Source of the DNA: a virus
Reading direction: 5' to 3' (one strand)
IMG/VR virus record: IMGVR_UViG_3300030518_000471
Location: 1 to 31,971 of that record
DNA length: 31,971 bases
Each line of letters starts with the position of its first letter. Position 1 is the stretch's first letter. Both the position numbers and the translations under genes were made by a program. A model generated the notes under the pieces. The model saw only the letters and a program-made list of their open reading frames with translations. It was not told the origin of the DNA and searched no databases. Positions 1-31,971 of this stretch are shown here, piece after piece.

Positions 1-462
1 ATGGATGGATCGACCCTGACACTGATCTTGGGGACTTTGACCTTGGCTTCGGTGCTGACGATGGTGAGGTGGTCGATGACCTCGAACGCCCGATCCTCGA
101 CTTCGGCGGAGGAGATGGTGAAGCTGCAGTCGGCCACGCTGGAACGAATGGTCGAGCAAGCCATGGATTCGGTGAGGCAGTCGGCGGAGATCGTCCGGAT
201 GCAGACGGCGCTTACGGAGGTGGTGCTGCTGGGTCGACCGCAGCCGCTGACCTCGCAGGAGCCCGAGAGCGAGAGTCCGAGCGAGACGTTGCTGACACCC
301 GACGATCTCTTCGACCGGTTGCCCGAGAACATCCAGGCGGAGATGGTGCGGGAGGCCGAGGAGGCAGGGGTCTGGCCAAGTCCCTCAGTGAAGTCGCCGC
401 CCGACTCGAGCGAGACCGAGGGGTGGTCGTCCGAGGAGGAACTACAAGCCCTGGTGCTGTAG
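1..462 (+). CDS. Hypothetical membrane-anchored protein, 153 aa
   Basis: I do not recognise this family. The protein begins with a hydrophobic stretch at about residues 6-22 (LTLILGTLTLASVLTMV), consistent with one membrane segment or signal anchor. A polar, probably helical region follows (about 30-75), then an acidic Glu/Ser/Pro-rich tail. The ATG is the first base of the window, so its ribosome binding site cannot be seen and an upstream in-frame start is possible. It precedes the terminase genes in the same direction and probably shares their transcript. A small membrane protein at this place could be a minor head or lysis-timing protein, but nothing in the sequence decides that. Confidence 0.6.
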   Translation: MDGSTLTLILGTLTLASVLTMVRWSMTSNARSSTSAEEMVKLQSATLERMVEQAMDSVRQSAEIVRMQTALTEVVLLGRPQPLTSQEPESESPSETLLTPDDLFDRLPENIQAEMVREAEEAGVWPSPSVKSPPDSSETEGWSSEEELQALVL

Positions 463-521
463 ACGCCGTTCGCCACCTCGTCGGGACGGAGCCGGGGGCC
501 AGGGCGCTCGGAGTGGAGCAG

Positions 522-749
522 ATGGCCCCCCGATCCACCAAGAAGGGCCGGCTGTCCGGGGCCCCGAAGTTCGACCATGCTACCTTCGAGGCAACGCTCT
601 ACGAGGTGAAGCACCAGCCATCAGGAGACATGAGGGTAGTCATCGTGATCCCGTCGTCCGACAACGATGAGGGAGTGAAGCTCAAAGACGCCTACGGGGC
701 GGCGCTTCTGGTGTCGGTGGAGAAGATGGGGCGGCATGACCGCAGATGA
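522..749 (+). CDS. Hypothetical protein, 75 aa, upstream of terminase
   Basis: Not recognised. The start is set at the ATG at 522 because GGAG at 510-513 lies 8 bases upstream. The same frame is open much further upstream, but there it only shadows the previous gene. The product has a basic N-terminus (MAPRSTKKGRL), then a compact region with the hydrophobic strand MRVVIVIP and an LKDAYGAALLVSVEKM segment that looks like folded protein rather than noise. Its stop overlaps the ATG of the next gene in the ATGA arrangement, implying translational coupling to the terminase small-subunit candidate. The last 30 residues are the most protein-like. Confidence 0.55.
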   Translation: MAPRSTKKGRLSGAPKFDHATFEATLYEVKHQPSGDMRVVIVIPSSDNDEGVKLKDAYGAALLVSVEKMGRHDRR

Positions 750-1195
750 ACGAGGCCGACCTTTCCTACGTCATCACCCGTCTGCTCGAGGTGGGTGTCC
801 CTCCGACCGCCATTGCCAAGGCCCTGGGCATGGATCCCTTCATCATCCGGGGGATGATGGCCGACCTGCGGATCGAGAAGTACGGCGCAGCCGAGATGGC
901 CGAGGCCCTTGCCGTCCTCCAATGGGACGCCCTGGCGGAGGCTCGAGCCATGATCCACGACGCGCCCTACAACGTGCGAAGCCGGTTCATCGCCGGCATC
1001 CTGAACAAGTCCATGTCGCTCACGGCCCGGCAGTCACCGGAGACCATGGGCAATCTGCGGTCCGACTTCTTGGACCTGCTCGGGGAGATGACGGTCGGTG
1101 ACGACGACCTTGCAGGGGAAGACACAACTGCGTTTGTCGCCGTTGATTCGTCAGATGAAGATCAAGACGAAGGATCTGTCAGTCGAGCCCCTTGA
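746..1195 (+). CDS. Probable terminase small subunit, 149 aa
   Basis: Probable DNA-recognition subunit of the packaging terminase. The assignment rests on position (directly before and overlapping the large subunit), size, and an N-terminal region resembling a helix-turn-helix (about residues 12-40, VPPTAIAKALGMDPFIIRGMM). This is followed by a helical middle and an acidic Asp/Glu-rich tail (about 115-145), as many small terminases have. It starts in ATGA overlap with the 522-749 gene. Its last 98 bases overlap the large-subunit gene in another frame, which is long; a later large-subunit start would shorten it. Another small DNA-binding protein cannot be excluded from sequence alone. Confidence 0.55.
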   Translation: MNEADLSYVITRLLEVGVPPTAIAKALGMDPFIIRGMMADLRIEKYGAAEMAEALAVLQWDALAEARAMIHDAPYNVRSRFIAGILNKSMSLTARQSPETMGNLRSDFLDLLGEMTVGDDDLAGEDTTAFVAVDSSDEDQDEGSVSRAP

Positions 1196-2804
1196 CCTCG
1201 ACGCGTCCTTCGCCTGGGCGCAGAAGCAGTTCGTGGCCAAGATCCAAGAGGAGTACAACGCCGGCCGTCCCATCCGGATCATCGTGCTCAAGGGCCGGCA
1301 GTTGGGGATCTCCACCGCCTCGGAGGCCGTGCTGTTCAACTGGTGTTTCATGCACCCCGGAGCCAACGCCCTGGTGCTGTCGAAGTCCACCGCCGACTCC
1401 GAGTACCTGTTCGAGATGACCAAGCTAATGTGGGACAACTGGCCCTTCCGGGAGCTCTTCACCGAGTCCCACAAGTCGGTGAGGCGTCTGTCGTGGAAGG
1501 AGACCGGCTCCTCCATGAAGATCGCCACCGCCAAGGGCAAGGAGGTGGGGCGCGGGCAGACCATCCACGCCGTCCACTGCTCCGAGGTCGCCTTCTACCC
1601 CGACCCCGAGGGGCTGATGACCGCCCTCAAGCAGGCCGTCCCCGACAAGCCGGGCACCGTCATCCTCCTCGAGTCCACCGCCAACGGAGCGGGGAACTGG
1701 TTCCACCAGGAGTGGTTCGCTGCCAAGGCCGGGGAGTCGGATTTCATCCCGCTCTTCTTCCCCTGGTATCTCCATGAGGAGTACTCCTTCCCCGACACTA
1801 CCCTCACCTACGACCGCCTCACCAAGGAGGAGCGGGACCTGATGGAGAAGTTCGAGGGGCTGGGCATCCCTCAACTGGCCTGGCGGCGGTGGTGCATCCG
1901 GAACAAGTGCAACAACGACGAGGACGTGTTCCACCAGGAGTATCCCTGTGACGACCACGAAGCCTTTCTGACCACCGGTAGGAACATCTTCCCCCTCGAC
2001 AAGCTGGACGCCTGCTACGAGCCACGGAACGGGGCTCAGGGCTACCTCAGCCCCCTGCGGGACCCGACCAAGCGACAGGGCCAGTTCTTCAAGTCCAAGG
2101 ACGGGGAACTCCGGATCTTCAAGCACCCCCACGACCGGCAGAAGTACGTCATCGCCGGGGACCCGACCCGGACGACATGGGGAGACCCGGCGTGTATCCA
2201 GGTGCTCAACCGCTACACCTTCGAGCAGTGTGCCGTCTGGCACGGCCATGTCGAGCCGGCCGAGTTCGCCGACCGTCTCGCCGAGCTCGGCTACTACTAC
2301 AACACCGCCACGGTGAACTGCGAGATCGAGGGCGGGGGTCTGGCGACCATCGCCATCCTCAAGGACAAGATGTTCTACCCCGACGTGTGGCGCTACCGGC
2401 AGATGGACCGGATGCCCGGACAGGTCACCAACTCTTTCGGGTGGTCGATGAACTGGCAGCGCAAGCAGATGGCGGTGGCCTTCGTCATCGACTGCCTCGG
2501 CCAGGGGATGTTGAAGATCCACGACGAGAAGACCTACGAGCAGATGGCCAACTATGTCTCGCTCAAGTACGGGGAGTTGGGGCCGGCCTCGGAGAAGGGG
2601 AACGACGACGCGGTGACCTCCCTGGCTATCGCTGTAGCCACGATCCGCATGGAGTTAGACTCGGCCCGTGACCCCATGGAGATGTTCCAAAGCTACAGCC
2701 TCGAGCTGGAAGGGAACGTGTTCAAGCCACCGGTCGCTGAGGTATCCAACACGAATGACATCGGCGGAATGCCGTTCTGGCAGATGAACGAGGACGACTA
2801 CTGA
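1098..2804 (+). CDS. terL: Terminase large subunit (ATPase-nuclease), 568 aa
   Basis: Packaging motor that cuts concatemeric DNA and pumps it into the prohead through the portal. The ATPase half shows a Walker A-like KGRQLGIST (about 65-73), a Walker B with acidic end HAVHCSEVAF (about 156-166), and the coupling motif LLESTANG (about 190-197). The C-terminal RNase H-like nuclease shows AGDPTRTTWGDP (about 353-364), CEIEGGG (about 408) and NDDAVTS (about 502), supplying the expected acidic metal ligands. Length is typical. The start is GTG at 1098 with GGGGAG about 11 bases upstream; ATG at 1155 would remove 19 residues and lacks a clear ribosome site. Its TGA overlaps the next ATG. Confidence 0.95.
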   Translation: MTTTLQGKTQLRLSPLIRQMKIKTKDLSVEPLDLDASFAWAQKQFVAKIQEEYNAGRPIRIIVLKGRQLGISTASEAVLFNWCFMHPGANALVLSKSTADSEYLFEMTKLMWDNWPFRELFTESHKSVRRLSWKETGSSMKIATAKGKEVGRGQTIHAVHCSEVAFYPDPEGLMTALKQAVPDKPGTVILLESTANGAGNWFHQEWFAAKAGESDFIPLFFPWYLHEEYSFPDTTLTYDRLTKEERDLMEKFEGLGIPQLAWRRWCIRNKCNNDEDVFHQEYPCDDHEAFLTTGRNIFPLDKLDACYEPRNGAQGYLSPLRDPTKRQGQFFKSKDGELRIFKHPHDRQKYVIAGDPTRTTWGDPACIQVLNRYTFEQCAVWHGHVEPAEFADRLAELGYYYNTATVNCEIEGGGLATIAILKDKMFYPDVWRYRQMDRMPGQVTNSFGWSMNWQRKQMAVAFVIDCLGQGMLKIHDEKTYEQMANYVSLKYGELGPASEKGNDDAVTSLAIAVATIRMELDSARDPMEMFQSYSLELEGNVFKPPVAEVSNTNDIGGMPFWQMNEDDY

Positions 2805-3145
2805 TGGCCGTGGCCTACGCCTACCGATGCGACGGATGCGGGACGAGCATCGAGTCGAACGTTCGTGGGGACCGCGTCCCCTGTTCCTGTGGGCTCACCG
2901 CCTCCCGGCGGTTCCGGTTCTCCATGTCCACCTCGTTCCGGGAGCACTTCAACGTGGCCACCGGGCAGTACGTCAACAACAACCGAGAGTTCACCGACGC
3001 CTTGAAGCGGGCATCCGAGGAGCAGACGGCCCGGACGGGGCTGGAAGTGAACCTCGAGCCGGTGGACTACTCGGACAAGGCAGCTCTCGGGGTCACCGAC
3101 GAAGGGCTTGACGAGACGGCCAAAGCACGGTTCGATTCGGTATGA
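2804..3145 (+). CDS. FmdB-like zinc-ribbon protein, 113 aa
   Basis: The N-terminal 30 residues contain a zinc-ribbon pattern, Y-x-C-x-x-C-G at about 8-13 and P-C-S-C-G at about 26-30, as in FmdB-type regulatory ribbons. The rest is polar and probably helical. It overlaps terL by one base (TGATG) and the portal gene by four (ATGA), so it is translated with the packaging and portal proteins. A ribbon protein in this slot could be a connector or packaging accessory factor, or a nucleic-acid-binding regulator. The ribbon is seen directly; the role is inference. Confidence 0.7.
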   Translation: MAVAYAYRCDGCGTSIESNVRGDRVPCSCGLTASRRFRFSMSTSFREHFNVATGQYVNNNREFTDALKRASEEQTARTGLEVNLEPVDYSDKAALGVTDEGLDETAKARFDSV

Positions 3146-4983
3146 CCCTCACCCAGACCGACCCCACGGGGTACGACGAGTTGGATGAGTTTGAGCTGAC
3201 CGGCCGGCTCATGGAGCTCTACCAGGAGGCCAAGAACGCCAAGCAGCGGCGGCACGCCGAGTGGACCAAGAACTACATGCTGACGTTCAACCGGTCCTCG
3301 GGGTCCAACACCCGTCCAGGGTCTGGGGTACGGGACTCGGAGATCTACCCGATCATCCGAAACCGCATCGCCTGGATGACGGACCAGAAGGTCGAGTTCA
3401 ACGTCACCCCCGCGGTCGACCCCTTCTCCGAGTTCGCTGACCACGAAGCCGCCATCGGTCACCACATGGAGTTGATCCTGCAATCCAACTGGCAGGTCCA
3501 GGGGTGGTTCAAGCAGCAGTCCCTTCTCCTGTGGGATTCGGCCATCTGCGGAGCGGGGATCGCCAAGGCGGTGTGGGACTCCGGGCTGGACGGTGGGATC
3601 GGCAACGTCTCCTTCCAGCGGCGTGACCCGTGGAAGATTTACCCCAACCCCGAAGCCACCTCGGACGAAGACCTGATGTACCTGTTCGAGGTCAACCGCA
3701 TGACCTACGACGAGATCCAGCGGAAGTTCCCCGACACCAGCCGGGACCTGATCGAGATGGCCGTTGCCCAGGGGGACACCGGGGACTACGCCAAGCGGCC
3801 CTCGGACACCTCGGGGATGACCGACCGCATGGTGGTCCCCGGCAACATCCCCGGCAACGAAGGCACTCCCTGGGGCCGGCCGGGACAGGGGACACAGACC
3901 AGCGCCTCCAACGTCCTGACGGGCGGGGTGAACGTCTACGAGTGCTGGATCCGGGAGAACGTCGAGACGGTCAGGGAGACCACCGATCCTCTCCACGGTG
4001 AGGACGAGAACGTGGTCTACGACCAGTGGAGGGTGGTGGTGTTCACCGGCTCCCACGTGCTGCTGGACACCACCGCCGAAGACCTGTGGCAGCACAACCG
4101 CCACCCGTATGCCCGGTACGTCGATGACGAGACCGGCGAGTTCTGGCCCGTCCCCATCGTCTCCTACCTCGCCCCCTGCCAGGTGGCCATTGACCGCCTG
4201 CTCGCCTCCATGCAGTCCAACGCCGAGCTCACCGGCAACCCCGTGTTCATGGACGTGGCCAACTCCGGTCTCGGGCGGACGCAGATCGTCAACCGAGCCG
4301 GGCTTCGGCTGCAGATGGACTCTGCGGTGGCCAACACCAACGGGAGCAAGCCCGGATGGCTCAACCCCCCGCAGATGAGCGGCGATGTCATGCAACTCAT
4401 CAACCTCTGGCGACAGATCATGGAGAACATCTCCGGTCTGTCCGGTCCGCAGAAGGGTGCGCTCGCCACCGGACGGCAGGCTCAGCAGACGGTCCAGTCC
4501 GCCCAGGAGGCCGGGTTCGTCTCCATCCGGTCATCGGTGAGGAACATGGAAGTCACCCTCACCCGGATCGGCACGCTCCTCTGCCACCTCATCGCCCAGA
4601 ACTACACCACCCCTCGAGTGGTTGCGATCATCGGCGACAAGGGCACGGAGACCTCCCTGCTTCTCGCCGCCCGCCACTTCTACTCCCCGAGCCGGAACTT
4701 CGAGACCAAGAAGTACGACATGACCCCCCTGGTCTTCGCCCTCAACGTCTCCGCCGGCAGTGACCGTCCGACCTCCCGACAAGCCCGCATCGCAGAAGCC
4801 GACGCCCTGTTCGCCATGAAGGCGGTGGACCAGCAGTACGTGTTGCAGGCTCACCAGGTAGCGGACTGGAAGGACATCGAGGCCCGCATGGAGCAGAAGC
4901 AGATCGCCATCATGGCAGCCGCCGCCCAGGCGCAGGGCGCGAAGGGACAACCGAAAGGACCTGGCACAGGACACGCTCACTGA
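3142..4983 (+). CDS. Portal protein, 613 aa
   Basis: Forms the dodecameric channel at the capsid vertex through which DNA enters and leaves and on which the tail is built. Assigned from position after terL, length, and sequence features of the podovirus-type portal family: an N-terminal helical region (LMELYQEAKNAKQRRHAEW), an IYPIIRNRIAWMTDQKVEF segment (about 68-86), DPWKIYPNPEA (about 162), and later SYLAPCQVAIDRLLASMQSN (about 345) followed by a long helical part with NISGLSGPQKGALATGRQAQQ (about 434), the usual stem and crown region. The C-terminus is rich in Ala, Gln and Lys. It starts in ATGA overlap with the zinc-ribbon gene and is followed by a 486-base gap with no convincing gene. 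Confidence 0.85.
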   Translation: MTLTQTDPTGYDELDEFELTGRLMELYQEAKNAKQRRHAEWTKNYMLTFNRSSGSNTRPGSGVRDSEIYPIIRNRIAWMTDQKVEFNVTPAVDPFSEFADHEAAIGHHMELILQSNWQVQGWFKQQSLLLWDSAICGAGIAKAVWDSGLDGGIGNVSFQRRDPWKIYPNPEATSDEDLMYLFEVNRMTYDEIQRKFPDTSRDLIEMAVAQGDTGDYAKRPSDTSGMTDRMVVPGNIPGNEGTPWGRPGQGTQTSASNVLTGGVNVYECWIRENVETVRETTDPLHGEDENVVYDQWRVVVFTGSHVLLDTTAEDLWQHNRHPYARYVDDETGEFWPVPIVSYLAPCQVAIDRLLASMQSNAELTGNPVFMDVANSGLGRTQIVNRAGLRLQMDSAVANTNGSKPGWLNPPQMSGDVMQLINLWRQIMENISGLSGPQKGALATGRQAQQTVQSAQEAGFVSIRSSVRNMEVTLTRIGTLLCHLIAQNYTTPRVVAIIGDKGTETSLLLAARHFYSPSRNFETKKYDMTPLVFALNVSAGSDRPTSRQARIAEADALFAMKAVDQQYVLQAHQVADWKDIEARMEQKQIAIMAAAAQAQGAKGQPKGPGTGHAH

Positions 4984-5469
4984 CGGCCAGCTTCTGCAAA
5001 TGCGAGACCCCCAACCGACTGCACCGGAAGGGGGTCCCTGTGAGACAGTGAAACAACAAGAGGTTTCGTGTCTCATCGTATCACGGTCTCCGGTTAGGTC
5101 AACGGATGGAGTACCCGTCGTAGGGCCTTTGGTTCGCGCCCACCGATACGGTGAAAATGCTCAGAGCTGGAAGATGCTCGATCCAGGCAGTCCTGGCGCG
5201 AAAGCGGTGTTTGTTGCTGTCCTGAGAAATGGATGAGGGATCTCGGGATCACTGTGACCAGAGCGAAGCTTCCGTTGAAAGGCACCGCCGTTGGCGGCTG
5301 ACGCACTTCCTCCTTCGTCGGAAGCTTGTCCACTCACCGCCGCGAGAGTCGGTCGCACTGGTGCGCCGGTATCCACCGACCGGATGGCAACCCGCAGCGA
5401 AGCGGAGGGGCGGCAGCCGGCGAAGCCGGAATGCTTGTAATCGAATCACCACCGTGTAAGTATCTTCCC
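4984..5469 (+). ncRNA. Candidate large structured non-coding RNA
   Basis: The only gene-free stretch above 300 bases; no reading frame in it looks like protein. It is dense in perfect short stems. Pairs found by eye: 5006-5012 with 5030-5036 (7 bp); 5041-5047 with 5069-5075, continuing inside as 5049-5054 with 5063-5068; 5141-5145 with 5149-5153; 5164-5167 with 5176-5179; 5183-5187 with 5192-5196; 5197-5199 with 5204-5206 closing a GAAA tetraloop; 5266-5273 with 5320-5327 enclosing 5285-5289 with 5293-5297; 5354-5357 with 5362-5365; 5366-5370 with 5379-5383; 5392-5395 with 5402-5405; 5417-5421 with 5425-5429 closing a GAA loop. Hairpins in series around a longer-range stem suggest an ornate RNA rather than one terminator. 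The plus strand is chosen because the GNRA-type loop and neighbouring genes lie there. Phage RNAs of the ROOL and GOLLD kind are comparable in setting, but I cannot match it to any family. Exact ends are unknown. Confidence 0.5.
5435..5462 (+). promoter_or_regulatory. Candidate leaderless-type promoter
   Basis: TTGTAA at 5435-5440 and TAAGTA at 5457-5462 are separated by 16 bases, and the second box ends 7 bases before the ATG at 5470. There is no Shine-Dalgarno sequence before that ATG. This matches the spacing expected for a leaderless actinobacterial transcript beginning at or next to the start codon. The -10 match is imperfect, so confidence is low. Confidence 0.28.
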
Positions 5470-5652
5470 ATGACCCAGAACGGCAGGCCCGAGATCACCG
5501 ACACCGGCGCTCGAGTGCGGGGTCAGGCGACGGACGGCTACGCCCCTCCCGGTCGGAACTTCCCCACCTTCGGGCGGGGGACCACCCAGCACCTGTGTGA
5601 CCCGTTCGAGATGCAGGATCTCGTTCTGGACGAGGTCGAGGACGACGACTGA
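5470..5652 (+). CDS. Hypothetical small protein, 60 aa
   Basis: Not recognised. The product has a polar N-terminus, a central Gly/Pro/Phe-containing segment ([15 protein letters not shown]) and an acidic end (DEVEDDD). The start is placed at ATG 5470, after the hairpin-rich gap; the frame is open further upstream but that part lies in the structured region and does not look like protein. No ribosome site precedes it, and a promoter-like pair sits 7 bases upstream, so it may be leaderless. It ends in TGATG overlap with the next gene, opening the second head-gene block. Confidence 0.6.
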
Positions 5653-5765
5653 TGGGCAACTCCTTCGCCGACATCATCACCAAGAAGCCCTCGGGGAAGT
5701 CCTCCCCGAAGAAGACCGCCAAGCGAGGAATGAAGCGCGGCAGTCGCAAGTCGGGACGGTCCTAG
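5652..5765 (+). CDS. Very small basic protein, 37 aa
   Basis: [20 protein letters not shown] begins a 37-residue product whose second half is almost entirely Lys, Arg, Ser and Gly (for example [14 protein letters not shown]). It starts in one-base TGATG overlap with the 60-residue gene. Such strongly basic tiny proteins in head operons could neutralise packaged DNA or bind RNA; this is inference from charge only. The family is not recognised. Confidence 0.55.
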
Positions 5766-5770
5766 TAGAC

Positions 5771-5962
5771 GTGCCACTCAAGTCGGGCTCGTCCCGTTCC
5801 ACGGTCTCCTCGAACATCTCCGAGATGGTCAGGTCTGGACATCCGCAGAAGCAGGCGGTCGCCGCCTCTCTGTCGAATGCCCGAAAGCATCCGAGATCGA
5901 AAGGGGGTGGAACAATGGCCCGTCACAGCAAGCGCGGTTCCAAGCGTCACGGCCGGAAGTAG
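5771..5962 (+). CDS. Small conserved-type phage protein, 63 aa
   Basis: Starts at GTG 5771 with [20 protein letters not shown], followed by [19 protein letters not shown]. This resembles a widespread small phage protein with the pattern PLKSGKS...ISSNI-E--xSG-P--QA-AIAL, usually in head gene clusters and of unknown function. The last 23 residues are Lys/Arg/His-rich. It begins 5 bases after the previous stop with no clear ribosome site, so it is probably coupled. A strong ribosome site inside the gene precedes an in-frame ATG at 5915 that would give only the 15-residue basic tail. Confidence 0.72.
5900..5917 (+). promoter_or_regulatory. Internal ribosome binding site and in-frame ATG
   Basis: AAAGGGGG at 5900-5907 lies 7 bases before an ATG at 5915, in the same frame as the 63-residue gene. 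Initiation here would produce a separate 15-residue Arg/Lys/His-rich peptide ([15 protein letters not shown]). This is better ribosome-site spacing than the GTG start of the whole gene has. Confidence 0.35.
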
Positions 5963-5974
5963 TCGGCAGTAGTT

Positions 5975-6013
5975 GAGCCGGGGGGGATGTCACCCGGATA
6001 GCCCCCCCGGCTC
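5975..6013 (+). other. Strong intergenic hairpin, 12-bp perfect stem
   Basis: GAGCCGGGGGGG at 5975-5986 pairs perfectly with CCCCCCCGGCTC at 6002-6013 around a 15-base loop. It sits between the 63-residue gene and the next ribosome site (AAGGAG at 6034-6039). No run of T follows on the plus strand, so it is not a classic intrinsic terminator. It may act as an RNA processing or stability element or a partial terminator that sets the level of downstream scaffold and capsid genes. Confidence 0.6.
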
Positions 6014-6045
6014 GGCTACAACATCACCAGAACAAGGAGATTCAG

Positions 6046-6186
6046 ATGGCAGACCAGAGCACCAGCCAGGGCACCAAGGTCGGCAAGACCAACGTGAAGA
6101 TGCAGGGACAGACCGAGAGCCGCTACGGCTCCGAGGTCTCCGCCCAGGCCCCCCGGAACAACAAGCCCACCGACCTGCGCCCGTAG
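6046..6186 (+). CDS. Small hypothetical protein, 46 aa
   Basis: A 46-residue polar product (MADQSTSQGTKVGKTNVKMQ at its start, PTDLRP at its end), rich in Gln, Ser, Thr and Lys. The start is well supported by AAGGAG at 6034-6039, six bases before the ATG and just after the strong hairpin. It ends three bases before the next gene. The family is not recognised. Its strong ribosome site suggests abundant synthesis with the capsid genes, so it may be a minor virion or assembly protein. Confidence 0.65.
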   Translation: MADQSTSQGTKVGKTNVKMQGQTESRYGSEVSAQAPRNNKPTDLRP

Positions 6187-6189
6187 TCG

Positions 6190-6600
6190 ATGGCGAAGGG
6201 GACCGACATTCCGGAGTCGATGCTGGACGGGCTCAAGCAGCTCGTCCCGGACATCGCTGTCATCCAGGCCACTCCGGACGCCGACATCCCCTTCCTCGAC
6301 AAGCTGCTCAAGATCGTCCTCCTGCGGATCCACCAGGGTCAGCCGGGAGCACAGCCTGGCGGCAGCCCCCCGCCAGCAGAGGCGACCCCCGGCGGAGCAC
6401 CCGCCGGCCCCGCCGGGGGTGCGCCCGTAGGGATGGGGATGCCCGGTGGCCCTCCCGGTGGAGGAGCGGCGAACGGTCAGATGGCATCCCAGGGAGCTCC
6501 GCAGGCTCCCGTGCAACCCGGCGGCATGATGAGGGGCATCGACATGGGCAAGAACCCCGACGAACTGCGACGGATCCTCGCAGAGAACGCAGGTAAGTGA
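6190..6600 (+). CDS. Gly/Pro/Ala-rich head-region protein, 136 aa
   Basis: The first 50 residues look folded and helical (MLDGLKQLVPDIAVIQ, DIPFLDKLLKIVLLRIHQ). Residues about 50-112 are a low-complexity Gly/Pro/Ala/Met segment, and the last 20 (IDMGKNPDELRRILAENAGK) are again helical. It lies just before the scaffold candidate and overlaps it by one base (TGATG). This bipartite form is seen in small proteins preceding scaffold genes in several phages, but I cannot name the family. A scaffold accessory or minor head role is inferred. Confidence 0.7.
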   Translation: MAKGTDIPESMLDGLKQLVPDIAVIQATPDADIPFLDKLLKIVLLRIHQGQPGAQPGGSPPPAEATPGGAPAGPAGGAPVGMGMPGGPPGGGAANGQMASQGAPQAPVQPGGMMRGIDMGKNPDELRRILAENAGK

Positions 6601-7481
6601 TGGCGGACGACGAGACCACCGACGACGCCGAGGAACTGATCCAGCAGCTTCTCGACGCCGGCTACTCCTATGACGGGCGTGTCCCGGAGGAGAACGAGGA
6701 CGACGATTCCGAAGTCGACGAGCCGGCCGGTGAAGAGGACGAGTCGGAGGACGAAGACGGGGGCGGGGAGGAAGCGTCTCCCACCCCGCCGCCCGCGCCG
6801 GGACTCCCCGACGAAGAGCTCGCCCAACTCCTCAAGCTCCGGGAGCTCCTGACCGACCCCGACATCGCCTCGGGTGTCCACGACCTCCTCGAGGCGAAGT
6901 TCAACCCGCCCAAGAAGGAGATCACCAAGGAGACGGTCGATCTTCCCGAGTGGATCGACCCCGACGACGAGCAGGCGGTCAACACCTACCTCGAGATCCA
7001 GAAGCTGCAGCAGCACCAGGACGAGAAGGTCGGCGAACTGGCCGGCCAACTCGAGCGGGAGGAAGCCGACCGCAACTCGCAGCGAGTCGCCTCCGACATC
7101 GCCGCCGCGGTCGAGCAGTTCAAGGCCGCTCACCCCGATCTCACCGACGATGAGATCGACAAGATCCGTCGCACCACCGCCGAGTTGGGCATCGTCCCCG
7201 CGGTGATGGCGAACACCCCTGATGGCCCGGTCGCCGGCCTCGTCAAGGCCATGGAGATAGGGTCCATGTCCGACGAGTCCGTGCGCGGTAAAGTGCTGGG
7301 CATCGCTACATCGGGTGACACGGAGAAGAAGGAGAGGCGGCGCAAGAGCCACCTCAACGCCCTCTCCGGCTCTTCGGGATCTACCCCGAGGACCAAGACC
7401 TCAACCACCAAGCCAATGAACTGGAACGAAGTCACCAGTCGAATCGTCGAGGAGCTCAACGCTTCCGGCGGCGTGTCATAA
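6600..7481 (+). CDS. Probable scaffolding protein, 293 aa
   Basis: Assembly chaperone that would template the capsid shell and then leave. Evidence is position immediately before the major capsid gene, high charge and predicted helical content. The N-terminus is very acidic (residues about 28-60, Glu/Asp-rich), then a Pro-rich hinge. A long helical middle follows (IQKLQQHQDEKVGELAGQ and later RVASDIAAAVEQFKAAHPDL), and then a basic stretch (TEKKERRRKSHLN, about 240-255) of the kind that binds coat protein. ATG 6600 is preferred over the GTG at 6597 because it gives the TGATG overlap used elsewhere in this operon. Confidence 0.75.
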   Translation: MADDETTDDAEELIQQLLDAGYSYDGRVPEENEDDDSEVDEPAGEEDESEDEDGGGEEASPTPPPAPGLPDEELAQLLKLRELLTDPDIASGVHDLLEAKFNPPKKEITKETVDLPEWIDPDDEQAVNTYLEIQKLQQHQDEKVGELAGQLEREEADRNSQRVASDIAAAVEQFKAAHPDLTDDEIDKIRRTTAELGIVPAVMANTPDGPVAGLVKAMEIGSMSDESVRGKVLGIATSGDTEKKERRRKSHLNALSGSSGSTPRTKTSTTKPMNWNEVTSRIVEELNASGGVS

Positions 7482-7495
7482 CCAAGGAGTAGGGA

Positions 7496-8455
7496 ATGCC
7501 CGTAGCAGCGATTGGGACCACCACGGTCACCGCCATCAGCCGGCGGATCATCCGTGACATCATCGTCGACAACGTGTACAACTCGAACGTCCTGTTCTAC
7601 CGGTGGAACCGGATGAACAAGATCATCGAGAAGGGTGGCTTCCAGATCGAGCAGCCCCTCATGTACACCCCCATGAGCGGCGGCGGCTGGTACACCGGCC
7701 CGCAGACCCTCTCGGTGCCGCAGTCCGACACCATCCAGAACTCGGTCTTCGCCTGGAAGCAGGCGTACGGCAACGTGACCGTGGACGGCCTGACCCAGTT
7801 GCAGGCCGACAGCCCGCAGAAGGTGGCCGACTACCTGGCCTCGCAGTTCAAGCAGTGTGAGATGCAGCTCGCCGACCTCCTCGGCTACGGCATCTGGGCG
7901 GACGGCACCAACCCGCAGACCATCGACGGTGTGGCCGAGGCCGTGGACGACGGGACCTCCATCGCCTCCTACGGCGGGATCACCCGGTCCTCGAACCCGT
8001 GGTGGAAGGCCCAGGTGGACTCCACCACCACCACCATGACCCTCGCCGCCCTGCAGAACCTGTGGGGGGCCACCCAGGACGGTGGGCAGACGCCGACCAT
8101 CATCATCTCGAGCCAGGCCAACTACAACCGCTACTGGGCGCTCAACCAGTCCTTCCAGCAGTTCCCGCAGCAGCCGGGCGGGCAGGACACGCAGTTGGCC
8201 CAGGCCGGCTTCACCAACCTGGTCTTCAACAACGTGCCGTGGCTGGTGGACTCCCACCTCCCCTCGACCGGTGGCCCGTACTTCCTGAACGAGAACTACT
8301 GGGAGCTCATCGTCAACGACAAGGCGAACTTCTACGTCCAGGACTTCGTGAAGCCCCCCAACCAGGACGCCATGACCTCGCTCATGGTCTGGGCTGGCAA
8401 CGCCTCCTGCTCCAACGTCGCCCGCCAGGGCAAGTTCACGGCCCTCACGGCCTGA
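7496..8455 (+). CDS. Major capsid protein, 319 aa
   Basis: The main shell protein, presumably HK97-fold. It follows the scaffold and has a strong ribosome site (AAGGAGTAGGG just upstream of the ATG). Features include an N-terminal helical arm (TAISRRIIRDIIVDNVYNSN), an extended beta-hairpin region rich in Gly/Tyr/Pro (MYTPMSGGGWYTGPQTL), an FAWKQAYGNVTVDGLTQLQA segment, and an ILFG-free C-terminal half with VNDKANFYVQDFV and SLMVWAGNASCSNVARQGKF. That last segment is the usual final strand of this family. Length is typical for a coat protein without a protease domain, and no protease gene is seen nearby. Confidence 0.85.
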   Translation: MPVAAIGTTTVTAISRRIIRDIIVDNVYNSNVLFYRWNRMNKIIEKGGFQIEQPLMYTPMSGGGWYTGPQTLSVPQSDTIQNSVFAWKQAYGNVTVDGLTQLQADSPQKVADYLASQFKQCEMQLADLLGYGIWADGTNPQTIDGVAEAVDDGTSIASYGGITRSSNPWWKAQVDSTTTTMTLAALQNLWGATQDGGQTPTIIISSQANYNRYWALNQSFQQFPQQPGGQDTQLAQAGFTNLVFNNVPWLVDSHLPSTGGPYFLNENYWELIVNDKANFYVQDFVKPPNQDAMTSLMVWAGNASCSNVARQGKFTALTA

Positions 8456-8470
8456 TCGAAAGGATCACCA

Positions 8471-8968
8471 ATGCCCGACCTGCAGCCAAACCCGACAGGA
8501 GCCGGTTACTTCAACGCCGTCTCATACGGCGGCACCGACATCTTCTTCGAGATCGCCTCCAACGTCTCGGGGAACACCCCCATCGGAACGCTGGTGGAGG
8601 TGAACAACTACACCGGCCCTGGCACCACCAACCCGCCGGTCGTTGCCACGGTGAAGCCCTCGTCCACCACCGCCGACTCCAAGGTTGTCGGGGTCGTCAC
8701 CGGAGGGTACGAGGCCACCACCGGTGCCGCGTCCATCCCTCCGGGGGCTGTGGCCAAGATCGCCACCTTCGGCGTGGCCCAGGTGCTGTGTGACGCCACC
8801 ACCACCGCCGGCTTCCCGCTGATCCAGTCGGCAGCCACCGCGGGTGCGGCCAAGTGCACCACCTCGGGTGCGGCTCCCACCAACGGCCAGGGCATCGGCG
8901 TGGCGCTGCAGGCGGTCACCATCTCCTCGGGCACCGCGCTGGTCTGGGCGCTGCTCAAGCCCATGTGA
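8471..8968 (+). CDS. Capsid decoration-like protein, 165 aa
   Basis: A beta-rich, Gly/Ala/Thr-rich protein directly after the coat gene with its own ribosome site (AAAGGA at 8459-8464, six bases from the ATG). The pattern of short valine strands (IGTLVEVNNY, VVGVVTGGYEA, GAVAKIATFGVAQVLCD, GTALVWALLKPM) resembles small capsid-stabilising proteins of the DUF2190 kind, which bind the outer shell. It overlaps the next gene by one base (TGATG). The decoration role is inferred from position and composition; a head-fibre or spike base is the alternative. Confidence 0.6.
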   Translation: MPDLQPNPTGAGYFNAVSYGGTDIFFEIASNVSGNTPIGTLVEVNNYTGPGTTNPPVVATVKPSSTTADSKVVGVVTGGYEATTGAASIPPGAVAKIATFGVAQVLCDATTTAGFPLIQSAATAGAAKCTTSGAAPTNGQGIGVALQAVTISSGTALVWALLKPM

Positions 8969-9561
8969 TGCCCACTCCCTCGCAGACAGTCCTCGACAGC
9001 GGCGACGTGCTCCGGGTGAAGAACGTCGACACCACGGAGTTCGTCGGCATGTACGCCGGCCGCACCTACCGGATCGCCCCCAAGGCGACCGCCCTCGTCC
9101 CCTTCGGGATGGTGTGCCTCTACTGGGGCGACCCCCGTTCCCGCCCGCAGGTGACGGGTCGGTTCTCCGACTCCTTCGAGAAGGGTGCCATCGCCAAGCG
9201 GGAGCAGGAGCTCGAGCGCCTGGGGGTGAAGTACGGAGTCTACAGCCAGGATCTCGACCTCCTCAACGCCGACGAGTGGCCCCCCAACCACGCCAACGCC
9301 GGCGTCCAGGCCAAGCACCGCCCCCACAAGGTGCAGATCCAGACGGAGAACGGCGCGACCGTCACCCCCGCCTGCTTCGACGTTGGCGGCGAGAAGGTCT
9401 ACGCCGCCGTCCGCAACGACAGCGAGGATCTGAACGACGAGGTGCTGTACCGTCAGCACCTCGAGAGCGAGTTGGACGCCATCAAGGAGAAGCTGCGGCA
9501 GATGGCTCCGGGTGCATCGGAGAGCGACGACGCCGAGGTGGACGTACCCAGCGCCAGGTAG
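8968..9561 (+). CDS. Hypothetical virion-region protein, 197 aa
   Basis: Not recognised. An N-terminal beta domain (VLDSGDVLRVKNVDTTEFVG, YAGRTYRIAPKATALVPFGM, about 5-55) leads into helical segments (KREQELERLGVKYGVYS) and a C-terminal coiled-coil-like region (HLESELDAIKEKLRQMA, about 166-182) with an acidic tail. Start in TGATG overlap with the decoration-like gene. The location between capsid and connector genes suggests a head-completion or minor capsid protein. The frame is open upstream, but the overlap sets the start. Confidence 0.7.
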   Translation: MPTPSQTVLDSGDVLRVKNVDTTEFVGMYAGRTYRIAPKATALVPFGMVCLYWGDPRSRPQVTGRFSDSFEKGAIAKREQELERLGVKYGVYSQDLDLLNADEWPPNHANAGVQAKHRPHKVQIQTENGATVTPACFDVGGEKVYAAVRNDSEDLNDEVLYRQHLESELDAIKEKLRQMAPGASESDDAEVDVPSAR

Positions 9562-9579
9562 TCCGTCTCGGGAGGGATC

Positions 9580-9873
9580 ATGCGGGACGACAACGACTAC
9601 GCCGGGATGTCCAAGGAGGAACTACGCCTCCACCTGGCCTCGACCGCCAAGCAACTCGCCTCCTGGGAGTTCGCCCTGGCCTACGCCAAGAAGCAGCACG
9701 CCCGGTCATTCATCGAAGCCTACGCGTCCTCGCGGGGCAAATCGGTGGCTGAGCGGGTGCGTGAGGGGGAGATGGCATCGGTGGCAGACCAGGGCGAGGT
9801 GTTAGAGAACGAGGGCAACGTCCGTTTCCACACCGTCATCCGAGACCTGATCGTGGCCCTCCTCGATGCCTGA
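9580..9873 (+). CDS. Small helical protein, 97 aa
   Basis: A mostly helical small protein (MSKEELRLHLASTAKQLASW, then FALAYAKKQHARSFIEAYA). Segments such as SVAERVREGEMAS and VIRDLIVALLDA suggest a compact bundle. GGGAGGG six bases upstream supports the ATG at 9580. It overlaps the tail-hub gene by 8 bases. Similar small helical proteins occur near head-tail connector genes, but I cannot assign a family; a completion factor or assembly chaperone is possible. Confidence 0.65.
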   Translation: MRDDNDYAGMSKEELRLHLASTAKQLASWEFALAYAKKQHARSFIEAYASSRGKSVAERVREGEMASVADQGEVLENEGNVRFHTVIRDLIVALLDA

Positions 9874-11752
9874 ACCGACCAGGGGCGTCCAGCCCGAAAC
9901 CGACTACTCATGGATCGAGCTCGATGACTTCACCGCCGGCTGCTACGACTACACCTCGATCTCCGGGGGCACTCCCAACGTTCCCGCCCCCAAGGGTGCC
10001 GCTGACGCTACCCAGACCTTCGCCTGCATCGCCCTTCCTTCGGGAGGCTTGGGTCCGCTCCCAGGTGTCGCCCAGGCGTACTCCTGGCCGCTGACCAACG
10101 GCACCACGACCTACCTGGTAGGGCTACTCGTCCACGACGAGCTGAATGACGGAACCACCGAGGCCGTCATCATCGGAGAGTACGACAATGGCACCAACCA
10201 CATCTGGGGTGCCGCGTCCTACATCCTCGAGACGACCACCGCCACAAGCATCGTGGAGACTACCGAGGCATCGGCGGTGGGCATCTTCGGCAGCCCGTAC
10301 CCGCAGTTCACCCGCGCCTCTCCTCTGGTCGAAGTAACAGGGGTGACGCTCGACGGGACCACGGCGGTCATCACCGTCGTGTCGGGGGGATGGCCCGGCG
10401 TGGCGGTCGGGGACTACGCCACCGTCGTCTCAGGTACGGGAACCATCCCAGCGGACACCACGGTTCAGTCCATCGCGGGCAACGACCTGACCCTCTCGGG
10501 TCCGACGACGGCCAGCGGAACGGCGACGGTCGGGTTCACCGATGTCAACCAGCCCGGTAACCCCGTCGTCGTCTTTCCTTCGGGCGGGCCGGCGCAGCCC
10601 ACCACGGCAGGGGCGCTCTACATGTACCCCAACCCCCAGACCCCGACCAGCTACACCCCCTACGACATGATCCCCCTGACCCCCTCCCAGACCGGCCAGG
10701 TGATCGTCCACCAGAACCGGATCATCGTCCTGTCAGGGATCAACTTCCCCTACCCTGCCGGCGGAGGTTTCCTGACCAACGAGCAGATCAACTTCACCGA
10801 CCCTCCCAACTCCCAGGTGCTCGGCTTCCAGCAGACGGTGTTGGCAGCCGAGGAGCCCTACGGCTACGGGGCCGGGGGGAGCCAGAGCGCGGGCGAGCTC
10901 TTCCTGGTCAAGAAGCGGGGAGGGGGGCTCATCGTCTCGGGCGACATCTTCTCCCCCTCGGTGACGTTCTTCCCCGGCATCCAGCCAACGGGAGGGTTCT
11001 ACGGCTCCGCCTCGTCGGGGGTGACGGGATTCTACTACTGCTCGGCCAACAACGGGGCATGGGTGTGGAATGGCGGCAACACGTCCATGAAGATTTCCAA
11101 GCAGCTCGACGACTCCTTCTTCCTGCCGGCCGAGTTCTCTACCATGGACTCCAACAACTACGGCTTCTACTGCCGGTGCATCGGTGACAAGGTGTACTTC
11201 TCGAACAACTGGCTCTTCGACACCCGAACCGGAGGGTGGTGGAAGTACTACCCCGATGAGAGTCAGGGCGGCACCAACCTCTTCTGGGTGAATGAGGTGG
11301 ACGGGCCGGACATCTACGCCGCCGTGCTCTCCTTCCCCGACTCCAACAAGGACTTCCTGTTCCGATTCGACCAGACGATCCCCCAAGAGAACTACCAGTG
11401 GCAAAGCCTCCCGATCCGACTCACCACCAATCGCTTCGTCGAGCTCCGCCAGGTGGTCGTCCGGGCCTCGTCCAACAGCGGCAACACCGCGTCCACGGTA
11501 AAGGTCTCCGTCTACAACGGCACCACCGAGGTCGGGTCGGTCACCACCCCCTCGAGCCAGATCGGTGAGGCACCGACCATGATCCGTATGCCCATCGGGT
11601 CGACCAACGCTGGGTCCAACCCCTACGCAAGCGAGGATCTGACCATTCGGATCACCGGTATGGGGAACAGCGGTGCGGCTCCAAACGTCCACTCGGTGTC
11701 CCTCGGGTACAAGCAGATCACCCAGGCCCCGACCATCGGGGTCTCGTCGTGA
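9866..11752 (+). CDS. Probable tail hub (nozzle) protein, 628 aa
   Basis: A large, almost all-beta protein rich in Gly, Thr, Ser, Tyr and Trp with no membrane segment. Its middle contains repeated short strands ending in aromatic residues (for example GSASSGVTGFYYCSANNGAW, then WVWNGGNTSMKI, DKVYFSNNWLFDTRTGGWWK, PDIYAAVLSFPDSNKDFLFR) typical of beta-propeller hubs such as the P22 gp10 class. An Ig-like insert is likely around residues 155-220 (VTLDGTTAVITVV onward). Such a protein extends the portal-adaptor channel and carries fibres. It overlaps the 97-residue gene by 8 bases and the next gene by a GTGA junction. The hub role is inferred from composition and neighbours. Confidence 0.65.
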   Translation: MPEPTRGVQPETDYSWIELDDFTAGCYDYTSISGGTPNVPAPKGAADATQTFACIALPSGGLGPLPGVAQAYSWPLTNGTTTYLVGLLVHDELNDGTTEAVIIGEYDNGTNHIWGAASYILETTTATSIVETTEASAVGIFGSPYPQFTRASPLVEVTGVTLDGTTAVITVVSGGWPGVAVGDYATVVSGTGTIPADTTVQSIAGNDLTLSGPTTASGTATVGFTDVNQPGNPVVVFPSGGPAQPTTAGALYMYPNPQTPTSYTPYDMIPLTPSQTGQVIVHQNRIIVLSGINFPYPAGGGFLTNEQINFTDPPNSQVLGFQQTVLAAEEPYGYGAGGSQSAGELFLVKKRGGGLIVSGDIFSPSVTFFPGIQPTGGFYGSASSGVTGFYYCSANNGAWVWNGGNTSMKISKQLDDSFFLPAEFSTMDSNNYGFYCRCIGDKVYFSNNWLFDTRTGGWWKYYPDESQGGTNLFWVNEVDGPDIYAAVLSFPDSNKDFLFRFDQTIPQENYQWQSLPIRLTTNRFVELRQVVVRASSNSGNTASTVKVSVYNGTTEVGSVTTPSSQIGEAPTMIRMPIGSTNAGSNPYASEDLTIRITGMGNSGAAPNVHSVSLGYKQITQAPTIGVSS

Positions 11753-12768
11753 CCGCCCCCACCCTGGTCGTCCCGCGCAAGGGATTCCCCGGCCCGACCT
11801 CGCCCACCGACCTCAACACCGACTGGCTCGCCATCGAGACGTGGGCCAAGCAGGTCGTCGCCATCATCGACAACCTGCCCTCGGGCGGCGGGGGGATCAC
11901 CGAGATCACCTCCATCGGAGGGACGATCGCCGTCACCGACCCCACGGGTCCGACAGTGAACATCGAAGTCGGCACCGAGATCACCATCCTTTTCCCCCCG
12001 TCTTACGTTCCCGTAACATGTCAAGTTATCGCCCCAAGTGACTTCACTGCGGGTCCAGGTGAGTTCACTGGAGCGTTTGTCTGGCCGGACGATTCGGGGG
12101 GTTGGTTTACCGGCACCATCACTCTCGACTCCGACAATAGGGTGTTGTCGGTATCGGGCACAGAAGAAAGTACCGATAGTGATACGGGTCTGCCAGTTAC
12201 AGGTGCCAGACAGTATGCCTACAACTATGGGTCGAACGTAAATATCGTAAACAATGCCGCAGCCGTGAATGCGAGTGGTGGCGGGGCAGAGAATCAGACC
12301 GGCTTTGCGTCTCAATCTGGCTCCATGACGGCCACCGCTGGCCTGGTGGCGGATGCGGCGTCGGACGGATCGCCAGGGAGTAAAGCGATTTCTTCGATTG
12401 AATTTGATGTATCTACAGGTGCAAGGGTATACGCAGGTGCTAATGACCTGCACGCTGAGGTTGCCATTAAAGATACATTGACCAGTGGGGGCGGAAACGT
12501 AGCCCACTATAGAGGAGTTACCCAGGGAACCCCCGTCCTCTATAGTGGGGACTCCTTTTCGGCAGCACAAGTTTTCGTTGACCCTACGTATGGCGCTACG
12601 GGCTTATGGATTGTCGATGTAAGCAACACTCCGGTCTTTGCGGGCACCGGCTACCTGGGTGTCACCACCGGGACTCCATCTACCACCCCGGCTGCTGGAA
12701 GCATGATGTCGGACACGGACGGGAGCTTGTGGGTCTACAACGGAGCATCGTGGAATCACATCACATGA
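11749..12768 (+). CDS. Tail fibre-like or adhesion protein, 339 aa
   Basis: Starts at GTG 11749 in GTGA overlap with the hub gene. The first 80 residues (PTDLNTDWLAIETWAKQVVA, then a Gly-rich linker) match a virion-attachment segment, the middle is beta-rich and Ser/Gly/Thr/Asn-rich, and the end (SMMSDTDGSLWVYNGASWNHI) is a common phage fibre ending. The middle, about 12000-12640, is visibly AT-richer than its neighbours (27 of 60 bases GC at 12361-12420 by hand count, against 36 of 60 at 13081-13140) with different codon choice. Recent acquisition of a receptor-facing module is therefore likely. It also contains a perfect 14-bp inverted repeat at 12503-12549. The receptor role is inference. 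Confidence 0.65.
   Translation: MTAPTLVVPRKGFPGPTSPTDLNTDWLAIETWAKQVVAIIDNLPSGGGGITEITSIGGTIAVTDPTGPTVNIEVGTEITILFPPSYVPVTCQVIAPSDFTAGPGEFTGAFVWPDDSGGWFTGTITLDSDNRVLSVSGTEESTDSDTGLPVTGARQYAYNYGSNVNIVNNAAAVNASGGGAENQTGFASQSGSMTATAGLVADAASDGSPGSKAISSIEFDVSTGARVYAGANDLHAEVAIKDTLTSGGGNVAHYRGVTQGTPVLYSGDSFSAAQVFVDPTYGATGLWIVDVSNTPVFAGTGYLGVTTGTPSTTPAAGSMMSDTDGSLWVYNGASWNHIT
12503..12549. repeat. Perfect 14-bp inverted repeat inside fibre gene
   Basis: CCCACTATAGAGGA at 12503-12516 is repeated as its exact reverse complement at 12536-12549, with a 19-base spacer. Both arms are inside the reading frame. The arms contain CACTATAG, which also occurs in T7-type promoters, but the rest of that promoter is absent. 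The structure could act in RNA (attenuation or protection) or DNA (recombination point at the edge of the AT-rich segment). Confidence 0.85.
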
Positions 12769-12778
12769 GCGGTAGGAT
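12750..12778 (+). promoter_or_regulatory. Weak leaderless-type promoter candidate
   Basis: TAGGAT at 12773-12778 ends 6 bases before ATG 12785; GTGGAA at 12750-12755, 17 bases upstream of it, is a poor -35 match. The same TAGGAT at the same distance from an ATG recurs at 14201-14206 and 19527-19532, which is the main reason to record it. It could equally be part of a weak ribosome site. Confidence 0.2.
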
Positions 12779-12784
12779 GGGCAC

Positions 12785-13495
12785 ATGGCTGTGACCTTGA
12801 CCAACGCCGTCACCGAGGTCCGGAGCCTCATCGACGAGCCGGTCGCCCAGTTCTGGTCGAATACCGAGTTGGAGGGGTGGCTGAACGAGGGGTGCGCCAA
12901 CATTCAGCGGGAGGTGGAGTGCTTCCAGAAGGGTCCGGAGGCCATCTCCACCACCGCTGAGACCCAGGCGTACCTCTGCCCCACCGACCTGCTCCGCCTC
13001 CACCGGCTCGAGTTCGTGCCCAACAACAACACCTCCTACACCTACTCGCTCGAGTTCCGGGGCTACAACGAAATGGACGCGGTGTGGGGGAACCTCAAAA
13101 CCCTCCCCTCGGCCTATCCGCAGAACTACACCCTGTGGAACAACCCCGACAACACCGGGGTCTCGGGCACCGGACTGACCATCCTCCTCTACCCCGTCCC
13201 CTCGGTGGACGGGACGCTCAACCTCTACTACCCCCGAACCATCGTGCCCGCCTCTTCGGGGAGCGACTTCCTCGACGTGCTCCCCAACTGGGAGGACACC
13301 GCCTACAACTACGCCGCCTACCGTGCCCTCCGAAAGGACGCCGACCCTCGGTGGAAGGAGTTCCGTGACGAGTTCACCATGCAGATCGAGCAGATGAAGA
13401 CCGTCACCCGGACCTACACCGACCAGGGCAACTTCTTCTCGACGGGCCAGCAGAACTACAACCCGTTGTTCCTCGACCTGGATGGGGACTTCTGA
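12785..13495 (+). CDS. Probable head-tail adaptor protein, 236 aa
   Basis: The sequence pattern fits the adaptor ring that joins portal to tail hub in short-tailed phages. It has an N-terminal helical pair (TNAVTEVRSLIDEP, NTELEGWLNEGCANIQREVE, about 6-45), a beta middle with YLCPTDLLRLHRLEFVP and TILLYPVPSVDGTLNLYYPR, then a helical C-terminus (NWEDTAYNYAAYRALRKDAD, and WKEFRDEFTMQIEQMKTV). The run AAYRALRKDADPRW is characteristic of this class. It overlaps the next gene by TGATG. Its place after the hub and fibre genes rather than before them is slightly unusual but seen in some podoviruses. Confidence 0.7.
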   Translation: MAVTLTNAVTEVRSLIDEPVAQFWSNTELEGWLNEGCANIQREVECFQKGPEAISTTAETQAYLCPTDLLRLHRLEFVPNNNTSYTYSLEFRGYNEMDAVWGNLKTLPSAYPQNYTLWNNPDNTGVSGTGLTILLYPVPSVDGTLNLYYPRTIVPASSGSDFLDVLPNWEDTAYNYAAYRALRKDADPRWKEFRDEFTMQIEQMKTVTRTYTDQGNFFSTGQQNYNPLFLDLDGDF

Positions 13496-14208
13496 TGGGA
13501 CTCCTGCCCGACTCCTACTTCTCCGCCGTGCAGAGTCAGTTGGGGGGTTCGGCCACCCAGCCTGTCGCTGGTGAAGCCGCTCTGTCCGCTCCGCAGATGG
13601 CGCAGTTGGAGACCCAGTTCGCCACGACCGAGCAGCAGCTTGGGGATACCCCCGCCGAACTGCAGGCTCAGGGGGACTACTCCACGCAGATGGCCGGCTA
13701 CCAGCTCGGGGGACTGGGGATCAACGCCCAGCAGTCCGCCTTGCAGCAGCAGGGGACCGAACAGTCCTACGGCCTCACCCAGCAATCCCAGGCGCAGCAG
13801 GGCGCACAGAACGTCCAGAACTTCCAGAAGCAGTTGCAGGGCCTCACGGGCGGCGAGGCCGCGTCGGGGTCCCTCAACACCGCGGGGGCGAAGGCGAACG
13901 CTGCCAATCTCGGCCAGCAGAACCAGTGGAACCAGGCCACCCTCAACCGGCAGGAGCAGCAGTCGGCGGGGGACTTCGCCCGAGCCCAGCAGAACTACGC
14001 CCTCATCGGGAAGGCCAACGGCCTGTCCCAGGACGAGGTGCAACTGCGCCTGCAGAACGGCCTCGAGCAGCTTGGCCTCGGCTCTGACCCCTCCTCGCTG
14101 GTCTCCCAAGCCGGCAACGTTCTCTCAGGATCCGCCCAGGGAGTCGGCTCGGTGCTCAGCCAGGCCGGGATGCTCCAAGGAATCAACACCCTCTCAGCGT
14201 TAGGATAG
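13495..14208 (+). CDS. Gln/Ala/Gly-rich internal virion protein candidate, 237 aa
   Basis: Very rich in Gln, Ala, Gly, Ser and Leu (for example AQQSALQQQGTEQSYGLTQQ and QQGAQNVQNFQKQLQGL), with no Cys and few charges. Predicted long helices and low complexity match the ejection proteins of short-tailed phages, which are packed in the head and released to build a channel through the envelope. The first of three consecutive genes of this character. Starts in TGATG overlap with the adaptor gene. The assignment rests on composition and order only. Confidence 0.6.
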   Translation: MGLLPDSYFSAVQSQLGGSATQPVAGEAALSAPQMAQLETQFATTEQQLGDTPAELQAQGDYSTQMAGYQLGGLGINAQQSALQQQGTEQSYGLTQQSQAQQGAQNVQNFQKQLQGLTGGEAASGSLNTAGAKANAANLGQQNQWNQATLNRQEQQSAGDFARAQQNYALIGKANGLSQDEVQLRLQNGLEQLGLGSDPSSLVSQAGNVLSGSAQGVGSVLSQAGMLQGINTLSALG

Positions 14209-14212
14209 GTAG

Positions 14213-15202
14213 ATGGCCGAGAAGAACAAAAACGAATCGACAGTAGACCGTAGTAGCTCGTCCGAGACGACCAAGGTCGACGGGCAGCAGATGACCTGGG
14301 ATCAGATCGTCTCCAAGTACGGGGAGACGGAGGCGAGCGAAATCGCCCCAAACCTCGACCCCCGCTACCAGGCGTTGCTCTCCAAAGAGGGATCGGAAAA
14401 AGCGGCGTCTGACTATTCCAAGCAGGTGTTGGATCCGGAGACGGAGACGACCGGAATCGCTCCCGACATGGAGGCCGGGATCCACCGCCTCAAGTCCTCT
14501 AGCGTTCCTGACGCTCGCGGCCTCGGAGATGTTCTGGGGTTTGTCGACAACCCCGTCGGACCGACCGAGGGCGCTGTGGGGTTGAAGCCCGACAACAACA
14601 CCTCTGCCGCCAAGGGCAAGGGCGCCGCCACGAATCCCACCGGTACAACCACGATCACCACCGGCACCGCCGCCGAGGATTTGATGAACGGTCTGGTGAA
14701 CCAGTACCAGTCGATCATGGGCGACGTGAACCCCTACATCTCCGGTCAAGCAGGCCAGCAGGCGGCGGCTCAGGCGCAGTCCATCGGTGAAGGGCTCGCA
14801 GGGGGAGGGGTGTCCACCGCCACCGCTCCCGGCTCGGCAAAGCTCAACCAGGACTACCAGAACATCGCCGCCGCCAACACCGCCGGGTCGAAGGGGATCG
14901 TCACGGCGATGCAAGACACCGGCAAGGCCGACGACCTGTACCTCGCCGCCTCCCCCTACCAAGGTCTCCTCAGCGCCCTGCAGTCCGAGGCTCAGTACCA
15001 GTTGGAGACCGGCGGCGGGACGATCAACTCGGGGACGCTCAAGAACTCCCCCGCCTGGCTGCAGAACGCCTACCAGTTCGTCCTCGGCAACTCCAACGCC
15101 AACGCTGGCACCTCGACGGTGGGGAACGCCAACGCCGCCACGGCTGCCACCACCCCCTCTACCAACACGGGCACATCGGGGGCCAGCGGAACGGCGAACT
15201 GA
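14213..15202 (+). CDS. Internal virion protein candidate, 329 aa
   Basis: The N-terminus is highly polar and charged (MAEKNKNESTVDRSSSSETT). A helical centre follows (AAEDLMNGLVNQYQSIMGDV, QAGQQAAAQAQSIGEGLAGG, about 160-200, and YQGLLSALQSEAQYQLETG, about 250-268), and the last 40 residues are an Asn/Ala/Thr/Gly-rich tail. It begins 5 bases after the previous stop, with TAGGAT-like sequence six bases before its ATG, and ends with one-base overlap into the giant protein gene. Probably a second ejection protein acting with its neighbours; the family is not recognised. Confidence 0.6.
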   Translation: MAEKNKNESTVDRSSSSETTKVDGQQMTWDQIVSKYGETEASEIAPNLDPRYQALLSKEGSEKAASDYSKQVLDPETETTGIAPDMEAGIHRLKSSSVPDARGLGDVLGFVDNPVGPTEGAVGLKPDNNTSAAKGKGAATNPTGTTTITTGTAAEDLMNGLVNQYQSIMGDVNPYISGQAGQQAAAQAQSIGEGLAGGGVSTATAPGSAKLNQDYQNIAAANTAGSKGIVTAMQDTGKADDLYLAASPYQGLLSALQSEAQYQLETGGGTINSGTLKNSPAWLQNAYQFVLGNSNANAGTSTVGNANAATAATTPSTNTGTSGASGTAN

Positions 15203-18200
15203 TGGCGCACCCTACCGCCCCGATCAACACGTTCAACATCGACTGGGCGAAGGTCAAGAACTGGGCGCAGCAGCAGAAGATCCCCACCAACGCCGTCAAC
15301 GACGTGTACACGCTGGACCAGGCCCGCATCGCCCAGGGCGGCTACGGGATGTCCAACTCCGAGCGGACGCGGGCCATCGAAGCCGCCGCCGGCCTCAACT
15401 ACTCGTCAGCCCTCCCCACCGACTCTCCCCGTGCTTCCAACGTCATCGGCAACACCGTCTCCAACGTGCAGCAGATCGGCGTGGGGCTCATGCCTACGCG
15501 CCTGGCCTCGAACATCTGGGACACCTTGAAGAACACAGTGGAGGACATTGCTGACCCTGCCCGGTTGAAGGGGGCGACTCCCGAGCAGACCCTTGCCAAC
15601 CTCCTCTCCAACACCGTGGCTTCGTGGGTGCCCGGAGCAGCCGATGTAGGGACGTTCCTCAAGGCCGATGCCAAGGGGTACAAGGCGGGCCTCGACGCTC
15701 TGGCTACCCAGCCGGTCTCCACCTTCCTCGATGTCATGCCGGCCCTCCACGGACTCTCCATGGGGGTTGGCGAAGTCGCCGCCCGCTCGGCCATCGGTGA
15801 CGCACTCTCCGAGCGTCTGGGGATGTCCACCGAAGCCCTGGGCAGGATGGGGGCGGTCCGGATGGCAGGGAAGGGCGTCGGGTCGATCAAGGTTGGGTCC
15901 AAGGACGACGTGTTCCTCGACGCCGAGGGGAACAGCGTCACCCGCACCCCGACCCTCCAAGAACGCCTTTCCAAGGCGGTCCTCTCCCACGGGGGGTTCG
16001 GCAAGCAGATCAGCGACGCCGCCCACGCCCTCATGTCTACGGGAACCAAGTACACCAACCACTATCGGAAGATCACCAGTGACCTGACCGGCAAGGTGGC
16101 GAAGCTGACCCCCGACGTGACCGACAAGGCCGGGAACGTCCTCCAAAAGGGCACCCTCAGCGTCTTCAACGAGGTCATGCACTCCGGTCGCGAAGCCTCG
16201 GACATCATGAACGACGACAAGATCCCGCTCGACGTGAGGGAAGCCGTCAAGGCGTATGAGCCGTGGGAGCAGTGGCATCGGGAGTACATGCTGGAATCGG
16301 GCAAGCTGACCCCGCTCAAGCTCCCGGATGGCACCACCGCCTACTACGAATCCACCTCCCACCTGTTCGGTCTCCGGAAGTCCACCGACGACGCGCTGGC
16401 CAAGGCAGCCAAAGCCAGCGAGAAGGCGGATGGGATCAACGAGCAGGCCCTCAAGTTGGATGGGGCCTACACCCCTCTCATCACCCGGATCACCGAGATC
16501 AAGGACGCCATCGCCGGGACCGTGAACATGCAGCCCGAGGTGTCCAAGACCTACCTCAACATGTTCGGTCGCCTCACTGGTCGGGACGGTCTGCTCGAGA
16601 CCATGCAGAAGGCAGTCAACGAGAAGGACTGGGTGACCCTCCGGGACGCCGCCAAGAAGGCGGACAAGGCGATGTCCAACAAGACGGTCCAGGGGTGGCG
16701 ACAGGTCCCGATGCTCAACGAGCTCTCCAACCTGGTCCACGTCACCTTCGAGTACGCCAAGCAGCGGGCCAAGATGGACAAGGACTTCGAGGACGCCTAC
16801 TCCGGGCGGTATGCCAAGTCGAAGTCCCGGAGTGCCGAAGCCCTCAACAAGAAGGCGCAGCAGGCCACTGACAAGTTCATGGCGGCGGTGCGGAAGAACC
16901 CGCCGGCCGAGTACCGGGACGTGGTGCTCTCCAAGTTCTTCGACAACTTCCTCGCCTCCGACAAGGCCGAGACGTATATGGACGAGTCGGCTAAGTACCT
17001 GAAAGAGCACGGCTACAACCAGGAGGTCATCGACCGGATCCGTTCCGACCCGAGGAAGCTCTACGAGTTGGTCGTAGCGGTCTCCGATCCGACCTTCCGG
17101 GATCCATTCATCCCTAACATGACCCCCGGTGACCACGCCCAGTTCATGAACAGCGCCCTGAAAGAGGTCGATGATCTGCGGGCTCGGGGCTACAAGCCCA
17201 TGTACGTGCCGACCGTCAGCGGGGCAGCGGCAGGAGCCGCGTACCTCCGGGACGACCGGATCTACGTCAACCCGACCAAGTACCCGACCATCTCCTCGGG
17301 CTTCAAGAAGGCCATGGACATGTCCTCCACGGTCAACGACGTGATGCTCGGAGTCTCCCGTGCCACCAAGGAAGCCCTCGGCAAGGACGCCACCCTCGAG
17401 TTCGTGGACCAGATCCTCCGCCCCATGCTCCACACCGGCACTTCCCTCCGTCAGGCACTCGTCAAGGCCAACCTCCACCGGGTAGCGGGAGACACCTCGG
17501 GGACCGCTCTGGCGGTGACGGACGACCTGATCCACAACCAGTACGGGCTCTCCAAGTTCAACGTGTCCGAACTGCTCGGGATGGGCCAGGAGGAAGTGGG
17601 GCTCCACCCGGACGAGACCTACTACATCTCGACCGACGTGCTGAACCAGGTGAACAAGCTGGTCTCCCGTGACCAGTTCCCCCTTCACGGGGCATGGGAC
17701 AAGGCGACCGGGGTGTTCAAGTTCTCCATCCTCGGCCTCTCCCCTCGGTACACCGCCCACATCCTCTTCGGCGGCACCATGCTCCTCGCCCTGCGGGTCG
17801 GCCCCGATGCCTTCACCATGATCGGCAAGGCAGCCAAGGCCGTCCACGCCTACCACAACGGACTGGACGAGTCGGCTATCCCCGAAGAGGTCTTCCAGGG
17901 AGCCGCACAGAAGGGCTCACCAGACGTGCAGGTCCATTGGCGGGGTGGAAAGCAGATGGGCTACATGAACCTGCAGGAGAAGTTGATCTCCTGGGGAATC
18001 AACCCGAAGCTCGCTACCGCCGTCCAGTGGGCTCGAGCAGCCGCCGACGTGAACTTCCGATTCACCAACTACATCTCCGACATGCAGCGGGCCATCGCCT
18101 ACCTCGACGGGGCCAAGCACGCCGAGCGGGCCGGCAAGTTCACCGATCCCCTCACCGGAGAGGTCGTGCCGATGACCGCCGACCGGGCACACTTCGAGGG

Positions 18201-19077
18201 GATGAGGGCAGCCGAGCGGGTCATGGGCAACCTGCAGGCGATGACCCCCTTCGAGCGGTCCATCGCCCGGAAGATCATGCCCTTCTACGGGTGGACCAAG
18301 CACATCCTCAAGTACGTCCTCACCTACCCTGTCGACCATCCATGGCGGACGATGTTCCTCTCCACCCTGGCCACCCAGAACACCGACCGGTTCGCCTCGG
18401 GCCTCGACGACCGGATGCAGCTCCTCTTCTTCCTCGGCCAGCCCGACGCATCGGGGAACGTGAGCGCCGTGGACATCAGGGAGCTTGACCCGTTCCGTGA
18501 CGTGGCCAACTACGCCACCATCGGTGGGTGGCTGTCGAGCCTCAACCCGGTCCTGACCGCGCCGGCGGTCGCCATCGACCCGTCGATCATCTACGGCAAC
18601 AACGTCCTCTACCCGAACGTCACCTACAACTCTGTCTACGGGACCAACCAGGCAGCCGCATCCGGCACCGCCATCGGGGCGATTGAGCAGGAGGTCCCGG
18701 AACTCAAGGCGCTGGACGACGCCCTCGGGTTGTCATCCTCCGCCCGCGCCCTGAAGAAGAGCGGGGGGACCAACAAGGACATCCTCAACTCTCTCAACAT
18801 CCCCATGACCGAGGTGCAGCACCTCAACCTCAAGCAGATCGCCGCCAAGCATGAGATCGACCGGTACAACCAGGCCAAGACCGAAGCCCTCAACGCCTGG
18901 CAGACCGGTGACTTCTCGACCCTGTTGCAGTACCCCGGCACCGTTCCGGACCCCTTGCAGACCGGCTACAACATCACGCCGAAGGAGTTGGAGAAGCAGT
19001 ACCAGGAAGCACTTGCCAAGTACCACGGCTTGCCGCCCTCGGAGACGGTTGCCCCCCTTCCTGCACCACGTCTGTAG
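15202..19077 (+). CDS. Giant internal virion protein, 1291 aa
   Basis: The largest gene. Mostly helical, with many Lys/Ala/Glu-rich segments in the first 800 residues (for example DALAKAAKASEKADGINEQA). A hydrophobic region near 836-865 (FKFSILGLSPRYTAHILFGG, MLLALRV) could insert in a membrane. A distinctive segment around 1020-1055 (MPFYGWTKHILKYVLTYPVD) follows ERVMGNLQAMTPFERSIARK. In a phage with no tape-measure gene, a protein of this size after two Gln/Ala-rich genes fits a large ejection protein that crosses the envelope with the DNA. I see no clear lysozyme or transglycosylase motif. It starts by one-base overlap with the previous gene and ends just before a promoter-like site, so it closes the first structural transcript. 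Confidence 0.7.
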   Translation: MAHPTAPINTFNIDWAKVKNWAQQQKIPTNAVNDVYTLDQARIAQGGYGMSNSERTRAIEAAAGLNYSSALPTDSPRASNVIGNTVSNVQQIGVGLMPTRLASNIWDTLKNTVEDIADPARLKGATPEQTLANLLSNTVASWVPGAADVGTFLKADAKGYKAGLDALATQPVSTFLDVMPALHGLSMGVGEVAARSAIGDALSERLGMSTEALGRMGAVRMAGKGVGSIKVGSKDDVFLDAEGNSVTRTPTLQERLSKAVLSHGGFGKQISDAAHALMSTGTKYTNHYRKITSDLTGKVAKLTPDVTDKAGNVLQKGTLSVFNEVMHSGREASDIMNDDKIPLDVREAVKAYEPWEQWHREYMLESGKLTPLKLPDGTTAYYESTSHLFGLRKSTDDALAKAAKASEKADGINEQALKLDGAYTPLITRITEIKDAIAGTVNMQPEVSKTYLNMFGRLTGRDGLLETMQKAVNEKDWVTLRDAAKKADKAMSNKTVQGWRQVPMLNELSNLVHVTFEYAKQRAKMDKDFEDAYSGRYAKSKSRSAEALNKKAQQATDKFMAAVRKNPPAEYRDVVLSKFFDNFLASDKAETYMDESAKYLKEHGYNQEVIDRIRSDPRKLYELVVAVSDPTFRDPFIPNMTPGDHAQFMNSALKEVDDLRARGYKPMYVPTVSGAAAGAAYLRDDRIYVNPTKYPTISSGFKKAMDMSSTVNDVMLGVSRATKEALGKDATLEFVDQILRPMLHTGTSLRQALVKANLHRVAGDTSGTALAVTDDLIHNQYGLSKFNVSELLGMGQEEVGLHPDETYYISTDVLNQVNKLVSRDQFPLHGAWDKATGVFKFSILGLSPRYTAHILFGGTMLLALRVGPDAFTMIGKAAKAVHAYHNGLDESAIPEEVFQGAAQKGSPDVQVHWRGGKQMGYMNLQEKLISWGINPKLATAVQWARAAADVNFRFTNYISDMQRAIAYLDGAKHAERAGKFTDPLTGEVVPMTADRAHFEGMRAAERVMGNLQAMTPFERSIARKIMPFYGWTKHILKYVLTYPVDHPWRTMFLSTLATQNTDRFASGLDDRMQLLFFLGQPDASGNVSAVDIRELDPFRDVANYATIGGWLSSLNPVLTAPAVAIDPSIIYGNNVLYPNVTYNSVYGTNQAAASGTAIGAIEQEVPELKALDDALGLSSSARALKKSGGTNKDILNSLNIPMTEVQHLNLKQIAAKHEIDRYNQAKTEALNAWQTGDFSTLLQYPGTVPDPLQTGYNITPKELEKQYQEALAKYHGLPPSETVAPLPAPRL

Positions 19078-19080
19078 TCG

Positions 19081-19109
19081 TTGCATTCCCCGATCCGAAG
19101 GCGTACAGT
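19081..19109 (+). promoter_or_regulatory. Candidate promoter, leaderless spacing
   Basis: TTGCAT at 19081-19086 and TACAGT at 19104-19109 are exactly 17 bases apart, and TACAGT ends 6 bases before ATG 19116. There is no ribosome site before that ATG. It lies right after the stop of the giant gene, where a new transcription unit would be expected to start. Confidence 0.45.
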
Positions 19110-19115
19110 TTCGGA

Positions 19116-19271
19116 ATGGACATGGCCTACGTCTACAAGTCCGAGGGTGGACAGAAGCAGACCATATGGGTCGCCACCTGTCCGTCGCATGGAAGGGACC
19201 TCTCCATCCACAAGTCACGCCACGTCGTCCAGCGGATAGCCGACAACCACTCGAGACTCCACCATGGGTAG
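19116..19271 (+). CDS. Small His-rich hypothetical protein, 51 aa
   Basis: The product starts MDMAYVYKSEGGQKQTIWVA and contains one Cys and seven His, mostly near the end (DLSIHKSRHVVQRIADNHSR). It looks like a small folded nucleic-acid or metal-binding protein but no family is recognised. The start is set by the promoter-like pair whose -10 box ends 6 bases upstream, suggesting a leaderless message. It overlaps the repressor-like gene by 8 bases, so the two are co-translated and may act together. Confidence 0.55.
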   Translation: MDMAYVYKSEGGQKQTIWVATCPSHGRDLSIHKSRHVVQRIADNHSRLHHG

Positions 19272-19500
19272 TTCGGTCGAGCTCACCAAGCTCAAGGTCA
19301 AGCTCCTCGAGGCCCAGCAGGACTACGGCCTGCGGCAGTATGAGATCGCCGCGGCCTGCAAGATGCACCCCTCCACCCTCTCGGAGTACGCCCTGGGGAA
19401 GAACGGCTACACCGACAAGCACCTCCGAGCCCTCTGCGCCTACTTCGAGTGCCCGGAGGAAGACCTGGTGGGTTCGCTCCTCTTCGACTTCCCCGAGTGA
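19264..19500 (+). CDS. XRE-family helix-turn-helix regulator, 78 aa
   Basis: A small Cro/CI-type DNA-binding protein. Residues about 20-48 give the helix-turn-helix: YGLRQYEIAAACKMHPSTLS followed by EYALGK, with the expected Q-x-E-(I/L)-A and S-x-L-S spacing. A C-terminal helical part follows (LRALCAYFECPEEDLVGSLL), also usual for this family. There is no dimerisation or cleavage domain. It is co-oriented with late genes and sits between the giant virion protein and fibre genes, flanked by two promoter-like sites it might control. A regulator embedded in a structural region is unusual; it could switch the late adhesin genes downstream. Confidence 0.8.
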   Translation: MGSSVELTKLKVKLLEAQQDYGLRQYEIAAACKMHPSTLSEYALGKNGYTDKHLRALCAYFECPEEDLVGSLLFDFPE

Positions 19501-19503
19501 TCC

Positions 19504-19532
19504 TTGTAGTGGGCACGCGGGTCGCGTAGGAT
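19504..19532 (+). promoter_or_regulatory. Candidate promoter, leaderless spacing
   Basis: TTGTAG at 19504-19509 and TAGGAT at 19527-19532 are 17 bases apart, with TAGGAT ending 7 bases before ATG 19540 and no ribosome site before that ATG. It begins 4 bases after the stop of the XRE-type gene, so it is a natural target for that regulator. Confidence 0.45.
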
Positions 19533-19539
19533 TCGGGGT

Positions 19540-19875
19540 ATGTCAGCTAGAGGCGTACCCGTGTCGGTAGGGACCACCCCGACCCTGATCTACGAGGTCA
19601 TCGACGCAGCGACCTACGCCGAGCTCGGGTACAACCCGACCGACAACCCGAACGTGTTCACCAACGGCACGGCCACCGACTCGCTCCCCATCGCCGTTAC
19701 CTTCACCACCACCGACTCGGTGTACCTCGGCGGTGCGGACGTGGCCACCACGGACACAGGGGCGTTGTTCACCGGCATCCCGGCCCTCGCCTACAACGTG
19801 GTCGGCAGCGACTCCCTCTACGGGATCGTCGCCTCGGGCACCTCCACCGTCTCGGTCCTGGCGCTCCGACAGTGA
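19540..19875 (+). CDS. Small beta-rich structural protein, 111 aa
   Basis: An all-beta small protein resembling a recurrent phage structural module: an opening V-S-V-G-T-T-P-T strand, then DSVYLGGADVATTDTGALFT, IPALAYNVVGSDSLYGIVAS and a closing GTSTVSVLAL. Such modules occur in head fibres, decoration proteins and fibre-attached domains. It is followed by the fibre-like gene with a GTGA overlap and may be a virion tip or base protein for it. A leaderless-type promoter precedes it, suggesting that it starts a separate adhesin transcript. Confidence 0.6.
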   Translation: MSARGVPVSVGTTPTLIYEVIDAATYAELGYNPTDNPNVFTNGTATDSLPIAVTFTTTDSVYLGGADVATTDTGALFTGIPALAYNVVGSDSLYGIVASGTSTVSVLALRQ

Positions 19876-20645
19876 GTGGACTCAACGGCGGGGGCCTGAG
19901 CATCCTCGGCGGAGGAGGAGGCGGTGGCGGGGGGGGTTCGTTCGTCAACCTCACCTACGCAACGGCCGGACCGTTCCCCGTCCCCGTTGCTGCACTCCCC
20001 ACCGGGTACGTGCCGGGCACCGGGACGGTTGCGCTCTCCGCACAGCTTACGGTCGGGACCAACATCGGATCGGGGCTCCTGCTCGATGCGAGCAGCAACC
20101 CCATCCCCGACGGTTGGACGTTCCCGGCAACGATTTTTGTGGAGGGTGGGGTCATCTACGACATCATCGCCGTCAACCCCTTCACAGTCGAGACGCAGGG
20201 CGGGATCGTCGTGTGGGGAGCCAGCGGTGGTGTCCCCCAGCCTCTCTACATCCCCGGCGGCATCCGCAGCGTCGGCCCAGTCATCTTCAACAATCTCCCG
20301 ACGACCAATCCCGACGTGTCGGGCCAGCTCTGGAACAACGACGGAGTAGCCACCGTCAGCGGAAGTCCCGGCTACATCTACTCGACACAAAGCGGGACCG
20401 GCTCGATCACCGGCGGCTGGCAGCTCCGGCAGACGGTCGACCCGCTCAACTCACTAAGCTACATGCTGGTCTTCGATACCTGGAACTCCGCGGCCGACCT
20501 CACGATCACCTTCCCCACGGCTTATATCATTGGCAATGGCGCCAATGCCAGCTTCGTCTCCCCCACACCAACGCTAACCCTCACCACCCTCACCGTGCCG
20601 CACGGCTCGGCCATCACTGGTGTGGTGCTGGTACAAGGAACGTAG
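19872..20645 (+). CDS. Tail fibre or receptor-binding protein candidate, 257 aa
   Basis: Starts at GTG 19872 in GTGA overlap with the small beta protein. Residues about 8-22 are nearly all glycine, forming a flexible linker. The rest is beta-rich; the segment NNLPTTNPDVSGQLWNNDG (about 140-158) is a repeated hallmark of phage fibre and tail-tip proteins, and the end (LTTLTVPHGSAITGVVLVQ) is a beta domain. The role is host recognition or virion surface decoration. Which host structure is bound cannot be read from the sequence. Confidence 0.65.
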   Translation: MSGLNGGGLSILGGGGGGGGGGSFVNLTYATAGPFPVPVAALPTGYVPGTGTVALSAQLTVGTNIGSGLLLDASSNPIPDGWTFPATIFVEGGVIYDIIAVNPFTVETQGGIVVWGASGGVPQPLYIPGGIRSVGPVIFNNLPTTNPDVSGQLWNNDGVATVSGSPGYIYSTQSGTGSITGGWQLRQTVDPLNSLSYMLVFDTWNSAADLTITFPTAYIIGNGANASFVSPTPTLTLTTLTVPHGSAITGVVLVQGT

Positions 20646-20647
20646 CG

Positions 20648-21610
20648 GTGCCCGCGGATACCAATACCGTCTACGTTGTCAACCAGAACGACAATACGGT
20701 CACCCCCATCGGCTACCCATCGAACACAGTCCACTCGCCTATCACAGTAGGCGCTCACCCACAGAATGTAGTAGTGACCCCGGACGGCACCAAAGCTCTC
20801 GTTACCAACTACAACGATGGCACCGTGTCTGTGATCGAGGTGTCGACCAACACGGTCATTGATACCCGGACCTGTGGGACTAACCCTTGGGGCATCGTGA
20901 TCTCACCCGACAGCACCACCGCCTACGTCTCGGATTACGGCTCCAGTTACCTGAGTGTCCTCAACATCTCCACCGGAGCGGTGGCGACCTACTACATCAG
21001 TTCTCAGACTTACGGCTATGTCGGTGTGGGTATCACTCCGGACGGGTCGAAGGTGTACGTGGCGTCCTCGAGGAACGGCTCGGTTTACGAGTTCAATACC
21101 TCAACTCACGCCGTCGCCACCGTGACGTCTTCACTCGGCAGTCCGTTCGGCTGTGTGGTGAGTCTCGACGGGACCAAGCTGTTCGTCTGCGACAACTCCG
21201 ATAGCCACGTGTACGTCTACGACACCTCGACCCATTCCCTCATCACCAGTCAGAGCGGAGCCGCAAACTCGCCCGTCGCCATCATCCTCAGCGCCGATGG
21301 CTCAACCGTCTACCTAGCCAACTCTGGAGGTGGCTTGGGCATCGGAGAGATGCTCACTGCGTCCCCCTATACAACTGGTGCCTTCGGGGGTGCGTCGTTC
21401 CAAGCTGTAGCCGAGACACCCGATGGGGCACAGATATACGCCACCTACCCCGGTGGTAACTCGGTCAGGCCCTATACCCCATCGGGGACGCCAGGTTCGG
21501 CTATCACGGTCGGTTCCAACCCCCAAGGCATTGCTATCACGCCAAACGCTGCCCCACCGTTCACCGGCTCCCTGTGGAAGCAGACCATCTGGGGACAAGT
21601 AATAAGTTAG
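20648..21610 (+). CDS. YVTN-type beta-propeller protein, 320 aa
   Basis: At least six repeats of the YVTN/YncE-like propeller blade are visible, each with a VYVxN or AYVSD strand, a TNTV/STGAV turn and an xxPDGxK-x-(Y/L)V strand. Examples are TVYVVNQNDNTV, VVVTPDGTKALVTNYNDGTV, VISPDSTTAYVSDYGSSYLS, GITPDGSKVYVASSRNGSVY, VSLDGTKLFVCDNSDSHVYV and LSADGSTVYLANSG. The start is GTG 20648, supported by AAGGA eight bases upstream; the same frame is open far upstream but that part only shadows other genes. No signal peptide is seen, so a virion role is more likely than secretion. It is less GC-rich than flanking genes (31 of 60 at 20761-20820), suggesting acquisition. An adhesin that binds a surface sugar or protein is inferred. 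Confidence 0.8.
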   Translation: MPADTNTVYVVNQNDNTVTPIGYPSNTVHSPITVGAHPQNVVVTPDGTKALVTNYNDGTVSVIEVSTNTVIDTRTCGTNPWGIVISPDSTTAYVSDYGSSYLSVLNISTGAVATYYISSQTYGYVGVGITPDGSKVYVASSRNGSVYEFNTSTHAVATVTSSLGSPFGCVVSLDGTKLFVCDNSDSHVYVYDTSTHSLITSQSGAANSPVAIILSADGSTVYLANSGGGLGIGEMLTASPYTTGAFGGASFQAVAETPDGAQIYATYPGGNSVRPYTPSGTPGSAITVGSNPQGIAITPNAAPPFTGSLWKQTIWGQVIS

Positions 21611-21654
21611 AGTATGGGACTGACCACCGGATCATCACCAGAGGGAGGAACACC

Positions 21655-21993
21655 ATGACTATCACCGTCAACACCGCAGGCAAGCAGATCCCCTACCCGA
21701 ACGCCGACGCGTTCGAGATCGACGACGACAACAACCTCATCATCACCCAGACCGGCAACACCGTCGCCGCCTACTTCACCTGGGACAGCGTGGACGACGA
21801 CCAGTACAACGTCGACACCACCGCACCGACCGCACCGGCCACCGCAGAGCCCGAGGAGCCCACCACCGCCCCGCCGGCCCCGACCCCCGTGGTCGAGGCC
21901 CCCGTGGTCCCCGTGACCCCCCCCACGGACGTTCCTGCCACCGACCCCACCCCGGTCCCGGAGAACGCCGTTCCGACGCCTCCTGCGGCCTAG
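21655..21993 (+). CDS. Hypothetical protein with Pro/Thr-rich tail, 112 aa
   Basis: A strong ribosome site (GAGGGAGGA) precedes ATG 21655. The first 50 residues form a short beta domain (TITVNTAGKQIPYPNADAFE, NNLIITQTGNTVAAYFTWDS) and the last 60 are a Pro/Thr/Val/Ala-rich stretch that looks extended and unfolded, like a spacer or cell-wall-spanning linker. It ends six bases before the lysin gene. It may be a virion surface or lysis-associated protein; the family is not recognised. Confidence 0.65.
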   Translation: MTITVNTAGKQIPYPNADAFEIDDDNNLIITQTGNTVAAYFTWDSVDDDQYNVDTTAPTAPATAEPEEPTTAPPAPTPVVEAPVVPVTPPTDVPATDPTPVPENAVPTPPAA

Positions 21994-21999
21994 ATCCCC

Positions 22000-22881
22000 A
22001 TGGTGGCGGTCGACTACTCCTTCGCCAGGCCCAGCATCGGGGAACTGCAGGCTGCAGGCATCGAGTACGTCGGCCGCTACGTGGGGCCTCCAGGGTGGGG
22101 AAAGACCATCACCCAACCGGAGTACGACTCCCTCGTAGCCGCGGGTATCCAACCGTGGCTGGTGTTCGAGGCAGGTGCCAACGACGCCGCCGGTGGGTTC
22201 GCCACCGGTCAGGTGAACGCCAAGACCGCCCTCGCCTATGTCCCCAAGGGCTACACCGGCCCCATCTGGGTAGCTGCCGACGAGGAGATCGAACCAGGGA
22301 CCCCTCTGTGGACCTCAGCCCTCGCCTATGTCCAGGGCTTCGGGTCGGTCATCGGTCCCTCCCGCACCGGCGTCTACGGAGAAGGGGCGCTCTGCCAAGC
22401 CTGCATCGACAACGGCACCGCTCTCGTAGGGGGGTGGCAGTCGGCCTCGACCTCGTTCCCCGGCAACTCGACCACCCTGCCCTCCACCTGGATCCAGCAG
22501 GGTCTCGCCGGCCCGATCCCCAACACGGACGCCGACACCATCCTTCACCCCCTCTTCGCTCCCGCACCACCTACTCCTACGGAGGAACCCATGGCCGTCT
22601 CACCCGTCATCCCGTTCACCGGCTCGAACCACGCCTTCCAGGTGTCGGACAACGTGCTCTGGCACAAGTGGAACATCGGTGGCCCCGCTCCGCAGAACGA
22701 GAACGTGGCCGCGTCCGCCGGTGTCCCCCCGACCTTCCCCGACCAGACCCCCCAGGTGTCGGTGATCGGCAACCAGCTCACCGTGGCGGTGCAGGACTCG
22801 AGCCTCCGCTTCTGGTACTTCGCTGGCACGCCGACCGGCACCAACAACGCCCTCAAGTGGGGAGCCCAGCAGCTTCCGTAG
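22000..22881 (+). CDS. Endolysin with DUF1906-type domain, 293 aa
   Basis: Cell-wall hydrolase for lysis. Residues about 1-185 match the DUF1906 (Rv2525c-like, glycoside-hydrolase-like) fold: VDYSFARPSIGELQAAG, YVGRYVGPPGWGKTIT, GIQPWLVFEAGANDAAGGF, then PIWVAADEE (the acidic strand end) and GVYGEGALC, VGGWQSAS, and TWIQQGL followed by DADTILHP. A Pro-rich hinge (about 187-196) leads to a C-terminal domain starting MAVSPVIPFTGSNHAFQVSD, probably cell-wall binding. A strong ribosome site and in-frame ATG at 22591 fall exactly at that junction. The main start at 22000 lacks a clear ribosome site and may be coupled to the gene before. Confidence 0.8.
   Translation: MVAVDYSFARPSIGELQAAGIEYVGRYVGPPGWGKTITQPEYDSLVAAGIQPWLVFEAGANDAAGGFATGQVNAKTALAYVPKGYTGPIWVAADEEIEPGTPLWTSALAYVQGFGSVIGPSRTGVYGEGALCQACIDNGTALVGGWQSASTSFPGNSTTLPSTWIQQGLAGPIPNTDADTILHPLFAPAPPTPTEEPMAVSPVIPFTGSNHAFQVSDNVLWHKWNIGGPAPQNENVAASAGVPPTFPDQTPQVSVIGNQLTVAVQDSSLRFWYFAGTPTGTNNALKWGAQQLP
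22581..22593 (+). promoter_or_regulatory. Internal ribosome site at lysin domain junction
   Basis: GGAGGA at 22581-22586 precedes an in-frame ATG at 22591 (Met198 of the lysin) by 4 bases. Use of this start would make a separate 96-residue copy of the C-terminal domain. It is one of the best ribosome sites in the window, whereas the full gene start has none. Confidence 0.55.
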
Positions 22882-22890
22882 ACTCCGGGG

Positions 22891-22919
22891 TTGACAATCC
22901 GGTCGGGATCATTCACCAT
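22891..22919 (+). promoter_or_regulatory. Perfect -35 box, weak -10
   Basis: TTGACA at 22891-22896 is a full consensus -35 element just after the lysin stop. The hexamer 17 bases on (CACCAT at 22914-22919) is a poor -10. It could start the accessory-gene transcript. Confidence 0.2.
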
Positions 22920-22953
22920 GGGGGAAACAACCGCCTAGCGAATGGAGCCCGCT

Positions 22954-23253
22954 ATGTCCAAGATGAAAGAGTTCGCCTGGGATCTGCACTCGACCAAGCG
23001 ATGCGATCCGAGCAACTGCGCCTTCTGTGAAGCCGCAGAGATGATCTCCCCGCCCCCGCTCGGATCTCCCGAGACTGGCTCCAATCACGTCTCCCGAGCG
23101 GGGCGGGAGAGCTCGCCGGGCATGATGATCGCCCACACCATCCACGCCCTACGCGAGTGGGACGAGGAGGATCTGGCCGTCATGCTCACCCAGGCGGTGA
23201 TCGACCACGACCCCGACCTGGTGGGCGCGGCTGCCGCGGGGTGGCTGTCGTGA
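22954..23253 (+). CDS. Hypothetical protein, 99 aa
   Basis: Not recognised. The N-terminus has a Cys pair (KRCDPSNCAFCEAAE, about 14-28) suggesting a small metal site. A helical half follows (MIAHTIHALREWDEEDLAVM, LTQAVIDHDPDLVGAAAAGW). GGAG seven bases upstream supports ATG 22954 over the ATG at 22942. It ends in GTGA overlap with a small membrane protein and opens the run of accessory genes after the lysin. Confidence 0.6.
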   Translation: MSKMKEFAWDLHSTKRCDPSNCAFCEAAEMISPPPLGSPETGSNHVSRAGRESSPGMMIAHTIHALREWDEEDLAVMLTQAVIDHDPDLVGAAAAGWLS

Positions 23254-23432
23254 AGACCCTCCTCGACATCGTGGCCGGCCTCATGGTCCTGGCCCTCCTC
23301 GTCGGGTGGATCCTCCTCAAGTGGGAGGACTGGCAGAAGGGCCGGTCCGAGCCGAAGCCCGTCTACATGGGCAAGCCGGCGTTCAAGGTGCAGGAGCCCA
23401 AGCCCTACGACTGGACGGAGGAGGACCGATGA
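23250..23432 (+). CDS. Small membrane protein, 60 aa
   Basis: One clear membrane segment at about residues 5-24 (LLDIVAGLMVLALLVGWILL), then a short Lys/Glu/Pro-rich cytoplasmic or periplasmic tail (KPVYMGKPAFKVQEPKPYDW). GTG start at 23250 in GTGA overlap; its stop overlaps the ERF-like gene. It is close to the lysin, so it may be a lysis-associated protein, but single-pass small proteins are common in accessory regions. Confidence 0.65.
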   Translation: MKTLLDIVAGLMVLALLVGWILLKWEDWQKGRSEPKPVYMGKPAFKVQEPKPYDWTEEDR

Positions 23433-24025
23433 GCTTTGAGCTCGACCCCTCCTACAAGGACGTGCCGGCCCGTATCGTCGACTTCCGGGAGAAGCACCCG
23501 GACGGTCGCCTGCGCCCCGTGGACGAGTCCCGTCCCTACTGGATCGAATCCATCGGGGACAAGACGTTTATCGTCTATGCCGCCGCCGCCTACAAGGACA
23601 AGAACGACACCCTTCCTGGTATCGGCATTGCATGGGAACCTTTCCCTGGAACGACTCCCTACACGAAGAACTCCGAGTTGCAGAACGCAGAGACCTCCGC
23701 ATGGGGCCGGGCCATCATCGCCGCCCTGGCTTCTGAATCCAGAAGTATCGCCTCAGCGGAGGACGTTCGTAATCGCCAGGCCGAGGCCAGCGTCCCCCCC
23801 CCGACTCCGCTCGAGCCCTCTCCCGAGATGAAGGAAGCCATGAAGGGGCTGGTGGACATCATCAACCTGACCCCCGAAGAAGAGCGGCAGGCGTTGAAGG
23901 ACTACCTCAACACCACCTACGGCGATGCCAAGTTCATGGACCTCGACACCATCCACAAGGCGGCAACGGTCGCCGCAGGATGGCCAGGGACCCGCGTGGA
24001 CCCTACCCAGGACGAGCTCCTATGA
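23429..24025 (+). CDS. ERF-like single-strand annealing protein candidate, 198 aa
   Basis: The segment NAETSAWGRAIIAAL (about 86-100) strongly resembles the NAETSAIGRALA hallmark of ERF-type and related phage proteins that anneal single DNA strands for recombination or replication. The preceding region (DGRLRPVDESRPYWIESIGD, then TFIVYAAAAYKDKND) fits their beta-sheet core; the C-terminal part is variable and acidic. It starts at ATG 23429 in ATGA overlap with the membrane protein gene. No exonuclease or polymerase is nearby, so it may work with host enzymes or with genes outside the window. Confidence 0.6.
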   Translation: MSFELDPSYKDVPARIVDFREKHPDGRLRPVDESRPYWIESIGDKTFIVYAAAAYKDKNDTLPGIGIAWEPFPGTTPYTKNSELQNAETSAWGRAIIAALASESRSIASAEDVRNRQAEASVPPPTPLEPSPEMKEAMKGLVDIINLTPEEERQALKDYLNTTYGDAKFMDLDTIHKAATVAAGWPGTRVDPTQDELL

Positions 24026-24201
24026 GGTACGACCACATCCACAACGTCAAGGAGATGCGCCGCCTCGAGCGCAACAAGTGGAAGGTGACCTGTCGCTGCG
24101 ACTGGATGGTCACCGCCCCCGACCCCGTAGAGGCACGAAGCCTCCACTCCTACCACGTCGTCGTAGAGCACGACAAGGACTGCTATGGCCCCCTCACGTG
24201 A
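24022..24201 (+). CDS. Small hypothetical protein, 59 aa
   Basis: Contains a Cys-rich middle (WKVTCRCDWMVTAPD) and a His-rich second half (SYHVVVEHDKDCYGP), suggesting a small metal-binding fold. It starts in ATGA overlap with the ERF-like gene and overlaps the next gene by 17 bases in another frame. The family is not recognised. A nucleic-acid-binding role is possible by analogy with similar small actinophage proteins. Confidence 0.6.
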   Translation: MRYDHIHNVKEMRRLERNKWKVTCRCDWMVTAPDPVEARSLHSYHVVVEHDKDCYGPLT

Positions 24202-24394
24202 GTACCGGGTGGTCAGAGTAGGGTCCAGGCCCTTCTACGCCGTCGAGGGTCGGTGGGCATGGCAGCTCAACAGCAACGGCAACTACGTCAGTCCGGAAGA
24301 GGACTGGGTGCGGATCGGCAGGCTCCACCCCTCGGACCCCGCCGCCACCGCCGCCATCCGGGAGATCCAGAAGCGCCAGTTGGAACTCGCGTGA
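24185..24394 (+). CDS. Small hypothetical protein, 69 aa
   Basis: Begins MAPSREYRVVRVGSRPFYAV, with a basic beta-like N-terminal half containing EGRWAWQL and a helical end (AATAAIREIQKRQLELA). It overlaps genes on both sides, by 17 bases upstream and by a GTGA junction into the HNH gene. No family is recognised. Tight overlaps imply coupled translation with the endonuclease. Confidence 0.55.
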   Translation: MAPSREYRVVRVGSRPFYAVEGRWAWQLNSNGNYVSPEEDWVRIGRLHPSDPAATAAIREIQKRQLELA

Positions 24395-24789
24395 AGCGCA
24401 GCCGCATCAACCCCGTCAGCTCCAAGAAGCGTGAGTACCAGGCCGAGTACCGAGCCCAAACCGTACTGGTGAAGGAACGCTCCGGTGGAAGGTGCGAGAT
24501 CCTGCAAGCACACGACTGCGACGGATGGGCCACCGACTCTCCCCACCACCGCAAGTTCCGAAGCCACTCTGGGTCCAACAGTTTGAGCAACTTGGTTGAC
24601 GCCTGCTGGACCGGCCACAACTGGATTCACCGGGAAGCACCCTACGACGAGATGGTAGCCGTAGGCTTGATCGTCCCTTCTCATGTGGACGAGTACCCCT
24701 ACCAAGGAGAAGAAGTGACTCGACAGCCCGACCCCGCAGCAACGCCATCCTCACCGTCCTGTTCGCCGGCTGTCTCGGGATCGGACTGA
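24391..24789 (+). CDS. HNH endonuclease, 132 aa
   Basis: An HNH-type nuclease core is visible at about residues 30-80. RSGGRCEILQ is the usual zinc-site entry, and HHRKFRSHSGSNSLSNLVDA carries the His pair and the Asn-containing SNLV turn. CWTGHNWIHREA supplies the final His. Phage HNH enzymes nick or cut DNA during packaging, recombination or as homing enzymes; this one is far from terL, so the last two or DNA processing are more likely. GTG start in GTGA overlap. The tail after about residue 105 is low-complexity; a strong ribosome site (AAGGAG) inside the gene near 24703-24708 precedes another in-frame GTG at 24715. Confidence 0.75.
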   Translation: MKRSRINPVSSKKREYQAEYRAQTVLVKERSGGRCEILQAHDCDGWATDSPHHRKFRSHSGSNSLSNLVDACWTGHNWIHREAPYDEMVAVGLIVPSHVDEYPYQGEEVTRQPDPAATPSSPSCSPAVSGSD

Positions 24790-24790
24790 T

Positions 24791-25210
24791 ATGCCTGACA
24801 TCTACGTCCGCATCACCGCCGAGGAGTTCGACCTATTCGAGCATTGGGCGACCGATGAAAAGTCCTGGCCCATCGCCTACAAGGACGGCATCAAGCTTGT
24901 CGTCCGTCGCGGGCATGAAGCCATCGCTGCTCTGGCATCAGCCCCCGTGGATGGGAGCGGGGAGGACGGGGTCGAGGACGAACCCGTCCTCCATTTTTGC
25001 ACCTGCAAGCAGATCGACCGCAGCTACGACAGCCGCCAACCCATCGTCTGGAACGGGGTCCAGCACCGCTACGACGGCCGCCCCTGTCACGTCATCGCCC
25101 CCCCCCGCCGCGGCGGCTGCGGACACCACGACGACCACTACCCCAGTTGCCCAGTCGCCCGGGGCGGGCGGTGCCTACGACCACAGGTGGGACGCGGTCG
25201 CCCGTTGTGA
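24791..25210 (+). CDS. Cys/His-rich hypothetical protein, 139 aa
   Basis: Begins MPDIYVRITAEEFDLFEHWA and contains Cys/His groups in its second half (HFCTCKQIDRS, GRPCHVIA, then GCGHHDDHYPSC), which suggest zinc binding. Codon use in the first 110 codons is strongly GC at third positions, so this frame is coding there. After a run of nine C at 25098-25106 the frame becomes Arg/Gly-rich, and another frame, which encodes an Rpf-like domain, looks coding instead. The true end of this protein is therefore uncertain: it may stop at 25210 or shift frame at the C run. Confidence 0.6.
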   Translation: MPDIYVRITAEEFDLFEHWATDEKSWPIAYKDGIKLVVRRGHEAIAALASAPVDGSGEDGVEDEPVLHFCTCKQIDRSYDSRQPIVWNGVQHRYDGRPCHVIAPPRRGGCGHHDDHYPSCPVARGGRCLRPQVGRGRPL

Positions 25211-25391
25211 AGAAGGCGGATGGATCGGATACGCCGGCCCCGCCTACCCCGACAGCCTCGGGATCGACGCGGCCAACTGGTACGCCAACGGCGGCGGCTC
25301 GGACCTCAGCCCGGCGGCTCAGGTCGCCGTCGCCCAGCGCATCGAAGGCACGAGCTTCGTGCCCGACCAGGGCTACTGCGCTGCCTGGTGA
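24855..25391 (+). CDS. Rpf-like transglycosylase domain, start unresolved
   Basis: Codons at about 25170-25391 encode an Rpf/transglycosylase-like domain: WDAVARCEEGGWIGY with the catalytic-type Glu, then YPDSLGIDAANWYANGGG, SPAAQVAVAQRIEG and VPDQGYCAAW. A Pro/Ala/Thr linker precedes it. Such domains cut peptidoglycan and are an actinobacterial hallmark. The domain is convincing but its start is not. The only ATGs in this frame (24855, 24915, 24951) lie inside the preceding gene, none with a ribosome site. A +1 shift at the nine-C run (25098-25106) would fuse it to that gene. Alternatively, a hydrophobic stretch in the same frame at about 24741-24800 (NAILTVLFAGCLGIGLICL) could be a signal peptide needing an unseen start. 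The coordinates are the longest ATG form. Confidence 0.5.
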   Translation: MKSPGPSPTRTASSLSSVAGMKPSLLWHQPPWMGAGRTGSRTNPSSIFAPASRSTAATTAANPSSGTGSSTATTAAPVTSSPPPAAAAADTTTTTTPVAQSPGAGGAYDHRWDAVARCEEGGWIGYAGPAYPDSLGIDAANWYANGGGSDLSPAAQVAVAQRIEGTSFVPDQGYCAAW

Positions 25392-25400
25392 GGTCTCCTG

Positions 25401-25607
25401 ATGGCCCGGGCTGCCGCTGAGGTCGAGGACATCGAGCGGGTCAAGGCCGAGCGGGACATCTACCGGGCGGCCCTGATCGAGGTCAACGGCGGGGTGACCA
25501 CGGCGGCCGGCCACTACTGGTTCAACGGGGTCGCCTTCCGGGCCCTGGCCGAGGGTGCGGCGGTGGCGAAGATCGACGCCCTGACCCCCAAGGAGGACGA
25601 CAAGTGA
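25401..25607 (+). CDS. Small helical hypothetical protein, 68 aa
   Basis: MARAAAEVEDIERVKAERDI begins a mostly helical product with Val/Ala/Glu-rich heptads, a middle with AGHYWFNGVAFRALAEGA and the ending PKEDDK. Starts 10 bases after the Rpf-domain stop. Its last codons (GGAGGACGACAA) form the ribosome site for the next GTG start in GTGA overlap. The family is not recognised; the ending EDDK is shared with the next gene. Confidence 0.55.
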   Translation: MARAAAEVEDIERVKAERDIYRAALIEVNGGVTTAAGHYWFNGVAFRALAEGAAVAKIDALTPKEDDK

Positions 25608-25855
25608 GCATCGAGGACGCAGACGAAGCCGCCGAACTACTGGCCGACGCCATCGACGTACACCAGGAGTTCGTCGCCGCATTCGACGCCCTGACCGTGC
25701 TCTACAGCGACCAGCGAGTCGAGGAATACACGGCGGGCGGCATCGAGGAATTGGCGCACTCGCTCGCAGCCGTCTTCGGCTTCACGGTCGATCCATCCAC
25801 CGCTCGACTGGTGCCGACACCGAGCTGCAACGACCCACGGGAGGACGACAAGTGA
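25604..25855 (+). CDS. Small acidic hypothetical protein, 83 aa
   Basis: GTG start in GTGA overlap, fed by the GGAGG in the previous gene end. The product is acidic and helical (SIEDADEAAELLADAIDVHQ, then ALTVLYSDQRVEEYT, GIEELAHSLAAVFGFTV) and ends PREDDK, again with GGAGGACGACAA before the next GTG. The repeated ending therefore acts as an embedded ribosome site. No family recognised; a small regulator or anti-host protein is possible by location only. Confidence 0.55.
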   Translation: MSIEDADEAAELLADAIDVHQEFVAAFDALTVLYSDQRVEEYTAGGIEELAHSLAAVFGFTVDPSTARLVPTPSCNDPREDDK

Positions 25856-25881
25856 GCAAGGAACACCCGAAAGGACACCCC

Positions 25882-26553
25882 ATGACGACCATCATCCACA
25901 TCGACCCCGACCTACCGCTGCACGTACTGGACAAGCACGGATGGACCAAGGGAAAGTTCGAGTCCGGCGACGGGAAGGTGTGCGCCCACGGTGCCATCCG
26001 ACTCTGTGCCCCGGTCCCCGGTGACGCCTACCTGATCGAACAGGTGGAGGGGCACTTGGGGCGGCACTCGACCGGATGGAACGACAACGACTCCACCACC
26101 GAAGCGGACGTGCGGGCCTGGTTCGCCCAGGGCATCGACATCACCGACGCCGACCTGGAAGCCACCTTCGGCCATCAGTGGCGGGCGGCCGTGTCCCTGG
26201 TCCGCCGAGCCGCCGTCCTCACCCCCGACGAAGCGGAGCGGCTGTACGCAGCCGGGGACGCAGCCAGGTTCGCAGCCAGGTACGCAGCCAGGGTCGCAGC
26301 CGGGGACGCAGCCTGGGTCGCAGCCAGGTACGCAGCCGGGGTCGCAGCCGGGGACGCAGCCTGGGTCGCAGCCGGGGACGCAGCCAGGTACGCAGCCGGG
26401 GACGCAGCCGGGTACGCAGCCTGGGTCGCAGCCCTTGCCATCGTCACCTACGACCTCGCCACCCCCGACGGTCCCTACACCATCGAACACCGGGACCTCC
26501 TCTTGGCCCCCTGGATCGAGGTCTGTGGGATGCCGGAAGGGCTGGTGTCGTGA
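25882..26553 (+). CDS. DUF6197-like protein with repeat region, 223 aa
   Basis: Residues about 1-110 resemble the DUF6197 family seen in actinobacteria and their phages: [20 protein letters not shown], then [19 protein letters not shown]. Its function is unknown. Residues about 123-186 are a tandem repeat of a four-residue unit (Ala-Ala-x-x, x from Gly/Arg/Trp then Asp/Tyr/Val) encoded by the 12-bp DNA repeat 26248-26439, predicted to form one long helix. The C-terminus ([20 protein letters not shown]) is again folded. ATG 25882 is chosen for its ribosome site (AAAGGA, six bases upstream). A GTG at 25852 in the same frame overlaps the previous stop and would add ten residues. Confidence 0.65.
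26248..26439 (+). repeat. 12-bp tandem repeat, 15 units plus one degenerate
   Basis: Fifteen consecutive 12-base units of form GCAGCC-N-GG-NN-C run from 26248 to 26427 (for example GCAGCCAGGTAC, GCAGCCGGGGAC, GCAGCCTGGGTC) and a sixteenth decayed unit follows to 26439. Only the base after GCAGCC and the two near the end vary. The unit is a multiple of three, so copy-number change keeps the frame and only lengthens or shortens the Ala-rich helix. Confidence 0.9.
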
Positions 26554-26585
26554 GCAAGGAACCAACAAACGAAAGGAATCACAAC

Positions 26586-26777
26586 ATGAGCAAGACCATT
26601 GAACTGACCGACGAGCAGGTGTCCGCACTCTGCGACGAGCCGCCGTTCATCGACACGCTGGAAGGTCGGATGACGTTCGGCCCTGGTGATTGGATCATCA
26701 AGGGCGTCAAGGGCGAGCTGTACCCCTGCAAGCCCGACATCTTCGACGCCACCTACGAGGAGGCAACCGCTGACTGA
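26586..26777 (+). CDS. Small phage-type conserved protein, 63 aa
   Basis: Contains [20 protein letters not shown] (about 36-55), a signature found at the C-terminus of a widespread small phage protein of unknown function. Those proteins are usually somewhat longer, so this may be a shortened form lacking the usual N-terminal strand. ATG 26586 is supported by AAGGA upstream. A GTG at 26550 in the same frame, overlapping the previous stop, shares a 13-base leader (GTGAGCAAGGAAC) with the gene at 25852. Confidence 0.7.
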
Positions 26778-27138
26778 CACCCCCCGCCCACCCCTAGAGG
26801 GGGAAGGGCCGAACGACGACGAGGAGACCTTCGGGCCTGACGATGACGGCATGATTCCGCTGCCGTTCTCCGACGGCGAGCGCCGCAGCATGAAGGAAGC
26901 GTTCCAGCGTGAGTACGACGCCCGTGTCGCCGCCGACGCCACCATCGATACCCTCTCCGCTGAACTGGCAGCAACGAGAGAGGAGCGGGACAGGCTGCAA
27001 GCTGCGGTGGATCAGCTTGTGGCGCACTCGTCCTTCGACTCATGGAGCACGGCGGACGGTTCCGAGGTCGGAGTGCCCGAAGGCACGATCATCTTCTCCG
27101 GCATCGCCGCTCTCGACGCATCACAGAAGGAGAACTGA
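26770..27138 (+). CDS. Hypothetical coiled-coil protein, about 122 aa, start uncertain
   Basis: The product has an acidic Pro/Glu/Asp-rich N-terminus ([20 protein letters not shown]), a helical coiled-coil part ([39 protein letters not shown]) and a beta-like end. The frame has no ATG, GTG or TTG near its head, but a strong ribosome site (GAGGAGG, 26757-26763) lies 6 bases before CTG 26770, placed so that CTGACTGA overlaps the previous stop. A CTG start is rare, so ATG 26851 is the alternative. The C-terminal part is clearly coding either way. Confidence 0.5.
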
Positions 27139-27150
27139 TGGAGTACGCAG

Positions 27151-28056
27151 GTGACCCCGGGACACGGCCCCGTGTTTCCGTTCACACCGACCCCTGACCC
27201 CACCCCTTCACCGACACCCCAACCGAGACTTTTTGACGTGAACGGTGGGCTGACGAACGCCGACGACATCGTGGCCCGAGCGATTGAGATTCACCACCCG
27301 GCCAAGACGTTCGTGCTCTCGTCGGGTGGGAACGATTCGATGGTGCTGCTGGACTACGCCCGCAAGAACTGGGGGTTTGATGCCGTGGTGCATGTGAACA
27401 CGGGGACAGGAGTGCGTGAGCGGGGCGTTGACATCACCAGCCAGTTCCTAGCCGACTACTGCGCTGACCTGGGACTACCGCTCATCGTCCTGCATCCACC
27501 CAAGTCCTACGAGGAACTGTTCCTAGACGACCCCATCATCGACGGCCTGCCGGGACCAGGGATGCACCACATCGCCTACAACCGGCTCAAAGAGCGGGCG
27601 CTGAGGGTGTTCGTCAAGGAGCAGAAGAACCACTGGCGGGACCGCATCATGTTCCTGACCGGCATCCGAGAGCAGGAGTCCACCATCCGCATGGGCTACC
27701 AGGAGTCGATCATCGACCGTGTGGGCGCACAGGTGTGGGTGAACCCCATCTACCGCTGGACCGACGCCGAGATGGCCGAGTACCGCCAGGTCCACAACCT
27801 TGCGCTGAACCCCGTAGCCGAGCATCTCCACATCTCAGGCGAATGCCTGTGTGGCTGCTTCGCTAAGCCCGGCGAGCTGGACGAGATCCGGTTCTTCTTC
27901 CCAGAGACAGCCGCCCGCATCGAAGGTTGGCAGAAGCGGGCCGCAGACAAAGGACTCACCTACTGCACCTGGGGGCAACGACGAGGACGTGACGACCCCG
28001 AAGGGATGCGTATGTGCAAGCAATGCGTCGGCCAGATGGAGATATTCGATGTCTGA
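27151..28056 (+). CDS. PAPS reductase-like ATP pyrophosphatase, 301 aa
   Basis: The N-type ATP pyrophosphatase P-loop SSGGNDSM is at about residues 56-63, preceded by the strand KTFVL and followed by a helix and HVNTGTGVRE. These are features of the PAPS reductase, DndC and related family that activate or handle sulfur using adenylated substrates. Later motifs are FLTGIREQESTIRMG (about 169), IYRWTDAEMAEY (about 197) and a C-terminal Cys group (CLCGCF about 231, YCTW, MCKQC about 288) that could bind an iron-sulfur cluster or zinc. GTG start with GGAG six bases upstream; the first 25 residues are Pro/Thr-rich. No other sulfur-metabolism or DNA phosphorothioation gene is seen, so the substrate is unknown. 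Confidence 0.75.
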   Translation: MTPGHGPVFPFTPTPDPTPSPTPQPRLFDVNGGLTNADDIVARAIEIHHPAKTFVLSSGGNDSMVLLDYARKNWGFDAVVHVNTGTGVRERGVDITSQFLADYCADLGLPLIVLHPPKSYEELFLDDPIIDGLPGPGMHHIAYNRLKERALRVFVKEQKNHWRDRIMFLTGIREQESTIRMGYQESIIDRVGAQVWVNPIYRWTDAEMAEYRQVHNLALNPVAEHLHISGECLCGCFAKPGELDEIRFFFPETAARIEGWQKRAADKGLTYCTWGQRRGRDDPEGMRMCKQCVGQMEIFDV

Positions 28057-28489
28057 CCCCACCACTACACCAGGACCCGAGCCGATCAGCGACGCGCGAC
28101 TGGCAATTGCACGGAAGCACGGGATCTACCTGGGACAGTTTCAGGACAAAACGGTGGTCCGGCAAACCATCGCGTCCATCATCGCCCGTCTCGACGCCAC
28201 CGAAGCGAAGAACAAGCAGTACCAGACCGCTTGGGAATCGCATCGCAAGGGGTTGCAGGACGCCGCCGAGGAGATCGAATCTCTGGAAGCTCAGGTCACC
28301 TCTCTACGGCTTCAAGTAGAGGAAGGGGAGCGGGAACGGGAGCGGTTGCGGCGTCATCTCATCGCTGCCGCCCAGGTCATCGAAACCTTCCGACGTGAGT
28401 GCGACCCCGGCGAGGACAAGGTGATCGTCAGCACCATCGAAATGCTCGGTGCGTCGGCTGCGCTGGCTCCCATAGAGGAGGACAAGTAG
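28049..28489 (+). CDS. Coiled-coil hypothetical protein, 146 aa
   Basis: Starts at ATG 28049, overlapping the previous stop by 8 bases. A short domain (DARLAIARKHGIYLGQFQDK) precedes a long coiled coil (about 45-115, with EEIESLEAQVTSLRLQVEEG and ERERERLRRHLIAAAQVIET). The product ends IEEDK, so its final bases (GAGGAGGACAAG) again resemble the embedded ribosome site seen at 25590-25600 and 25840-25850. It reads directly into a 25-residue micro-gene. Family not recognised. Confidence 0.6.
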   Translation: MSDPTTTPGPEPISDARLAIARKHGIYLGQFQDKTVVRQTIASIIARLDATEAKNKQYQTAWESHRKGLQDAAEEIESLEAQVTSLRLQVEEGERERERLRRHLIAAAQVIETFRRECDPGEDKVIVSTIEMLGASAALAPIEEDK

Positions 28490-28566
28490 TGAACCAAGCG
28501 CCGAAGTACCTGACGTGGCTCGGACGCATCCTCTGGCACACCCCGTTCAGGCGGTGGCTGCCATGA
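28489..28566 (+). CDS. Candidate micro-protein, 25 aa
   Basis: GTG 28489 overlaps the previous stop by one base (TAGTG), with GAGGAGGAC upstream as ribosome site, and its TGA overlaps the next ATG in an ATGA junction. The peptide is Trp- and Arg-rich with an amphipathic pattern (KYLTWLGRILWHTPFRRWLP). Both junctions are of the kind used by neighbouring genes, which argues for translation. It may bind membranes or serve only to couple translation. Confidence 0.45.
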   Translation: MNQAPKYLTWLGRILWHTPFRRWLP

Positions 28567-28817
28567 GGGTCTTCCGCAACGAAGTGTTCGAGGCGAGCGA
28601 CGGGGAGAACGGAATCCGACTGGTCGAGGTGAGGCAGGCCGAGTATGACGCCCTGGTGGCCGAACGGGACCGGCTGAATGCGTTCGTCTCCTGGTTGAGC
28701 GGGGTGGCGACCGACAACGACTGGTGCGCTGAGTGTGGCGCATGGCAGGAAGTTGAGGACGCCATCGACCGGCTGCTCATCGACCTTGCCACGTCGGCTC
28801 CCATAAACCCGAGATGA
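28563..28817 (+). CDS. Hypothetical protein with Cys motif, 84 aa
   Basis: Starts MRVFRNEVFEASDGENGIRL with a short beta part, a helical part (AEYDALVAERDRLNAFVSWL), then WCAECGAWQEVEDAIDRLL, where C-A-E-C could bind zinc with other ligands. It follows the micro-protein by ATGA overlap. Family not recognised; small actinophage proteins with one Cys pair in accessory regions are often DNA- or host-protein-binding. Confidence 0.6.
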   Translation: MRVFRNEVFEASDGENGIRLVEVRQAEYDALVAERDRLNAFVSWLSGVATDNDWCAECGAWQEVEDAIDRLLIDLATSAPINPR

Positions 28818-28861
28818 GTGCTCGAGAACGGTGGGAGGCGGAGCACGGATCCGACGATTGA
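28814..28861 (+). CDS. Possible 15-residue peptide
   Basis: ATG 28814 overlaps the previous stop (ATGA) and gives a 15-residue charged peptide (MSARERWEAEHGSDD). It keeps the coupling pattern of the region but is too short to judge from coding statistics and may be chance. Confidence 0.15.
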   Translation: MSARERWEAEHGSDD

Positions 28862-28904
28862 GCCATCTGCGCTGGTAGATTGACCGCAGACCGATAGGAG
28901 TGCC

Positions 28905-29285
28905 ATGAGAACCGTACAATCCGTTGCATCCGTAGCCCGTCAGGTGTTGGCCGTGGCGGTCAGTGTCTACGGGGTGCTGACGCAGAACATCGCTGCCCTG
29001 CACATCCCCGCTGCCGCGGCCACCGTCCTGATCGCCTTCGGCCCGCTGCTGCTGGCCATCGAGCACTTCGTGTCCGACCCCTCGACTGGCTCCGCCTCCG
29101 CCGTGGTCTCCGCCACGCCGGCCGCGGGTCCCCAGGTCGCCAAGATCATCGCCGACGCCGAAGCGGAGCTCGCCAAGCTGAAAGCGTCTGTGACGCCTCA
29201 GACCACCGTTACGGGGGTCAGTACCCCGGTGGTGGCTGCAAGCCCGCAGAACGTCGTTCCGACCGCAACGGTGGTGCTGCCATGA
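28905..29285 (+). CDS. Holin candidate, 126 aa, two membrane segments
   Basis: TAGGAG is placed four bases before the ATG. Two membrane segments are visible, about residues 10-30 (VARQVLAVAVSVYGVLTQNI) and 34-54 (AAAATVLIAFGPLLLAIEHF), then SDPSTG and an Ala/Pro/Thr-rich tail with a helical stretch (AEAELAKLKASV). The motif FGPLLLAIEHFVSDPSTG is typical of actinophage holins, which make the membrane permeable so that lysin reaches the wall. It overlaps the next membrane gene by ATGA. It is not adjacent to the lysin, about 6 kb away, which is unusual. Confidence 0.7.
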   Translation: MRTVQSVASVARQVLAVAVSVYGVLTQNIAALHIPAAAATVLIAFGPLLLAIEHFVSDPSTGSASAVVSATPAAGPQVAKIIADAEAELAKLKASVTPQTTVTGVSTPVVAASPQNVVPTATVVLP

Positions 29286-29446
29286 CCGTCCTCGCGTTCG
29301 CCTTCGCCCTGGTGGCCCTCGTCCTGTTCGCGGTGGCTGCGTTCGGGGCGTCCGCCAGGGTCAACCTGGTCGCCCTCGGCCTGGCCGTGCTGACCTTCGC
29401 CTGGATCGCCCAACTGGCCATCGGCGGAACCCTGGTGCATCTGTAG
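29282..29446 (+). CDS. Small two-pass membrane protein, 54 aa
   Basis: Almost entirely hydrophobic: a first segment at about 3-22 (VLAFAFALVALVLFAVAAFG), an Arg-Val-Asn turn, and a second at about 28-48 (NLVALGLAVLTFAWIAQLAI). It overlaps the holin candidate by ATGA. Second small membrane proteins beside holins often act as antiholins or co-holins; that role is inferred from topology and neighbours. Confidence 0.65.
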   Translation: MTVLAFAFALVALVLFAVAAFGASARVNLVALGLAVLTFAWIAQLAIGGTLVHL

Positions 29447-29785
29447 GTGGTCCTCCAAGCGGCTGAGAACTTTGCGTCGACAACCTTCGGGCAGATCGTC
29501 GCAGGCGTCATCGTGGGCGTGGTGCTCGGATTCCCCGTATTCGTGGTGAGGTGGGGGAACAAGCACGTCGCCAAGCCACTACAGAAGATCGAGCCCCTAG
29601 TGGCGAAGGTCGACCGGATCGACACCCGGCTCATCAACGTCGAGGCCCAGTTCCACAACAACGCCGGCCACTCGATGAGGGACCAGAGCGACCGGAACGA
29701 GCGGCTCAACATTGCGATGGCCGACAAGATGGGGATCGACTCCGCAGAAGTTGGCTCCCCCCCCGACGACTACCAGCGCCAGTAG
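29447..29785 (+). CDS. Membrane-anchored DUF2746-like protein, 112 aa
   Basis: GTG 29447 follows the previous TAG directly. One membrane segment is at about residues 13-33 (TFGQIVAGVIVGVVLGFPVF). A cytoplasmic helical region follows with RIDTRLINVEAQFHNNAGHS and MRDQSDRNERLNIAMADKMG, resembling the DUF2746 family of actinophage small membrane proteins usually found in lysis cassettes. It is the third membrane gene of the group and its stop faces the minus-strand genes with only 22 bases between. Confidence 0.65.
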   Translation: MVLQAAENFASTTFGQIVAGVIVGVVLGFPVFVVRWGNKHVAKPLQKIEPLVAKVDRIDTRLINVEAQFHNNAGHSMRDQSDRNERLNIAMADKMGIDSAEVGSPPDDYQRQ

Positions 29786-29807
29786 GGGGGCCATCCGAAC
29801 GGCTTTG

Positions 29808-30389
29808 CTACTTGAGCCTTCCGTTCATCCTCGCCCAGGTCGCAACGCTCGACCACTCCCACACCGGCAGACCGGTAGCGCCTCGCCCCACTACGCCCCG
29901 CCGGCCGTCGTCCAGGAAGGCCAGGGGGGTGGGAAAGTCGGGGTAGCGGGCCCGCCACTGCGAGATGGTCGGACGCTTGACCCCTAGACGGTCCGCCACC
30001 TCACCAGGTCCGACCAGCTCGAGCATGGGCACAGTCTGCGTCTCATCCTCGGCGATGTCATCCCACTCCCACTCGAGCGGATCGTCGGAACGGGGAGACC
30101 TCCGCCGCGCCTCTTTGACCGCGGCGCAGAGCTCGCCCATGATCTCGTCTACCGACCCCCCGTGCCGAGTCGCTATGACATCCGGACCGACGCCGCGGTC
30201 GTCCATCCAATGTCGCTGCAGGTAGCTCCGACTGTTCGCGTCGAGCGAGTACCACCAGTCCCAAACGGCGTCGGGGTCTCGGTGCCACCTGCCGGCCCGG
30301 TCCCGGTAGGGCCTGGGACGTGCCAGCTTGTCAGCGGAGAGGATCCGCTCGATCTCCCCCACGAAGTCCCCCACCTGGACGCTAGCCAT
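29808..30389 (-). CDS. Helix-turn-helix DNA-binding protein, 193 aa
   Basis: The C-terminal part is a MerR/AlpA-like DNA-binding domain: LVGPGEVADRLGVKRPTISQ (about 125-144), then WRARYPDFPTPLAFL and a closing GLPVWEWSSVATWARMNGR. The N-terminal 110 residues are helical and acidic with several Trp (AVWDWWYSLDANSRSYLQRH) and are not recognised. The ATG at 30389 has GAGGA five bases upstream on the minus strand. Last gene of the minus cluster, convergent with the holin group. Probably a transcriptional regulator or a small DNA-architecture protein. Confidence 0.7.
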   Translation of the reverse strand: MASVQVGDFVGEIERILSADKLARPRPYRDRAGRWHRDPDAVWDWWYSLDANSRSYLQRHWMDDRGVGPDVIATRHGGSVDEIMGELCAAVKEARRRSPRSDDPLEWEWDDIAEDETQTVPMLELVGPGEVADRLGVKRPTISQWRARYPDFPTPLAFLDDGRRGVVGRGATGLPVWEWSSVATWARMNGRLK

Positions 30390-30519
30390 CGTCGTCCTCG
30401 GATTCCGCCCGAACGGTCTTGAGCTCTGCCTGGTCGCTGAGGGTCGGTTCTGTCCACATGGTCTCGCCGTCCCATCCGAACAGCCGGCCATCATCGTGCG
30501 TACCCTTACCACCCCGCAC
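30382..30519 (-). CDS. Small hypothetical protein, 45 aa
   Basis: GTG at 30519 on the minus strand gives a product starting VRGGKGTHDDGRLFGWDGET and ending ESEDDDG, Gly/Asp/Trp-containing and acidic. It overlaps the upstream tiny membrane gene by 14 bases and the downstream HTH gene by 8. The start is uncertain because upstream in-frame codons exist, but they lie in the membrane gene. Family not recognised. Confidence 0.45.
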   Translation of the reverse strand: MRGGKGTHDDGRLFGWDGETMWTEPTLSDQAELKTVRAESEDDDG

Positions 30520-30610
30520 GGCACACCCCCACGATCCAGAATCCCAGCACCACGGCACAAGCGGCCGCACCTAGGCACCACGTAGCTACGTTGAGGGCCT
30601 TAGGACGCAT
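30506..30610 (-). CDS. Tiny membrane protein, 34 aa
   Basis: MRPKALNVATWCLGAAACAV and then VLGFWIVGVCRAGW: a positively charged start, one hydrophobic segment (about 7-29) with three Cys, and a short end. The ATG at 30610 overlaps the previous gene stop (TGATG), a junction type common in this genome, which supports translation. Too short for ordinary gene finding. May be a host-membrane-targeting peptide; function unknown. Confidence 0.5.
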   Translation of the reverse strand: MRPKALNVATWCLGAAACAVVLGFWIVGVCRAGW

Positions 30611-30948
30611 CACGCGACCATCCCCGCAGCCTGCCGGCGCTCGCACTCTGCCAGGGCCTCGAAATGCGTATAGGTGCCGGGACGCGTGGTGCAGAGCCCC
30701 ATGTACCAGTGGTGGCCGCTGTAGCTGACGTTCCAACGCCGGTAGCAGAACTTTCCCTCGACCCACCCCCGAGCGTCTCGCAGGGTGCGAGTGGCGATGA
30801 TCTGCACCCCGTCGCACTCCACGCGCCAAAGCCGCGGGAAGAAATAGGGGCTGTTGAGGATGGTCACGCGGTGGCCTGCGACTGTGGCGGAATACTCGCC
30901 CGCTGCATGCCGCGTCCATTTCGGCAGGTCAAATGCCTGGTTGTCCAT
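30610..30948 (-). CDS. Hypothetical protein, 112 aa
   Basis: A compact protein with many aromatic residues: KWTRHAAGEYSATVAGHRVT, SPYFFPRLWRVECDGVQIIA, then RRWNVSYSGHHWYMGLCTTR and a helical end (FEALAECERRQAAGMVA). The ATG at 30948 has GGAG seven bases upstream on the minus strand. It begins a four-gene minus-strand chain down to 29808 with short overlaps. Not recognised; the balance of strands suggests a small alpha/beta fold. Confidence 0.65.
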   Translation of the reverse strand: MDNQAFDLPKWTRHAAGEYSATVAGHRVTILNSPYFFPRLWRVECDGVQIIATRTLRDARGWVEGKFCYRRWNVSYSGHHWYMGLCTTRPGTYTHFEALAECERRQAAGMVA

Positions 30949-30993
30949 TTCGTTCTCCAGTGTGTGTAATCCGATACCGAGTGCACCGGCTCA

Positions 30994-31020
30994 GGGACCA
31001 GGACCGGTAGCCCTGGCCCC
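30994..31020 (-). other. Intergenic hairpin between minus-strand genes
   Basis: CCAGG at 30998-31002 pairs with CCTGG at 31012-31016, and outside one mismatch GGG 30994-30996 pairs with CCC 31018-31020. It lies 14 bases after the stop of the 82-residue gene in minus orientation. No U run follows, so termination is only possible. Confidence 0.35.
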
Positions 31021-31033
31021 CTGGTCGACGCGC

Positions 31034-31282
31034 TCAGTTCGAGCGGACCCACTCAGCGGAGCACCACGCGCAGGCGACATGCTGGCGGTCGTCCGTGTCG
31101 GGCACGTAGAACTTGTGGACGTGCGGACCCTTGCAGGTCGGCGAGAACCCGTCACAGTTCTCGTCATGGCATCGGCACTGGCACCGTCCGCCCTGGTCGG
31201 TCCATCCGTTGTCGCAGTCACAATGCGCCTCATCTTCGGGGATCGGCCGGTGCTCGACGTCTCCACAGGTGGAACAGTTCAC
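31034..31282 (-). CDS. Cysteine-rich zinc-binding-like protein, 82 aa
   Basis: Eleven cysteines and several histidines are spread in pairs: CSTCG (about 3-7), HCDCDNGWTD (about 20-29), CQCRCHDENCDGFSPTC (about 34-50) and CAWCSAEW (about 71-78). The second and third groups resemble a DnaJ-type CxCxxGxx zinc motif. The GTG start at 31282 overlaps the previous gene stop as GTGA. Such proteins in phage accessory regions may bind zinc and nucleic acid or host chaperones; function is not known. Confidence 0.65.
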   Translation of the reverse strand: MNCSTCGDVEHRPIPEDEAHCDCDNGWTDQGGRCQCRCHDENCDGFSPTCKGPHVHKFYVPDTDDRQHVACAWCSAEWVRSN

Positions 31283-31707
31283 GACTCGTCACCGTCCTCG
31301 TCGTCCTCGTCGAACGGTCCTGCCTCGTCGACCAGCGCCCGGACCAGACGGTCCGCGATCACGTACAGGCAGACGCGGGCACACTGGTCCATGTCGGACG
31401 AGTCGGCCCCCAGTTCGCTCGGGTCCTCCCGGTAGGCGCAAAGGTCGACGAACTCCTTCCACATCTGGTACGTGTAAACGTCCGGCGCACCGTCAGCGAT
31501 CTCGGCCAGCTCGCCCGAGTAGTCGTAACGGTCCTCGCTGGTCCGCTCCTCGCGGTATGCCTCGATCTGCTCGGCGGTCCGGTCGGCAACGCTCCGGAGG
31601 AACTTGCCGCCTGCGCTGTCCTCAGCGGTCGGACTGGCGCAATCGGCCATGCTGGCAAGCTGCCAGACGGTGTAGTCCAGCTCGTCCGCGTTGCGGTTCT
31701 TCCTCAT
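31279..31707 (-). CDS. Acidic helical hypothetical protein, 142 aa
   Basis: The start is set at ATG 31707, which has GGGAGG eight bases upstream on the minus strand; longer in-frame starts to 31764 lack this. The protein is helical and acidic (DELDYTVWQLASMADCASPT, SVADRTAEQIEAYREERTSE, YQMWKEFVDLCAYREDPSEL) and ends in an Asp/Glu tail (FDEDDEDGDES). It overlaps the Cys-rich gene by a GTGA junction. Family not recognised; highly acidic small proteins of phages are sometimes DNA mimics, but nothing here proves that. Confidence 0.6.
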   Translation of the reverse strand: MRKNRNADELDYTVWQLASMADCASPTAEDSAGGKFLRSVADRTAEQIEAYREERTSEDRYDYSGELAEIADGAPDVYTYQMWKEFVDLCAYREDPSELGADSSDMDQCARVCLYVIADRLVRALVDEAGPFDEDDEDGDES

Positions 31708-31753
31708 GTCGTGAACCTCCCAGTTCATCCCCGTAGGCAATCTGCCATCGGCT

Positions 31754-31783
31754 ACCGCCACCACGCGTGAACGTGGGAGCGGT
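31754..31783 (-). other. Intergenic hairpin, two 5-bp stems
   Basis: ACCGC 31754-31758 pairs with GCGGT 31779-31783 and, after a two-by-two internal loop, CCACG 31761-31765 pairs with CGTGG 31772-31776. It lies between the stop of the 59-residue gene (31792) and the start of the 142-residue gene (31707). It could be an attenuator or RNA processing site; there is no U run. Confidence 0.4.
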
Positions 31784-31791
31784 GGTCGACG

Positions 31792-31971
31792 TCAGACCGA
31801 AGCAAGGATGCGCGCCGTACCATCCAGCAGCGTGCAGGAGTAGCCGCAGAAGTTGCGGGCGACCTCACGGGCGAAGTAGCGGCGGGCCAGCTCCTCCGTG
31901 GTGATCCATGCGAACTGCCGGACCATTCCGTCCCCGTAGTCGACTGCCATCGTGTAGCGGCGGTTGCTCAT
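31792..31971 (-). CDS. Small hypothetical protein, 59 aa
   Basis: MSNRRYTMAVDYGDGMVRQF, then AWITTEELARRYFAREVARN, FCGYSCTLLDG and TARILASV. A short beta hairpin, a basic helix and a final strand look like a complete small fold. The ATG is the last three bases of the window in minus orientation, so its ribosome site and promoter are outside. Codon use is GC-rich at third positions like its neighbours. First visible gene of the minus cluster. Not recognised. Confidence 0.6.
   Translation of the reverse strand: MSNRRYTMAVDYGDGMVRQFAWITTEELARRYFAREVARNFCGYSCTLLDGTARILASV

Follow-up and report, generated by a model that had tools for sequence, protein, structure and literature searches.

Behind the portal gene of a phage DNA of 31,971 nucleotides (the whole stretch analysed, here called the window) lies an insert that, judged by comparison with its homologues, encodes a structured RNA with a conserved double hairpin, the shape of which is kept while the sequence diverges. 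An undescribed structured RNA had been proposed at this place by a sequence-only reading, and the proposal is now supported by compensatory changes in seven independent homologous sequences and by the lack of an Rfam match. The RNA may represent a new family of structured noncoding phage RNA of about 400-470 nt, transcribed from the + strand, accessory and probably trans-acting, a description for and against which we find the balance about equal.

Gene order and extent of the insert

The head operon of the window runs from the terminase large subunit through a P22-like portal and small genes to the major head protein, and the insert fills the interval between the portal stop codon and the next gene:

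3142-4983, + strand: portal gene, P22-like (PF16510, E 1.9e-28; phrog_156, E 3.8e-35)
4984-5469, + strand: whole insert, portal stop to next gene, 486 bases
5470-5652, + strand: small conserved head-operon gene of 60 aa, with no Pfam family match

Within the insert the RNA is estimated to extend from about 5000 to about 5430. Homologues of the 60-aa gene come after the insert in lineages L003, L008 and L019, and in L007 and L010 a membrane-protein gene is placed between the insert and the small head gene; RNA-lacking relatives, e.g. L023, have only about 18 nt at the insert position. Tiny, very basic peptides (window 5916-5963, with homologues such as those in L022, L023 and L052) recur between portal and capsid throughout the phage family, RNA present or not. 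Far downstream, at window 27151-28056, a gene resembling phosphoadenosine phosphosulfate reductase (phrog_424, E 5.6e-21) may be an auxiliary metabolic gene.

The insert had been said to hold no credible protein, and this is borne out. Its longest + strand frames are 78 and 76 aa, no frame is conserved among the homologues, and translated comparison with these shows no frame-specific conservation for the + or the - frames. Similarity to the homologues is spread equally over all frames of both strands, as in similarity at the DNA level, and the insert is therefore considered noncoding.

Homologous inserts

Homologues were collected via portal relatives and by a motif search in viral contigs, and an insert is found at the same place in seven independent lineages, the window included, the six others being L003, L007, L008, L010, L019 and L049 (L004 and L005 read the same as L003, and L009 is grouped with L007). 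Strong divergence is reflected in a BLASTN alignment of the window with L010 that spans only 49 nt; a block of 33-36 nt, holding the adjacent hairpins Pa and Pb, is still alignable across the homologues. RNAalifold over the whole insert gave no convincing global fold. BLASTN of four members yielded short, hairpin-sized Microbacterium phage matches or nothing among annotated phages, and no match among plasmids. A portal search in annotated phages found none for the window portal and a 21% match for that of L049, and neither a relative nor the motif was found in genome contigs. A looser motif scan of viral contigs gave eighteen new matches that are read as chance, being mostly coding-like sequence.

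The conserved double hairpin

5203-5218, + strand: hairpin Pa, NGCG/UGCN with a purine-rich loop; 28/28 cells paired
5219-5238, + strand: hairpin Pb, GNNC[UGAGARAU]GNNU; 28/28 cells paired in a gapless alignment

Over the double hairpin (5203-5238) all 56 of 56 cells are paired in the seven sequences, ten of them changed on both sides; the joint alignment of Pa and Pb was fitted to the structure, that of Pb was not. Seven cells of Pb are changed on both sides, and one of its pairs appears as G-C, C-G, A-U and U-A. When the Pb partner is slid by one column pairing falls to 46%, and column shuffles, with all block positions searched, gave a fully paired covarying helix of at least 4 bp in 0 of 20,000 trials. 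The octaloop UGAGARAU of Pb is near-invariant, with GAGG next. The outer pair of Pa is of C-G, U-A and A-U types, and the Pa loop is longer in the window than in the homologues. A covariance model matches at Pa with 36.2 bits, the E-values of such home-made models being rough. A second model match, at window 2763-2793, was rejected as terminase coding sequence with a broken octaloop.

The structure is assigned to + strand RNA because its G-U pairs fit that strand only, and the antisense strand breaks pairs (21/28 Pb cells paired). These conserved G-U pairs, together with the conserved unpaired loops, speak against a DNA-level element such as an origin, a cos or pac site or a set of recombination hairpins; the insert is rich in hairpins and apparently exchanged between lineages at one site, which would suit such an element, but we consider this explanation very improbable.

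Outer helices and single-sequence structure

The outer and 3' helices of the RNA are partly resolved:

5006-5036, + strand: P1, 5' hairpin GACCCCC (5006-5012) / GGGGGUC (5030-5036)
5114-5125, + strand: P3, small hairpin CCC/GGG around GUCGUA, read directly from the sequences
5133-5202, + strand: P4 arm, UUCGCGCC (5133-5140) with GGCGCGAA (5195-5202)
5285-5297, + strand: P8, hairpin CCGCC-GUU-GGCGG

Covariation is found in P1, with 46/49 cells paired and four both-side changes in seven sequences (permutation fraction 0.0024), and in P8, with 25/25 cells paired and six both-side changes in five sequences (permutation fraction 0.008). P3 reads CUC-GUCAGAC-GAG in most homologues, with a U-A to C-G double change. 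P4 has 25/25 cells paired over five inner pairs in five sequences and one double change, which is statistically weak (0.20); it is not seen in L008 and is different in L019.

Structure in the single sequence is barely above chance, as follows from an ordinary folding energy and a marginal excess of hairpins. Where at least a dozen perfect short stems had been noted at the outset, 12 hairpins are counted with stems of at least 4 bp, but their excess over shuffled sequence (mean 8.1, p 0.07) is marginal in this greedy count of perfect stems with loops of 3-8. Hairpins with stems of at least 5 bp number six against a shuffled mean of 2.6 (p 0.02), and none in the insert reaches 6 bp by the same count. 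The longer 8-bp stem 5266-5273/5320-5327 exists in the window but is not conserved as such. The yardstick fixed beforehand was a folding energy better than that of dinucleotide-shuffled sequence, and by it the finding would have failed, the + strand of 4984-5480 having an ordinary energy (z -0.10) and the - strand a mildly low one (z -1.89). This test is uninformative in GC-rich DNA, and single-sequence folding energy can miss real RNA in GC-rich genomes; it is on comparative and not on single-sequence evidence that the RNA structure is accepted as real.

Probable transcription of the RNA and of the next gene

5435-5463, + strand: promoter-like TTGTAA-17-AAGTAT, of leaderless type, with 6 nt between it and the following start codon

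Taken alone, the two-hexamer sigma-70 match of this element is not significant. The pattern NANNNT, however, stands 6-7 nt before the ATG of the next gene in 7/7 phages that carry the RNA and in 16/22 that lack it; as background, 22/347 ATGs of the window have it. A -10 placed so close to the ATG is the leaderless promoter layout of Actinobacteria, and its recurrence suggests that the head-gene transcripts may be leaderless across the phage family, with a putative -10 at window 5458-5469 and equivalent positions. Should the next gene be transcribed mainly from this -10, its transcript would not include the RNA, and this would count against a leader riboswitch. We accordingly regard it as improbable that the RNA is a leader, riboswitch or attenuator, acting in cis on the next head gene: it is on the same strand and, in five of the seven members, the small head gene comes immediately after it, but the main transcript from the leaderless-type -10 would exclude it in all seven, and a different gene comes next in L007 and L010.

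Neither a promoter of its own nor, in the window, a terminator could be found for the RNA; L019 has a terminator-like U-run near the RNA 3' end. The RNA is most simply derived from the terminase-portal transcript. The main rival to a trans-acting RNA is an element acting in cis, either a structured 3' UTR on the terminase-portal mRNA or an insulator between the genes, which would stabilise the upstream transcript or limit read-through into the head-gene promoter. Every member does have a GC-rich hairpin soon after the stop codon of the portal (or of a small downstream gene), the RNA adjoins the conserved promoter-like element, and the U-run of L019 would suit such a role. The conserved loops and double hairpin nevertheless exceed the needs of an insulator, the window has no terminator and most relatives do without the RNA, and we regard a 3' UTR or insulator, in either of these roles, as unlikely but a serious contender.

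Distribution, probable exchange and the cargo slot

Among the loci compared, the RNA behaves as an accessory module, and the slot that it occupies, between the portal gene and the leaderless-type promoter of the next head gene, is variable in content. Distant relatives have the small head gene, or other cargo, directly after the portal, and in a search of 73 capsid-related loci with the double-hairpin model no convincing copy was found except on L049's own contig. At least two changes in RNA presence or absence are forced on the portal tree by well-supported branches. The RNAs of L010 and L049 are 68.6% identical over 341 nt, far more alike than their portals (40% identical), which suggests transfer, and the RNA has probably been exchanged horizontally between phage lineages; repeated loss, with fast change in the window lineage, could still be the alternative.

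Sister phages carry WhiB or HNH endonuclease genes in this post-portal slot. WhiB-like genes soon after the portal are found in L086, L087, L090, L091, L093 and L095 (three of them Pfam-checked), and the post-portal spot is for this reason taken to be a cargo slot; WhiB genes also point to actinobacterial hosts for these uncultured soil phages. A second, different conserved noncoding element occupies the post-portal slot of other sister phages (L081:2474-2763, L082:2911-3211, L088:1820-1963 and L097:2206-2400), where it is 66-86% identical over 130-300 nt, starts with a DnaA-box-like TTATCCACA and may represent a further RNA or else an origin. A tRNA-like sequence, recognised by eye only, lies inside the slot on the reverse strand of L088:1995-2080.

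This distribution bears on two further explanations. The position just after the portal had made a packaging or head-assembly RNA, like the prohead RNA of phi29, attractive, and all seven members do have the RNA close to their portal gene. That idea is now disfavoured, since phages with homologous portal, capsid and other head genes manage without the RNA, an indirect test; no Rfam family is matched either, and such a role is quite improbable. Patchy and apparently mobile as it is, the RNA could be a guide left over from a mobile nuclease of IscB, TnpB or HEARO type, and HNH genes do occur in the same slot of sister phages. No nuclease gene, however, was recognised beside the copies read, HEARO and other Rfam families are not matched, and the structure is conserved without a partner gene, making this the least probable of the explanations considered.

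Proposed role

A trans-acting accessory RNA would make up the 3' end of the terminase-portal transcript, unless it has another promoter, and would then either persist there or be freed as a stable RNA. Its conserved loops may be presented in trans to a protein or an RNA of the host or the phage, with a benefit to the phage that would lie outside general head assembly. A more specific proposal, to which we give slightly less than even credence, is that the RNA belongs to an undescribed, horizontally exchanged class of large RNAs that uses a cargo slot in the head operon of actinobacterial phages and acts in trans via the UGAGARAU loop, possible targets being, for example, the host or the defences of rivals. 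Its function is testable by comparison of presence and absence, because the slot is defined, the RNA is apparently mobile and relatives lack it.

Comparison with known RNA families and systems

The sequence-only reading could match the insert to none of ROOL, GOLLD and the phi29 packaging RNA, and the covariance-model search agrees: no Rfam 15 family reached its gathering score anywhere in the window, and with the threshold relaxed to E 10 for 4900-5560 and to E 5 for the six homologues no relevant match appeared.

HEARO and IscB-type guide RNAs are structured RNAs tied to mobile elements; the insert RNA differs in lacking an Rfam match to them and, by reading of the immediate flanks, any recognised HNH or RuvC nuclease gene beside its copies. 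Small RNAs derived from bacterial 3' UTRs come from the 3' end of an mRNA, a position that the insert RNA shares, although it is much longer, has a conserved internal domain and shows no U-tail in the window. Like the phi29 prohead RNA it is positionally linked to packaging genes, but it has no Rfam packaging-RNA match and is missing from relatives with homologous portals, the portal of this phage being P22-like.

The ROOL and GOLLD RNAs of phages, which are large and structured and have no known function, often lie near tRNA islands and form homo-oligomeric, RNA-only cages; the ROOL RNA described measures 659 nt, and many of the GOLLD RNAs exceed 800 nt (PMC12286853). The resemblance to them that was suggested earlier is one of kind only, no model being matched and no tRNA gene being present in the window (ARAGORN). 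The insert RNA is smaller, at its 400-470 nt, and lies in the head operon and not beside tRNA islands, but like ROOL and GOLLD it is large, structured and phage-encoded. Few RNAs of this kind are known from phages and most of them lack an explanation; this one is backed by covariation.
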